Below, in pieces: positions 1 to 64,000 of a stretch of DNA of 64,000 bases; position 1 is the first letter of the stretch, and each line of letters starts with the position of its first letter. The translations under genes were made by a program, and so were the position numbers. The notes under the pieces were generated by a model that did not search any database, was not told the DNA's origin, and saw only the letters and a program-made list of their open reading frames with translations. The DNA is taken from NCBI RefSeq assembly GCF_014352935.1, contig NZ_CP060694.1, forward strand, positions 1 to 64,000, written 5' to 3'. Origin of the DNA: Aliarcobacter cryaerophilus. GTDB taxonomy: Bacteria > Campylobacterota > Campylobacteria > Campylobacterales > Arcobacteraceae.

Positions 1-1314
1 ATGACAAATAAAGAGTTTTTATCACTTATTCAAAAAGAGACAAGCAAAAATGACTTCGAAAGATATTTAAAACAACTTGTTTTAAAAAAATTATCTATTG
101 AAGAGAATATTGCAATATTTGAAGTAGGAAATAAATATATAGCTTCATGGATAAAAAGTAAATATACAAATCTTATTCAAAACTGCTTTGAAAAAAATAT
201 TAATATTAAACCAGATATTGAAATTAGATTAATTGGTGAAAAAAAGACAAAAAAAGAGACACAAAATATTCAAATTCAAAATCATACTCCAGAAAGTACG
301 ATACTAAATCCTTCATATACTTTTGATTCATTTATAGTTGGTCCTTCAAATCAAATGGCTTATAATGCAGCTTTAGCAGTAGCTTCAAAACCAGGTGTTC
401 AGTATAATCCACTTTTTATATATGGTGGAACTGGTTTGGGTAAAACACATATTTTACAAGCTATTGGAAATCATGCTTTAGAAAATGATAAAACTGTAAT
501 ATATGTAACAATTGAGCAGTTTATGAACGATTTTATATTTTCTATAAATAAAAAAAATATGGAACATTTTAGAGAAAAATATAGAAATTGTGATTTACTT
601 TTAATAGATGATGTACAGTTTTTGAGTGGAAAAGAGAGTACTCAAGAGGAATTTTTCCACACTTTCAACGAACTACACAATGCAAAAAAACAAATTGTAA
701 TGACAAGTGATAGACTTCCATCTCAAATAGCTGGACTTGTTGATAGATTAAAATCAAGGTTTGAATGGGGACTTACAACAGATGTTCAAATTCCAAAACT
801 AGAGACTAAAATTGCAATTATTGAAAAAAAATCAGAACTAAATGGAATCAACTTAAGTCGAGATATTGTTTCGTTTATTGCAACAACTCTTGATAGTTCA
901 ATAAGAGAGATTGAGGGTGTATTAATAAGAATAAATGCAAGTGCATCATTACTTAATCTTGAAATAAATTTACAAATGGTTCAAAATCTTTTAAAAGATC
1001 AAATAAAAGAGAATAAAGAGAATATAAAACTACCAGATATTATAAGTTTAGTTGCAAATGAGTTAAATATTAAACCAAGTGATATAAAGTCTAAAAAAAG
1101 AACTTCTAGTGTGGCAAATGCAAGAAGAATAGTTATCTATCTTGCTCGTGAATTAACTCACAATTCAATGCCTGATATTGCAAAGTTTTTAGAGATGAAA
1201 GATCATAGTTCAATCTCTCATAATGTTAAAAAAACAACTGAGCTAATTGAAAAAGATGAAAATTTTAAATTAATAATTCAAAATTTAAAAAATAAATTAA
1301 TAAACAAGGAGTAA
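1..1314 (+). CDS. dnaA: Chromosomal replication initiator protein DnaA
   Basis: DnaA is the AAA+ ATPase that binds DnaA boxes at oriC and opens the duplex. The 437-residue protein has the expected four-domain plan: an N-terminal interaction domain, a poorly conserved linker near residues 80-100, an ATPase domain with Walker A GGTGLGKTH at 142-150 and a Walker B-type stretch LLIDDVQFLSG, and a C-terminal DNA-binding domain carrying the DnaA signature DHSSISHN at 401-408. Length is normal for the family. The window begins at its ATG, the usual origin of numbering for a finished circular chromosome, so upstream control sequences are not visible. dnaN and gyrB follow on the same strand. Confidence 0.98.
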   Translation: MTNKEFLSLIQKETSKNDFERYLKQLVLKKLSIEENIAIFEVGNKYIASWIKSKYTNLIQNCFEKNINIKPDIEIRLIGEKKTKKETQNIQIQNHTPESTILNPSYTFDSFIVGPSNQMAYNAALAVASKPGVQYNPLFIYGGTGLGKTHILQAIGNHALENDKTVIYVTIEQFMNDFIFSINKKNMEHFREKYRNCDLLLIDDVQFLSGKESTQEEFFHTFNELHNAKKQIVMTSDRLPSQIAGLVDRLKSRFEWGLTTDVQIPKLETKIAIIEKKSELNGINLSRDIVSFIATTLDSSIREIEGVLIRINASASLLNLEINLQMVQNLLKDQIKENKENIKLPDIISLVANELNIKPSDIKSKKRTSSVANARRIVIYLARELTHNSMPDIAKFLEMKDHSSISHNVKKTTELIEKDENFKLIIQNLKNKLINKE

Positions 1315-1461
1315 TAGTTAGATGTGTGAAAAGATGTGAATATATATTTGATTTTAATCACTATGTAAAACATCTATATTTTGGTGCTTGAAACAGTATT
1401 TACATCTTTTCACATAGACTACTACTAATACTTGAAAATAAATAAAAAATAGGAGAAAGAA
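1315..1461. other. Candidate oriC segment between dnaA and dnaN
   Basis: This short AT-rich gap contains a 13-bp perfect inverted repeat: TGTGAAAAGATGT at 1325-1337 and its complement ACATCTTTTCACA at 1402-1414. Each arm holds DnaA-box-like 9-mers: TTTTCACAC (minus strand, 1324-1332), TATTCACAT (minus strand, 1334-1342) and TTTTCACAT (plus strand, 1407-1415). The AT-rich stretch between them could serve as an unwinding element. The motifs are seen directly. Their role as the origin is inferred from the dnaA-dnaN setting and from resemblance to the general box TTATNCACA. An additional or alternative origin region could lie upstream of dnaA, outside the window. Confidence 0.6.
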
Positions 1462-2532
1462 ATGAAGCTAGTAATAAACAAATCTGTTTTTGAAAATGTT
1501 GTAAGTCAAATGCAACCATTTTTAGAAAAAAAAGATTCAAGTGCAATTACATCTCATTTATATTTAGAAATTGCAAATAGCAAAATGACTATAAAAGCTA
1601 CTGATTATGAAATTGGTCTTGAAGTTATAATTGATACAATAAGTAATTTTGAAGATGGAAAAACAACAGTAAATGGAAATAATCTATTAGGATTTATTAA
1701 AAGATTAAAAAATGAAGATATTACTTTAGAAACTAGTTCAAATAACTTAATAATAAAACAAGGTAAATCAATATTCAAATTACCAAGTTATGATCCAAAT
1801 GAATATCCAACTATAAATAGATATGAAAATTTAAAAGATTTAACTATATCTACAATTAATTTTATAAATTCAATTAAAAAAATATCTCCTGCAATAGATA
1901 ACAACAATCCAAAGTTTGAATTAAATGGAGCATTATTAGATATAAAAAGTCAAAAAATAAATTTTTGTGCAACAGATACTAGAAGATTAGCAATGAATAG
2001 TTTAGAAAATATGTCAAATGAAGAAGTTCAATTAATTATTCCAAAAAAAGCTATTTTTGAAATTCAAAAACTATTTTTAGATAATGCAAAAATTTCATAT
2101 GATAATACAAATTTAGTAATTTCAAATGAAAATACAACTTTCTTTACAAAACTTATAAATGGAAAATATCCAGATTATGAAAGAATTATTCCATCAAATC
2201 TTAAAAATAATCTATATATTCCAAAAAATATATTTATTGAATCTATAAAACTTATTACATCTTTAAATTCAAATATAAAAATTACATTTACTAAACAAGC
2301 TATTATTTTTGAATCTTTGGATACAGATAGTGTTGCAAATACACAAGTTGATATAGATTTAAATATCCCTAATGATTTTTATATAGCAGTAAATGCTAAA
2401 TATATTTTAGATTTTTTAAGCATGACAACAAGTGATAAGATTAAAATAGGATTTAATGAATCAAATCTTCCATTTTATTTGGAAGATAATAAATTTATTA
2501 CAATTGTAATGCCAATAGTTTTAGAAAAATAA
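1462..2532 (+). CDS. dnaN: DNA polymerase III beta subunit (sliding clamp)
   Basis: DnaN is the ring-shaped processivity clamp that tethers DNA polymerase III to DNA. The 356-residue protein has the size and the three-fold repeated clamp architecture of the family; the segment CATDTRRLA near residue 175 and the C-terminal IVMPIVLEK are typical clamp signatures. It follows dnaA after the putative oriC gap and precedes gyrB by 12 bases, the common dnaA-dnaN-gyrB order. A purine-rich site (aggagaaag) precedes the ATG. Confidence 0.97.
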   Translation: MKLVINKSVFENVVSQMQPFLEKKDSSAITSHLYLEIANSKMTIKATDYEIGLEVIIDTISNFEDGKTTVNGNNLLGFIKRLKNEDITLETSSNNLIIKQGKSIFKLPSYDPNEYPTINRYENLKDLTISTINFINSIKKISPAIDNNNPKFELNGALLDIKSQKINFCATDTRRLAMNSLENMSNEEVQLIIPKKAIFEIQKLFLDNAKISYDNTNLVISNENTTFFTKLINGKYPDYERIIPSNLKNNLYIPKNIFIESIKLITSLNSNIKITFTKQAIIFESLDTDSVANTQVDIDLNIPNDFYIAVNAKYILDFLSMTTSDKIKIGFNESNLPFYLEDNKFITIVMPIVLEK

Positions 2533-5831
<3,299 letters not shown>

Positions 5832-5940
5832 TTTTTAACCTTTAAAAATATATTTAAATTTTATCTTTATTTTTTGGAATTAGCTTTATAAGAGATATTT
5901 GGATAGAATATTTTCAAAAATATTTAAAAAAAGGTTACTA

Positions 5941-6324
5941 ATGGAAATAAAATATGGTGAAAAAGAGATTTTAGATTTTGATATAAATAACGAAGAAAAC
6001 TTTTGGCCAAACGAACATGATAAAAACTATATAATTGATATTGAGTTACCAGAATTTATGGCAAAATGTCCAAGAAGTGGTTACCCTGATTTTGCAACTA
6101 TTAAGATTCAATATACACCAAATAAAAGAGTTATTGAGCTTAAAGCACTTAAAATTTATATAAACTCATTTATGAATAGATATATCTCTCATGAAAACTC
6201 TGCAAATGAGATTTTTGATACACTTTTTTCAAAACTAGAACCAAAATGGCTTAAAGTAGTTGCTGATTTTAAACCAAGAGGAAATGTTCATACAGTTATT
6301 GAAATAGATAGCTCAAAAATATAA
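5941..6324 (+). CDS. queF: NADPH-dependent 7-cyano-7-deazaguanine reductase QueF
   Basis: QueF reduces preQ0 to preQ1 in queuosine synthesis, modifying tRNAs with GUN anticodons. The protein (127 residues from this start) is the short, single-domain QueF type, with the catalytic cysteine in the MAKCPRSGYPD stretch, the ELKALKIY substrate segment, and the C-terminal VVADFKPRGNVHTVIE. An in-frame TTG at 5899 would add 14 residues, but the ATG at 5941 is preceded by an aaaaaggtt site and gives the usual family N-terminus, so I prefer it. The next gene starts 13 bases downstream, suggesting co-transcription. Confidence 0.95.
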   Translation: MEIKYGEKEILDFDINNEENFWPNEHDKNYIIDIELPEFMAKCPRSGYPDFATIKIQYTPNKRVIELKALKIYINSFMNRYISHENSANEIFDTLFSKLEPKWLKVVADFKPRGNVHTVIEIDSSKI

Positions 6325-6337
6325 AAAGAGAATAACC

Positions 6338-6925
6338 TTGCAAAGATTGGTAACAACTTCAGAAGCTTCAGAGATTTTAGGAATCTCTTTGCAGGGTATT
6401 CACTACCGTATTAGAAGAAATCAACTAAAATCAGAGAAAAAAGATGGCAAACTATTTGTTTATATAGATGAGGAAACTATAAAAAATAGTTTAAAAAATG
6501 ATAAACAAAATAGTCAAGAAAATGTTTTTGAAAGAGTAATTCAATCAAAAGATGAACAGATAGAAATTTTGAAAAAATCTATAAAATGGATGAAAAATCA
6601 ACATTTTATGGAGATAAAAAGACTTGAAAAAAATCAAAAAAGAATTATAGAAGTTTTTAATAGCGAGATAAAACTTTTACAAAGTGCTTTTAATGAAATG
6701 AGATCAATATATAAACCTCAAATTGAAAATCAAAAAAATGAGAAAAAAAGAGAGTTTATAAGCCTACAAGAGTTTTTTACTATTTTAAAAAGAGCTTCAA
6801 AGAGTGATTTGGAGATAAAAAATACTATTTTAAATTGTGTTAAAAATGGTGATAAAAGATTTATTTATAATAAAAATAGTAAAAAGCTTTTAATTTTAAA
6901 TGATAGTTTCGAAGATTTACTTTGA
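6338..6925 (+). CDS. Helix-turn-helix (MerR-type) DNA-binding protein with coiled coil
   Basis: The N-terminus (TTSEASEILGISLQGIHYRI) is a MerR/excisionase-like helix-turn-helix followed by a short wing (KKDGKLFVYIDEE). Residues about 65-130 are rich in K, E, Q and I and look like a coiled coil, probably for dimerisation. The 195-residue protein resembles proteins annotated only as DNA-binding in Campylobacterota; the target is unknown. The start is TTG at 6338, with an alternative TTG three codons later. It lies 13 bases after queF and is probably in the same transcript. Its 3' end faces the SRP RNA gene on the opposite strand. Confidence 0.7.
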   Translation: MQRLVTTSEASEILGISLQGIHYRIRRNQLKSEKKDGKLFVYIDEETIKNSLKNDKQNSQENVFERVIQSKDEQIEILKKSIKWMKNQHFMEIKRLEKNQKRIIEVFNSEIKLLQSAFNEMRSIYKPQIENQKNEKKREFISLQEFFTILKRASKSDLEIKNTILNCVKNGDKRFIYNKNSKKLLILNDSFEDLL

Positions 6926-6934
6926 AGAGATGCT

Positions 6935-7024
6935 AAAAGCACTCCTTCCCAGATACCCAATCACAACACTAAAAAAGGTGCCTTGCTATATTCCTATCCT
7001 GGGGCGTTGTCTTTAGAAATGCTT
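6935..7024 (-). ncRNA. ffs: Signal recognition particle RNA (4.5S-type)
   Basis: Read on the minus strand, this segment carries the universal SRP domain IV core. CAGG lies on the 5' side and AGCA on the 3' side of the asymmetric internal loop, closed by short base pairs around a GGAA tetraloop (CCCAGGATAGGAATATAGCA). The ends pair as a terminal stem: AAGCATTTC at 7024-7016 with GGAGTGCTT at 6945-6937, including G-U pairs, followed by TTTT. The resulting RNA of about 90 nt is the small bacterial type that binds Ffh. Exact ends are uncertain by several bases, and an alternative 5' partner (TGCTCCTT near 7040) could extend it. Confidence 0.85.
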
Positions 7025-7130
7025 GAAAAGGTCTAAAAAGGAGCATTCAAAACACCTATGTGTTCTCAATGCTACTTTTAAAGATTGAGATTTTATCTAA
7101 TGTAACTTTAATATATAATAAAAGAGAAAA

Positions 7131-7538
7131 ATGACATATTTAATACTTTTTATTTCAGCTTTTGCATCTGCAACTTTGCTTCCACTTGGAAGTGAAGCTT
7201 TGCTTATTTACAATATTAAAGAGGGTTTTAATATCTATGCTCTTTTATTAGTTGCAACTTTTGGAAATGTTTTAGGCTCAATTTTGAACTACTATTTGGG
7301 TTTAAAAGGCGAAGAGTATCTAGTAGATAAAAAATTGGTTAAACAAAAATATATAGATAGTTCGAAAAGATATTTTGATAGATTTGGAGCTTTCTCTTTA
7401 CTTTTTGCATGGTTACCAATAATTGGTGATCCAATCACTTTTATAGCTGGAGTTTTGAGATATGATTTTAGGAAATTTCTTGTTTTAGTAGTAATTTCTA
7501 AGTTCTCAAGATACCTTTTTATAGCTTTAATAGTTTAA
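7131..7538 (+). CDS. DedA/YqaA-family (VTT domain) membrane protein
   Basis: This 135-residue integral membrane protein matches the short YqaA-type branch of the DedA/SNARE-associated (VTT) superfamily. It has an N-terminal hydrophobic segment (LILFISAFASATLLPLGSEALL), a re-entrant GNVLGSILNYYLG motif near residues 45-57, a conserved FDRFGAFSLLFAWLPIIGDPITFIAGVLR segment with the key proline and glycine positions, and a last membrane segment. Larger DedA proteins act in membrane homeostasis and lipid scrambling; the role of this short form is not established. A purine-rich site (aaagagaaaa) precedes the ATG. Confidence 0.85.
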   Translation: MTYLILFISAFASATLLPLGSEALLIYNIKEGFNIYALLLVATFGNVLGSILNYYLGLKGEEYLVDKKLVKQKYIDSSKRYFDRFGAFSLLFAWLPIIGDPITFIAGVLRYDFRKFLVLVVISKFSRYLFIALIV

Positions 7539-7561
7539 ATTTAATACTCAAAGGATTAAAA

Positions 7562-7758
7562 ATGAAAATAGATATAGAGTCAATTGGTACAATATTTACA
7601 GAGTTTAAAGATCGTGAAAATATGCCTGTACAACCTTGTGGAGCCGATAAAAGTATATTCCAAATTTTGATTTTGTTGAGGGTGAAATTAAATCTGGATG
7701 GATGAACTCATCTTTAGATGAAGTAAAAAATAAAAAATCAGATAAGAGATTTTTATAA
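7562..7758 (+). pseudogene. Remnant of trmO/tsaA (tRNA t6A37 methyltransferase), internally deleted and frameshifted
   Basis: The ATG at 7562 opens a frame whose start resembles TrmO N-termini (ESIGTIFTEFKDRENMPVQP followed by CGAD). The reading then runs into a stop about 47 codons in. In another frame the sequence continues as YIPNFDFVEGEIKSGW and ends at 7758 with KKSDKRFL, which resembles the TrmO C-terminal region (family pattern LDIKPYIPxFD). About 60-90 residues of the normal roughly 150-residue protein are missing from the middle, and the two ends are out of frame. This is a gene remnant, not a short functional protein. The family call is from recognised motifs only. Confidence 0.75.
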
Positions 7759-7769
7759 GAAGAGTCTAT

Positions 7770-8576
7770 TTATAAACTCTTCTGCCAAGATATAAATGCC
7801 CAAGTTAAACTCTCTTTCTCTTTTTTATTTTTATAAGTAGTATTAAAATACTCTCTTAATATTTTCTCCTCTTTTTTAGATAGATTTCCTAAACTCCATT
7901 TTAAGCTTTGAATAAATTCATTTTCATCTAAGGTATCAAATTTTGAAGATTTTGTCTCAATAAAATCAACCTTTGCATAAATTCCCATGCTATGAAGAGT
8001 ATTTACTAAATAGATATAATCAGGTCGTGGAATAATATCTCTTTTTAATTGCTTTAAAATCTCTATGTCTATAAAACTTCCACCAACTTTTGTTGTGATA
8101 TAGACTCTTTTATTTGCTTTTTCATTTAATTTTTTTAAAGCTTTTTTTATATCTTTTACTTCCATAGACCTACTTGCAACTACAATATCAGCATTTGGAA
8201 CATCTTCCCAAGAGTCATACCAAGATTTATGAATGCTTACTAAATTATCAATTTCTTTGTTTTTTGCATTTTGTTCGGCATAATTTAACATCTCTTTTGA
8301 ATAATCAAGAGCATAAACAGTTTTTAATTTTTTTGCAAGAGCCAAACTAATAGTTGCGGGACCACTTCCAACATCAAGCAAAGTTTCACAATCGCTTATA
8401 TCAACTCTTTTTGTAAACTCTTTTGTATATGGGCTATTTAAAACATTTTGACTAAAATGAAAAGCTTTTTTATCCCAATCACTACTACTTTTACTTTTAA
8501 AAGTAGAGTTCTTCATCTGTATTTTATATAGTTTTGAAAAGTTCAATTTATCTAAATTTGTTTTTACAAGTGGCAT
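7770..8576 (-). CDS. Class I SAM-dependent methyltransferase at the end of the molybdate operon
   Basis: The 268-residue protein has the class I SAM-binding motif I (LLDVGSGPATISLAL, near residues 66-80), the acidic post-I motif (VYALDYSKEM) and the ADIVVASRSM stretch where motif IV falls. The N-terminal 60 residues and C-terminal 70 are not recognisable as a known substrate domain. It lies 10 bases downstream of modC and is probably the last gene of the modEA-TOBE-BC operon, which hints at a role connected with molybdenum or its cofactor. Nothing in the sequence proves that. The substrate is unknown. Confidence 0.8.
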   Translation of the reverse strand: MPLVKTNLDKLNFSKLYKIQMKNSTFKSKSSSDWDKKAFHFSQNVLNSPYTKEFTKRVDISDCETLLDVGSGPATISLALAKKLKTVYALDYSKEMLNYAEQNAKNKEIDNLVSIHKSWYDSWEDVPNADIVVASRSMEVKDIKKALKKLNEKANKRVYITTKVGGSFIDIEILKQLKRDIIPRPDYIYLVNTLHSMGIYAKVDFIETKSSKFDTLDENEFIQSLKWSLGNLSKKEEKILREYFNTTYKNKKEKESLTWAFISWQKSL

Positions 8577-8586
8577 TTTTAATCCT

Positions 8587-9441
8587 TTAAATCTTTTTGA
8601 TGGTTGGAGAAAATGCTTTTGTACTTACATTTACTTTTTCTCTAATTATTAAATTTTGAGCTTCTGTATTTGAGATTACAACTTCTACAATTTGCTGACC
8701 AATAGCTACAATAGCAATATTTATAACATCAACTTTTATAATATCAAGAAGTTCTCCCTCAAAACTAAATTTTTGGCTTCCTTGAGTTTTAAGTAAAATA
8801 TCCTTTGGTAAGCCATCATCTATAATTTTTCCATCTTTTAAAACTAAAACTCTAGATGCTAATTTATACATCTCACTTGGATCATGACTTACCATAATAG
8901 TTGTAGTTTTAAACTCTTTATGAAGTGTTAAAATCTCATCTTGAAGTTTTAATCTCATGTGGGGATCAAGAGCTGAAAGAGGTTCATCCATAAGAAGTAT
9001 TTTTGGTCTTTTCATTAAAGCACGACAAAGACTTACACGCTGTTTTTGACCACCACTTAAAGAGTTTGGATATCTATTTTTAAGTTCATATAAATCTGTT
9101 AAGCTTAGAAGTTGTTTAGCTAAATCTTTATCTTTTTTTACATAAAGTAGATTATCAATTACACTTAAATTTGGAAATAGTGCATAATCTTGAAAAACAA
9201 ACCCTATATCTCTTTTTTGAATAGGTTTTTTAATCTTTTCATTTAACCAAATTTCACCATCTACAATAATCTCTCCAAAAGCCTCTTCAAGACCAGCAAG
9301 AACTCTTAAAAGGGTAGTTTTTCCACTTCCACTAACTCCACTTAATGCTACAAATTCGCCATTTTGTAAAGATAGATTTATATCTAAATTCATAACTCCA
9401 TTTGAACCGTGAAGCTCTTTTTTTATATTTAAACTTATCAT
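8587..9441 (-). CDS. modC: Molybdate ABC transporter ATP-binding protein ModC
   Basis: ModC powers molybdate import through the ModB channel at the cytoplasmic membrane. The 284-residue protein shows Walker A GVSGSGKTT at 35-43, the Q-loop VFQDYALFP at 82-90, ABC signature LSGGQ at 128-132, Walker B ILLMDEP at 148-154 and the H-loop SHD. A C-terminal TOBE-like tail of about 60 residues follows, shorter than in full-length ModC proteins (about 350 residues). That fits with the separate TOBE-domain gene in the same operon. It overlaps modB by 4 bases, so the two are translationally coupled. Confidence 0.93.
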   Translation of the reverse strand: MISLNIKKELHGSNGVMNLDINLSLQNGEFVALSGVSGSGKTTLLRVLAGLEEAFGEIIVDGEIWLNEKIKKPIQKRDIGFVFQDYALFPNLSVIDNLLYVKKDKDLAKQLLSLTDLYELKNRYPNSLSGGQKQRVSLCRALMKRPKILLMDEPLSALDPHMRLKLQDEILTLHKEFKTTTIMVSHDPSEMYKLASRVLVLKDGKIIDDGLPKDILLKTQGSQKFSFEGELLDIIKVDVINIAIVAIGQQIVEVVISNTEAQNLIIREKVNVSTKAFSPTIKKI

Positions 9442-10133
9442 TTAGAAAAACCTATCTTTTTTTGGTTGCCATTGAAAATGTAAACTGCAAGTAAAGTTAT
9501 GAAACTCATAATAATCATAATTAAACTATAAATATGTGCATTTTTATAATCTAAAATCTCAACAAACTCATAAATTGCAATTGCTGCTACTCTTGTCTCA
9601 TTTGGAATACTTCCACCAATCATCAAAACAACCCCAAACTCTCCAACAGTATGAGCAAAAGTTATGATTAGAGCTGTTAAAAGTGAAGGCTTTATATTTG
9701 GTAAAGCAATAAATAAAAGGGTTTTAAATTTACCTTTTCCACTAATATAACTAGCCTCAAGCATATTTTTATTTAAACTCTCAAACCCGCTTTGAAGAGG
9801 ATTTACCATAAAAGGAAGACTATAAATACAACTAGCAATAATAATTCCATAAAAATTAAATACAAGTTTTATTCCAAAGTAGTCATTGAAAAATTGACCA
9901 ATTGGAGAATTATGTGATAATCCCCAAAGAAGATAAAATCCTAAAACAGTAGGGGGAACAACTAAAGGCATAGTACAAAGTGCTTCTAAAAATGGTTTAG
10001 CTTTTGACTTTGTTTGTGATAAATACCAGCTAAGTGGCAAACATAGCACAAACAAAATCAAAGTAGTAATAAGTGCCAATTTAAATGAGAGCAAAAATGG
10101 TGCATAATCTACACTTAATAGATAATCAATCAT
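9438..10133 (-). CDS. modB: Molybdate ABC transporter permease ModB
   Basis: ModB forms the membrane channel for molybdate. The 231-residue protein has about five or six membrane segments and the EAA-type coupling motif MLEASYISGKGKFKTLLFIALP, which docks with ModC, plus the typical TFAHTVGEFGVVLMIGGSIP stretch of ModB/CysT-type permeases. Length matches the family. Its start overlaps the end of the TOBE gene by 8 bases and its end overlaps modC, so the genes form one tight operon. Confidence 0.95.
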   Translation of the reverse strand: MIDYLLSVDYAPFLLSFKLALITTLILFVLCLPLSWYLSQTKSKAKPFLEALCTMPLVVPPTVLGFYLLWGLSHNSPIGQFFNDYFGIKLVFNFYGIIIASCIYSLPFMVNPLQSGFESLNKNMLEASYISGKGKFKTLLFIALPNIKPSLLTALIITFAHTVGEFGVVLMIGGSIPNETRVAAIAIYEFVEILDYKNAHIYSLIMIIMSFITLLAVYIFNGNQKKIGFSK

Positions 10134-10518
10134 GTAATACCCTTAAAATTGATAAATCACTAGCTTTTATTAAAATATTTATAATATTTCCCTCTTGTAA
10201 ATGAAGTCTTTTTGAAGACTCTTTTGTGATTATACTTTCAAAAGTAGTATCTCCTATTTCCAAAGAGATACTACTTAATAACTCTCCATTTTCTATAGCA
10301 ACTATTTTTGCAAGAGTTTGGTTTGATAAACTAATATCTTCTATATAGTTTTTTGAAATTATTACATTTGATGGTTTTACCAAAAGTTTTACCTTTGATT
10401 CCAATTTAACTTCCTTGTGTAGTTCTAAACTCATCATTTTTAAAGTTATATTATTAAAATCAAACTCTACAATATTTAAACTATCAATAGTTTTTATATC
10501 TTTTACTCTTGCAATCAT
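10126..10518 (-). CDS. TOBE/Mop-domain molybdate-binding protein
   Basis: This 130-residue protein appears to contain two Mop-like TOBE units. One is near residues 1-60 (ending LLVKPSNVIISK) and the other near 65-128 (SNQTLAKIVAIENGELLSSI ... INILIKASDLSILR). Such domains bind molybdate or tungstate oxyanions. Here it sits between modA and modB and may buffer molybdate in the cytoplasm or supply the regulatory domain missing from the short ModC. The function is inferred from domain type and operon position. Confidence 0.78.
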   Translation of the reverse strand: MIARVKDIKTIDSLNIVEFDFNNITLKMMSLELHKEVKLESKVKLLVKPSNVIISKNYIEDISLSNQTLAKIVAIENGELLSSISLEIGDTTFESIITKESSKRLHLQEGNIINILIKASDLSILRVLHD

Positions 10519-10528
10519 AATAGACTCT

Positions 10529-11275
10529 TTATTTTACTAAATAACCAAAATCAATAAAGATTTTTTTTGCATTATCACTCAAAATAAAGTCATAAAAGGC
10601 TTTTGCTTCTTTGTTATCTTTTGCTCTATTTAAAATAACAATTCCTTGATCAATAGGAGTGTAAAGTTTTGGATCTACACTTATCCAGTTAATATTCTCT
10701 TTGTATTGAGACATCTTTTCATCATATAAAGATGATTTTGCTATAAATCCAACATCAGCAGCAGTCATAGCATAAGTTACTGCTTGAGATATAGATTCAG
10801 CATACACAAATTTACTTTCAACTTTATCTAAAATATTTGCATTTTTAAGTGCTTCAATAGCAGCTGTTCCATAAGGAGCAGTTTTTGGGTTTGCAATAGC
10901 AATTTTTTCAATATCTTTATTAGCAAGCAAAGCAATACCTTTTGAGAAATCTAATGGTTTTGCACTTAACATTGCAACACTTCCTTGAGCATAAATAACT
11001 GGTTTTGTAGCAGTTAAGTTCTCTTTTTCTAAAGTTTCAGGAAATTTCATATCAGCACTTAGGAAAATATCAAATGGCGCTCCATTTTGAATTTGTGTAG
11101 TAAACTTTCCACTAGCTCCTAAAACAACTTCAACTTTTGTATCTGGATTTGTTTTATTAAACTCAGCAATTAACTCATTTATTGCATAACTTACATTTGC
11201 TGCAACAGCTATATTTATAGTACCAGCAAATATAGTTGAACATAAAAATGTAAGTGCCAAAACAATTTTTTTCAT
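10529..11275 (-). CDS. modA: Molybdate-binding periplasmic protein ModA
   Basis: ModA captures molybdate (or tungstate) in the periplasm for ModBC. From the ATG at 11275 the protein is 248 residues with a clear signal peptide (MKKIVLALTFLCSTIFAG). Next come the ligand-site segments IAVAANVSYAINELI and GASGKFTTQIQNGAPFDIFLSADM, then YAQGSVAML, typical of the family. An in-frame ATG at 11296 would add seven residues, but an AAGGAGA ribosome-binding site at 11287-11281 lies just upstream of 11275, so I choose that start. modE ends 11 bases upstream. Confidence 0.95.
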   Translation of the reverse strand: MKKIVLALTFLCSTIFAGTINIAVAANVSYAINELIAEFNKTNPDTKVEVVLGASGKFTTQIQNGAPFDIFLSADMKFPETLEKENLTATKPVIYAQGSVAMLSAKPLDFSKGIALLANKDIEKIAIANPKTAPYGTAAIEALKNANILDKVESKFVYAESISQAVTYAMTAADVGFIAKSSLYDEKMSQYKENINWISVDPKLYTPIDQGIVILNRAKDNKEAKAFYDFILSDNAKKIFIDFGYLVK

Positions 11276-11285
11276 AATTTTCTCC

Positions 11286-12068
11286 TTATTTTCCAATCAT
11301 AATATCAGATGCTTTTATAATAACATCAACACTTGCTGCAACTTTTAAACCCATATTTTCTATAGAATTTATAGTCACAATAGCAACAATTTTGTCTTCA
11401 TTTCCAATATTTACAACAACTTCAGCATTAACCGAACCAATATTTATCTCTTCAATATTTCCATTTAGGCTATTTCTAGCACTTAATTTCAAATTAGTTT
11501 GAGTTGATAACAAAACATTGCTAGATTTAATAACAGCAACAACTTCATCATTTATACCTAATCCTAAGTTCTCAACAGAGCTATTTGTTATAATAGAGAC
11601 AATAGATTTTCCACTTTTTAGTTTCATTTGAATTTCAGCATTAACTGCACCCAATGAAATTTTCTCAATTGTTCCAATTATTTGGTTTCTTGCACTTATT
11701 TGCATTGATAACCTCTTTATAGTTTTTAGTGTTCCACTATTTAAATCAGTAATTCGGTTTAGATTTTCAATAAACTTTCTTTGCTCCTCTTTTAATAAAC
11801 TATAAGTTGTCAAAAGATTCTCACCATATTGCGTAAGAGTAGTTCCACCACCACCAGCTCCACCTATTTCTCTTGTAACTATTGGCGAAATTGATAGATT
11901 ATTCATAGCTTCAACAGCTTCCCAAGCACTTTTGTAACTCATAGGAACAAGAGCTGCTGCTTTGTTTATTGAGCCTGTTTGTTTAATAGCTTTTAGAAGT
12001 TCAATTCTTTTTTCAAGTAAAAAAGGTTGATTTAAAAGCTCTAAAGTCAAATTAGATGATATTGCCAC
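11286..12068 (-). CDS. modE: Molybdate-responsive transcriptional regulator ModE
   Basis: ModE binds molybdate and controls mod and molybdoenzyme genes. The 260-residue protein has the N-terminal winged helix-turn-helix (LLKAIKQTGSINKAAALVPMSYKSAWEAVEAMNN, near residues 23-57), the conserved GGAGGGGTTLTQYG segment, and two C-terminal Mop (TOBE) domains, each with SARNxxxGxIExIxxGxVNAE (near 135 and 205). This is full-length ModE. The start is GTG at 12068 with an AAGGAC site; an ATG two bases upstream is out of frame. A palindromic ModE-like box lies 14 bases before the start, suggesting autoregulation. Confidence 0.94.
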   Translation of the reverse strand: MAISSNLTLELLNQPFLLEKRIELLKAIKQTGSINKAAALVPMSYKSAWEAVEAMNNLSISPIVTREIGGAGGGGTTLTQYGENLLTTYSLLKEEQRKFIENLNRITDLNSGTLKTIKRLSMQISARNQIIGTIEKISLGAVNAEIQMKLKSGKSIVSIITNSSVENLGLGINDEVVAVIKSSNVLLSTQTNLKLSARNSLNGNIEEINIGSVNAEVVVNIGNEDKIVAIVTINSIENMGLKVAASVDVIIKASDIMIGK

Positions 12069-12081
12069 ATTTAGTCCTTAT

Positions 12082-12103
12082 GTTATATTTTAAGATATAT
12101 AAC
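12082..12103. promoter_or_regulatory. ModE-binding box (Mo box) in front of modE
   Basis: A palindrome, GTTATAT at 12082-12088 and ATATAAC at 12097-12103, separated by 8 bases. It matches the form of ModE boxes (two TATAT-type half sites with a 7-8 base spacer). Its position just before the modE start suggests molybdate-dependent repression of the whole mod operon. Pattern seen directly; the role is inferred. Confidence 0.75.
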
Positions 12104-12190
12104 GAATGAGAATATTAGCTTTATATACCTTAAGAAATAATGATTAATTTTTTAAAAATTATTGTATTATGCCAAAATTAAATATTAAAA

Positions 12191-12220
12191 ATATAACTCT
12201 TATATTTTAAGATATTTTAA
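12191..12220. promoter_or_regulatory. Second, weaker ModE-like box in front of the DUF4010 gene
   Basis: The 22 bases at 12199-12220 match the 12082-12103 box at 18 positions, including the shared core TTATATTTTAAGATAT. The left half site is kept and the right half is degraded. An isolated half site, ATATAAC, sits at 12191-12197. The site ends 14 bases before the ATG of the membrane protein at 12235, so ModE may also control that gene. Confidence 0.5.
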
Positions 12221-12234
12221 AATAGGGAACAAAT

Positions 12235-13482
12235 ATGCAGGTACACGAGCTTTTATTACACATTCTTCCAGTAGTGATTTTTAGTTTTATAATAGGTTTG
12301 GAAGTAAGAGCCTATTTGACAAAATTTCATGAAAATGATGCTAGAGTTTTTTTTGGAACTACAAGAACTTATGCTTTTTTGGGAATTTTAGGATTTATTT
12401 TATATGAGATAGAGCCAAAGAATTTTTCACTTTTTATAGTTGGATTTTTATCTATTACTTTTTTATACTCAATTTTATATAAAAAAATGCTAGATACAGA
12501 TAAAAATAGCATACTTTTATATATAGTTTCAATAATTGTATATAGTTTTGGACCTCTTATAGGGATATTTCCTCTTTGGATAAGTGCTTTGATATTTGTA
12601 TTGGTTATATTTTTGTTAAATTCAAAAAATAGAATTTTAACTTTCCATCCAAAAATAAATATCTATGAGTTAGAGACTTTTGGTAAAATTATTTTGCTTT
12701 CAGCAGTTGTTTTACCACTTCTTCCAACTGATAACAATATTCCATATTTAGGAATATCTTTATACAAAATCTGGCTTACAGTTGTTGTAATCTCTACAAT
12801 CTCATATATAAGCTATTTGGTGCAGAAATATATTTTCCCATCAAAAGGTGTTTTATTGACTGGTATTTTAGGTGGTGCTTACTCTTCAACTGCTACTACA
12901 GTTGTATTATCAAAAAAAGCGCAAGCAGTACAAGATACAAATATGTTTACAGCTTCTATAATAAGTGCAACTTTTATGATGTATTTACGACTTCTTATAA
13001 TAGCTGCGATTTTTAATATTGAGGTGCTTAAAGTTATTGCTACACCTTATATAGTTTTTGGGCTTATTACTTTGATTATATCTTTTGTTTATTATAAAAA
13101 AGCAACAAATGAAACTTCAAAAATTGAGACAGAAGATAGAAATCCTTTGGAGTTGGGAACTGCTTTTGTATTTGCGATTTTATTTATTGTTACTATGTTT
13201 ATTACAAATTTTGTAGTAAATAATTATGGAACAACAGGATTAAATATCTTATCCTTTATTATAGGAATGACAGATATAGACCCTTTTATTTTGGCTTTAT
13301 TGACTGGAAAATATAATATTGATGCAGTTGCGGTTGCAAGTGCGATGTTAATTGCTACTGGAAGTAACAATATTTTAAAAGCACTATATGCAGTTTGGTT
13401 TGGTAAGAAAAAAGCAGTTTCAAGTGCTTTTTGGTTAATTATTTTAGGACTTTTGACAATAGGTTTTGGTATATATATTTAA
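12235..13482 (+). CDS. MgtC/SapB N-domain and DUF4010 membrane protein
   Basis: This 415-residue protein has about 11-12 predicted membrane segments. The N-terminus (IIGLEVRAYL ... FFGTTRTYAFLGILGFILY) is the MgtC/SapB-type domain, with the conserved R-T-x-A/G-L-G pattern. The C-terminal half (SKGVLLTGILGGAYSSTATTVVLSKKA ... NILSFIIGMTDIDPFILAL) is the DUF4010 domain. The substrate is unknown; related proteins are loosely linked to metal or ion homeostasis. It is divergent from the modE operon, and its upstream region holds a ModE-like sequence, so a link to molybdate or tungstate is possible but unproven. Ribosome-binding site: aggga. Confidence 0.85.
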   Translation: MQVHELLLHILPVVIFSFIIGLEVRAYLTKFHENDARVFFGTTRTYAFLGILGFILYEIEPKNFSLFIVGFLSITFLYSILYKKMLDTDKNSILLYIVSIIVYSFGPLIGIFPLWISALIFVLVIFLLNSKNRILTFHPKINIYELETFGKIILLSAVVLPLLPTDNNIPYLGISLYKIWLTVVVISTISYISYLVQKYIFPSKGVLLTGILGGAYSSTATTVVLSKKAQAVQDTNMFTASIISATFMMYLRLLIIAAIFNIEVLKVIATPYIVFGLITLIISFVYYKKATNETSKIETEDRNPLELGTAFVFAILFIVTMFITNFVVNNYGTTGLNILSFIIGMTDIDPFILALLTGKYNIDAVAVASAMLIATGSNNILKALYAVWFGKKKAVSSAFWLIILGLLTIGFGIYI

Positions 13483-13560
13483 TATTTTTACTTATTGTTA
13501 CATTTTGTTTAAATTTTTAAATAAGTTTTTAAAATAAATGTAAATAAAATAAACTTTTGT

Positions 13561-13645
13561 TATAATCCACCATATTTTCGATTGATAACTGATGAGTATA
13601 AAACTTACAGCAGAAGTTTAACTAAAACACTATACTCATCACTTA
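13561..13645 (+). ncRNA. Candidate small structured RNA with its own extended -10 promoter
   Basis: An extended -10 element TGTTATAAT lies at 13558-13566. About 25 bases downstream is a nested hairpin. Its outer arms are TGATGAGTATA (13590-13600) and TATACTCATCA (13631-13641), a perfect 11-bp pair. Its inner arms are AAACTT (13601-13606) and AAGTTT (13614-13619) around the 7-nt loop ACAGCAG. Neither side has a T tract, so it is not a typical terminator although it lies between convergent genes. Short direct repeats ATTGAT flank it (13581-13586 and 13645-13650). Expression is unverified. Confidence 0.4.
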
Positions 13646-13649
13646 TTGA

Positions 13650-14477
13650 TTAAATATCCATTTTCTTTAAATAATCACTAATCTTTGGAATATTATCTTT
13701 TCTACAAATCAAACAAGTTGGTATATTTGCTTCATCTTTTGGTAGAATAGTAATCTTTATATCTTTATCATATCCCATCTTTTTTACTATGCTTGTAGGA
13801 AGTAAAGTTTTCCCCATCCCAACTTTTATACATGAAAGAATAGTCTCCAAATTTCCAAAAGGAAGAGTTTTTTCAACATATATATTTTTCTCTTTGTAGT
13901 AGTTTTTTAAAAACTCATCATACACGCAACCATCTTTAAAACTTAAAGCTACATTTGGGCTATTTTCTTCTTGAGGTTCTAAAATAGCTATCTCTTCTTC
14001 AAACTTTTTTAAAATCATCAAACTATCATTTGTTGGCTCTCCACTAATAAATGCAATATCTACTTTGTAATCTAAAATTAGTTGCATAATATCTTTTGTA
14101 GTTCCAGTAAAAAGTTCTAATTGCATCTTTGGAAAATCTTCATGAAGTTTTAGTAAAAATGGAGAAATTCTCACAACTGCATTACAATCCGTAGAGCCTA
14201 TTTTTAAAGAGCTTATTTGTTTATCTTCACATAAACTTGCTATTGAACTCTCCATTTTATGTATTATTTCTAAAGCTTGTGGGTAAAATTTCTCTCCACT
14301 TGATGTTAAAATAACACCCTTTGGAACTCTATGAAATAGTTCTAATCCTAAAACCTTTTCAAGCTGTTTTACTCTTGAAGTTACATTTGATTGAGCACAT
14401 TTTAGCTCATTTGCTGCTATTGAGATACTTTTGTTGTTTGCAACACTTACAAAAACTTTTAATAAATTCAAATCCAT
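13650..14477 (-). CDS. LysR-family transcriptional regulator
   Basis: From the ATG at 14477 the protein has 275 residues. The N-terminal winged helix-turn-helix (MDLNLLKVFVSVANNKSISIAANELKCAQSNVTSRVKQLEKVLGLELFHR region) is classic LysR, followed by a periplasmic-binding-protein-like effector domain from about residue 85. A longer frame reaches an ATG at 14504, but that one lacks a ribosome-binding site, while AAGGA precedes 14477. It is divergent from the MFS transporter at 14571 with about 93 bases between starts, so it probably controls that transporter. The inducer cannot be read from the sequence. Confidence 0.92.
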   Translation of the reverse strand: MDLNLLKVFVSVANNKSISIAANELKCAQSNVTSRVKQLEKVLGLELFHRVPKGVILTSSGEKFYPQALEIIHKMESSIASLCEDKQISSLKIGSTDCNAVVRISPFLLKLHEDFPKMQLELFTGTTKDIMQLILDYKVDIAFISGEPTNDSLMILKKFEEEIAILEPQEENSPNVALSFKDGCVYDEFLKNYYKEKNIYVEKTLPFGNLETILSCIKVGMGKTLLPTSIVKKMGYDKDIKITILPKDEANIPTCLICRKDNIPKISDYLKKMDI

Positions 14478-14570
14478 ATCATTTTTCCTTATATCACCTA
14501 TCATTATTGATTATTTGACACAAAATAACTATTCGTGATATTATGCCAAAAATTATAAGAGAGCTAGATT

Positions 14571-15755
14571 ATGATAAAAAGATTGTTTAATCGAAATGAT
14601 AATATTGCGATTTTAATCGCTGGGATTTTTTCAATAATTATTGGTCTTGGAGTTGCAAGATTTGCTTTTACAGGTCTTATTCCTGCTATGCTTGATGATT
14701 ATTTAACTATCAAATTTGTTGGAATTTTAGCTTCACTAAATTTTGCTGGATATTTAAGTGGCTCTATTTTTTCAATTTTTGTAAAAGATATAAACTTTAA
14801 AGTATATTTATATAGATTTGGTATCTTTTTAGCTATTTCTACAACTTTTATTTTGGCATATAGTGACAACAACACACTTTGGATGCTAGGAAGAGTATTA
14901 GCTGGATTTGCAGGTGCTATGTGTTTGATTGTTGGAACATCTATTGTTATGCAAAAACTTACAATAAAAAGTAAAACAAAAGCTATGGGAATACATTTTA
15001 GTGGAATTGGTTTCTCTATTTTAACAACAGATTTATTAGCAAGATTTGTTTTAAGTTTGAACTATACATGGAGAGATAGTTGGGCAGTTTTAGCTGTTTT
15101 TGCCATCATTTTATCTTTGTATAGTGTATATATTTTATCATTTGATAAAGAGGTAAAACAAAATGCGGTAAAAGTAAAGTTTGATATCTCTATATTTACT
15201 CCTTTTGTGATAGTTTTAATTATTGCATATTTTACAGAAGGTGTTGGATTTGTTGTACAAGCTACGTTTTTACCAGATATTATAAACAACCTTAAAGGTC
15301 TTGAAGGTTATGGAAGTCTTACTTGGACTTTGGTTGGGGTTGCTGGAATTCCGTCTTGTATTATTTGGATGCTTTTAGCTCATAGATTTGGAAGTTCAAA
15401 TATTATTATAATAGCTCTTTTGCTTCAAGCAGTTGGGATTTTAATACCTGCTTTTAGCTCAAATATCTACTTAAATCTTTTAAGTGGAGTTTTGTATGGA
15501 GGTACTTTTATAGGACTTGTAGCACTTTTTATGAATCTTGGAGGTCAGCTATCACGTGGAAACCCTGTTGTTTTAATGGGAGCAATGACATCTTCATACG
15601 GAATAGGGCAGGTAATTGCACCACTTTATAGTGTATATTTTATTGAAAAATATGGAAACTATGATTATGCTTTATATTTAACTGCTTTTATTGTTTTGGG
15701 AGGAGCGGTTTTACTACTACTAGCCAAAAAATTTGAGCCAAAAGATATAGAGTAG
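14571..15755 (+). CDS. YbfB/YjiJ-type MFS transporter
   Basis: The 394-residue protein has twelve predicted membrane segments and MFS features, including the early IIGLGVARFAFTGLIPAML segment that is characteristic of the YbfB/YjiJ group and the GRVLAGFAGAMCLIVGTSIVM segment. The exported or imported compound is unknown. It is divergent from the LysR regulator, which is the usual arrangement for a regulator and its target transporter. A -10-like TATTATG lies near 14539 in the shared promoter region. Confidence 0.88.
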   Translation: MIKRLFNRNDNIAILIAGIFSIIIGLGVARFAFTGLIPAMLDDYLTIKFVGILASLNFAGYLSGSIFSIFVKDINFKVYLYRFGIFLAISTTFILAYSDNNTLWMLGRVLAGFAGAMCLIVGTSIVMQKLTIKSKTKAMGIHFSGIGFSILTTDLLARFVLSLNYTWRDSWAVLAVFAIILSLYSVYILSFDKEVKQNAVKVKFDISIFTPFVIVLIIAYFTEGVGFVVQATFLPDIINNLKGLEGYGSLTWTLVGVAGIPSCIIWMLLAHRFGSSNIIIIALLLQAVGILIPAFSSNIYLNLLSGVLYGGTFIGLVALFMNLGGQLSRGNPVVLMGAMTSSYGIGQVIAPLYSVYFIEKYGNYDYALYLTAFIVLGGAVLLLLAKKFEPKDIE

Positions 15756-15825
15756 AAACTCAAATAAACCTAAAATAACTCTTTATATAAAAAATAAGTA
15801 AAAAAATTTAAAAAATTATCAAAAA

Positions 15826-15857
15826 ATCACCCCAATGGGTGATGTTTTAATTTTTTT
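15826..15857 (+). terminator. Rho-independent terminator after the MFS transporter
   Basis: A hairpin ATCACCC-caat-GGGTGAT, with paired arms at 15826-15832 and 15837-15843, is followed by a T-rich stretch (gttttaattttttt). It separates the MFS gene from the adhesin gene that starts 44 bases later. Confidence 0.8.
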
Positions 15858-15900
15858 ATTTGGCTAAAATATTTAACTTTATTATTAGTAGGAGATAATT

Positions 15901-18900
15901 ATGGCAAATTTAGCACAAATACAATCAATTGCACAGGGGCAATTTTTTGTAAAAGATTCTCTGGGAAATTTAACTGAGTTAAAAGTAGGTGACACTGTAT
16001 CTTTAAATGATATAATAGTTGCTGCAAGCTCAAATACAGATTTGTCAAAAATAGAAATACTTTTTGATACAAATGAACTAATAACACTAAGTCAAGGTGA
16101 ACAACTTTTAGATACTACTTTACTAGCAAGTACTTTTGGAAATGAAGAGTTGGCATTTGATAAACAAGAAGTAGATGAAACACTAAATGCTTGGAATAAT
16201 GCACAAGATGGTGATGAAACAGATATGGAGACAGCAGCAGGTGATGTAACAGAACAAGCAACAAATGCAGGTGATGAAAGAGCTGCTGATGGAGGAGCTT
16301 TAAGAAGTAAGTTTAACTCAAGAGATGGTGCTTCAACAAATGTTGAGAGTGATTTAAGAGATATTTCTTTTGGTGGAGGAAATACTGAAGAACCTCAAGA
16401 ACAAATTCCAACTGAACTTTTAAATCCAGTTGGTGCAACAACTCCTACAACTCCAACTATACCAGTAGATACAAGAGTTCCAGCATCGGTTATTACTCTA
16501 TCAGATCCAACTGTAGATGAAGGAAATCAAATAACTATCGTAGCAACTGTTACAAATCCACCACAAACAGATTTGATAATAACTTTGAGCAATGGACAAA
16601 CTACACAAACTATAACTATATCAGCTGGAGAGACAACAGGTAGTGTAACATTTGATAATCCAAATAGTGAAGATGTATATATCGATAATAGTACAGAAAC
16701 TTACACAATAACAGGTACTACGGGTGGAAACTATGTTAGTTTAGATACAAGCGATAAAGGAACAGTAACAGTAAATGATACAACTACAACTGGAACAAAA
16801 ATAACAGTTTCAGATGTAACAGTTTCTGAGGGTGGAACAGCAAGTGTAGGAGTTTCAGTAAATGCAGATACAAAAGTAGATTTAGTTGTAACACTAGATG
16901 CAAAAGATGCAAATGGAAATAATATACAAGTTACAATTCCAGCAGGAACACCAGCAAATACAGTTATAACTTCTCCAGAGTTTGTAATAAATAATGCAGA
17001 AGATGTATATGTAGATGGTTCAAGCTTTGAAGTAGGAATAGTATCTACAAATAATGATGCAACACAAAAAGATAACTTTGAAGCATTAGATACAAGCGAT
17101 AAAGGAACAGTAACAGTAAATGATACAACTACAACTGGAACAAAAATAACAGTTTCAGATGTAACAGTTTCTGAGGGTGGAACAGCAAGTGTAGGAGTTT
17201 CAGTAAATGCAGATACAAAAGTAGATTTAGTTGTAACACTAGATGCAAAAGATGCAAATGGAAATAATATACAAGTTACAATTCCAGCAGGAACACCAGC
17301 AAATACAGTTATAACTTCTCCAGAGTTTGTAATAAATAATGCAGAAGATGTATATGTAGATGGTTCAAGCTTTGAAGTAGGAATAGTATCTACAAATAAT
17401 GATGCAACACAAAAAGATAACTTTGAAGCATTAGATACAAGCGATAAAGGAACAGTAACAGTAAATGATACAACTACAACTGGAACAAAAATAACAGTTT
17501 CAGATGTAACAGTTTCTGAGGGTGGAACAGCAAGTGTAGGAGTTTCAGTAAATGCAGATACAAAAGTAGATTTAGTTGTAACACTAGATGCAAAAGATGC
17601 AAATGGAAATAATATACAAGTTACAATTCCAGCAGGAACACCAGCAAATACAGTTATAACTTCTCCAGAGTTTGTAATAAATAATGCAGAAGATGTATAT
17701 GTAGATGGTTCAAGCTTTGAAGTAGGAATAGTATCTACAAATAATGATGCAACACAAAAAGATAACTTTGAAGCATTAGATACAAGCGATAAAGGAACAG
17801 TAACAGTAAATGATACAACTACAACTGGAACAAAAATAACAGTTTCAGATGTAACAGTTTCTGAGGGTGGAACAGCAAGTGTAGGAGTTTCAGTAAATGC
17901 AGATACAAAAGTAGATTTAGTTGTAACACTAGATGCAAAAGATGCAAATGGAAATAATATACAAGTTACAATTCCAGCAGGAACACCAGCAAATACAGTT
18001 ATAACTTCTCCAGAGTTTGTAATAAATAATGCAGAAGATGTATATGTAGATGGTTCAAGCTTTGAAGTAGGAATAGTATCTACAAATAATGATGCAACAC
18101 AAAAAGATAACTTTGAAGCATTAGATACAAGCGATAAAGGAACAGTAACAGTAAATGATACAACTACAACTGGAACAAAAATAACAGTTTCAGATGTAAC
18201 AGTTTCTGAGGGTGGAACAGCAAGTGTAGGAGTTTCAGTAAATGCAGATACAAAAGTAGATTTAGTTGTAACACTAGATGCAAAAGATGCAAATGGAAAT
18301 AATATACAAGTTACAATTCCAGCAGGAACACCAGCAAATACAGTTATAACTTCTCCAGAGTTTGTAATAAATAATGCAGAAGATGTATATGTAGATGGTT
18401 CAAGCTTTGAAGTAGGAATAGTATCTACAAATAATGATGCAACACAAAAAGATAACTTTGAAGCATTAGATACAAGCGATAAAGGAACAGTAACAGTAAA
18501 TGATACAACTACAACTGGAACAAAAATAACAGTTTCAGATGTAACAGTTTCTGAGGGTGGAACAGCAAGTGTAGGAGTTTCAGTAAATGCAGATACAAAA
18601 GTAGATTTAGTTGTAACACTAGATGCAAAAGATGCAAATGGAAATAATATACAAGTTACAATTCCAGCAGGAACACCAGCAAATACAGTTATAACTTCTC
18701 CAGAGTTTGTAATAAATAATGCAGAAGATGTATATGTAGATGGTTCAAGCTTTGAAGTAGGAATAGTATCTACAAATAATGATGCAACACAAAAAGATAA
18801 CTTTGAAGCATTAGATACAAGCGATAAAGGAACAGTAACAGTAAATGATACAACTACAACTGGAACAAAAATAACAGTTTCAGATGTAACAGTTTCTGAG

Positions 18901-21900
18901 GGTGGAACAGCAAGTGTAGGAGTTTCAGTAAATGCAGATACAAAAGTAGATTTAGTTGTAACACTAGATGCAAAAGATGCAAATGGAAATAATATACAAG
19001 TTACAATTCCAGCAGGAACACCAGCAAATACAGTTATAACTTCTCCAGAGTTTGTAATAAATAATGCAGAAGATGTATATGTAGATGGTTCAAGCTTTGA
19101 AGTAGGAATAGTATCTACAAATAATGATGCAACACAAAAAGATAACTTTGAAGCATTAGATACAAGCGATAAAGGAACAGTAACAGTAAATGATACAACT
19201 ACAACTGGAACAAAAATAACAGTTTCAGATGTAACAGTTTCTGAGGGTGGAACAGCAAGTGTAGGAGTTTCAGTAAATGCAGATACAAAAGTAGATTTAG
19301 TTGTAACACTAGATGCAAAAGATGCAAATGGAAATAATATACAAGTTACAATTCCAGCAGGAACACCAGCAAATACAGTTATAACTTCTCCAGAGTTTGT
19401 AATAAATAATGCAGAAGATGTATATGTAGATGGTTCAAGCTTTGAAGTAGGAATAGTATCTACAAATAATGATGCAACACAAAAAGATAACTTTGAAGCA
19501 TTAGATACAAGCGATAAAGGAACAGTAACAGTAAATGATACAACTACAACTGGAACAAAAATAACAGTTTCAGATGTAACAGTTTCTGAGGGTGGAACAG
19601 CAAGTGTAGGAGTTTCAGTAAATGCAGATACAAAAGTAGATTTAGTTGTAACACTAGATGCAAAAGATGCAAATGGAAATAATATACAAGTTACAATTCC
19701 AGCAGGAACACCAGCAAATACAGTTATAACTTCTCCAGAGTTTGTAATAAATAATGCAGAAGATGTATATGTAGATGGTTCCTTTGAAGTAGGAATAGTA
19801 TCTACAAATAATGATGCAACACAAAAAGATAACTTTGAAGCATTAGATACAAGCGATAAAGGAACAGTAACAGTAAATGATACAACTACAACTGGAACAA
19901 AAATAACAGTTTCAGATGTAACAGTTTCTGAGGGTGGAACAGCAAGTGTAGGAGTTTCAGTAAATGCAGATACAAAAGTAGATTTAGTTGTAACACTAGA
20001 TGCAAAAGATGCAAATGGAAATAATATACAAGTTACAATTCCAGCAGGAACACCAGCAAATACAGTTATAACTTCTCCAGAGTTTGTAATAAATAATGCA
20101 GAAGATGTATATGTAGATGGTTCAAGCTTTGAAGTAGGAATAGTATCTACAAATAATGATGCAACACAAAAAGATAACTTTGAAGCATTAGATACAAGCG
20201 ATAAAGGAACAGTAACAGTAAATGATACAACTACAACTGGAACAAAAATAACAGTTTCAGATGTAACAGTTTCTGAGGGTGGAACAGCAAGTGTAGGAGT
20301 TTCAGTAAATGCAGATACAAAAGTAGATTTAGTTGTAACACTAGATGCAAAAGATGCAAATGGAAATAATATACAAGTTACAATTCCAGCAGGAACACCA
20401 GCAAATACAGTTATAACTTCTCCAGAGTTTGTAATAAATAATGCAGAAGATGTATATGTAGATGGTTCAAGCTTTGAAGTAGGAATAGTATCTACAAATA
20501 ATGATGCAACACAAAAAGATAACTTTGAAGCATTAGATACAAGCGATAAAGGAACAGTAACAGTAAATGATACAACTACAACTGGAACAAAAATAACAGT
20601 TTCAGATGTAACAGTTTCTGAGGGTGGAACAGCAAGTGTAGGAGTTTCAGTAAATGCAGATACAAAAGTAGATTTAGTTGTAACACTAGATGCAAAAGAT
20701 GCAAATGGAAATAATATACAAGTTACAATTCCAGCAGGAACACCAGCAAATACAGTTATAACTTCTCCAGAGTTTGTAATAAATAATGCAGAAGATGTAT
20801 ATGTAGATGGTTCAAGCTTTGAAGTAGGAATAGTATCTACAAATAATGATGCAACACAAAAAGATAACTTTGAAGCATTAGATACAAGCGATAAAGGAAC
20901 AGTAACAGTAAATGATACAACTACAACTGGAACAAAAATAACAGTTTCAGATGTAACAGTTTCTGAGGGTGGAACAGCAAGTGTAGGAGTTTCAGTAAAT
21001 GCAGATACAAAAGTAGATTTAGTTGTAACACTAGATGCAAAAGATGCAAATGGAAATAATATACAAGTTACAATTCCAGCAGGAACACCAGCAAATACAG
21101 TTATAACTTCTCCAGAGTTTGTAATAAATAATGCAGAAGATGTATATGTAGATGGTTCAAGCTTTGAAGTAGGAATAGTATCTACAAATAATGATGCAAC
21201 ACAAAAAGATAACTTTGAAGCATTAGATACAAGCGATAAAGGAACAGTAACAGTAAATGATACAACTACAACTGGAACAAAAATAACAGTTTCAGATGTA
21301 ACAGTTTCTGAGGGTGGAACAGCAAGTGTAGGAGTTTCAGTAAATGCAGATACAAAAGTAGATTTAGTTGTAACACTAGATGCAAAAGATGCAAATGGAA
21401 ATAATATACAAGTTACAATTCCAGCAGGAACACCAGCAAATACAGTTATAACTTCTCCAGAGTTTGTAATAAATAATGCAGAAGATGTATATGTAGATGG
21501 TTCAAGCTTTGAAGTAGGAATAGTATCTACAAATAATGATGCAACACAAAAAGATAACTTTGAAGCATTAGATACAAGCGATAAAGGAACAGTAACAGTA
21601 AATGATACAACTACTCCAATAGATGTAACAATAACTGCAATAGTATCAACACCAAAAATTATTGATGTAGATACAAAACTAGATGGAACAACGGGAGTTA
21701 AAATAACTGGAATTAATAGTGATGGTGAAGAGGTAGATTTATCTATCATAACAGGAACAAACCATGATGGATTTGGTATAGATGGTAAAAATCTATCAAA
21801 TGGTGATACAAAAGAGTTAGGAGTAGGAGAAAAAATTGTTGTTGAATTTACAAATGGTAAGGATGTAAACTCTCTTGATGTTTCTTTTGCTTGGAGAAAT

Positions 21901-24900
21901 AACCATGAAACAGCAAAACTTACATTTGTAAAAGATGGACAAGTTGTTGGTTATGCTACTGTTGATGGTGATGGTTCTAGTACTACAAAAGCTATTGTTA
22001 AATATTATGATGAAAATAATAATTTAATAAAAACTCAAGAAGCTGAAGGAAGTTCAGATAGAGTTGATAAAGCATTTACTTTTGAGTTACCAGATTCAAA
22101 TGGGGGAATAGTATCATTTGATAAAGTTGAGTTTTCTGCACCAGAAAATAAAGATGATTATTTAATCAACAAAATTGTTTACAAAGAGGTGTTAAATCCT
22201 GAAGTAACTGATGTTGTAACAAAAGGAGGAGATATAACATTTAATATTCAAGTAGATGAAAATTATCCTCCTCAAGGAACAGCAACAGCTACTGTTGAAG
22301 TAAATGGAAAAGAATACTATGTTGAATTAAATTCAACAGGTAGAGGAACTTTGACTATAGATTCTAAAGAACTAGGAGATTTATCAAATATTATTGCAAA
22401 AGTAACAGAAGTAAAAGGTGGTAATTATGAAAAAGTTAATCCTACAGAAGCTAGTTTTAATTTTACACCTACTTTAAAATCTACAGATGATAATATATCT
22501 ACAGATGAAGATGTATCTTATACTCTTAAAGTAACTGATTTTGGTGAAGTTTCTTCAAATACTAAAGAGTTTAAAATTGCTGAATTACCAACAAATGGAA
22601 AGTTATTCTTAAATATTACAGTAGGTGATACAATATTTAATCCAGATGGAACTAAAGCTGTAGCTACTCAAGATTCAAGAGTTGAGATTACAAAAGATCA
22701 AATTGTTACTTTAGGTCAAGTTGGAGCAGGAAAAGTTGTTTTTGAACCAACTGCAAATAGCGATGCTGATGGACAGTTTAAATTCCAAGTAGGTGATGGA
22801 AATGGAAAATTTAGTGAAGAGTACACAACAACTATTGATATAAAAGCAGTTGCAGATGCACCAACTGTAAGTATTGATATAACAAAAATTGGAGCTACTA
22901 TAATAGTTGTTGATGGAGACACGGGAAATTCTAATAATGATGGAAATAATAGTATAGGTGGAATAGTTACTGAAAACTTCTGGCAAGGTTATAACAGTAA
23001 AGAAGATATTATGACTAACTCAACTCATAATGAAAATAGCATAGGATGGCAAAATCCATTTACTGAAAATATTGATAATGTTGATATAAATGGGAATCAA
23101 ACACAATGGATAGATACTCAAGATGGAAATGACAATGTATATATCTCTGGAAATGCTGGTGGTATGAATGCAGGAAATGGAGATGATAAAGTATTTATAA
23201 AAGGAGATGCAACTAATAATATTAATTTAGGTTCAGGAAATGATGAATTACATATTAAAGGAAATTCTTCAACAATTGATGCTGGAGATGGTGATGATAG
23301 AGTAAAAATTGAAGGCAATGCGAATAATGATATTCAACTTGGAGCTGGAAATGATAGCTTAGAAATTAAAGGTAATTCTTCATCTATAAGTGCTGGTGAT
23401 GGAGATGATAAAATAAAAATTGAAGGTAATTCAAATGGTACTATAGAATTAGGTAATGGAAATAACTATTTAGAAATCAAAGGAAATGCTACTTCTATTC
23501 AAGTTGGTATAGATTCTGGGAATGATAGAGTTATAGTTAATGGAAATGCAACAAACAATATCAGTTTAGGAAAAGGAGATGACTATTTAGAGTTAGGTGG
23601 AAAAATTCTAAATTATGTTGATGGCGGAGAAGGAAATAATGATTCAGTTTATTTAAAAGGATATACTCTTACTGAATATCAAGCTTTGATAGCAAATGGT
23701 AACGAATGGAGAGTGAAAAATTTTGAAAATATAAAACTGGGTGATGGAACTATTGTTAAGGGAGATGGTAGTGTATTCGAAACTTCAAAACCAGAAAACA
23801 TTATAAAAGCAGTTGAATATAAAGTAGATATTTCAGCATCTCTAAAAGATACAGATGGAAGTGAAACTTTAAGTGTAGTTATCAAAAATGTACCAGCAGG
23901 GGCAATATTAGAAAGTAATAAATATGAAATATTAAACAATGTAGATGGAAGTTATACAGTAAAAATTCCAGCTGGTATAAAAGATATTTCAGATTCACTT
24001 ACTATGAAAGTTCCAGAAAGTTATAAAGGTGAGATAAATCTTCAAATAGAAGCAAAAGCAACTGAAGTAAATGATAATTTAGATGGGAATAATTTTGCAA
24101 CAGCAACAGCAAATGATACTATTAAAACTGTAACAATAGAGCCATTTAAAGCTGAATTAGATATGGAGTTAAGTAGTGCAACAATTAACACTATAACAAC
24201 TAAAGATGTTAATACAGTTGCAACAGAACAAGCTGGTATTAAGCTAGGAGCGGATGGTAAATATTATGAAACTAAAGTAGTAAGTAAAACTGAAAAGATA
24301 GTGGACAATGAAGCTCTGAAAGATTTAACAGTTAAAATTAATGGTAAGGAATATACTGGTATTACGGTAGGTGCAGATGGTAAATATTATGTTATAGATA
24401 ATACTATTGCAAAAGAGCAAAAAACTATAGAAGTTGAAAGAGAAGTTACTAAAACAGTTTCACTAACAGAGAAACAAGTTGAAAGTTTTATGATAGAGGT
24501 AACTAAAGAGACAAAAGGTATTGTTCTTGGAAAAGAGGTTACTGATTTAGGTAAAAATGAAACTATTGATAAAAATAGTTCTAAAACTTATACACTAGAA
24601 CAACCAACTTCAAATATAGAGATAAAACTTGCAAGTGGTTCAGGAAAAATTGAGTTTGTAGATAAAAATGGGAAAGTTATTGGAAGTTCTACAACTCAGA
24701 CTGGAACTGATTCAAAAGGTTATAGTGTACCAAAAGATGCTGTTGGAGTAAAAATCACAGCTACTAATGCTTTAAAAATGGATGCTATAAAATACCATGT
24801 AGATCCACATGAAGAGACTGTACAAGTTGGTGGTAAAATACTTGATGTTGAGGGTATGCAAAAAGCAGGAATTAGCTGGAATAGTACTGTAAGTGAAAAA

Positions 24901-26271
24901 CAAGTTCAAACTCAGGACATAACTAAATTAGGTTCGACAGTTGGAGATGGTAATATCAAAGGATTTAATCCAGAAGCTAAAGCAAATAGCCAAGTTTTTG
25001 ATTTTGGAAAAGATAAAGCATTCCAAAAAGTAATTATAGAAGTAGATGCAACTATTTCAGGAACTTGGAATTTTAATAAAAATTCTACAAAAGATGTTTT
25101 TGTTGTTAGTGCAAATGGAGTTCCTCAAGGTGCTTATAATTTTTCATCAAATCAAGATTATAGTAGTCAGAGTGATTTCAATAAAAATATAGGAAAAGAC
25201 AATCCAAATGGTTTTGATGTAAAATATGTGAATGGAACATTAAGTCAAAAATATACTTATGAAGTATATTTAGATGAAAATGGTAAAGCTCAAATGAACT
25301 TCACAGTTGCTTCAACAAATACAGATGAATGGGTAACTATTACAGAAGTTAGAGCAACTTACAATGGTTTGAGTGGATTTGTACAAACAAAAACAGAGAT
25401 AGAAAAGGTTACTGAAACAATATTCGTTGGTGTACCAACAAATGTAGAGTATAAAGGAGAGTTGCCTACAAAAGAGATTACAAAATATGAAACTGTACAG
25501 GTAGAGACTACTCCAATATATACAAAACTTACTCAATATGAGTATGAGTTAGATTTAAGTGCTTCAATAACTGTGGGTAGTGGTGAACTATCTACTATTA
25601 CTTTAAAAGATATTCCAAGTGGAGTAACTATAAAAGGATATGAGGCAAATGAAGATGGAAGTTATACTATAAAAATTGGAGAAGATGGAAAATCTCAATT
25701 AACTTTAGTTTCTGATAGCTTATTAAGCGATGCAGAGAAAAAAGCAATTAATGCTACTGTTGAAGCTAATAGTGAAGATGGTTCGCAATCAAGCAAGATA
25801 AATGTAAATATAGAAGGCGATATTTCACATAGTATAAAAGCTTTTGGTACAGAAGATAATGATGATATTTCTATTAATACAGAAAACTCAACTTCTATAG
25901 ATGCTGATGGTGGAGCTGGTTACGATACTATTAAATTAGAAGAAAATAATGATATTGATTTTTCTAATTTAGGAAATTTAATCAAAAATATTGAAGCTAT
26001 TGATTTAACAGATGGTAATCATAAGCTTACAAACATTACATTAGATGATGTTTTAAAAATGAGTGGAGATGATAATAAGATTAAAATTACTGGAGATGAA
26101 TTTGATAGTGTTACATTTAAAAACACTATTGGTCAAGATGGACAAGAACAAAATTGGTCAAAAACAGCTGGAGAAGGTGTAGATAAAGGATTTGATATCT
26201 ATGTAAATAGTGGAGATCCAACACTTCAAGTTAAGGTTGAGCAACCAATTTCGGATGGTATTACAAACTAA
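15901..26271 (+). CDS. Giant LapA/RTX-type adhesin with retention module and 14 near-identical repeats
   Basis: This 3456-residue protein is predicted to be secreted by a type I system and held at the cell surface. Residues 1 to about 100 form an N-terminal retention module (starting MANLAQIQSIAQGQFFVKDS), followed at 111-114 by TAAG, the motif cut by LapG-type periplasmic proteases. One divergent Ig-like/Calx-beta-like unit covers about 185-297. Fourteen 115-residue copies of an Ig-like LapA-type domain cover 298-1906. Further Ig- and cadherin-like regions follow. Residues about 2400-2580 form a Gly/Asp/Asn-rich RTX-like roll, and about 3310-3456 a LapA-like C-terminal secretion region (IEAIDLTDGNHKL, then LDDVLKMSGDDN). 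I see no cysteine in it, and it is acidic, as usual for such adhesins. The ATG has a taggag site. No LapD, LapG or transporter gene is in the window. It has its own terminators on both sides, so it is a single-gene unit. Confidence 0.93.
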   Translation: MANLAQIQSIAQGQFFVKDSLGNLTELKVGDTVSLNDIIVAASSNTDLSKIEILFDTNELITLSQGEQLLDTTLLASTFGNEELAFDKQEVDETLNAWNNAQDGDETDMETAAGDVTEQATNAGDERAADGGALRSKFNSRDGASTNVESDLRDISFGGGNTEEPQEQIPTELLNPVGATTPTTPTIPVDTRVPASVITLSDPTVDEGNQITIVATVTNPPQTDLIITLSNGQTTQTITISAGETTGSVTFDNPNSEDVYIDNSTETYTITGTTGGNYVSLDTSDKGTVTVNDTTTTGTKITVSDVTVSEGGTASVGVSVNADTKVDLVVTLDAKDANGNNIQVTIPAGTPANTVITSPEFVINNAEDVYVDGSSFEVGIVSTNNDATQKDNFEALDTSDKGTVTVNDTTTTGTKITVSDVTVSEGGTASVGVSVNADTKVDLVVTLDAKDANGNNIQVTIPAGTPANTVITSPEFVINNAEDVYVDGSSFEVGIVSTNNDATQKDNFEALDTSDKGTVTVNDTTTTGTKITVSDVTVSEGGTASVGVSVNADTKVDLVVTLDAKDANGNNIQVTIPAGTPANTVITSPEFVINNAEDVYVDGSSFEVGIVSTNNDATQKDNFEALDTSDKGTVTVNDTTTTGTKITVSDVTVSEGGTASVGVSVNADTKVDLVVTLDAKDANGNNIQVTIPAGTPANTVITSPEFVINNAEDVYVDGSSFEVGIVSTNNDATQKDNFEALDTSDKGTVTVNDTTTTGTKITVSDVTVSEGGTASVGVSVNADTKVDLVVTLDAKDANGNNIQVTIPAGTPANTVITSPEFVINNAEDVYVDGSSFEVGIVSTNNDATQKDNFEALDTSDKGTVTVNDTTTTGTKITVSDVTVSEGGTASVGVSVNADTKVDLVVTLDAKDANGNNIQVTIPAGTPANTVITSPEFVINNAEDVYVDGSSFEVGIVSTNNDATQKDNFEALDTSDKGTVTVNDTTTTGTKITVSDVTVSEGGTASVGVSVNADTKVDLVVTLDAKDANGNNIQVTIPAGTPANTVITSPEFVINNAEDVYVDGSSFEVGIVSTNNDATQKDNFEALDTSDKGTVTVNDTTTTGTKITVSDVTVSEGGTASVGVSVNADTKVDLVVTLDAKDANGNNIQVTIPAGTPANTVITSPEFVINNAEDVYVDGSSFEVGIVSTNNDATQKDNFEALDTSDKGTVTVNDTTTTGTKITVSDVTVSEGGTASVGVSVNADTKVDLVVTLDAKDANGNNIQVTIPAGTPANTVITSPEFVINNAEDVYVDGSFEVGIVSTNNDATQKDNFEALDTSDKGTVTVNDTTTTGTKITVSDVTVSEGGTASVGVSVNADTKVDLVVTLDAKDANGNNIQVTIPAGTPANTVITSPEFVINNAEDVYVDGSSFEVGIVSTNNDATQKDNFEALDTSDKGTVTVNDTTTTGTKITVSDVTVSEGGTASVGVSVNADTKVDLVVTLDAKDANGNNIQVTIPAGTPANTVITSPEFVINNAEDVYVDGSSFEVGIVSTNNDATQKDNFEALDTSDKGTVTVNDTTTTGTKITVSDVTVSEGGTASVGVSVNADTKVDLVVTLDAKDANGNNIQVTIPAGTPANTVITSPEFVINNAEDVYVDGSSFEVGIVSTNNDATQKDNFEALDTSDKGTVTVNDTTTTGTKITVSDVTVSEGGTASVGVSVNADTKVDLVVTLDAKDANGNNIQVTIPAGTPANTVITSPEFVINNAEDVYVDGSSFEVGIVSTNNDATQKDNFEALDTSDKGTVTVNDTTTTGTKITVSDVTVSEGGTASVGVSVNADTKVDLVVTLDAKDANGNNIQVTIPAGTPANTVITSPEFVINNAEDVYVDGSSFEVGIVSTNNDATQKDNFEALDTSDKGTVTVNDTTTPIDVTITAIVSTPKIIDVDTKLDGTTGVKITGINSDGEEVDLSIITGTNHDGFGIDGKNLSNGDTKELGVGEKIVVEFTNGKDVNSLDVSFAWRNNHETAKLTFVKDGQVVGYATVDGDGSSTTKAIVKYYDENNNLIKTQEAEGSSDRVDKAFTFELPDSNGGIVSFDKVEFSAPENKDDYLINKIVYKEVLNPEVTDVVTKGGDITFNIQVDENYPPQGTATATVEVNGKEYYVELNSTGRGTLTIDSKELGDLSNIIAKVTEVKGGNYEKVNPTEASFNFTPTLKSTDDNISTDEDVSYTLKVTDFGEVSSNTKEFKIAELPTNGKLFLNITVGDTIFNPDGTKAVATQDSRVEITKDQIVTLGQVGAGKVVFEPTANSDADGQFKFQVGDGNGKFSEEYTTTIDIKAVADAPTVSIDITKIGATIIVVDGDTGNSNNDGNNSIGGIVTENFWQGYNSKEDIMTNSTHNENSIGWQNPFTENIDNVDINGNQTQWIDTQDGNDNVYISGNAGGMNAGNGDDKVFIKGDATNNINLGSGNDELHIKGNSSTIDAGDGDDRVKIEGNANNDIQLGAGNDSLEIKGNSSSISAGDGDDKIKIEGNSNGTIELGNGNNYLEIKGNATSIQVGIDSGNDRVIVNGNATNNISLGKGDDYLELGGKILNYVDGGEGNNDSVYLKGYTLTEYQALIANGNEWRVKNFENIKLGDGTIVKGDGSVFETSKPENIIKAVEYKVDISASLKDTDGSETLSVVIKNVPAGAILESNKYEILNNVDGSYTVKIPAGIKDISDSLTMKVPESYKGEINLQIEAKATEVNDNLDGNNFATATANDTIKTVTIEPFKAELDMELSSATINTITTKDVNTVATEQAGIKLGADGKYYETKVVSKTEKIVDNEALKDLTVKINGKEYTGITVGADGKYYVIDNTIAKEQKTIEVEREVTKTVSLTEKQVESFMIEVTKETKGIVLGKEVTDLGKNETIDKNSSKTYTLEQPTSNIEIKLASGSGKIEFVDKNGKVIGSSTTQTGTDSKGYSVPKDAVGVKITATNALKMDAIKYHVDPHEETVQVGGKILDVEGMQKAGISWNSTVSEKQVQTQDITKLGSTVGDGNIKGFNPEAKANSQVFDFGKDKAFQKVIIEVDATISGTWNFNKNSTKDVFVVSANGVPQGAYNFSSNQDYSSQSDFNKNIGKDNPNGFDVKYVNGTLSQKYTYEVYLDENGKAQMNFTVASTNTDEWVTITEVRATYNGLSGFVQTKTEIEKVTETIFVGVPTNVEYKGELPTKEITKYETVQVETTPIYTKLTQYEYELDLSASITVGSGELSTITLKDIPSGVTIKGYEANEDGSYTIKIGEDGKSQLTLVSDSLLSDAEKKAINATVEANSEDGSQSSKINVNIEGDISHSIKAFGTEDNDDISINTENSTSIDADGGAGYDTIKLEENNDIDFSNLGNLIKNIEAIDLTDGNHKLTNITLDDVLKMSGDDNKIKITGDEFDSVTFKNTIGQDGQEQNWSKTAGEGVDKGFDIYVNSGDPTLQVKVEQPISDGITN
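16792..21618 (+). repeat. Fourteen tandem 345-bp repeats inside the adhesin gene
   Basis: The unit is 345 bp (115 codons), starting at codons GTKITVSDV and ending NDTTTT. It recurs 14 times with no base changes that I could find, other than the two noted here. Copy 9 lacks three bases near 19782 (SSFEVG becomes SFEVG). Copy 14 (21274-21618) ends in proline in place of threonine. The preceding unit (about 16480-16791) is related but clearly diverged. Near-perfect identity, including silent sites, means recent expansion or continuing gene conversion. Copy number is likely to vary between strains and be hard to assemble. Confidence 0.95.
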
Positions 26272-26280
26272 TCCTCGGAA

Positions 26281-26310
26281 ATGGGACTTCGAGTCCCATC
26301 TCTTTTTTTA
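26281..26310 (+). terminator. Rho-independent terminator of the adhesin gene
   Basis: ATGGGACT-TCG-AGTCCCAT forms an 8-bp stem with a 3-nt loop directly after the adhesin stop, followed by TCTTTTTTT. This is a strong intrinsic terminator. Confidence 0.9.
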
Positions 26311-26315
26311 TTTCC

Positions 26316-26346
26316 AAAGGTAAGGTTTTTTAACCTTACCTTTTTT
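26316..26346. terminator. Second, symmetrical terminator hairpin
   Basis: A 12-bp perfect inverted repeat (AAAGGTAAGGTT / AACCTTACCTTT, loop TTTT) is followed by TTTTTT on the plus strand and preceded by A/T-rich sequence that can serve the minus strand. It backs up the first terminator. Confidence 0.85.
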
Positions 26347-26416
26347 ATTATATTAAGTTATAAGTATTAATATTATTGTAATATACTACATAATATTTAA
26401 GGATTATAATGCTATT

Positions 26417-26445
26417 TTGAAAAATTTATTTATAAAATTTTTCAA
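26417..26445 (-). terminator. Hairpin downstream of the toxin gene
   Basis: An 11-bp inverted repeat (TTGAAAAATTT / AAATTTTTCAA) lies just past the stop of the PIN toxin gene on the minus strand. It is A/T-only apart from the ends and has no clear T tract, so it is a weak terminator candidate. Confidence 0.4.
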
Positions 26446-26449
26446 GCAA

Positions 26450-26848
26450 CTACAAATACTTTTCGATAAATTCACTACTTGATATAGTTTTTATATCTGC
26501 TTTATAGAAACTTTTGTCATTTGTAATAACATATTCACAATCAGCACTTTTTGCACTCAAATATTGTAAAGTATCTTCAAAATCATTATTCTCAATTTCT
26601 AAAGCTTTTGAAATCATTTCATTAGATATGCCAACTATACTAAAACTACTATTTATAAGTTTTATAAAATCTTTTATATTTTTAACTTGTTTTTTTGCAA
26701 TATAATCAATATTCAAAATTGTAATATCTAAAATAATACCTTCAAATAGTTTTTTTTCAATTGCATTAAATATCAATAGTGCATCATGAAATTTTTCTCT
26801 TTTTAAAATCAAATCAAGGAAGATATTAGTATCTACAAATATCTTCAT
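26450..26848 (-). CDS. PIN-domain toxin of a type II toxin-antitoxin pair
   Basis: The 132-residue protein begins MKIFVDTNIFLDLIL, the first acidic motif of PIN-domain ribonucleases (Asp6). It has the later acidic segment NNDFEDTLQYLSAKSADCEYVITNDKSF, which supplies the remaining metal-binding aspartates. PIN toxins cleave RNA, often specific tRNAs or rRNA. It overlaps the antitoxin gene by 4 bases, so translation is coupled. The middle TILNIDYIAKK lacks the Glu of many VapC proteins, which I believe is normal for the PIN_3 branch. The target is unknown. Confidence 0.85.
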   Translation of the reverse strand: MKIFVDTNIFLDLILKREKFHDALLIFNAIEKKLFEGIILDITILNIDYIAKKQVKNIKDFIKLINSSFSIVGISNEMISKALEIENNDFEDTLQYLSAKSADCEYVITNDKSFYKADIKTISSSEFIEKYL

Positions 26849-27093
26849 TTTACTATTGCCTCGTATTTTTCATCATCTATTTTAAAATTATTATCCAAGA
26901 TACCAACAAACTGATTAAAAGAACCCTCTTCTAAGCTCTCTTTTTTTATAGAGTTTTTAATAAGCTTTTCATACTCTTCATAAGGCATTATCACAGCTTT
27001 TTTTTGATGTGCTTTTTTATCTACTATAAAAACAGTCTGAGTTAGAAGCTTTGTAAACTGTGCTTGTGCTTGTGAAATTCCTAATTCTAACAT
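26845..27093 (-). CDS. Phd/YefM-like antitoxin
   Basis: The 82-residue protein has a Phd/YefM-type N-terminal DNA-binding fold (AQAQFTKLLTQTVFIVDKKAHQKKAVIMPYEEYEKLI) and a short acidic C-terminal tail that would wrap the toxin. It precedes the PIN toxin gene with a 4-base overlap. An AAAGGAG ribosome-binding site precedes the ATG, and a palindrome upstream is a likely operator for autoregulation. Confidence 0.82.
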   Translation of the reverse strand: MLELGISQAQAQFTKLLTQTVFIVDKKAHQKKAVIMPYEEYEKLIKNSIKKESLEEGSFNQFVGILDNNFKIDDEKYEAIVK

Positions 27094-27116
27094 TAAATCT
27101 CCTTTAAATTAAAATA

Positions 27117-27126
27117 TATGTACATA
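27117..27126. promoter_or_regulatory. Palindromic operator candidate upstream of the antitoxin
   Basis: TATGTACATA is a perfect 10-bp palindrome 24 bases upstream of the antitoxin start, in an A/T-rich promoter region. Antitoxins of this type usually repress their own operon through such sites. The role is inferred. Confidence 0.45.
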
Positions 27127-27196
27127 ATATAAAATATATACTTATTTAAATATTAATACCTAATATTTCAACTACTTCTAAATAAATTTCAAAATA

Positions 27197-27550
27197 TTAA
27201 ACTTCAATCTCAAAAAACTCTTCACTTATTTTTTCATATTTTGCAACAGAACAAGATATTTTTATAGCATTTGAATAATCTTTAAACTCATCTGTAAAAA
27301 GTTTTTTTAGCTTTTCAACTTCCGCTGTTCTAAAGATAAAAAATCCTAATATTTGAGTTTTTCTTTCACCAGCTTTTTCTATTCCAAAGCTATCAAATTT
27401 CCAATTTACACCTTTTGAAAAGAAGAAAACTTCACTAACTCTTTTTTCAAGTTCATCTCTTACATTTTGGTTGAACTCTTTTAAATGTATATAAAATGCA
27501 ACATTATAGTTGTATTGTGATTGTATTAAATCATCTAAGATTTTACTCAT
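27197..27550 (-). CDS. Hypothetical protein, 117 residues
   Basis: I do not recognise this family. The protein is soluble, mixed alpha/beta in appearance, with aromatic-rich stretches (VSEVFFFSKGVNWKFDSFG, ILGFFIFRTAEVEKLKKLF) and no signal peptide or membrane segment. It stands alone on the minus strand, between the toxin-antitoxin pair and the RND efflux operon, with the efflux operon starting divergently 132 bases away. Codon use looks like that of its neighbours, so it is probably a real gene. Confidence 0.65.
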   Translation of the reverse strand: MSKILDDLIQSQYNYNVAFYIHLKEFNQNVRDELEKRVSEVFFFSKGVNWKFDSFGIEKAGERKTQILGFFIFRTAEVEKLKKLFTDEFKDYSNAIKISCSVAKYEKISEEFFEIEV

Positions 27551-27682
27551 TTTTCGCCTTTTTTATTTGTTTTTTATATGTTATCAATATTTTGCTACAA
27601 TTTTTCTTCAATATATAGAAATATTAAAATTTTGTTAATAAAGTTATAATAACATTCATAAATTCTTATTCAAGGGAAAGCA

Positions 27683-28816
27683 TTGCAGAGTATTAAAACT
27701 ATCAAAACTATATTTTCACTATTTTTTATAATATTTTTTTTAAGTTCATGTGAGCAAAAAAATGATGGAAATCAAAAAGCACAAAATCCAATAGAAGTAG
27801 GGTATATAAATCCTAAAAAAGAGCCAATAAATCTTGAAATTGAACTTATAGGAAAAGTAAAAGCAAAAGAGTTGGCGCTTGTTCGCCCTCAGGTTTCTGG
27901 AATTATTGAAAAACAACTTTTCAAAGAGGGAAGTTTTGTAAAACAAGGCGATATTTTGTACAAAATTGATAGTGCTAGCTATAAAGCTACTTTAAATCAA
28001 TCACTTGCTTTATTAAATAGTGCAAAGGCTAGTTTGATAAGTGCTGAGGCAAAAAGTAAAAGAGCAGAAGAGCTTTTAAAATTTGATGGAATTTCAAAAC
28101 AAGAAGCAGATGAGATAAAAGCTTCATATTTACAAGCCAAAGCTTTGGTTGAACAAAGAGCTGCAGAGCTTGAAAATGCAAAAATAGATTTGAATAGATG
28201 TGAGATAAAAGCACCAATTAGCGGATATATAGGTATTTCAAATGTAACTGTAGGGGCTTTGGTAAATGCAAATCAAAGTGAAGAGCTTGTAAATATAAGA
28301 GATACACAAACAGTTTTTGTAGATTTATCACAATCATATAATGAGATTTTAAATCTAAAATCAATTGGTGATTTAGAAGATGATATTGAAGTTAGTTTGA
28401 AGTTTGACAACGGGTTTGAGTATCCAATAAAAGGAAAACTAGAAGCAAGAGAGTTAAGTGTAGATGAGAGTAGTCAAACAGTAACTTTAAGGGCTGTATT
28501 TAGTAATCCAAACAATCTTTTATTATCGGGAATGATGACAAAAGCAATTTTAAAAAGCAAAAAAAGTATTGATGGATTTTTAATTCCACAACAAGCAGTT
28601 TTAAGAGATCAAAAAGCAAACCCAATCGTTACTCTTGTGACACCTGAAAATAAAACTATCACAAAAATAGTAAAAATAGAGAGATCAGTAGGTAACAAAT
28701 GGCTTATTCTTGATGGGTTAGAAGAGAGTGATAAAATTGTAGTTGAAGGGTTAAATAAGATAAATAGTAGAAGTGTAGTCTCTTTAAAAGATTTAAACTC
28801 TCAATACAAAGATTAA
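27683..28816 (+). CDS. RND efflux periplasmic adaptor (membrane fusion lipoprotein)
   Basis: This 377-residue AcrA/MexA-type adaptor links the inner-membrane pump to the outer-membrane channel. It begins with a lipoprotein signal ending in LSSC (Cys23), followed by the biotinyl-lipoyl half motifs (VRPQVSGIIEKQLFKEGSFVKQGDILYKID and CEIKAPISGYIG). These flank a helical hairpin near residues 105-170, and a beta-barrel and membrane-proximal domain come after. The start is TTG at 27683 with an aaggga site. The pump gene begins 4 bases after its stop. The three genes 27683-33317 form one operon. Confidence 0.93.
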   Translation: MQSIKTIKTIFSLFFIIFFLSSCEQKNDGNQKAQNPIEVGYINPKKEPINLEIELIGKVKAKELALVRPQVSGIIEKQLFKEGSFVKQGDILYKIDSASYKATLNQSLALLNSAKASLISAEAKSKRAEELLKFDGISKQEADEIKASYLQAKALVEQRAAELENAKIDLNRCEIKAPISGYIGISNVTVGALVNANQSEELVNIRDTQTVFVDLSQSYNEILNLKSIGDLEDDIEVSLKFDNGFEYPIKGKLEARELSVDESSQTVTLRAVFSNPNNLLLSGMMTKAILKSKKSIDGFLIPQQAVLRDQKANPIVTLVTPENKTITKIVKIERSVGNKWLILDGLEESDKIVVEGLNKINSRSVVSLKDLNSQYKD

Positions 28817-28819
28817 GAA

Positions 28820-31800
28820 ATGATTGCAAAATTTTTTATTTTTCGTCCAATCTTTGCTTGGGTTATTTCACTTATTATTATGATAAGTGGGGTTATTAGT
28901 CTATATATTTTACCAGTTGAACAGTATCCAGATATTGTTCCTCCTCAAATAAATATAAATGCTTCATATAGTGGAGCAGATGCCCAAACAGTAGAAAATA
29001 GTGTAACTCAAATAATTGAACAACAATTAACTGGTCTTGATGGAATGCTATATTTCTCTTCAAGTTCAAGTAGTGCAGGAAACTCTAGAATAAAAATCAC
29101 TTTTTCTCAAGAAGTAAATGCTGATATTGCCCAAGTTCAAGTACAAAATAAAGTAAATCAAATCTTATCAAGACTTCCAGAAGATGTACAAAGACAAGGT
29201 GTAAGAGTTTTTAAATCTCAAAGCGATTTTTTAATGATGGCATCTGTATATGATTCAACTGGTTTGGCTGATAAAACAGATATTAGTGATTTTTTGGTAA
29301 GTAATCTTCAAGATAGTATTTCAAGAATTGAAGGTGTTGGAGATGTTCAGGTTTTTGGTGGTCAGTATGCTATGAGAATTTGGCTAGATCCATATAAGCT
29401 AGAAAAATATAAACTAATCCCAAAAGATGTAGAAAATGCTATAAATGCTCAAAATTCACAAGCAAGTGCTGGAAGATTAGGAGCAATGCCTACTTTGGAT
29501 AATCAACAACTCTCTGTGGTGGTTACTGCAAGAAGTATGTTTAGAAATGTTGGTCAATTTGAAAATATTGTTTTGAAATCAAATTTAGATGGAAGTGTTG
29601 TAAAGATAAAAGATATTGCTAGAGTTGAAATAGGGGCTCAAAGTTATAGCAATGTTACAGCTTTAAATGGTTTTCCAGCATCTGGAATATCTATTCAGCT
29701 TGCAAGTGGAGCAAATGCGGTAGCCACTTCAAATAGAGTAAAAGAGTTTTTAGCTCAGAGTGAAAATATGTTGCCACAAGGTTATAAAATAGCCTATCCT
29801 AGAGATACAACAAGTTTTATAGAAGCTTCAATAAATGAAGTTGTAAAAACTTTAGTAGAAGCAATTGTTTTAGTAATTCTTGTAATGTTTTTATTCTTAA
29901 AAAGTTTTAGAGCTACTCTTATTCCTGCTATTGCAGTTCCTGTTGTGCTTTTGGGAACTTTTGCTATTTTAAATATTTTTGGTTATACAATAAATACTTT
30001 AACAATGTTTGCTTTGGTTCTTGCAATTGGGCTTTTGGTAGATGATGCTATTGTTGTTGTTGAAAATGTTGAAAGAAATATGAGTGAAAAAGGTTTAAAT
30101 CCAAAAGAGGCAACTATTCTTTCTATGCAAGAGGTAACCAGTGCATTAATAGGAATTACAACTGTGTTATCTGTTGTATTTTTACCTATGGCATTTTTTA
30201 GTGGAAGTACAGGGATAATTTATAGACAATTTTCTATTACAATTATCTCATCTATGGTTTTATCAGTAATTGTTGCTTTAACTTTAACTCCTGCTTTATG
30301 TTCAACTATTTTAAAACCACATAAAAAAAATGAAGATAAAACAGAAGAAAAAAATAGTGGATTTTTCTTTTGGTTTGATACAAAATTTGAGAACTTTACA
30401 AACAAATATAAATTTTGGGTTGAAAAATTACTCTATAGTAAAAAAAAGTGGATAATGTTTTATGGTGTGATAATCATATCTTCTACATATATTTTTATAA
30501 AACTACCTACTAGTTTTTTACCAAAAGAGGATCAAGGAAGTTTGATGATACAGTACACCTTACCTGTTGGTGCGGTTGCTTCTAGAACAGTTGATGTTGC
30601 AAATGTTGTAAGAGATTATTTTATGATAGAAGAAGCAGAAGCTTTAAATACTATATTTACAATCTCTGGATTTAGTTCACGAAGTAGTGGACAAAATGTA
30701 GGAACTGCTTATGTATCATTAAAAAACTGGGATTTAAGAGATAAATCAAATCATGTAGATGAGATAAGTAAAAGAGCTACAAAAGCTTTTAATGACCCAA
30801 ATAGTAAATATTTTATAAGAGATGCAAGAGTTTTTGCTATAAATCCTAGTGTTATTCAAGGTTTAGGAAGTAGTGATGGTTTTGAATTCCAATTATTAGG
30901 TAGCTCAAATCTTTCTAGAGAAGGTTTAAGAGAAGTAAAAGATAAAATAATAGAAGAGGCAAATAAAAATCCAAATATAAACTCAATAAGAGCAGATGGA
31001 ACAGAAGAGTCACCACAATTAAAAATATCTTATGATACAAACAAAGCCTTATCTCTAGGATTGGATTTAAAAAATATTGATAGTACATTAAGTGCAGCTT
31101 GGGGTGGAACTTATGTGAATGATTATATTGATAAAACAAGAATAAAAAGAGTTTATATTCAAGCTGATGCTCCTTTTAGAAGTAGTCCTGAAGATTTATA
31201 TAAATGGAAAGTAAGAAATAGTAGTGGATTAATGGTTCCTTTTAGTGAATTTAGTTCATTTTCTTGGGTTTATGCACCTGAAGAGCTAACACGATTTAAT
31301 GGATTTATCTCTTATGAAATTCAAGGAAGTGCAGCAACTGGAGTTAGCTCTGGTGTTGCTATGAATGAGATGGATAAAATTGCAAATGAAAATGCAAATG
31401 GAACAATGCATACATATAGTGGAGCTTCATATCAAGAAAGACTTGCAAGTAATCAAACTTTGATTTTATATGGAATTTCTCTTTTGGTTATATTTTTATG
31501 TCTAGCTGCACTTTATGAGAGTTGGAGTGTTCCTTTTTCTGTTTTATTGGTTGTTCCTTTGGGAGTTTTTGGAGCAGTTTTAAGTATATATTCTAGAGAC
31601 CTAAGCAACGATGTATATTTCCAAGTAGCACTTTTAGCAGTTATGGGATTGGCATCAAAAAATGCTATTTTAATTGTTGAGTTCATAAACAGTGCATATA
31701 AAAATGGTATGCCTTTAATCGAAGCTGCTATAAAAGGTGCAAAACTAAGACTTAGACCAATTATCATGACATCTTTGGCTTTTATTGCAGGAATTATTCC

Positions 31801-31960
31801 ACTTGCAATATCAAGTGGAGCTGGAGCAAATAGTAGAATCGCCATAGGAACTGCAATTTTAGGTGGAACAATAAGTGCAACAATTTTGGCAATATTTTTT
31901 GTACCACTATTTTTTGTAATAATTACAAAACTATTTTCAAAAGGAGTTAAAAATGATTAG
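28820..31960 (+). CDS. RND-family multidrug efflux pump (AcrB/HAE1 type)
   Basis: The 1046-residue inner-membrane proton-driven pump has the HAE1 layout: TM1 at the N-terminus, two large periplasmic loops, and two six-helix membrane bundles. Recognisable motifs are IFAWVISLIIMISGVISLYILPVEQYPDI-like TM1/porter start, LAIGLLVDDAIVVVENVERNM in TM4 with the proton-relay Asp pair, and GLASKNAILIVEFIN in TM10 with the conserved Lys. The length is typical. Substrates cannot be read from the sequence. The gene overlaps the following outer-membrane channel gene by 8 bases. Confidence 0.96.
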   Translation: MIAKFFIFRPIFAWVISLIIMISGVISLYILPVEQYPDIVPPQININASYSGADAQTVENSVTQIIEQQLTGLDGMLYFSSSSSSAGNSRIKITFSQEVNADIAQVQVQNKVNQILSRLPEDVQRQGVRVFKSQSDFLMMASVYDSTGLADKTDISDFLVSNLQDSISRIEGVGDVQVFGGQYAMRIWLDPYKLEKYKLIPKDVENAINAQNSQASAGRLGAMPTLDNQQLSVVVTARSMFRNVGQFENIVLKSNLDGSVVKIKDIARVEIGAQSYSNVTALNGFPASGISIQLASGANAVATSNRVKEFLAQSENMLPQGYKIAYPRDTTSFIEASINEVVKTLVEAIVLVILVMFLFLKSFRATLIPAIAVPVVLLGTFAILNIFGYTINTLTMFALVLAIGLLVDDAIVVVENVERNMSEKGLNPKEATILSMQEVTSALIGITTVLSVVFLPMAFFSGSTGIIYRQFSITIISSMVLSVIVALTLTPALCSTILKPHKKNEDKTEEKNSGFFFWFDTKFENFTNKYKFWVEKLLYSKKKWIMFYGVIIISSTYIFIKLPTSFLPKEDQGSLMIQYTLPVGAVASRTVDVANVVRDYFMIEEAEALNTIFTISGFSSRSSGQNVGTAYVSLKNWDLRDKSNHVDEISKRATKAFNDPNSKYFIRDARVFAINPSVIQGLGSSDGFEFQLLGSSNLSREGLREVKDKIIEEANKNPNINSIRADGTEESPQLKISYDTNKALSLGLDLKNIDSTLSAAWGGTYVNDYIDKTRIKRVYIQADAPFRSSPEDLYKWKVRNSSGLMVPFSEFSSFSWVYAPEELTRFNGFISYEIQGSAATGVSSGVAMNEMDKIANENANGTMHTYSGASYQERLASNQTLILYGISLLVIFLCLAALYESWSVPFSVLLVVPLGVFGAVLSIYSRDLSNDVYFQVALLAVMGLASKNAILIVEFINSAYKNGMPLIEAAIKGAKLRLRPIIMTSLAFIAGIIPLAISSGAGANSRIAIGTAILGGTISATILAIFFVPLFFVIITKLFSKGVKND

Positions 31961-33317
31961 AAAATCTATAAGCCTTGTAGTTTTATCAATGCTTTTTAGC
32001 TCTTGTGTATCTTTGGCTCCAAAATTAGATATAAATAGCGATGAGGTAGTTGCTAAAAGTTTTAAAAACTATCAAATAGCTGAAGATAATTCAAATATTA
32101 GTTTAAATAGTTTTTTAATAGATGAAAATTTAAAAACTCTTGTAAATCTTGTTTTAGAAAACAATAAAGATATAAAAATAGCACTTTTAAGAGTAGAAGA
32201 GTCAAAATCACTTTATAGAATTGAAGAGTCAAATCTTTATCCAAAAATAGATGCAAATGGTAGTTTTTCTAGAGATAAAAAAGAAGAAATCATAAAAAAC
32301 AACTATAAAGCATCTGTTGGAACTGTTTTTGAACTAGATTTATTTGGTAAAAATAGAAGTTTAAATGATGCTGCTAAAAATAGTTTTTTAGCAACTCAAT
32401 ATGTTCTTAGTTCAACAAAACTATCTTTAGTTTCACAAACTATAAATTCATATTTAAGTTTGGCAACTAATATTGAAAACTTAAATTTACAAAAAAAGAT
32501 ATATGAAAATCTAAGTAGTGTTTATGAATTGACACAAAAAAAGTTTACTGCTGGAGTTATTAGTAAAGAAGATGTACTTTCTAGTTTTGCTATGTTAAAA
32601 GAGAGTCAAAATGAGATAATTGCTTATGAAAATCAAATTCAAATTGATATAAATTCTCTTGAACTACTTTTGGGTTCTACTTTAAGTGAAAGTTTAATTC
32701 CAAATAGTTTAAAAAAAGATGATAGCTATTTAGCTTTAGTAAAATCTGGAATTAGTTCAAATGTTCTTTTAAATCGTCCTGATATAAAAGAGTTAGAGTA
32801 TCAGTTACGAGCAAAAAATGCAAATATTGGAGCAGCAAGAGCTGCATTTTTCCCAAGTATTGCTCTTACAGCAAATACAGGATATTCTAGTTCTAGTTTG
32901 AATAATCTTTTTTCCACTCCAAATAGTTTTTGGCAAATAAGTCCATCTATAAATCTTCCAATATTTACAGCAGGTGAAAATAGTGCAAAATTGGATTTAA
33001 GTGAAACACAAAAAGAGATAGCTTTAAATGAGTATCAAAAAGGTATTCAAACAGCTTTTAAAGAGGTAAATGATGCTTTGATGGTAAGAAAAAATATCTA
33101 TACAAAACTTCAAAATCAAAAGGAGCTAACAGCTTCTATAGAAGATGCATATAATATTGCTTTAAATTCCTATAAAATAGGTTATGGAAGTTACCTAAAT
33201 ATGCTTATAGCTCAAAAAGCATATATAAACTCACAAAAAACTTTGACACAAACTTATCTTGAAGAGCTTGAAAATAGGGTTGAAATTTTTAAAACTTTAG
33301 GCGGAGAAATAGAGTGA
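31953..33317 (+). CDS. Outer-membrane efflux channel lipoprotein (TolC/NodT family)
   Basis: The 454-residue protein has a lipoprotein signal ending FSSC (Cys18) and two repeated outer-membrane efflux protein domains. These are rich in long amphipathic helices (VLSSTKLSLVSQTINSYLSL; GIQTAFKEVNDALMV) and include the family hallmark LLNRPDIKELEYQLRAKNANIGAARAAFFPSIALTA. It completes the tripartite pump with the preceding two genes and shares their transcript, overlapping the pump gene by 8 bases. Confidence 0.94.
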   Translation: MIRKSISLVVLSMLFSSCVSLAPKLDINSDEVVAKSFKNYQIAEDNSNISLNSFLIDENLKTLVNLVLENNKDIKIALLRVEESKSLYRIEESNLYPKIDANGSFSRDKKEEIIKNNYKASVGTVFELDLFGKNRSLNDAAKNSFLATQYVLSSTKLSLVSQTINSYLSLATNIENLNLQKKIYENLSSVYELTQKKFTAGVISKEDVLSSFAMLKESQNEIIAYENQIQIDINSLELLLGSTLSESLIPNSLKKDDSYLALVKSGISSNVLLNRPDIKELEYQLRAKNANIGAARAAFFPSIALTANTGYSSSSLNNLFSTPNSFWQISPSINLPIFTAGENSAKLDLSETQKEIALNEYQKGIQTAFKEVNDALMVRKNIYTKLQNQKELTASIEDAYNIALNSYKIGYGSYLNMLIAQKAYINSQKTLTQTYLEELENRVEIFKTLGGEIE

Positions 33318-33364
33318 AAAAACTCTATGGAAGCCTAATTTTTCTCAAACACCATATTTATCCA

Positions 33365-35212
33365 CTATTTTGAGTTTATATTATCGATTATTTCATTTTT
33401 TCCTATAAATCTTTTCTCTAAAACTTCTTTTACAATCTCTTTTGAAAGAGTATCTGTTTGCAAAGCAATATCTTGAGTTTTAGAGGCTATACTAGCGTTT
33501 TGTTGTGTTTGTTGGTCTAGTTGATTTACTGCATTATTTATTTGTGATATTCCACTTTCTTGCTCTTTTGAAGAGTTTGAAATCTCTCTTATCATTACAG
33601 CTTGTTTCTCTATGTTATCCAAAAGTTCTCTATATCCACTTATCATCAAATTTGAAATCTCTTTTCCCTCATTTGTCTTTAAAGTTGCCAGCTCTACAAT
33701 ATTTTTAATCTCTTTTGCAGCTTGGGCACTTCTACTTGCTAGATTTCTCACCTCTTGTGCAACAACGGCAAAACCTTTTCCAGCTTCTCCAGCAGTTGCT
33801 GCTTCAACAGCAGCGTTTAAACTTAATATATTTGTTTGGAAAGCAATTTGATCAATAACCAAGATAGCTTCATTTATATTCATTACTTGATTTGTAATAT
33901 CTTCCATGGCTGTTGCTGTATTTTTTGCCATCTCTTGACCCTTTTTTGCTGAATTATTAACTTCATTTGAGTACTTTGACATCTGAACTACATTGTTTGT
34001 ATTGTTTATTACTGTTGCATTTATCTCTTCAAGAGCAGCTGCTGTTTGTTCTAAAGAAGCTGCTGCAGAATTTGAGCTAAGATTTAATATATCTACATTT
34101 TTTATTAGTATTTGTGAAGATTTTTCAAGAGTCATACCATTTTGTAAATTGTTTTTTAACATTTTTACAATTGCATTTTGCAACTCATTTATTCCATAAA
34201 CTAATCTCTCTAAAACCCCTCCAATCTCATCATCTTTTTCTGCTTCTAATACTGGTCTGTAATCATAGTTTATATATGATTGTAAAATCTCATCTATTTT
34301 TTTAAATCTCTCTTTAGTGGTTACAATCATACTATTTACATTGTTTTTAAAATCATTTAAAGGTTGATTTATGGTATTTGCCTCAATTAACTGTGAATAC
34401 CATCCATTTGAAACTCTGTTCATTACAATTTGAGCTTCATTTATTACTCTATTATCCTGAATTATACTCTCTTTTGTTATATCTATATTTTGATTTACAA
34501 GTTTTGCCATAGTTCCAAATTCATTTGTAGAGCTATCATCAAGAGCTAAAATTTTATCTGATTTCCTATTTAAATAATCAAAAAAGCTTTGCAAACCATC
34601 TTTAAAATTATTAAGTGATTTAGCAATATTTCTTGAAATAAAACTTGAAGCTATAAAAAATATTAAAATAGTTATAAAACCCAAAATAGTTAATTGTGTT
34701 GTTAAAGCTTTAATTGCATCATTTCTAATATTTACAATATCTTCATTTAAAGCAAATATTTTATTTTCTAAATCTTTTCCAATATTTGACATTTTTAAAA
34801 TATCTTGATTGTACTCTTTTAGATTTTCATTGTTCTCTTTTAGCTTTATATTTGCCATATTATTAAAGATTTTTAAATAAGTAGATATTAACTCTATGCT
34901 CTCTTCACAAAGTAATATATTTTTTGGTATATGCAATCTATTTTTAAATAAAGCAATATTTTTGCTAAGAGTTTCAAAGTTTTCAATAACTTTGTCTCTT
35001 TTATCTATATTTGTCTCAAGCATAAATTGATAAACACTAATTCTAGAATTTAATAAATCTTTAGCTAAAACATTTGCATTTTCAGAAATTGAAGTTCTAT
35101 TTTCTACATAGGAGATTGAGTTGTGATATAAAAATGCGCAGATTATCATAACAAACATAAAGAGTAGAGGAAAAATAAATATTTTTTTTCCAATATCAAG
35201 ATTCTTTAACAT
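33365..35212 (-). CDS. Methyl-accepting chemotaxis protein
   Basis: This 615-residue chemoreceptor has an N-terminal membrane segment (residues about 10-30), a periplasmic four-helix-bundle-like sensor, a second membrane segment near 165-190, a HAMP-like linker, and the cytoplasmic signalling domain with the conserved hairpin tip [20 protein letters not shown] followed by [18 protein letters not shown]. It is a close paralogue of the receptor upstream on the same strand (the signalling domains are nearly identical), but it lacks that receptor's C-terminal EWESF tail. The ligand is unknown. Confidence 0.94.
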
Positions 35213-35317
35213 AAGATAGCCTTTTATATAGAATAAAAATAATAATATATCTTTTTATTCTATATTTTATTGATAAAAATCAATATTTTTTGGCTAAATT
35301 ATGGTACTTATTTTTGT

Positions 35318-37279
35318 TTAAAAGCTCTCCCATTCATCATCTTTTGATTTTGTAGCTTCTATTTTTTTTGTAATAAACTTTTCAGTTTTTTTAGTTTCAC
35401 TTTTTATAATAACTTTTTCTTCTCTATTTAAATTTTTTCTACTCTCTTCAACTATTTTATCTTTACCTAAAAATTTTTTTTCTAAAACATCTTCTACAAT
35501 ATGTTTTGAAATATTGTCAGTTTCATTTGCTATATCTTGAGTTTTTGAAGCAATAATTGCATTTTGTTGAGTTTTTTGATCAAGCATTGTAACAGTATCG
35601 TTGATTTGAGAAATTCCCGCTTGTTGCTCTTTACTTGCATTTGAAATCTCATTTATCATTTGTGATGATTTCTCAATATTAGTTAAAAGCTCTTCATAAT
35701 CTTTTATCATTAAATCAGAGATATTTTTTCCTTCTTGTGCTTTTGAAGTTGCCATCTCTACAATATTCTTAATCTCTTTTGCAGCTTCTGCACTTCTTGT
35801 TGCTAGATTTCTTACCTCTTGCGCAACAACAGCAAAACCTTTTCCAGCTTCTCCAGCAGTTGCAGCTTCAACAGCAGCATTTAGTGAAAGAATATTTGTT
35901 TGGAAAGCAATTTGATCAATTACTGCTATTGCTTCATTTATATTTGTTACTTGATTTGTAATTTCATCCATAGCAACAGCAGTATTTCTTGCCATCTCTT
36001 GACCTTTTTTAGCTGAGTTACTTACTTCATTTGAGTAACCTGACATTTGAATAACATTGTTAGAATTGCTTGTAACAGTGCTTGTGATCTCTTCTAGTGC
36101 AGCTGCTGTCTCTTCAAGACTTGCAGCAGCTTCATTTGAGCTTTGATTTAGAGTATGTACATTGTCTATTAAAGCTTTTGAAGAGTTTTCAAGTTTTATA
36201 CCATTTGCTAAACTATCTTTTAGCATTGAAACAACAGCTACTTGAAGTGCATTTATCCCATTTATCATTTTTTCAAGAACTCCACCCTCTTCATCTTCCT
36301 CACCAAGTTTTAATACAGGTCGATAATCATAAGCAGAGTAAGAAGCTAAAACTTCATTTATATGCTGGAATCTATCTTTTGTGTGAATAATCATCTCATT
36401 TAACTCATTTTTAAACTCTTCAAGAGAAGCATTTGGAGTTGATTTATCTATTGTTTGAGAATACCAACCATTTCGCACTCTCGTCATAACTTTTTTTGCT
36501 TCATCTATTAGTTCATTATCTTTTTCTATAGTATCTTGAACTATATCTATATTTTCATTGATAAGTTTAGCCATATCACCAAACTCATCTTTAGAACTAG
36601 CATCAAGTATTGTTATATCATCTGATTTTCTATTTAAGAAATTAAAGAAGCTCAAAAGCCCATCTTTGAAGTTTTTTAAAGAACCAGCTATGCTATTTGA
36701 AATCATTATAGATATAAAAATAAAAATTCCTATAGCAAAAACTGCAACTAGAGATAGATTTGTTGTAAGTTTAATAATAGCATCATCTCTTATATCTGCA
36801 TTTCTACTATTCATCTGCTCATAGTTTTTTTCAATATTTTGAGCTATTTTAATCATATTTTTCATAGTTTCACTAAACTCTGCTCTTGTCTCTTCTTTGT
36901 TTGTTGCAAAAGAGTGTTTAGCAAGAACTTCAACACCTGCTAAATAATCTTTTATATCTTTTACTACAACATCACACAAATCTTTATTCTCTTTTGATAC
37001 AAAAAGCTCTTTTAGTGTAAGTGTTTCATCAATAAGCTTTGACCACTGTTTATCTATTGCATCTTTTGCACTTGGTGTTGGAATTAACATAAATTGGTAG
37101 ATAGTGATTCTAGCTTTTAGAAGTTCATCAATTAAAAGAGTAGTTTGTGAAGATATTTTAATTCTATCTTGTACAAAACTAATAGATGAGCTATATATAA
37201 TTGCTGTTACTATTGTAGCTATTATAAAAATAGCTGGAAACAAAGCTAATTTCGTTTTTGTTGATAAGTTTTTAAACAT
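35318..37279 (-). CDS. Methyl-accepting chemotaxis protein with a CheR-tether-like C-terminus
   Basis: The 653-residue receptor shares its whole plan with the preceding entry: TM1, a periplasmic helical sensor at about 35-165, TM2 near 175-195, a HAMP-like region, and a signalling domain with the hairpin tip [20 protein letters not shown]. It differs by a flexible lysine-rich extension of about 45 residues ending in EWESF, which resembles the NWETF pentapeptide that recruits CheR/CheB in enterobacterial receptors. It lies 105 bases upstream of its paralogue; the pair looks like a tandem duplication that has since diverged in the sensor part. Confidence 0.94.
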
Positions 37280-37344
37280 AAAATTCCCTTATAAATAATT
37301 AATTTTGGAATTTTATCTATATTTGTTTATAAATTTGCTTTAAT

Positions 37345-38577
37345 TTATTTATCTATATGTAAGTTTTTACCAACCAAATAACCACTAGCCCATGCAAAGT
37401 GAAGATTGTATCCGCCTCTATTTCCAACTATGTCCAAAACCTCTCCAGCAAAAAATAGATTTTTTATTAATTTACTCTCAAAAGTTTTATTATCTACTTC
37501 ACAAGTTCGCACTCCTCCACCACTTGCTTCCGCATGAGAAAATCCTTGAGTATCTACTATTTTTAATCTCCATGAGTTTAGCTGATGAGCAAGTGATTTT
37601 ATCTGTTTTGTATTTATATCATCTGCTTTTGTGTTTATATCAATTTTACAAATCTCTAAAAGTATTGGAGCTATTTTATTTGATATAAGTCCAGTTAAAA
37701 TATCAACTGCTTTTTGTTTTGGTAAATTCTTAAACAAAGTTTGTATTTGATTTGCTAAATCATTTATAGAAGTTTTAGGAAAAAAATTAACTCTAAGTTC
37801 AACATCATAAAATTGAGTCAAAGCCAAAACAGCTCTTTGAGATATATCTAAAATAGCAAATCCTGATACTCCATAAGCTGTAAAAAGTACATCTCCTAAA
37901 ATCTCTTGTTCAAAACTTCCATTTATATATAATCCTACACTACACTCTTTTTTAACTCCTTGAAGTTTTCCTTTGTATGTCTCTTTTGTTTGAAGTCCAA
38001 CAAGGCTTGGATATGTAGGATTATAAGTGTGTCCAAAACTTGATGCAATTTCAAGACCAATTTCAGTTGCATTTAGTTGAGGAGCAGCAGCTAATCCACT
38101 TGAGATTAAAACTTTATCATAGGATTTAAACTCTTTATCATTTGCATAAATTATAAATTTATCATCTTTTTTTTCTACTTTTTGTACAAAGTGTTCACAA
38201 AATATATTTACATTTAACTCTTCTAAAGTTAAAGAAAAAAGATTTGTTACAGATTTTGCTTCATTTGATAGTGGATAAACTTTACCATTTTCTTTAATAT
38301 CAAGTAAAAGACCAATAGTTTTGCAAAACTTAAGAAATGCTTTAAAATCAAACTCTTTTAGAGCAAAATCTACGAAAGTTGGACTCTCTCCTAAATAGTT
38401 TTTTGAAGATATTGAGGTATTTGAAATATTGCATCTTCCATTTCCTGAAGCCAATATCTTTTTACCTATACTTTTATTTGCATCAAAAATATCAATCTCT
38501 ATATTTTTATTTAATCTTTTTGCTGTGATTGCGGCTATTATTCCAGAAGCTCCACCACCTATTATTGCTATTTTCAA
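37345..38577 (-). CDS. HI0933/YhiN-family flavoprotein (NAD(P)/FAD-dependent oxidoreductase)
   Basis: The 410-residue protein has an N-terminal FAD-binding motif (IAIIGGGASGIIAAITAKR). The family-specific GRCNISN stretch lies near residues 47-53. Towards the C-terminus are the conserved AEASGGGVRTCEVD segment and FFAGEVLDIVGNRGGYNLHFAWASGYLVGKN. The biochemical role of this widespread family is not established in general. It is 9 bases downstream of the cupin gene on the same strand, so the two are probably co-transcribed. Confidence 0.9.
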   Translation of the reverse strand: MKIAIIGGGASGIIAAITAKRLNKNIEIDIFDANKSIGKKILASGNGRCNISNTSISSKNYLGESPTFVDFALKEFDFKAFLKFCKTIGLLLDIKENGKVYPLSNEAKSVTNLFSLTLEELNVNIFCEHFVQKVEKKDDKFIIYANDKEFKSYDKVLISSGLAAAPQLNATEIGLEIASSFGHTYNPTYPSLVGLQTKETYKGKLQGVKKECSVGLYINGSFEQEILGDVLFTAYGVSGFAILDISQRAVLALTQFYDVELRVNFFPKTSINDLANQIQTLFKNLPKQKAVDILTGLISNKIAPILLEICKIDINTKADDINTKQIKSLAHQLNSWRLKIVDTQGFSHAEASGGGVRTCEVDNKTFESKLIKNLFFAGEVLDIVGNRGGYNLHFAWASGYLVGKNLHIDK

Positions 38578-38586
38578 AATTTTCCT

Positions 38587-38904
38587 TTAATAAAAAACTG
38601 CAAACCAAATGGTAGGTTCATCAAGGCTTGTAAATTTAACTCTATGCTTTTTAGAAGCCTCTATATTTAAACAATCACCTTTAAAAAGTTCTATTTCAAA
38701 ATCTTCAAACTCTAAAATAGCATATCCACTCAAAAGCAAAATATACTCACTTTTTTCTTGTTCATACCAAAAATTATCAGGAGATTTTTGTCCATTTGAT
38801 ACAATTTTTTCTATTTTTATTTTATCGTTTTTAAAAATTTCAAAAAATTTCTCTTCACTTTTATCTATAGGAATCTCTTTAAAAATATTATATTTTTCTA
38901 TCAA
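38587..38904 (-). CDS. Small cupin-domain protein
   Basis: The protein is a single cupin barrel with the motif-1-like NFWYEQEKSEYILLLSGYAILEFED and motif-2-like LFKGDCLNIEASKKHRV, where His and Glu residues could bind a metal. I choose the TTG at 38904, giving 105 residues beginning (M)IEKYNIFKEIPID, because the family-like sequence begins there and AAGAAG precedes it. A longer reading starts at a TTG at 38943 (118 residues). There is no ATG at the front in this frame. It precedes the HI0933-type gene by 9 bases. The substrate is unknown. Confidence 0.72.
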   Translation of the reverse strand: MIEKYNIFKEIPIDKSEEKFFEIFKNDKIKIEKIVSNGQKSPDNFWYEQEKSEYILLLSGYAILEFEDFEIELFKGDCLNIEASKKHRVKFTSLDEPTIWFAVFY

Positions 38905-38967
38905 TTTTATCTTCTTAGTTCTTATTTTATAGTATTCTAACAAAAAATTACTTAAGTAGTTTACAAT

Positions 38968-39096
38968 AGTTGATTAAATTACTTTAGATAATCAAATAAG
39001 CCTATAAATACTATAATTATATAAATTTGATTAAAAGACTTGACATTGTAAAAAAAAGATATTATAATTCCAACATATTTAAAGTTGATTAATTTA
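38968..39096 (+). promoter_or_regulatory. Promoter of the metY-like gene with a repeated operator-like sequence
   Basis: A consensus sigma-70 promoter is present: TTGACA at 39040-39045 and TATAAT at 39063-39068 with a 17-base spacer. A 14-base sequence, AGTTGATTAANTTA, occurs at 38968-38981 and again at 39083-39096, the latter at the likely transcription start. These repeats could be the operator for the Rrf2 regulator encoded immediately after metY. The promoter is seen directly; the regulator link is inferred. Confidence 0.65.
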
Positions 39097-39109
39097 AAAA
39101 GGATAAAAA

Positions 39110-40381
39110 ATGCAAAAAGATACAATTGCAATTCATGTAGGTTATGATAAAAAAAGTGGAAATGGTGAGATGGCAATTCCTATTTCTCAAACAACAGCTT
39201 ATGCGTTTAGAGATAGTGAACATGCGGCAAATTTGTTTGCTCTAAAAGAGTTAGGACCTATTTATACAAGATTAAATAATCCTACAAATGATATCTTAGA
39301 ACAAAGATATGCTCAACTTGAAAATGGTGCTGCTGCACTTGTAACTGCAAGTGGTGCAAGTGCAATTTTTTACTCTATTGCAAATATAGCAGAAGCTGGA
39401 GATAATATTTTAATCTCTGATAAACTATATGGTGGAAGTGTAACTCTGTTTCATTTTACATTAAAAAGATTTGGAATTAGTGTAAAAACATTCAAAAGTG
39501 ATGATGCTTCTGATTTAGAGAGTTTGGTTGATGATAAAACAAAAGGTATATTTTTTGAATCATTATCAAACCCTCAAATTGCAATTCCTGCTATTGAAAA
39601 AATTGTTGAAGTAGCAAAAAAATATGGAATTATAACTATTTGTGACAATACAGTTGCAACTGCTACTTTATTTAATCCAATTTCATGGGGAGTTGATGTT
39701 GTAGTTCACTCTACAAGTAAATATACAAGTGGAAACGGTACAGCTTTAGGTGGAGTTATAGTTGAAAGAGATGGTCTAGCAGAGTTTTTCAAAAAAAATA
39801 GTGCAAGATATCCTCAGTTTACAACTCCTGATGCTTCTTATCACGGACTTGTTTATACAGATGTTCCACTTCCAAACTTTTGTTTAAGAGCTAGGCTATC
39901 ACTTTTAAGAGATATTGGAGCAACTCCTGCACCATTTAATTCATGGCTTTTAATTCAAAGTTTAGAAAGTTTAAGTTTAAGAGTTGAAAAACACTCTAAT
40001 AATGCTTTAAAAGTTGCTGAGTTTTTACAATCACATCCAAAAGTAAAAAAAGTTAGTTACCCAGGATTAAAAGGTGATAAGTATTATGATAAAGCACAAA
40101 AATATTTTAAAAATGGACTTGCAAGTGGTCTTATATCTTTTGAGGTAAGTAGTTTTGAAGAGGCTAAAAAAGTTATTGATAGTGCAAAACTGTTTAGCAT
40201 AGTTGTAAACATTGGAGATAGTAAATCTTTAATTGTTCACCCAGCTTCAACTACTCACTCTCAAATGAATGAAGAGGATTTACTAAAAGCTGGAGTTACT
40301 CCTGTAACAGTTAGGCTATCTATTGGGCTTGAAGATAGTGCTGATTTGATTGAAGATTTGAATCAAGCATTAAACAAGTAG
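39110..40381 (+). CDS. O-acetylhomoserine sulfhydrylase-type PLP enzyme (MetY family)
   Basis: The 423-residue protein belongs to the Cys/Met-metabolism PLP-dependent enzymes and matches the O-acetylhomoserine aminocarboxypropyltransferase/O-acetylserine sulfhydrylase group, which makes homocysteine (or cysteine) from sulfide. It has the substrate-region YTRLNNPTNDILEQR segment, the PLP-binding lysine Lys204 in HSTSKYTSGNG, and the C-terminal VNIGDSKSLIVHPASTTHSQM typical of this branch. Length fits. It opens the sulfur-assimilation block and is followed by the Rrf2 regulator after 6 bases. Confidence 0.93.
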   Translation: MQKDTIAIHVGYDKKSGNGEMAIPISQTTAYAFRDSEHAANLFALKELGPIYTRLNNPTNDILEQRYAQLENGAAALVTASGASAIFYSIANIAEAGDNILISDKLYGGSVTLFHFTLKRFGISVKTFKSDDASDLESLVDDKTKGIFFESLSNPQIAIPAIEKIVEVAKKYGIITICDNTVATATLFNPISWGVDVVVHSTSKYTSGNGTALGGVIVERDGLAEFFKKNSARYPQFTTPDASYHGLVYTDVPLPNFCLRARLSLLRDIGATPAPFNSWLLIQSLESLSLRVEKHSNNALKVAEFLQSHPKVKKVSYPGLKGDKYYDKAQKYFKNGLASGLISFEVSSFEEAKKVIDSAKLFSIVVNIGDSKSLIVHPASTTHSQMNEEDLLKAGVTPVTVRLSIGLEDSADLIEDLNQALNK

Positions 40382-40387
40382 TTTGAT

Positions 40388-40801
40388 ATGCCACTGATTT
40401 CAACAAAGGGGGTGTATGGTTTGGCTGCTATTTATGAGTTGAGCAAACATAAAGATGATACTCCCATGCAAATAAAAGATATATCAGCAAATGCTTCAAT
40501 TCCTCAAAACTACTTGGAGCAACTTTTAAGTAAACTTAGACGTGCTGATTTACTAATAAGTACAAGAGGAGCTAGAGGTGGCTATCTTTTGGCAAAAAGT
40601 CCAAAAGATATAAAGATAGTTGATATTTTAATCGCCCTTGAAGATGATATAAAAATTGTTGATTCAAAGGTTGATAACCCGATTTTAAATCTTCTTTTTG
40701 AAGAGTCAAAAGAGAAAACAAAAAGAATTTTTGATTTGACTTTAGCTGATTTAGATAAATATGAGGGAAAATATAATGAGTTTTTACACTATAATATTTA
40801 A
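40388..40801 (+). CDS. Rrf2-family transcriptional regulator
   Basis: This 137-residue winged-helix protein has the Rrf2 signature (ISTKGVYGLAAIYELSKH at the start, IPQNYLEQLLSKLRRADLLISTRGARGGYLLAK in the recognition and wing region). It lacks the three cysteines that bind an iron-sulfur cluster in IscR and NsrR, so it resembles CymR-type cysteine-metabolism regulators. The setting between metY and cysK supports control of sulfur genes. The likely operators are the repeated AGTTGATTAANTTA sites upstream of metY. Confidence 0.9.
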   Translation: MPLISTKGVYGLAAIYELSKHKDDTPMQIKDISANASIPQNYLEQLLSKLRRADLLISTRGARGGYLLAKSPKDIKIVDILIALEDDIKIVDSKVDNPILNLLFEESKEKTKRIFDLTLADLDKYEGKYNEFLHYNI

Positions 40802-40885
40802 GCAAGGCTTTGTTCTAAAAGCAATTTAGGTCGTTCTCATAGAGAATTTAATAGTTTAATATAATAATTTTGAAAGGTAAATAGT

Positions 40886-41818
40886 ATGAAATATGCAAAT
40901 AATGTAACAGAATTAGTAGGAAATACTCCATTAGTAAAACTACAAGATGCAAGTAATGTAAGTGGAGCTACAGTTTTAGGTAAATGTGAATTTATGAATC
41001 CAAGCTCAAGTGTAAAAGATAGAATTGGAACAAATATGATAAAAGTTGCTCTTAAAGAGGGTCTTATAAATAAAGAATCAACTTTAATAGAGCCAACAAG
41101 TGGAAACACTGGAATTGCACTTGCAAGCGTTAGTGCAGCTTTAGGATTAAAACTTGTACTTGTAATGCCAGCATCTATGAGTATTGAAAGAAGAAGACTT
41201 CTTCAAGCTTTAGGTGCAAAATTAGTTCTTACTCCTGCTGAAAAAGGGATGAAAGGTGCTATTGAAAAAGCTAATGAGATAAAAGATGAAACTCCAAATT
41301 CAATTATCTTACAACAGTTTCAAAATGCTTCGAACCCAGCAATACATAGAGAGACAACAGCACAAGAGATTTTAAAAGATACAGATGGAAAAATTGATAT
41401 TTTTATAGCTGGTGTTGGAACAGGTGGAACTCTAACAGGTGTTGGTGAAGTTTTAAAAGCGCATAACCCAAATATAAAAATAATTGCAGTTGAGCCAGAA
41501 GCATCTCCTGTATTAAGTGGAGGTAACCCAGGACCACATAAAATTCAAGGAATTGGAGCTGGATTTGTACCTGATGTTTTAAATACAAAAATTTATGATG
41601 AGGTAATAAAAATAGCAAATGATGATGCAATTGAAAGTTCAAGAGAGTTAGCAAGAACAGAAGGACTTTTAGTAGGAGTATCTTCAGGTTCAAATGCACT
41701 TGCTGCTAAAATAGTTGCTTCAAGACCAGAAAACAAAGGTAAAACAATAGTAACAATTCTTTGTGATACAGGTGAGAGATATTTAAGCTCTGGTTTATAT
41801 GACTATATAGAAGAATAA
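40886..41818 (+). CDS. cysK: Cysteine synthase A (O-acetylserine sulfhydrylase)
   Basis: CysK joins sulfide to O-acetylserine to make cysteine, using PLP. The 310-residue protein has the PLP lysine at 44 in [11 protein letters not shown], the substrate loop [11 protein letters not shown], the phosphate-binding [13 protein letters not shown] and the C-terminal [14 protein letters not shown]. Length and motifs match CysK rather than CysM. It lies 84 bases after the Rrf2 gene and 31 bases before the DUF2061 gene. Confidence 0.95.
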
Positions 41819-41849
41819 TTCTTCTATATGGCTTGAATTTAGGAAATTT

Positions 41850-42080
41850 ATGCACGAAAAACCATATAGGTCAGTTGTTAAAACAATATCTTGGCGAACA
41901 GTTGGAACATTAGATACTATAATAGTATCTTACTTTGTAACTGGAAATTTAGTTATGGCAGCTTCAATTGGATCAATTGAAGTTATTACAAAAATGATTT
42001 TATACTATTTTCATGAAAGAGCTTGGAATAGATTAAAATTTGGAACTGTAAAACAAGTAGAAAACGATTATCAAATTTAA
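41850..42080 (+). CDS. DUF2061 membrane protein
   Basis: The 76-residue protein matches DUF2061: SVVKTISWRTVGTLDTIIVSYFVTGN, then a second hydrophobic stretch, then YYFHERAWNRLKFG. It probably has two membrane helices. Its function is unknown, but the family recurs beside sulfate-activation genes. It sits 31 bases after cysK and 8 bases before cysH, within the same operon. Confidence 0.88.
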   Translation: MHEKPYRSVVKTISWRTVGTLDTIIVSYFVTGNLVMAASIGSIEVITKMILYYFHERAWNRLKFGTVKQVENDYQI

Positions 42081-42088
42081 GGTATTTT

Positions 42089-42790
42089 ATGAGTATAGAA
42101 ATAGTAAAAAATATTGAAGAAAAAATTTTATCTTTAAATACAACTGATTTAATCAAATATATATTAGGAAATTACAAAAATGTAGCATTAAGTTCTAGTC
42201 TAGGTGCTGAAGATCAAGTTTTAACAGATATGATATTTAAAGTAAATAAAAATAGTAGAGTATTTACTCTTGATACTGGAAGATTACATAGCGAAACTTA
42301 CAGAGTTTTGGATGCAACAAATTTAAAATATGGTGTAAAAATAGAAGTTTTTTTCCCAAAATTTGAAGATGTTGAAAACTTATATAAAACTCAAGGTGTA
42401 AATGGTCACTTTGAAAGTATTGATAAGAGAAAAAATTGCTGTAATATTAGAAAAATAGAGCCTTTAAAAAGAGCTCTTAAGAGTGTTGATATCTGGATTA
42501 CAGGACTTAGAGCATCTCAAAGTATTACAAGAGAAGCTATGCCAATAGTTGAGTGGGATGAAAATTTTAAAGTTGTAAAACTAAATCCACTTATAAACTG
42601 GAGCGAAGATGATGTTTGGAATTATATAAAAGAGAATAAAGTTCCATACAATAAACTACACGATAATGGCTTTCCAAGTATTGGTTGTGAACCTTGTACA
42701 AGAGCTATTAAAGATGGTGAGGATATAAGAGCTGGAAGATGGTGGTGGGAGAATCCAGAGCATAAAGAGTGCGGGCTTCATAAGAAGTGA
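42089..42790 (+). CDS. cysH: Adenylylsulfate (APS) reductase, CysH family
   Basis: The enzyme reduces activated sulfate to sulfite in assimilation. The 233-residue protein carries the two cysteine pairs of the iron-sulfur type (CC at 117-118 and CxxC at 200-203) and the catalytic Cys228 in KECGLH. This cysteine set is known to mark enzymes that can use APS directly, unlike the PAPS-only enterobacterial form. The absence of an APS kinase (cysC) in the neighbourhood and the short, unfused CysN agree with that reading. The gene begins 8 bases after DUF2061. Confidence 0.92.
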   Translation: MSIEIVKNIEEKILSLNTTDLIKYILGNYKNVALSSSLGAEDQVLTDMIFKVNKNSRVFTLDTGRLHSETYRVLDATNLKYGVKIEVFFPKFEDVENLYKTQGVNGHFESIDKRKNCCNIRKIEPLKRALKSVDIWITGLRASQSITREAMPIVEWDENFKVVKLNPLINWSEDDVWNYIKENKVPYNKLHDNGFPSIGCEPCTRAIKDGEDIRAGRWWWENPEHKECGLHKK

Positions 42791-43138
42791 TTTTTGGTTT
42801 TTATTTCATACTTTTTAAAAAAGTATGCAAAATCGGAACACAGTTGCCTTTTTAGGGATTTTTTTTAATAAATTTCTAAAAATGAAAAACTTGCAAACTA
42901 AAGTTTGCTTCAAACAGTTTCATTTTTTTAACGAAATTTATCTCAAAAATCTTTTCCTAAAAAGACAAAGTGTCCCTTGCTAAGGCAAATGAATTGCCTA
43001 ACGGCAATAGTTTTTTATATCCAAAGGAGAGCAACAACTAGCCTTTGGCAAAAGTTTGAAACGAGCAAACGATTTTCTTTTGGTACTTTTCTTTTTAAAA
43101 AGAAAAAGTACATAGACAAATTAAAGAGGAGAAAATAG
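42791..43138. repeat. Intergenic region with nested inverted repeats before cysD
   Basis: No gene is seen in these 348 bases, but the region is full of structure. CATACTTTT/AAAAGTATG lies at 42807-42827. A long nested hairpin spans 42848-42964 with paired arms CTTTTTAGG/CCTAAAAAG, TAAATTTC/GAAATTTA, AAAAATGAAA/TTTCATTTTT and, at its tip, GCAAACT-aa-AGTTTGC. CCAAAGG/CCTTTGG lies at 43021-43048, and a near-perfect palindrome of GTACTTTTCTTTTT type at 43083-43111. A terminator-like hairpin between these is listed separately. It may be a degenerate repeat element or a regulatory leader for cysDN. Confidence 0.7.
42984..43016 (+). terminator. Terminator hairpin with an alternative fold, upstream of cysD
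   Basis: ATTGCC-taac-GGCAAT (42993-43008) followed by agTTTTTT is an intrinsic terminator. The same TTGCC can instead pair with an upstream GGCAA at 42984-42988 (loop ATGAA), which would break the terminator. Such mutually exclusive pairing is the layout of an attenuator. Whether it ends the cysH transcript or regulates cysDN is not known. Confidence 0.55.
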
Positions 43139-44050
43139 ATGTTAGATACAAAACAACTAACACATTTAAAACAACTAGAAGCTGAATCAATTCATATAAT
43201 TAGAGAAGTTGTTGCAGAGTTTGATAACCCTGTTATGATGTACTCTGTTGGAAAAGACTCGGCAGTTATGTTACATTTAGCACTAAAGGCATTTGCTCCT
43301 GCAAAATTACCATTTCCACTTTTACATGTGGATACTTTATGGAAATTTAAAGAGATGATTGCTTTTAGAGATAAAAGAGCAAAAGAAGAAGGATTTGAAC
43401 TTTTAGTGCATACAAATCCAGATGGAATTGCGCAAGGAATTGGACCTTTTACTCACGGAAGTGCAGTGCACACAGATATTATGAAAACTCAAGGTTTAAA
43501 ACAAGCCTTAAATAAATATAAGTTTGATGCTGTTTTTGGAGGAGCTAGAAGGGATGAAGAAAAATCTCGTGCAAAAGAGAGAATCTACTCTTTTAGAGAT
43601 AAAAATCACAGATGGGATCCAAAAAACCAAAGACCAGAACTTTGGAATATCTACAATGCAAGAGTTCACAAAGATGAGAGCATTAGAGTTTTCCCACTTT
43701 CAAACTGGACAGAACTTGATATTTGGCAATATATTTATTTAGAGCAAATTCCAATAGTTCCACTATATTTTGCGGCTAAAAGACCAGTTGTTGAAAAAGA
43801 TGGTGTAAAAATCATGGTTGATGATGAAAGAATGCCAATAGGTCCAGAAGATGTTATAAAAGAAGAGATGGTTAGATTCAGAACTTTAGGATGTTATCCT
43901 TTAACAGGTGCTGTAAATTCAACTGCAACAACTCTTGAAGAGATAATAAAAGAGATGCTTCTAAGCCGTACAAGTGAGAGACAAGGAAGAGTTATAGACA
44001 ATGATAGTGCTGGGTCTATGGAGAAGAAAAAAATAGAAGGGTATTTTTAA
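43139..44050 (+). CDS. cysD: Sulfate adenylyltransferase subunit 2
   Basis: CysD is the catalytic subunit that makes APS from sulfate and ATP, working with the GTPase CysN. The 303-residue protein has the PP-loop motif [14 protein letters not shown] near residues 35-48. It also has the conserved [26 protein letters not shown] and the C-terminal [15 protein letters not shown] with FDN/IDND and KKKIEGYF ending. Length is typical. A gaggag site precedes the ATG, and cysN starts 1 base after its stop. Confidence 0.97.
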
Positions 44051-44051
44051 A

Positions 44052-45446
44052 ATGGAAAAAATTGATGATATAAAAGCTTATTTAAAAGAGCATGAGAATA
44101 AACAACTTCTTAGATTTATAACTTGTGGAAATGTTGATGATGGAAAATCTACTTTAATTGGAAGATTACTTCATGATAGTAAAGGGATTTTTGAAGATCA
44201 GCTTGAAAATATAAAAAAAGATAGTAAAAAAAATAATAGTACAGACAATGAGTTTGATTTATCACTTTTAGTTGATGGTTTACAAAGTGAGAGAGAGCAA
44301 GGTATCACTATAGATGTTGCATATAGATACTTTACAACTCCAAAAAGAAAGTTTATTATTGCTGATACTCCAGGTCATGAACAATATACAAGAAATATGG
44401 CAACGGGGGCTAGTACGGCAAACTTAGCAATTATTTTAATAGATGCTAGATATGGAGTTCAAACTCAAACGAAAAGACACTCTTTTATAAATAAGTTATT
44501 AGGAATTAAACATATAGTTGTAGCTGTTAATAAAATGGACTTAATGGATTTTAGAGAAGATGTTTTTAATAAAATTAAAGAGGATTATCTTAAATTTGCA
44601 AAAGAGTTAGGTCTTTCTAGTAATATAACTTTAATTCCATTATCTGCTTTAAATGGAGATAATGTAGTTGAAAGAAGCTCGAAATCTCCTTGGTATAATG
44701 GTGAAACATTAATAGAGCATTTAGAAAATGTACAAATTGATAGTGATAGAGATTTAACACACTTTAGATTTCCAGTTCAATATGTAAATAGAGCTAATCT
44801 TGATTTTAGAGGTTTTTGTGGAACAGTTGCAAGTGGAGTTATAAAAGTTGGTGATGAAATTACAGTTTTACCTTCTAAAAAAAGCTCAAAAGTAAAAGAG
44901 ATTGTAACTTATGATGGGAATTTGCCTTATGCATATGCACAACAAGCAATTACTTTAACTTTAGAAGATGAGATAGATATTAGTCGTGGAGATGTGATTG
45001 TAAAAAGTGATGAACAAGCTGATGAGGCAAACAATTTTGATGTAGATATTGTATGGTTAAGTGAAGATCCACTAATAAAAGGAAAACAATATTTTATTAA
45101 AAGAGCAACAACTACAACAGTTGGAACTATTAGTCAATTTTATTATAAAACAGATGTAAACACTCTTGAAAGAAGTGCAACAAATACTTTAAATTTAAAT
45201 GAGATTGCAAGAGCAAAACTTGATTTAGAGCAAATAATTGCATACGATACTTATGATAAAATAAAAACAATGGGAAGCTTTATAATAATAGATAGAGTTA
45301 CAAACAACACTGTTGGTGCTGGTATGATTAGATCAAAATCAAGTGATCAAAGCAAAAAAGATACCTCTTATAGTGCTTTTGAGATTGAGTTTAATGCTCT
45401 TGTGCGAAAACATTTTCCACACTGGGAGTGCAAAGAGATTTTTTAA
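44052..45446 (+). CDS. cysN: Sulfate adenylyltransferase subunit 1 (GTPase)
   Basis: CysN is the regulatory GTPase that drives APS synthesis by CysD. The 464-residue protein is EF-Tu-like: G1 GNVDDGKST at 26-34, G3 DTPGHEQY, G4 NKMD, then the beta-barrel domains. It carries no fused APS kinase domain, so only APS would be formed, in line with an APS-type CysH. It follows cysD directly, and the sulfite-reductase-like gene begins 10 bases after its stop. Confidence 0.96.
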   Translation: MEKIDDIKAYLKEHENKQLLRFITCGNVDDGKSTLIGRLLHDSKGIFEDQLENIKKDSKKNNSTDNEFDLSLLVDGLQSEREQGITIDVAYRYFTTPKRKFIIADTPGHEQYTRNMATGASTANLAIILIDARYGVQTQTKRHSFINKLLGIKHIVVAVNKMDLMDFREDVFNKIKEDYLKFAKELGLSSNITLIPLSALNGDNVVERSSKSPWYNGETLIEHLENVQIDSDRDLTHFRFPVQYVNRANLDFRGFCGTVASGVIKVGDEITVLPSKKSSKVKEIVTYDGNLPYAYAQQAITLTLEDEIDISRGDVIVKSDEQADEANNFDVDIVWLSEDPLIKGKQYFIKRATTTTVGTISQFYYKTDVNTLERSATNTLNLNEIARAKLDLEQIIAYDTYDKIKTMGSFIIIDRVTNNTVGAGMIRSKSSDQSKKDTSYSAFEIEFNALVRKHFPHWECKEIF

Positions 45447-45456
45447 TGGAGTTAAA

Positions 45457-46536
45457 ATGTCAATAAATATAAATATTGAAAAATTAAAAAAAGATATAAC
45501 TAGTGAAGATATTTTGGCTTCACTATTTTATTATGCTGTTTTTGGAGAAAAAATATCAGAAAATGATTTAGAGAGATTTAAGTGGCATGGAATTTATGCT
45601 AAAGATGAAAAACAAACAAGTTTTTCTCTTAAAATTCCTCTAAATTTAGGAGAGCTAAATTTAGAACAGCTAGAGTCAATATTAGATATTTTAGAGACTT
45701 TTTCACTATTAAAAATATCTTTTAAAGATGGTCAAAAAATAGAGTTTGATAGTTTAAATTTAAGAGATATTCCAGAGATTTTTAATATATTAAATAAAGT
45801 AGGGCTATCAAGTTTTTTTGAGTCAAGTCATAGTATAAAAAAAGTTTTGACATGCCCTGTAAATGGACTAGATACTACACAAATTTTTGATGTAGAAGAT
45901 TTAGCAAAAAAATTAAATGAGAGTTTTGTTGAAAATAAAAATTTCTTTAATCTTCCAAATAAATTGCAATTTGCGATAAGTGGTTATCGTGAAGGTTGTG
46001 ATGCTGGATTTACACCAGATGTTAGCTTTAATGCTTTTAAAAATAACAAAGATAAAATAGTTTTTGATTTAAAAATTTTGGATAAGGTTGTAGCTCAAAT
46101 AGGTAGTTCTCAGATAATAAAAACAGCAAGAGTAATAGCTGCTGTATATAGAGATTTTGGAAATAGAGAAAAAAATAGTAATTTTAAAGAGTTTATAAAA
46201 GAGTTTACACTTGAGAGTTTTTGTGATATTTTAAGTTCAAATTTGGATATTAAAATAGATAATAATCAAGAGATAAAAATATTAAAAGAACCAAAAAAAC
46301 CTAGAATGGGAATAAATAAAAGTTCAAAAGATGGTTACTCTTTTATAGGACTAAAAAGCATAAAAAAAGAGTTCACTAAAGATGATTTAAAAAATATAAT
46401 AGAAAATATGAAAAAATATAGTACAACAAAGTTAAAAATCACTCATAAATCAAATATTATAATCTTAGATGTACCAACTAAAAATAGTGATAATCTAGTA
46501 AACTCTCTTAAAAATAGCGGACTAGTTTTAGAATAA
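45457..46536 (+). CDS. Nitrite/sulfite reductase-like protein with missing iron-sulfur cysteines
   Basis: The 359-residue protein has the two ferredoxin-like half domains and the central fold of the siroheme sulfite/nitrite reductase family (regions FSLKIPLNLGELNLEQLESI near 56-75 and FISL/FIGLKSIKKEFTKDD late). It lies in the right place for CysI, after cysN. However, it contains only three cysteines (133, 181 and 256). The usual two CxxxxxC / CxxxC ligand pairs for the 4Fe-4S cluster and siroheme are not present: the segments TCPVNGLD and SGYREGCDAGF look like altered versions. It is also shorter than normal sulfite reductases (about 500-570). I chose the ATG at 45457 because a tggagtt site precedes it; an upstream start at 45343 would lie inside cysN. 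Confidence 0.7.
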   Translation: MSININIEKLKKDITSEDILASLFYYAVFGEKISENDLERFKWHGIYAKDEKQTSFSLKIPLNLGELNLEQLESILDILETFSLLKISFKDGQKIEFDSLNLRDIPEIFNILNKVGLSSFFESSHSIKKVLTCPVNGLDTTQIFDVEDLAKKLNESFVENKNFFNLPNKLQFAISGYREGCDAGFTPDVSFNAFKNNKDKIVFDLKILDKVVAQIGSSQIIKTARVIAAVYRDFGNREKNSNFKEFIKEFTLESFCDILSSNLDIKIDNNQEIKILKEPKKPRMGINKSSKDGYSFIGLKSIKKEFTKDDLKNIIENMKKYSTTKLKITHKSNIIILDVPTKNSDNLVNSLKNSGLVLE

Positions 46537-46558
46537 TATAAATAGTTGCAGATATAAA

Positions 46559-47710
46559 CTATTTATAACTTCTAATAATCAAAAAGCTGATAATTGATAG
46601 AAAAGTGATACTAAAAGCTATCACAAAAAAACCATTGTTATCAAAATTTAGAGCAACAGAAGATATTAAGGCACCCAATCCAAACTGTAAAACACCAATA
46701 ACCCCACTAGCAACTCCAGCATTTTTTGAAAAATGCTCAATTGCTAAAGACATACAATTTCCAAAAATGAATGCCATCATACTCATATATGAAGCTATTA
46801 TAATAACTGTCAAAATCAAGTTCATATCTTTATGAATTAATAAAAATATAATACCAACACAAAATTGAATTAATGTTGCATATTTTGCAATATTTTTAGC
46901 TTCATAAGTTTTTAGAAGATTTACATTTACTTTTATCATTGCTATTAAAATAATAAAATTTATACCAAAGAATATTGGGAAATAGTCTGTTTTTATACCA
47001 AAATATTCAATATAAATATATGATGTTTTTGCAATAATAATAAAAAAAGCACCAAAACTAATAGCAAGTACCAACATAGCTTTCATGGCTTTTTTATGAG
47101 TTAAAACAAGCTTATATGATTCAATAATATTTTGTTTTGTATATGTAAAACTCTCTGGTAAATCTTTATAAATAAAAAATGCAACAATTAGTGCATAAAT
47201 TGTTAAAAAGACAAAAATACCTTCCCATGGGAAAAAGTGAATTATAGCAGCACCAAATACAGGAGCCAAAAGAGGAGCTAAACTTCTAACCATTCCAATA
47301 AGTGAAAAAACTTTTGCTGCTTCTTGTCCGCTAAATCTATCTCTTACAGCAGCAGTTGCATTAACAACTGTAATTCCACCAAAAAATGCTTCTAAAAATC
47401 TATAAATCCATAATTCATAAATAGATGAACTAAAAATGATTAAGAAACTAAAAAGTGCATATCCTAAAAGCCCAACAATAGAACCAACTCTTCTTCCATA
47501 TCTATCAGAAATTGGACCACCAAAAATTTGTCCAATAGCAAATCCTATTAAAAATATAGATAAAGATAGCTCTACTTTATGGATATTTACATCAAAATAT
47601 TTTGCAATTTCTGGAATTGATGGTAAATATGTATCAACTCCCATTGGAGCTACTGAAGATAAAATAGATATAAGAATAATTAAATATAGATGATTAATAG
47701 ATTTTCGCAT
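46559..47710 (-). CDS. Bcr/CflA-type MFS drug efflux transporter
   Basis: The 383-residue protein has twelve predicted membrane segments and the Bcr/CflA drug-resistance transporter motifs: APMGVDTYLPSIPEIAKYF in TM1, GQIFGGPISDRYGRRVGSIVGL after TM2, and RFLEAFFGGITVVNATAAVRDRF. Families like this export bicyclomycin or chloramphenicol-type compounds; the real substrate is not known. It is convergent with the sulfite-reductase-like gene and 125 bases downstream of dps. Confidence 0.93.
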   Translation of the reverse strand: MRKSINHLYLIILISILSSVAPMGVDTYLPSIPEIAKYFDVNIHKVELSLSIFLIGFAIGQIFGGPISDRYGRRVGSIVGLLGYALFSFLIIFSSSIYELWIYRFLEAFFGGITVVNATAAVRDRFSGQEAAKVFSLIGMVRSLAPLLAPVFGAAIIHFFPWEGIFVFLTIYALIVAFFIYKDLPESFTYTKQNIIESYKLVLTHKKAMKAMLVLAISFGAFFIIIAKTSYIYIEYFGIKTDYFPIFFGINFIILIAMIKVNVNLLKTYEAKNIAKYATLIQFCVGIIFLLIHKDMNLILTVIIIASYMSMMAFIFGNCMSLAIEHFSKNAGVASGVIGVLQFGLGALISSVALNFDNNGFFVIAFSITFLSIISFLIIRSYK

Positions 47711-47790
47711 AAAAACTCATTTGTAAAATATTATAAATTTTTTTGATTTTAAAGATTAGAAATTAAAAAATTGATAGTAAGATTGTAGTT

Positions 47791-47814
47791 AAAAGAGGAT
47801 AAAAATCCTCTTTT
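47791..47814 (-). terminator. Terminator downstream of dps
   Basis: A 10-bp perfect hairpin (AAAAGAGGAT / ATCCTCTTTT, loop AAAA) lies 22 bases past the dps stop on the minus strand; its T-rich side serves as the termination tract. Confidence 0.75.
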
Positions 47815-47835
47815 ATAGATTTTATAGGCTTGTGT

Positions 47836-48273
47836 CTATTTTTGCATGCTATTTAACATCCATAAATCTTTTTCAAGTTTTGCAACTTTTTCATCTGCAA
47901 ATGCTTCAGTTCCCTTGTCATCTTCTTCACTAGCAGCAGCACTTAGTTTTTTGAAAGATTTTAAAAGGTATTCAAAATCAGCAGTTATTTTTTCTACTAT
48001 CTCTCTTGATTTAAAGCTATCACCTTTTTCAGTCTCTATTTTTGTAGCCTCACTTAACTCTTCAATAGTTAAATATGGTTTATCACCTAAGATAATTGTT
48101 CTTTCTGCCATATCATCGAAAAGAACTGACATCTCATTGTAAAGTCCTTCTGTATAAGCATGAACTGGGTGAAAATCCATACCTTTTACATTCCAATGAT
48201 AATTATGAACTTTTATATACAAAGCATGTGCATCTGCTTGAATTTGTTTTAACTGTTTAATTACTTTTGACAT
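47836..48273 (-). CDS. dps: DNA-protection ferritin-like protein Dps
   Basis: Dps forms a 12-mer that stores iron and protects DNA in stress. The 145-residue protein has the Dps ferroxidase signature (NYHWNVKGMDFHPVHAYTEGLYNEMSVLFDDMAERTIILG, near residues 23-62) with the His/Asp/Glu ligands at the dimer interface. Size is typical. It is a single-gene unit with its own terminator; the start has an AAGGAG site. Confidence 0.95.
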   Translation of the reverse strand: MSKVIKQLKQIQADAHALYIKVHNYHWNVKGMDFHPVHAYTEGLYNEMSVLFDDMAERTIILGDKPYLTIEELSEATKIETEKGDSFKSREIVEKITADFEYLLKSFKKLSAAASEEDDKGTEAFADEKVAKLEKDLWMLNSMQK

Positions 48274-48334
48274 TTTATAACTCCTTAAAATTTTGTTAAA
48301 CTATTATAGTATCAAAAAATATGCTTGTCAAGAT

Positions 48335-48979
48335 TTATTGAAGGATTTTTAAAATCTCAAGAGGATTTGAAACTATAAAATCAGCACCAAAATCTCTTAA
48401 CTCTTTCTCATCTCTAAATCCCCATAAAACACCAATTGCAGTCATATTTGCACTTTTTGCTGTTTGCATATCTATTTTTGTATCTCCTATAAAATAGGTA
48501 TTTTCACAAGAACTATCTAAACATTTTACAATATCAAGTGCAGCTTTAGGATCTGGTTTTTTTGGAACATCTTTTTTTTGTCCATGAATCTCTTTAAAGT
48601 TATAATTTTTGAAAAAATGATTTACATATGAAACTGTAAATTCATGAGGTTTATTTGATAAAACTGCTAAATTTATATCCAACTTTTTTAACTCATCTAA
48701 TAATTCATAAATTCCATCATAAGGTAGAGTTTTTGAGTGTAGTTTTCCATCATACTCAATTTTAAATCTTTTTGTTACTTCATCTTTTATCTCTTTTGAT
48801 TGATTATTTAAAGCATTTTCTATTAAAATATCAACTCCTCCTCCAACAAAATGTTTATAATCTTCAATTTTATGTATTGGAAGCTGTAAGCTTTCAAGAA
48901 CTTTATTCATACTAGATGCTATATCTTCAATTGAGTCCAAAAGTGTGCCATCTAGGTCAAATATAACTGTTTTTTTCAT
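48335..48979 (-). CDS. Phosphoglycolate phosphatase-like HAD hydrolase
   Basis: The 214-residue protein is a HAD-superfamily phosphatase with motif I FDLDGTLLDSIEDIA at the N-terminus, a Gph-like cap domain (GGGVDILIENAL), motif II LSNKP and motif IV FIGDTKIDMQTAKSANM. It fits the Gph/PGP subgroup that removes 2-phosphoglycolate, but HAD specificity cannot be settled from motifs alone. Confidence 0.85.
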   Translation of the reverse strand: MKKTVIFDLDGTLLDSIEDIASSMNKVLESLQLPIHKIEDYKHFVGGGVDILIENALNNQSKEIKDEVTKRFKIEYDGKLHSKTLPYDGIYELLDELKKLDINLAVLSNKPHEFTVSYVNHFFKNYNFKEIHGQKKDVPKKPDPKAALDIVKCLDSSCENTYFIGDTKIDMQTAKSANMTAIGVLWGFRDEKELRDFGADFIVSNPLEILKILQ

Positions 48980-49188
48980 TCTATAAATTCTCCTTTTATC
49001 TAAAGTGTAACTTTTTGTTAATATAAAGTTATAAGATGTGTAAATATAGTTAATATTATATAAAGAATAGTTTTAATATGGTTATAATGTCAATTGTTTA
49101 TTAAGTATCAAAAAATAAGATATTTTTTATATTTAAAATTAGCTATGTGAATTATTACAACTATTAATTAAAACGGAGTAAAAGAAAG

Positions 49189-50841
49189 ATGAATGCATCA
49201 GATTTATTTATTAAAGCATTAGAAAACGAAGGTGTTGAGTACATTTTTGGTGTTCCAGGTGAAGAAAACTTAGATTTCTTGGAAGCTATGAGAAAATCAA
49301 ATATCAAACTTATCTTAACAAGACATGAGCAAGGTGCAGGATTTATGGCTGCAACTTATGGAAGATTAACAGGAAAAGTTGGAGTTTGTTTAGCAACTCT
49401 TGGGCCTGGTGCTACAAACTTTGCAACTTGTGCTGCTTATGCACAATTAGGTGGAATGCCTATGATGATGATAACTGGTCAAAAACCAATTAAAAAATCA
49501 AAACAAGGAAGATTCCAAATTATTGACATCGTAAGAATGATGAGACCGATGACTAAATTTGCAAAACAAATTGTAAATGTTCACAATATCCCTTCTGTTG
49601 TAAGAGATGCATTTAAAATTGCAACAACTGAAAGACCTGGTGCTGTTCATATTGAACTACCTGAAGATATTGCACATGAGCCAGTAGATGCTGATACAAC
49701 AATCTACCCAGTTTACAATGTAAAATATCCAGCAGCAGTTGATGAGGTTATTGCAGAAGCAGTTGCTATGATTGAAAAAGCTAAAAGACCACTACTTTTA
49801 ATTGGAGCTGGAGCAAATAGAACAAGAATAGGAAATACTTTAACAGATTTAGTAAATAAAACTGGTATGGCATTCTTCTCTACTCAAATGGGTAAAGGTG
49901 TTATTGATGAAAATCATCCAATGTGTTTAAGTGCTGCTGCATTATCAAAAGATGACTTTGTTCACTGTGCGATTGATAGAGCAGATTTAATTATCAATGT
50001 TGGACATGATGTTATTGAAAAACCACCATTTTTTATGTCAAATAAAGAGGGTGCAACAAAAGTTATGCATGTTAACTTCTTCCCATCTGAAGTAGATGAT
50101 ACTTACTTCCCACAAATGGATGTTGTTGGAGATATCGCAAGTAATATTGCAAAAATAACTGAGAAAATAAAAGTTCAAGCTCACTGGGATTTTGATTACT
50201 ATACAAGAATGGCAGAAGAGATTAGAACTAGATTATCAAAATATTTTGGTGATAATAGATTCCCAATTTTACCTCAAAGAGCTGTAAGAGCTATTAGAAA
50301 AACATTAGCTGCTGAAGATATTGTAACGCTTGATAATGGTGTTTATAAATTATGGTTTGCAAGAAACTATAGATGTGCAAAACCAAATACACTTTTACTA
50401 GATAATGCACTTGCAACTATGGGAGCTGGACTTCCTTCTGGAATGATGGCAAAAATGATCAATCCAAATAAAAAAGTTGTTTCAGTTTGTGGAGATGGTG
50501 GGTTTATGATGAACTCTCAAGAGATGGAGACAGCTGTTAGATTAGGAATTGATTTAACTGTAATTATTCTAAATGATAATGCATACGGAATGATTAAATG
50601 GAAACAAACAGGAATGGGATTTGAGTCATTTGGACTTGATCTTGGAAACCCTGATTTTGTTAAATATGCTGAATCTTATGGAGCTCATGGTTATAGACCA
50701 AAATCTGTTGAAGAGTTTGAAGCTACTTTAGAAAAATGTGTAAATAGCAAAGGTGTACATTTAATTGATTTAGCAGTTGATTACTCTTTAAATCATGCAA
50801 TCTTAAATGAGCTTTTACCTCAAAAAACTTGTTTAGTTTAA
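49189..50841 (+). CDS. Acetolactate synthase-like ThDP enzyme
   Basis: The 550-residue protein has the three domains of ThDP-dependent acetohydroxyacid synthases: Glu47 in RHEQGAGFMAATYGRLTG for cofactor activation, the QKPIKKSKQGRFQIIDIVRMM segment, and the ThDP/Mg motif GDGGFMMN ... NDNAYGM near residues 435-470. It looks like the catabolic acetolactate synthase (AlsS-like) type rather than the biosynthetic IlvB type, but related ThDP decarboxylases are hard to separate by eye. It is followed after a terminator by an aldehyde dehydrogenase, which may act in the same pathway. The ATG has a ggag site. Confidence 0.8.
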   Translation: MNASDLFIKALENEGVEYIFGVPGEENLDFLEAMRKSNIKLILTRHEQGAGFMAATYGRLTGKVGVCLATLGPGATNFATCAAYAQLGGMPMMMITGQKPIKKSKQGRFQIIDIVRMMRPMTKFAKQIVNVHNIPSVVRDAFKIATTERPGAVHIELPEDIAHEPVDADTTIYPVYNVKYPAAVDEVIAEAVAMIEKAKRPLLLIGAGANRTRIGNTLTDLVNKTGMAFFSTQMGKGVIDENHPMCLSAAALSKDDFVHCAIDRADLIINVGHDVIEKPPFFMSNKEGATKVMHVNFFPSEVDDTYFPQMDVVGDIASNIAKITEKIKVQAHWDFDYYTRMAEEIRTRLSKYFGDNRFPILPQRAVRAIRKTLAAEDIVTLDNGVYKLWFARNYRCAKPNTLLLDNALATMGAGLPSGMMAKMINPNKKVVSVCGDGGFMMNSQEMETAVRLGIDLTVIILNDNAYGMIKWKQTGMGFESFGLDLGNPDFVKYAESYGAHGYRPKSVEEFEATLEKCVNSKGVHLIDLAVDYSLNHAILNELLPQKTCLV

Positions 50842-50856
50842 TCTAAACAATCTTAG

Positions 50857-50884
50857 AAAGGGGCTTTAGATTTAAAGCCCCTTT
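50857..50884 (+). terminator. Rho-independent terminator after the ThDP enzyme
   Basis: A stem of about 12 bp (AAAGGGGCTTTA / TAAAGCCCCTTT, loop GATT) followed by TTTTTAAT lies 16 bases after the stop. It would end most transcripts before the aldehyde dehydrogenase gene, which starts at 50920. Confidence 0.88.
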
Positions 50885-50919
50885 TTTAATCTTTAAAATT
50901 AAAATTCAAAGGAGAAAAT

Positions 50920-52311
50920 ATGAGTACGATAGAAGTTACATCACCATTTGATGGAAAAGTAGTTGGAACTGTAAAATTTAACACTTATGAAGAGGTTGAA
51001 GCAGCTATTGATTTAGCACATAAAACTTTTTTAGATAGAGATAATTGGATTCCAAAATATAAAAGAATAGAGATTTTAGAAAATGTTATGAAAATTATGA
51101 GTTCTCAAGTTGAAGAGCTTACAATCCTTTGTGCAAGTGAAGGTGGAAAACCATATATTGACTCTAAAGTTGAAATTCAAAGAGCTATAAATGGAATTAA
51201 AATTGCTATTGAGCAAATAGGACTTCAAGAAGGTCATGAAATTGCTATGGGTCACACAGCATCAAGTGCAAATAGAATTGCATACACAATGAAAGAGCCA
51301 ATAGGTGTTGTTGCTGCAATTTCTGCATTTAATCACCCATTTAATCTTGCTGTTCATCAAGTAATTCCAGCAATTGCAGTTGGATGTCCAGTAATTATTA
51401 GACCAGCAACTCAAACTCCTATGAGTGCAATCAAGCTTGTAGAAATTTTAAAAGAGGCTGGTTTACCAAATGGTTGGGCTCAAGCTGTTGTTTGTGATAG
51501 AAATGCTGGAGAGTTATTAGTAACAAGTCCTAAAACTGCATTCTTTACATTTATTGGTTCTGGTCCTGTTGGTTGGTATTTAAACTCTAAATCATCTCCA
51601 GGAACTAGAAGTGCATTAGAGCATGGTGGAGTTGCACCTGTTATTGTTGAGCCAGATGCAGATATTGAAGCTATGATTCCAGATTTAGTAAAAGGTGGAT
51701 TTTATCATGCTGGTCAAGTTTGTGTATCAGTTCAAAGAATTTTTGTTCATGAATCAATTGCCAACACAGTTGCATCAAAAATTGCTGAGAAAGCTTCAAA
51801 ACTAGTAGTTGGAAATCAACTTGATCCGAAAACTGAAGTTGGACCATTAATCAACCATAATGAAGTAAACAGAGTTGAAGAGTGGGTAAATGAAGCAGTT
51901 ACAAAAGGTGGAAAAATTTTAACAGGTGGAAAAAGAATCTCTGATTCTTGTTTTGAACCAACAGTTATTGTTAATCCATCTGATGATGCGATTATCTCTC
52001 AAAAAGAGATTTTTGGACCAGTTGTTTGTGTATATTCATATAAAACTTTAGATGAAGCAATTGCTAGAGCAAATCAACTAGATGTTTCATTCCAAGCAGC
52101 AATATTTACAAAAAATATTGATACAGCTTTAAAATCTATAAAAAGATTAAATGCAACAGCAGTTATGGTAAATGACCATACAGCATTTAGAGTTGACTGG
52201 ATGCCATTTGGTGGTGCTAAAACTTCAGGATTAGGACTTGGTGGAATTCCAGACTCTATGAGAGAGATGCAAAATCAAAAAATGATGGTTATTAAGTCAC
52301 CAGTTTTATAA
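50920..52311 (+). CDS. NAD(P)-dependent aldehyde dehydrogenase
   Basis: The 463-residue protein is a member of the ALDH superfamily. It has the catalytic Cys268 in HAGQVCVSVQRI and Glu234 in LEHGGVAPVIVEPDAD, the cofactor-region FNHPFNLAVHQVIPAIAVGCPV and the IFGPVVCVYSYKTLDEAI motif. The substrate is not evident. The 79-base gap from the preceding ThDP enzyme holds a terminator and then an AAAGGAG site, so the gene may have separate or read-through expression. Confidence 0.9.
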   Translation: MSTIEVTSPFDGKVVGTVKFNTYEEVEAAIDLAHKTFLDRDNWIPKYKRIEILENVMKIMSSQVEELTILCASEGGKPYIDSKVEIQRAINGIKIAIEQIGLQEGHEIAMGHTASSANRIAYTMKEPIGVVAAISAFNHPFNLAVHQVIPAIAVGCPVIIRPATQTPMSAIKLVEILKEAGLPNGWAQAVVCDRNAGELLVTSPKTAFFTFIGSGPVGWYLNSKSSPGTRSALEHGGVAPVIVEPDADIEAMIPDLVKGGFYHAGQVCVSVQRIFVHESIANTVASKIAEKASKLVVGNQLDPKTEVGPLINHNEVNRVEEWVNEAVTKGGKILTGGKRISDSCFEPTVIVNPSDDAIISQKEIFGPVVCVYSYKTLDEAIARANQLDVSFQAAIFTKNIDTALKSIKRLNATAVMVNDHTAFRVDWMPFGGAKTSGLGLGGIPDSMREMQNQKMMVIKSPVL

Positions 52312-52353
52312 AAATATTTACTTAATTTATAAGTAATTTTCACTCAACAAGAG

Positions 52354-52403
52354 TTTGCCACACTTGGTATCCCAAAATTTATAATTTTGACCAAGTGGGC
52401 AAA
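52354..52403. repeat. Long hairpin between the aldehyde dehydrogenase and ung
   Basis: TTTGCCACACTTGGT (52354-52368) pairs with ACCAAGTGGGCAAA (52390-52403) with one bulge. Inside lies a second stem, CAAAATT (52373-52379) / AATTTTG (52383-52389), with loop TAT. It may be a terminator without a T tract, an RNA-processing signal, or part of a small RNA. The gap between genes is only 154 bases. Confidence 0.55.
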
Positions 52404-52465
52404 ATTGTCTCTTTCAAACTACTTATAAAAACAACTACTAAAAAATCAAAATAAAGATTAGATAA

Positions 52466-53113
52466 ATGACTTGGGAAGATATTATAGATTTAGAGAAAAA
52501 AAAAGATTACTATAAAAAGTTAAAAGAAGAGATTGATAAAAGATATGAAACTACTACAGTATTTCCAGAAAAACAAAATATTTTTAAAGCTTTTTATTTA
52601 ACAAAGCTTGATAATCTAAAAGTTGTAATATTAGGACAAGATCCATATCATGGCTTTGGACAAGCACAAGGTTTGGCTTTTTCAACTCCGGCTAATATTA
52701 AAAATCCACCATCTATGCAAAATATATTAAAAGAGATACAGAGTGATTTGGGCAAAAAATCTATTTGTGAAGATGGAGATTTAACACCTTGGGCAAAACA
52801 AGGAGTGCTTCTTTTAAATACAATATTAACTGTAGAAGAAGCAAAACCAAAATCTCATCACAATTTAGGTTGGGAAGTTTTTACAGATAATATAATTAAA
52901 TATATAAGCGATAATTGCGAAGATACTATTTTTATTCTTTGGGGAAGCCCTGCTATTTCAAAAACAAAATTAATAGATACAAAAAAACATCATATTTTAA
53001 CAGCTCCACACCCAAGCCCACTTAGTTCATATAGAGGATTTTTTGGTTGTAAGCACTTCTCTCAAACAAATAATATTTTAAAATCTTTAAATAAAGAAGC
53101 TATTATTTGGTAG
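52466..53113 (+). CDS. ung: Uracil-DNA glycosylase
   Basis: Ung removes uracil from DNA, starting base-excision repair. The 215-residue protein has the catalytic Asp59 in GQDPYHGFGQAQGLAFS and the catalytic-histidine motif HPSPLSSYRGFFGCKHF near the C-terminus. Length is typical. The convergent YgbA-like gene ends 2 bases beyond its stop. Confidence 0.97.
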   Translation: MTWEDIIDLEKKKDYYKKLKEEIDKRYETTTVFPEKQNIFKAFYLTKLDNLKVVILGQDPYHGFGQAQGLAFSTPANIKNPPSMQNILKEIQSDLGKKSICEDGDLTPWAKQGVLLLNTILTVEEAKPKSHHNLGWEVFTDNIIKYISDNCEDTIFILWGSPAISKTKLIDTKKHHILTAPHPSPLSSYRGFFGCKHFSQTNNILKSLNKEAIIW

Positions 53114-53114
53114 A

Positions 53115-53462
53115 TTAATTAAAAAGATTCATAACCCTTGATTTAATTTTCCCAAGAGAGAGTTTTATGGCTGAATATTTCATAACTCTCGCTGTTTCTT
53201 TCCATTTAGTTTTTTCATAACATGGAGATGGACAGCTTCTGCATCGAGGTTTAATCTCATGAGGACAGCCTTGTAGTCTATTAAAAGAGTAATTTATATC
53301 TTCAAAACATTTATTACAAAGATTAAGTTCCAAACTAAAATTCTCATCTTTGTAATATAGTTGAATTAAAATATTTTTTTGCTCTTCGTGCTTATCTATA
53401 CAATAAAGTTCATAAAATTTTTTGAGTACATCTATCTCAATCTTGTATTTTTCATGTGTCAT
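53115..53462 (-). CDS. Nitrous oxide-stimulated promoter (YgbA-like) family protein
   Basis: The 115-residue protein matches the YgbA/NO-stimulated family through its cysteine cluster: LCNKCFEDINYSFNRLQGCPHEIKPRCRSCPSPCYEKTKWKE, containing CxxC and a CRSCPSPC group that could bind metal or iron-sulfur. In Enterobacteria the homologue is induced by nitric oxide. The divergent CRP/FNR-type regulator begins 82 bases away and probably shares its promoter region. Biochemical role unknown. Confidence 0.82.
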   Translation of the reverse strand: MTHEKYKIEIDVLKKFYELYCIDKHEEQKNILIQLYYKDENFSLELNLCNKCFEDINYSFNRLQGCPHEIKPRCRSCPSPCYEKTKWKETARVMKYSAIKLSLGKIKSRVMNLFN

Positions 53463-53544
53463 TTTATATCTTTAATTTTACTTTATATAATATTTGCATA
53501 CAATAATTAACAGACAATTGATAGCAGTCAAGAAGGAGAGAAAA

Positions 53545-54198
53545 ATGGATAGTATTTCAAAAAAATATGGAGATTATAAATATTTTAGTTTTTTAGAAGA
53601 GAAAGATTTAGATAAATTAAAAGATATATCTATTAAAAAAACATATAAAAAGGATGAAATATTATTCTACAAAGGTGATGAGTCAAAATATCTTCATCTT
53701 TTAGTTTCTGGAATTGTAAAGCTTTATACTCATGATTTTAAAGATAATGAGGTTGTAATTCACAATTTGATTGGTCCTGCACTTATTGCTGAAATTATGA
53801 ATTATGAAGAGATGGATTTTTTAGCAAATTGTGCATTTGAGACTGATGCCGAAGTTATTTTAATAGATTATAAAAAGTTTAAAGAGGAGTTTTTGCAAAA
53901 ACCAGAGATTTCAATGTTTTTTATAAAATCATTAACAAAAAAGATAAAATTTTTACAAAATTTCATAGATTATAATGTAAGTCTAAATAGTATGGAAAAG
54001 ATTGCAAAATTTTTATATGAAAACGAGGAACTTCTTAAAACTCTAAAACAGGTAAAAATAGCTCAAATATTAAATATTACTCCAGAAACTTTTTCAAGAC
54101 AGTTAGCAAAACTAAAAAAAGAAAATATTATAGAGAATGAAAAAGGGTATATAAAGATTTTAGATTATAAAAAAATACAAAATTTTATAAGCAATTAA
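53545..54198 (+). CDS. CRP/FNR-family transcriptional regulator
   Basis: From the ATG at 53545 the protein is 217 residues, with a cyclic-nucleotide-binding-like beta-roll domain (LFYKGDESKYLHLLVSGIVKLYTHD), a long dimer helix, and a C-terminal winged helix-turn-helix (VKIAQILNITPETFSRQLAKLKKENII). It has essentially no cysteine cluster of the FNR type, so it does not look like an oxygen-sensing Fe-S protein. A longer reading from 53494 is possible, but AAGGAGAG precedes 53545. Its divergent position to a YgbA-like gene suggests control of nitrosative-stress genes, like NssR in Campylobacter; this is an inference. Confidence 0.85.
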   Translation: MDSISKKYGDYKYFSFLEEKDLDKLKDISIKKTYKKDEILFYKGDESKYLHLLVSGIVKLYTHDFKDNEVVIHNLIGPALIAEIMNYEEMDFLANCAFETDAEVILIDYKKFKEEFLQKPEISMFFIKSLTKKIKFLQNFIDYNVSLNSMEKIAKFLYENEELLKTLKQVKIAQILNITPETFSRQLAKLKKENIIENEKGYIKILDYKKIQNFISN

Positions 54199-54212
54199 TA
54201 TAAGGAATAGCG

Positions 54213-54950
54213 ATGAAAATTTTATTTTCTCCTAGTGAGACAAAAAATAGTGGAGGAGTTGAAAAGATTTTTGATGAAAATAGCTTTATATTTCCACAGC
54301 TTTTTAATAAAAGAGTTGAAATAATAAACTCTTATAACGAGTTTTTACAAACTGCTTCAATATCGCAATTAGAGAAACTTTTTGGTACAAAAAAAAGTGA
54401 TGTAATAGAAAAATATAGACAAGATATTTTTAAAAGCCCACTTTTAAAAGCAATACAAAGATATGAAGGTGTTGCTTATGATTATTTGTCTTACAATAAT
54501 TTAGAAAAAAGTTCACAAAAATATATAGATGATAATGTTTTGATTTTTTCAAATCTTTTTGGAGTTCTAAAAGCAAGTGATGAAATACCAGATTACAAAC
54601 TAAAGCAAGGTGAAAGTTTTTATGATTTAAAAATAGATAAATTTTATAATGATAATTTTAGTAAAGAACTTGATAAATATTTGGAAAATGATGATATTTT
54701 GGATTTAAGAGCTGGATTTTATGAGAAGTTTTATGTTATAAAAAAACCATATAAAACATTGAAGTTTATAAAAGATGGCAAAGTTGTAAGTCATTTTGCA
54801 AAGGCTTATAGGGGAGAAATTTTAAAAATTATTGCACAAAATGACATAAAAACTTTTGATGATTTTATGAATTTGGAGTTGAAAAATCTAAAACTTGAAG
54901 AAATAAAAGAGCAAAAATTAAAAACAGAAATTGTTTATAGCATAATATAA
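54213..54950 (+). CDS. YaaA-family (peroxide stress/DUF328) protein
   Basis: The 245-residue protein matches the YaaA family: MKILFSPSETKN at the N-terminus, ALQRYEGVAYDYLSY-type segment (KAIQRYEGVAYDYLSYNNL), LIFSNLFGVLKASDEIPDYKL, and the C-terminal SHFAKAYRGEILKIIAQN. In E. coli YaaA limits free iron during peroxide stress. It lies 14 bases after the CRP/FNR regulator on the same strand and 9 bases before the CorA/ZntB gene, so the three may be one unit. Confidence 0.9.
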   Translation: MKILFSPSETKNSGGVEKIFDENSFIFPQLFNKRVEIINSYNEFLQTASISQLEKLFGTKKSDVIEKYRQDIFKSPLLKAIQRYEGVAYDYLSYNNLEKSSQKYIDDNVLIFSNLFGVLKASDEIPDYKLKQGESFYDLKIDKFYNDNFSKELDKYLENDDILDLRAGFYEKFYVIKKPYKTLKFIKDGKVVSHFAKAYRGEILKIIAQNDIKTFDDFMNLELKNLKLEEIKEQKLKTEIVYSII

Positions 54951-54959
54951 AGGTAAAAA

Positions 54960-55925
54960 ATGAAACCATTTCAAGGCTTTTTAATAGAAAAAGATGGAAC
55001 AGCAAAAGAGCTTAAATATAAAGATATAGAGAGTGTAGATAAAGATAATAAAATTTTGTGGTTGCATTTTGACTATACGAGTAAAGAAGCAAACGATTGG
55101 ATTAGAAATAGTAGTAATATTGATTCTGTTGCAGTTGAAGCACTTTTAACTGATGAAACAAGACCAAGAACTATTGTTTTAAATGATGCGTTACTTATTG
55201 CTTTAAGAGGTGTAAATTTAGAACCAAATTCAAAACCAGAAAAGATGATATCTATTCGTATTTTTATCTCTTCAAATGTGATTATTTCAACAAGTAGAAA
55301 AAATATTCTATCTGTAATAGAAATAAGTGAAAATTTAAAAAAAGGAAAAGGTGTAAAAAGCTCTTCTGAATTTTTGGTTGAACTTACTTATCGAATGATT
55401 GATAGAATGGACAATGTAATAGATAAAATAGAAGATAGAGCAGATTTTTTAGAAGAAAATATTATAGAATCTGAACATAATACTGCATTTCGAACAGAAA
55501 TATTAAAAATTAGAAGAGAGAGTATTATTTTAAAAAGGTATTTAACTCCACAAAAAGAAGCATTAGTTAAACTTTATAATGAAAAATTGTCATGGATAGA
55601 TGATTATCAAAAAATTGAATTAAGAGAGACAACGGATCAGTTAATCAGGCATATTGAAGAACTTGATACAATAAGAGATAAAGTTATACTTTTTCAAGAA
55701 GAGCTTGTAAATAGTTTAACAGAACAGATGAATAAAAAGATGTATATATTAGCTATTTTATCTGCAATATTTCTGCCACTTACTTTTTTAACAGGACTTT
55801 TAGGTATAAATGTTGGTGGAATTCCTGGAGCAAATCATGAAAATGCATTTTATATTTTTATAGCTATTTTACTTTGTATAGTAGGTTTTCAGTTTTTTAT
55901 TTTTAAGAAAAATAAGTGGATTTGA
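54960..55925 (+). CDS. CorA/ZntB-family divalent metal transporter
   Basis: The 321-residue protein has a long cytoplasmic N-terminal domain with coiled helices and two C-terminal membrane segments. The pore motif reads GINVGGIPG rather than the GMN of Mg-specific CorA, which is the ZntB-like pattern (zinc). The gene follows yaaA closely. Metal specificity is inferred from the motif only. Confidence 0.88.
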   Translation: MKPFQGFLIEKDGTAKELKYKDIESVDKDNKILWLHFDYTSKEANDWIRNSSNIDSVAVEALLTDETRPRTIVLNDALLIALRGVNLEPNSKPEKMISIRIFISSNVIISTSRKNILSVIEISENLKKGKGVKSSSEFLVELTYRMIDRMDNVIDKIEDRADFLEENIIESEHNTAFRTEILKIRRESIILKRYLTPQKEALVKLYNEKLSWIDDYQKIELRETTDQLIRHIEELDTIRDKVILFQEELVNSLTEQMNKKMYILAILSAIFLPLTFLTGLLGINVGGIPGANHENAFYIFIAILLCIVGFQFFIFKKNKWI

Positions 55926-55956
55926 ATAAATATATTTTATGAATTATAATTTAGAA

Positions 55957-57057
55957 CTATTTTAAAGCAACTTTATCTTTTTTATCTAAAAACCAAACAA
56001 ATATAAAAGAGATTAAGGAAAAAATAGCACTAAATAAAAATAGATACTCTCCATAAGTAGCACCTGCAAGAAACGCACCTACAAATCCACCCAAACCATA
56101 TCCAACACCAAACATAAATTGTTGAGCTAGTTTTTTATTGTCATAAAGTGAGTATAGATAAATTACAACAGCACTATGAAAAAGTGCAAATGAAAATGCA
56201 TGAATAGCTTGAGTAAAATATACTATTTCTAAATTATCAGGGTATAAATATAAAAGTAACCACCTAAATATAGTTATTCCTACACAAAACTTTATGATTG
56301 TTAAAAGATTATTTTTTAAAATAGGTGCTTGAAAATATAACATTAAAATCTCACATATTACACCAAAAGCCCAAAGATAAGATATAGTCTCTAAAGATAA
56401 TCCATACTCTAGTTCGTAGATAGTAAAAAAGTTATAAAATCCACCAAAGCTAACTTGCATAAAAAATATACTAGCCCAAAATGCCCAATGTTTTAAAAAT
56501 GAAAAAACTTCATCTCCTGTTTGATTAATTTTAGCCTCTAAATCATTTTTTAAAAGAAGGAGTGCAAATATTACAGTTAATACTACAATTGCTAAATAGT
56601 AGTGAAGAGCTATAAATGGAGATGTCAAGAATTTTGCTAAAACTAAGGCAATAAGCATAAACCCAATAGAGCCAAAAAGTCTAGCTTTTCCGTATCTCTC
56701 TTTTCCTAATACAGTTACAGTGGTTACTTCTAAATATGGTAAAATCAAAGATAAACAAGCAGCTAAAAAAGCATTGTTTAACATAAAGATATAAAAATGT
56801 TCAATTGTTATATAAAATAGAGTAACAGCTAAAACTGTTAAAAATAGAGCTTTTTTAAACATTGATTTGTTTAAATTTATATGTTTTAAAAATAAAAATG
56901 GCATAGCAAACTTCATTAAAGGAGCAACAGCTAATATAATACCAATATCAAAAGCACTATATCCAATATCATTTAGTACTTTTGGTAAAAATATTACATA
57001 TACACCAACAGCAGCAAAGTAAAAAAAGTAAAATGCTGAAATATTAAAAAATAGCAT
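55957..57057 (-). CDS. MFS transporter of the HcaT/phenylpropionate-permease-like group
   Basis: The 366-residue protein has about eleven to twelve membrane segments and resembles the MFS_1_like family (HcaT group), with the start FNISAFYFFYFAAVGVYVIFLPKVLNDIGYSAFDIGIILAVAPLMKFAMPFLF. The substrate is unknown. It ends the minus-strand run secG-frr-pyrE-RDD-MFS; its start lies immediately after the RDD gene. Confidence 0.82.
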   Translation of the reverse strand: MLFFNISAFYFFYFAAVGVYVIFLPKVLNDIGYSAFDIGIILAVAPLMKFAMPFLFLKHINLNKSMFKKALFLTVLAVTLFYITIEHFYIFMLNNAFLAACLSLILPYLEVTTVTVLGKERYGKARLFGSIGFMLIALVLAKFLTSPFIALHYYLAIVVLTVIFALLLLKNDLEAKINQTGDEVFSFLKHWAFWASIFFMQVSFGGFYNFFTIYELEYGLSLETISYLWAFGVICEILMLYFQAPILKNNLLTIIKFCVGITIFRWLLLYLYPDNLEIVYFTQAIHAFSFALFHSAVVIYLYSLYDNKKLAQQFMFGVGYGLGGFVGAFLAGATYGEYLFLFSAIFSLISFIFVWFLDKKDKVALK

Positions 57058-57531
57058 TTATTGTTCTATTATTTTTGTATTTGAAACTATGTCTTGGAAT
57101 GTTTTTTTCTCTTTGTTTACAAAGGGAGTAAATATAAAGAATATTGAGATTATAGAAAAAAGTGTTGCTGAATATCTAATAATTGTTTGTAAAACAGATA
57201 CTCTAGTCTCAGTTTTACTATCCACAAGTTTTAAATCATAAGCTTTTAATCCTGGAGTTTGACCATTTTTTAGCCAAAAAATAGCAATAATGATAAAGTG
57301 AACAGCAAAAATAATACCCCAACCTAAGCTTCTATTATCTGCAAACTCTTGACCACTTCCCATTATAAGGTATATAACTATATATAAAATAGGGGTAGTT
57401 ATTAAGAAAGTATCAGTCAGAAAGGCTTTAAATCTTTTTGCTATTGATACAAAATTTAAAGATGAGTGTAAAACTTTTTTTGGAATATTTTTCTCTACTC
57501 TATTTTGTTTTACATCTCTCCATTTTGACAT
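57058..57531 (-). CDS. RDD-family membrane protein
   Basis: The 157-residue protein has about three membrane segments and the RDD features (RFKAFLTDTFLITTPILYIVIY; KNGQTPGLKAYDLKLVD). Function is not established. Its ATG overlaps the pyrE stop codon (TAATG), so translation is coupled. The N-terminal 30 residues are basic. Confidence 0.85.
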   Translation of the reverse strand: MSKWRDVKQNRVEKNIPKKVLHSSLNFVSIAKRFKAFLTDTFLITTPILYIVIYLIMGSGQEFADNRSLGWGIIFAVHFIIIAIFWLKNGQTPGLKAYDLKLVDSKTETRVSVLQTIIRYSATLFSIISIFFIFTPFVNKEKKTFQDIVSNTKIIEQ

Positions 57532-58139
57532 TAGTTTCCTCTACTACCTGGTTTAATAGCAACACTACCATCTTTGCAAAGTGGACAGTTATCTGGACTA
57601 TACATCTCAAATGCAAAATCTGCTAATGCAAAAAGTGGTTTATCAAGTGGCAGTTTACAGTTATCTTTTCTTGATAATTCACTTCCTACTCTTTGACAAA
57701 AACCTCTATTTGCTAAAGCTGCATAAGCCACAACTTCACCACCACCTTTTACGATTTCTCTTGCTGCTTCTAAAGCACTTCCACCAGTTGTAATAATATC
57801 TTCACAAACAAGATATTTTTCACCAGGTTTTACTTCAAAACCTCTTCGTATAGTCATCTCACCATCAGCTCTTTCTGCAAAGATAAATCTTACATCCAAA
57901 GCAGTTGCAAGTGCAAATCCAGCTATTAATCCCCCAAGTGCAGGAGCACAAACTGCATCAATTTTAATTCCTGATTTTTTAATTTCAACAGCTAAAGCTT
58001 CTGCAAGAAGTTTAGCAGTTTTTGGATCTTCTAAAACTTTTGCACTTTGAAGATAAAATTGTGAATGGTTACCGCTACTTAGTTTAAAGTGACCTTCTAA
58101 TAAGGCATTAGCATCTTTATATATTTGTTCTATATTCAT
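57531..58139 (-). CDS. pyrE: Orotate phosphoribosyltransferase
   Basis: PyrE makes orotidine 5'-phosphate from orotate and PRPP in pyrimidine synthesis. The 202-residue protein has the PRPP-binding motif [19 protein letters not shown] near residues 111-129 and the hood region [18 protein letters not shown] Cys pair near the end (CPLCKDG) is a feature of Campylobacterota-type PyrE. The gene follows frr by 2 bases and overlaps the RDD gene by one base. Confidence 0.95.
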
Positions 58140-58141
58140 AA

Positions 58142-58699
58142 TTAAACCGTTAAAATCTCTTTCTCTTTTGTTTTTAAAGTTTCATCCGCTTTTGCAACAA
58201 AACCATCAGTTATTTTTTGTACTTCATCTTGAGCTTTTTTACTATCATCTTCTGTTATAAGTTTATCTTTTAGAAGATTTTTTATCTTTGTATTTGAGTT
58301 TTGTCTAATATTTCTAATAGCAACTTTTGCATTGTCCGTCATAACTTTTGCTTGCTTTGCAGTCTCTTGTCTTTGTTCAACTGTCATAGGAGGGAAGAAT
58401 AGTTTAATTACTTCACCGTTGTTATTTGGATTTACTCCAATATTTGCTGTTTGGATAGCTTTTTCAATTATTCCTAAAAGATTTTTTTCCCAAGGATTTA
58501 TTGTAATAGTTGTAGCATCTGTTGCTAATACAGAACCAACTTGACTTAAATCAGTCATTGTTCCATAGTAATCAACTTTGATATTATCTAAAATATTTAC
58601 ATTTACCTTACCAGTTCTAAGAGTTTTGTAATCTCTTCTTAAAGCCTCAATAGATTTCTCCATTTGCTCTTTTGTTTGTGAATAAACTTCTTCTAACAT
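58142..58699 (-). CDS. frr: Ribosome recycling factor
   Basis: RRF splits terminated ribosomes with EF-G. The 185-residue protein has the three-helix-bundle sequence and the conserved segments [50 protein letters not shown] and IRNIRQNSN. Length is normal. It lies 17 bases after secG. Confidence 0.97.
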
Positions 58700-58716
58700 A
58701 ATTATCTCCTCTAGAT

Positions 58717-59070
58717 TTATTTCTCAGGCACTGAAGCTGGAGCTTTTGGAGCTTCTGGCGCAGACGGTGTTGTTGAGTTTTGAGTTGATGGACTTGATGG
58801 TATTAAAGACTCGATTTTTACAGAGTCAATAGCACTTTTATTTCTCTCTTCATTATATGTATATCCTAGAAAAAGAGTGTTTAATACGAAAACAAGTCCT
58901 AAAGCCATTGTAGCTTTTGATAAAAAATTAGCAGGTCCTTTTGCACCAAAAAGTGATTCATTACTTCCGCTATAAGCTCCTAGACCAATACTAGAGCTTT
59001 TTTGAAGTAATACAACAATTACAATAAGCACTGCTAAAACAAATTGAACTATTAAAAGTGTAGATGTCAT
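58717..59070 (-). CDS. secG: Protein-export membrane protein SecG
   Basis: SecG is the small subunit of the SecYEG translocon. The 117-residue protein has two membrane segments ([27 protein letters not shown] and [23 protein letters not shown]) joined by the conserved [24 protein letters not shown] loop, then a Pro/Ala/Ser-rich C-terminal tail ([14 protein letters not shown]). It is the first gene of the minus-strand run. Confidence 0.95.
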
Positions 59071-59152
59071 AATCTATAATTCCTTTTTAAAAAATGGTGT
59101 CTATTTTATCTAAAACTTGTTAAAATAATGTTAAAAAAATTCAAAGAGATAA

Positions 59153-59845
59153 ATGGAACTTAAAAATCAATTCTCAAAATATGCAAAAGAGTATAAATCA
59201 TACAATATTATTCAGCAAATCTGTGCAAAATCTTTAATTCGAGAGCTTAAATCTAAACCAAAAAATATTTTGGAATTAGGTTGTGGAAGTGGACAAATTT
59301 TTTCAAATGTAGGTTGGGAGTTTGATAAATATTTAGCAATTGATGGTTCAAAACAGATGTGTGAACTTCATCCAAAAGCAGAAAATTTAATAGTAAAATG
59401 TCTAAATTTTGATAGTAATGAATTTTTTGACGAGATAAAAAACCAAAAATTTGATATGGTAATATCATCTTCAGCTCTTCAGTGGTCAAATGATTTAAAA
59501 AAAATAGTAGAAGAGCTAAGTAAAATTACTAGTGAAATAAATGTTGTTTTATTTACTTCAAATACTTTTAAAACAATTCAAAATATTACAAATCAAAAAT
59601 CTCCAATTTTGGATGAAAATACAATAAAAGATGCTTTTTCTAGCTATTTTCTTTGTGAATTTGAAACTATTTCTTATAAATTAGAGTTTGATAATAAAAA
59701 AGAGCTTTTTGATTATATTAAAAAATCAGGTGTTAGTGGAAAAAGTGAATTAAATTTTGAAAAGGCTAAAAAATTGTATAAAGAGTATAATTTAAACTAT
59801 TTAGAGTTTGAAGTTATTTTTGTTAAAACAATCTCTAAGTTATAG
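59153..59845 (+). CDS. BioC-like SAM-dependent methyltransferase
   Basis: The 230-residue protein has SAM motif I ILELGCGSGQIFSNVG near residues 39-54, motif II-type LAIDGSKQMCELHPKA and the SSSALQWSNDLKKIVEELSKI stretch that is typical of BioC (malonyl-ACP O-methyltransferase of biotin synthesis). The N-terminal KNQFSKYAKEYKSYNIIQQICAKSLI also fits BioC. No other biotin gene is nearby, so the call is by sequence only. It overlaps the convergent ThiD2-like gene by 49 bases. Confidence 0.75.
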   Translation: MELKNQFSKYAKEYKSYNIIQQICAKSLIRELKSKPKNILELGCGSGQIFSNVGWEFDKYLAIDGSKQMCELHPKAENLIVKCLNFDSNEFFDEIKNQKFDMVISSSALQWSNDLKKIVEELSKITSEINVVLFTSNTFKTIQNITNQKSPILDENTIKDAFSSYFLCEFETISYKLEFDNKKELFDYIKKSGVSGKSELNFEKAKKLYKEYNLNYLEFEVIFVKTISKL

Positions 59846-60201
59846 AGTTCATATCTAATATATTTAAAGTTCTCACTATCTTCTATTGATGATAATTTTG
59901 TAAGCTCCTCTAAAACCCTTGAACTCTCTTGAGCTCTTTTAAAGTTTGCTATTAAAATTGAGTTTAAATCTTCTCTATTTTGTTCACTTTTTATAGATTC
60001 TCTTAAAACATCATTTTCTACATCTCTAGTTTCAAGAAGTTCATAATAATTTTTAGTTCGTGCAATGTGTCTTAAACTTTTTAGCTTTGTAGAAATCTCT
60101 TTATTATTGTATATATATCTAAAAATATCTTCTACAACTCTAATTCCTTCTCTAAGTCGATTTAGATTTGCGTCAATTAGTCTTAAGTGATTTTTATTCA
60201 T
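59797..60201 (-). CDS. ThiD2-like (thiamine-phosphate synthase N-domain) protein
   Basis: The 134-residue helical protein matches the ThiD2-like domain often found at the N-terminus of ThiE in some bacteria (LRLIDANLNRLREGIRVVEDIFRYI, then LRHIARTKNYYELLETRDVENDVLRESIKSEQ). Stand-alone copies occur in Campylobacterota. A role in HMP-phosphate phosphorylation for thiamine synthesis is plausible from the family but unproven here. The 3' end overlaps the end of the BioC-like gene (59797-59845). Confidence 0.75.
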   Translation of the reverse strand: MNKNHLRLIDANLNRLREGIRVVEDIFRYIYNNKEISTKLKSLRHIARTKNYYELLETRDVENDVLRESIKSEQNREDLNSILIANFKRAQESSRVLEELTKLSSIEDSENFKYIRYELYNLEIVLTKITSNSK

Positions 60202-60211
60202 ATTGTAGAGT

Positions 60212-60237
60212 ATATATAGGGTGTGAACCCTATATAT
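60212..60237 (-). terminator. Hairpin just after the BAX-inhibitor-1 gene
   Basis: An 11-bp hairpin (ATATATAGGGT / ACCCTATATAT, loop GTGA) begins at the stop codon of the BI-1 family gene on the minus strand. There is no long T tract; it is a probable terminator or transcript-end stabiliser. Confidence 0.6.
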
Positions 60238-60935
60238 TATTCGTTGTTTTTCATAATTCCAAGAATTTGAAGAAGCGATATAAATAGATTAAAGAAATCT
60301 AAATATAGTGAAAGTGCAGCTTCAACTGGAGAGTCATAATTTCCTTTGATTATATTTTGTGTATCGTACAAAATAAATGCTGAGAAAAGTAAAGCTCCAA
60401 CACTTGCAATTACTAGTTGCATCATTGATGATTGGATGAATATATTTGATATACCAGCAACAATCATTATAATAAGTGCAATGAATAAGAATTTACCCAT
60501 AAAAGAGAAATCTTTTTTAGTTGTCATAGCAAACATTGAAATTCCACCAAATGCAATTGATGTCATTAAAAATGCTTGACCAACAATTGAAGCACCACCA
60601 GGCATCGCAAAAATTGAAGTTAATAACGGCGCAATTGTAAGACCTGTTATAAATGTAAATGCAAAAAGTACCGCTAAATTTACACCAGGAGTGTGTTTTA
60701 CTCTAGGAATTACAAAAAAGATAAGCCCTAATTCAATTGCAAATAAAACCCACATCATAGGACCTGCAATATAGTTTACAATTCCTAATCCAATATATGC
60801 TCCAGCAGTTGCTGCTAGAAGTGAACCAGCAAAAAGTTGATAAGTAGCTTTTAAAAAGCTCATTATATATGCTTGTTGTGATGATTCATTTGAGTAACTA
60901 TTTGTCTTATCTGTCAAATAATCTCTGTTGTACAT
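60237..60935 (-). CDS. BAX inhibitor-1 (YccA/YbhL) family membrane protein
   Basis: The 232-residue protein has seven predicted membrane segments and the UPF0005/BI-1 features: the early YQLFAGSLLAATAGAYIG, the TFITGLTIAPLLTSI stretch, and the late SAFILYDTQNIIKGNYDSPVEAALSLYLDFFNLFISLLQILG. These proteins are thought to leak calcium or modulate membrane proteases. It stands alone just before the rRNA operon, on the opposite strand. Confidence 0.93.
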   Translation of the reverse strand: MYNRDYLTDKTNSYSNESSQQAYIMSFLKATYQLFAGSLLAATAGAYIGLGIVNYIAGPMMWVLFAIELGLIFFVIPRVKHTPGVNLAVLFAFTFITGLTIAPLLTSIFAMPGGASIVGQAFLMTSIAFGGISMFAMTTKKDFSFMGKFLFIALIIMIVAGISNIFIQSSMMQLVIASVGALLFSAFILYDTQNIIKGNYDSPVEAALSLYLDFFNLFISLLQILGIMKNNE

Positions 60936-61357
60936 CTTCTTTCCTTTTATTATAGTTTGAAACTTTATTTATATAACACTACTTCAATGTTATATTAGGA
61001 CATTATAGTATATAAAATTGGTAAATAAAAGATTAATAAAATAAAATTCCCAAATTTAAGCCAACATTAATAAAAACCCCTTGACAAAAGAAAAAAAAGG
61101 CACTATAATTCCCGTCCAATTTGACCAGAGGGTTAAAATTAGAGTTCTTTAAAATATGTATGAAGTTTATAAGTAATCTTTGTAAACTAAATATAATGAT
61201 TGTTAAAAGTAAAAAAATTGAACAAGATATAAATATTGTAAAAGATATTTATTAACTTGTCTATAAATTTGAGTGATAATTTTGTAATTAAGTAATTAAA
61301 AACAAAAATGTCAGTTTCAACTACTACATAATGATTAAATAAGATTTAATCAATAAT
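60936..61357 (+). promoter_or_regulatory. rRNA operon promoter and leader
   Basis: The stretch before 16S contains no gene. It has a textbook sigma-70 promoter, TTGACA at 61081-61086 and TATAAT at 61104-61109 with a 17-base spacer, which suits the strongest promoter in the window. A boxA-like antitermination sequence, GTTCTTTAAAA, follows at 61144-61154. The leader to the 16S start is about 240 bases and A/T-rich. The first 120 bases belong to the divergent BI-1 gene promoter. Confidence 0.88.
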
Positions 61358-62875
<1,518 letters not shown>

Positions 62876-62999
62876 CAAAGAAATATTATTAAGATTTGTT
62901 TCTTAATATATAAATAAAAAGAAAAAAACTACTTTTAACAACATATATTTAGTTTGTAAAGATTATTTGAAGAACTACAAATAATTTATAGGTAAATAT

Positions 63000-63077
63000 G
63001 GGCCTATAGCTCAGCTGGCTAGAGCGCTCGACTGATAATCGTGAGGTCTCAGGGTTCAAGTCCTGATAGGCCCACCA
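63000..63077 (+). tRNA. tRNA-Ile (GAT anticodon)
   Basis: The acceptor stem GGGCCTA/TAGGCCC closes the cloverleaf. The D arm (GCTCAGCTGGCTAGAGC) and the anticodon arm with GAT (loop CTGATAA) are followed by the T arm GGTTCAAGTCC, and the encoded CCA ends at 63077. It lies in the 16S-23S spacer, as in many bacteria. Confidence 0.97.
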
Positions 63078-63081
63078 TCAT

Positions 63082-63157
63082 GGGGAATTAGCTCAGCTGG
63101 GAGAGCGCCTGCTTTGCACGCAGGAGGTCAGCGGTTCGATCCCGCTATTCTCCACCA
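63082..63157 (+). tRNA. tRNA-Ala (TGC anticodon)
   Basis: The acceptor stem GGGGAAT/ATTCTCC (one G-U pair), D arm GCTCAGCTGGGAGAGC, anticodon loop TTTGCAC with anticodon TGC, and T arm GGTTCGATCCC form a complete cloverleaf with encoded CCA at 63155-63157. Only 4 bases separate it from tRNA-Ile. Confidence 0.97.
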
Positions 63158-63496
63158 TATATACTATAAGAATAAAATTAGATATAAGCTTTTATATATA
63201 AGAGTTTATATCTGGTTTTAATCAGAAGCGTTACCTTGAAATAACTTTAGTTATTTTAAGTAATATGATATTTAAAAATATAATGTTAAAGTCTTTAAAA
63301 TTTTTTCGTAAAATTAAATAGTAATGTTTAATTTTAAATAAAAAAATTTCATATCTAAAATTTAATGTAAAAATTAAATTTAACTATAGATAACACAACT
63401 AACTTATTATAGTATGTACTTGTATATATGTTTAATAAGATAGTAGCCAAAGAATATTATCAAATTTAGAATAATTAGAAATAATTATTCTGGCAA
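63158..63496 (+). other. tRNA-Ala to 23S spacer with processing hairpins
   Basis: No gene is present. The A/T-rich spacer includes a hairpin AAATAACT-tt-AGTTATTT at 63239-63256, a boxA-like sequence GTCTTTAAAA at 63291-63300 resembling the leader boxA, and a 10-bp perfect stem AGAATAATTA/TAATTATTCT at 63468-63491 with a GAAA loop just before the 23S. The last is a likely processing or pairing element. Confidence 0.7.

Positions 63497-64000
<504 letters not shown>

Follow-up and report, generated by a model that had tools for sequence, protein, structure and literature searches.

The sulfite and nitrite reductases of the NirA/SirA type, represented by M. tuberculosis NirA (1zj8) and spinach NiR (2akj), share with the gene product analysed here, opS, an architecture of a first ferredoxin-like half-domain (P1), a first NIR_SIR domain (S1), and a second half-domain (P2). 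Unlike these enzymes, opS is devoid of the second NIR_SIR domain (S2) and of the 4Fe-4S cysteines, its siroheme-binding Arg/Lys residues are replaced, and a loop of S1 is deleted. The portion of opS that is retained is also predicted to have the fold of CysI, represented by E. coli SiRHP (1aop; Z 22.5), and occupies the same position in the pathway, although the catalytic domain and its ligands are absent and sequence similarity is weak. Closer by descent are the full-length sulfite reductases (Sir) encoded in the same slot after cysN in related genomes (e.g., L080 and G089, 518 aa), which form the sister group of the truncated clade and keep their full length and all catalytic residues, whereas opS is truncated. 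More distantly, the opS model matches DsrB chains (Z 13.8-15.1). The Dsr chains each retain S domains and cofactors, such that the likeness to DsrAB lies in the idea of a non-catalytic chain within the same fold family, the opS operon being assimilatory.

The genome of A. butzleri encodes CysDN, an APS-type CysH, CysI, CysJ, and CysG, and the organism grows without cysteine or methionine, the only sulfite reductase entry in the genome paper being “CysI and CysJ” (PMC2147049). This gene set, together with the growth phenotype, makes it likely that the sulfate assimilation pathway is complete in the genus. In the open-access literature, we found no prior account from Arcobacteraceae of an assimilatory sulfite reductase that is truncated or free of cofactors, which does not by itself prove priority.

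A truncated sulfite reductase homologue behind cysN

The window, a 64,000-nucleotide stretch of Aliarcobacter cryaerophilus DNA (contig NZ_CP060694.1), carries a forward-strand sulfur operon. It opens with a PLP enzyme of Cys/Met metabolism resembling O-acetylhomoserine sulfhydrylase (39110..40381), the first gene of a conserved block, followed by an Rrf2-family regulator (40388..40801) adjoining cysK, the cysteine synthase gene (40886..41818), an open reading frame for a 76-aa DUF2061-type membrane protein (41850..42080; family taken from the homologue L144:1564-1779, PF09834), cysH of the APS reductase type (42089..42790; TIGR02055 above cut-off), and the sulfate adenylyltransferase genes cysD (43139..44050) and cysN, the latter encoding the GTPase subunit directly upstream of opS (44052..45446). 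The order of regulator and cysK (40388-41818) is the same across Arcobacteraceae, a pairing that we take to recall the CymR-CysK regulatory pair of Firmicutes. A DUF2061-type gene also lies between cysK and cysH in the operons of G017, G033, G068, and G111-G114.

Within the family, cysD and cysN fall into separate identity classes (L046, L041, and L148 versus L045 and L047), with cysN identity to the window of about 56% versus 71-95%, despite conserved flanks, which suggests that cysDN was replaced in some lineages. Following the Sir slot, most Arcobacteraceae carry a class-V aminotransferase of about 433 aa (L046:11498-12799 and its equivalents), regardless of whether that slot contains a full-length gene, a truncated one, or none; the window is an exception, with an MFS transporter on the opposite strand at this position. 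Elsewhere in the window, a 3456-aa open frame (15901-26271) encloses an opposite-strand frame of 1672 aa (16731-21749), the former probably encoding a large repetitive protein.

The opS gene itself (45457..46536, forward strand), identified through profile matches, orthologues, and an AlphaFold model, encodes 359 aa from an ATG located 10 nt past the cysN stop and preceded at 5 nt by a ribosome-binding-like GGAG (45448..45451). A GTG start at 45343, giving 397 aa, was rejected, as this extension overlaps cysN out of frame and the orthologues begin at or near 45457. The protein is 94% identical to the copy in A. cryaerophilus gv. crypticus LMG 9065. It exceeds the curated Pfam cut-offs for NIR_SIR (1.5e-14) and NIR_SIR_ferr (3.8e-12) and covers positions 14-375 of the 513 in the NCBIfam ferredoxin-nitrite reductase model; opS therefore corresponds to the N-terminal two thirds of a NirA/CysI-type enzyme. 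Two PF03460 half-domains, P1 (45607..45798) and P2 (46324..46512), flank one PF01077 domain, S1 (45835..46245), and the protein terminates after P2, without the second NIR_SIR domain whose C-x5-C and C-x3-C motifs supply the 4Fe-4S ligands. All four ligand columns fall past the C-terminus in each of the 46 truncated copies aligned. The AlphaFold model, built from 30 orthologues (mean pLDDT 82, pTM 0.80), superposes on residues 23-406 of M. tuberculosis NirA over 352 residues (2.8 Å, Z 35.3, 22% identity), the match stopping before the domain that bears the cluster cysteines; the structure prediction left as a check by a preliminary description of this locus thus yields a predicted P1-S1-P2 fold.

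Loss also extends into the domain that remains. At the five pocket positions where the family has R, R, R, K, and K, opS has K59, G92, K128, K169, and Q171, such that four of the five conserved Arg/Lys are replaced. We take these columns to be the siroheme- and substrate-binding residues of the family, on the basis of what is generally known of the SiRHP and NirA structures. Across 53 full-length Arcobacteraceae sequences, none of the five varies, whereas in the truncated set (n=46) every one of them does, drifting (K/R/V, G/E/R and others, R/K/T, K/S/E, and Q/K/H/T) such that each copy retains between zero and three. Conversely, D130 and R174, invariant in full-length proteins, have become H125 and N168 in 46/46 truncated copies, and outside Malaciobacter all 40 copies present P61 in place of an invariant K and share the deletion of the S1 Gly-Gly-Leu loop of intact enzymes. 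A pocket that drifts while H125 and N168 stay fixed is the pattern expected if catalysis was abandoned and something else was selected, and the fixation is consistent with selection for a changed role. Of the only three cysteines in opS, Cys133 and Cys181 are kept in nearly all orthologues and Cys256 is not conserved; by alignment, the former two map, with H125 and N168, to the S1 loops that hold the pocket residues in intact enzymes.

Judged from these sequences, opS belongs to the NirA/CysI superfamily by fold and descent and, by its defining chemistry, is not a sulfite reductase. The preliminary description had reported a 359-residue sulfite reductase relative with three cysteines inside an APS-type cys operon, and the open reading frame, the Pfam matches, the neighbours cysK, cysH, cysD, and cysN, and the scoring of CysH as an APS reductase all agree with it. 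Its statement that the iron-sulfur cysteines are lacking also stands, with the correction that they are missing along with the entire C-terminal domain rather than replaced within it, and it rightly held that the standard cofactors are not bound in the known way, as read from the absence of S2 and the four replaced pocket residues. Because two or three of the five siroheme residues persist in most copies, the truncated protein may still bind some tetrapyrrole or oxyanion weakly.

Distribution, descent, and selection

Fifty of the 104 Arcobacteraceae genomes carry the truncated form, either as a frame of roughly 359-393 aa or as a fragment at a contig end. The gene closes a conserved block that runs from the PLP enzyme through rrf2, cysK, cysH, cysD, and cysN to the truncated gene, often followed by the aminotransferase. 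In every copy whose flanks were examined it lies directly behind cysN, except for L016 and L113, where the DNA ends before cysN, and its start falls 8-11 nt after the cysN stop or overlaps it. Named carriers include Arcobacter/Aliarcobacter cryaerophilus, vandammei, vitoriensis, and caeni, as well as Poseidonibacter and Malaciobacter halophilus. In 23 genomes, mostly of other genera, the same slot holds a full-length orthologue of 518-540 aa that retains all cluster cysteines and all pocket Arg/Lys residues. In seven further genomes, the slot is empty, with 63-355 nt separating cysN from the aminotransferase: G017, which is of the same genus as the window and 76% complete, and six from two other genera (G033, G068, and G111-G114). 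These empty slots indicate that the truncated protein is dispensable in some lineages. Outside the family, full-length Sir genes follow cysN in G038 and G058, from two other families of the order, which makes a full-length enzyme the likely ancestral content of the slot. Among the matches listed from 349 genomes of the order, truncated copies are confined to Arcobacteraceae, the other strong matches having frames of about 500 aa or longer except for fragments that match part of the query, and a search of viral contigs found no relatives of opS.

In a tree built on the N-terminal region that all copies share (45 rows, unlinked Sir proteins encoded outside the operon as outgroup), every truncated copy except that of G101 falls in one clade (support 98/99), whose sister group consists of full-length operonic copies from a single genus (98/96); a quick tree of 102 rows agrees. 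All truncated copies tested except G101 thus trace, on this sequence tree, to one truncation event. The G101 copy, at 393 aa, clusters with a different set of full-length copies; it has retained the ancestral D and R and stops at the first cluster cysteine. Past its stop, a stretch in frame 2, for which BLAST gave no significant match, resembles by eye an eroded start of S2. Constraining G101 to join the main truncated clade worsens the fit by 13.8 log units (AU p = 0.064), which makes a single clade of all truncated copies unlikely but stops short of disproving it. From its placement, its residues, and the cost of the constraint, truncation probably happened twice, G101 being the independent case.

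Pairwise NG86 counts over 12 species pairs give the truncated gene a dN/dS of 0.05-0.22; the corresponding range for cysN is 0.04-0.12. A frame of about 359-381 aa is kept in the 46 main-clade copies examined over more than 50% divergence, including copies down to 35-40% identity with opS of the window, and neither disrupted frames nor neutral substitution were found among those aligned. It is very improbable that opS is a decaying pseudogene without function: a domain was lost beforehand, the gene evolves faster than cysN in most pairs, G101 is trailed by its apparent remnant, and empty slots exist, but the low dN/dS, the maintained frame, and the residues specific to the clade, foremost H125 and N168 in 46/46 copies, argue against decay. 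The preliminary description had listed decay among its options while doubting it, and the substitution counts contradict that option. With an intact relative in its family, its own catalytic residues lost, and purifying selection acting since then, opS conforms to the general idea of a pseudoenzyme.

The unlinked reductase and the proposed role of opS

The window's genome encodes a full-length Sir of 528 aa at G000:C1:1616724-1618310, far from opS and without sulfur-gene neighbours. This protein contains two NIR_SIR domains and lacks none of the four cluster cysteines or the five basic residues of the pocket. The genome also encodes a uroporphyrinogen methyltransferase of the siroheme pathway that scores above its curated cut-off. 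The pathway is therefore not short of its enzyme. The preliminary description, which suggested a genome search for such a full-length CysI/SirA, had put opS in the place of CysI; this holds as far as opS sits in the exact slot of its relatives' full-length Sir, but no reductase is missing. An unlinked Sir is present in 49/49 adequately complete genomes with the truncated gene versus 7/23 with a full-length slot, being absent from the other 16 (Fisher P 6e-11, uncorrected for shared ancestry). It also accompanies cysN and an empty slot in G017, G033, G068, G111, and G112.

Additional full-length paralogues occur in several genomes (G022, G029, G115, G116, and others of genus g6). They are second unlinked copies of about 71% identity, joined in genus g6 by a distant type of about 27%. 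In several intact Sirs, the positions of cysteines in the first NIR_SIR domain, 138 and 183-187 in P0002 (L038:8722-10311; Met numbering), appear to correspond to three of the four cysteines that bind the cluster in the second domain; of 30 unlinked Sirs, 9 lack Cys138 and 9 lack Cys187. By sequence, these cysteines are possibly the relic of a second cluster site.

We consider it about as probable as not (roughly 0.5) that opS derives from a former Sir of the cys operon and is now a cofactor-free pseudoenzyme that serves sulfate assimilation as a regulatory or scaffold subunit. The truncation, the missing siroheme residues and loop, the conserved adjacency to cysN, the purifying selection, and the intact enzyme in the same genomes are established at the level of sequence. 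The history would begin with a single loss of S2, and with it all four 4Fe-4S ligands, in the ancestor of Aliarcobacter, Poseidonibacter, Malaciobacter, and their relatives, probably after a second, unlinked Sir was already present; in the simplest account, once this second Sir existed, the operonic copy was no longer needed for catalysis. The shortened, cofactor-free protein would be co-translated with CysN and would act through protein contacts, most likely via the face bared by the loss of S2, since removing this domain exposes its former packing surface and suggests a partner or self-association there. As such a subunit it may hold or tune the chain of CysDN, CysH, and sulfite reductase without being a redox enzyme itself, the six-electron reduction of sulfite being carried out, presumably, by the full-length unlinked Sir. 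The narrower proposal, that loss of the cluster domain converted Sir into a cofactor-free subunit dedicated to regulating or scaffolding the CysDN-CysH machinery, is more tentative. Among the options of the preliminary description, a repurposed subunit or regulator appears the best supported.

A different partner could be the unlinked Sir itself, with opS as its obligate or enhancing non-catalytic subunit in a heteromeric sulfite reductase. Heteromers are known from this fold family, as in DsrAB, and the enzyme accompanies the truncated gene in all 49 genomes; the same co-occurrence is nevertheless expected if a spare enzyme merely permitted truncation, and the seven genomes in which an unlinked Sir stands beside an intact operonic one speak against the pairing. 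Since unlinked Sir also exists without the truncated protein in the five empty-slot genomes named above, an obligatory role is unlikely, so that the partnership raised in the preliminary description remains conceivable only as a non-obligatory one, and we regard the heteromer as a whole as unlikely. Somewhat less probable still is that opS uses a residual S1 pocket as a siroheme carrier, an insertion chaperone, or a sulfite/APS sensor. The S1 fold is retained and Cys133, Cys181, H125, and N168 are conserved in what the alignment places as pocket-bearing loops, but the Gly-Gly-Leu loop is gone, and the basic residues for siroheme differ freely from copy to copy. As the break falls between domains, opS might also be half of a split sulfite reductase with S2 encoded elsewhere; however, the genome has three PF01077 matches, one in opS and two in the unlinked Sir, and no stand-alone S2-type domain was found in it at the sensitivity of the Pfam model, which leaves this the least credible of all the readings. 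The preferred reading, a regulatory or scaffold subunit, has no counterpart in any assimilatory sulfate pathway to our knowledge.

On Pfam matches alone, opS would be labelled a nitrite/sulfite reductase, and sulfite reduction would be assigned to the wrong Aliarcobacter gene. The locus offers a traceable case of an enzyme becoming a conserved non-enzyme in primary metabolism, within one operon of one bacterial family, as Arcobacteraceae still preserve the intact ancestral type, the truncated form, a second truncation, probably independent, that has left an apparent remnant, and genomes in which the slot is empty. If opS does act in sulfate assimilation, the pathway would have a regulatory or scaffold component that has so far not been looked for.
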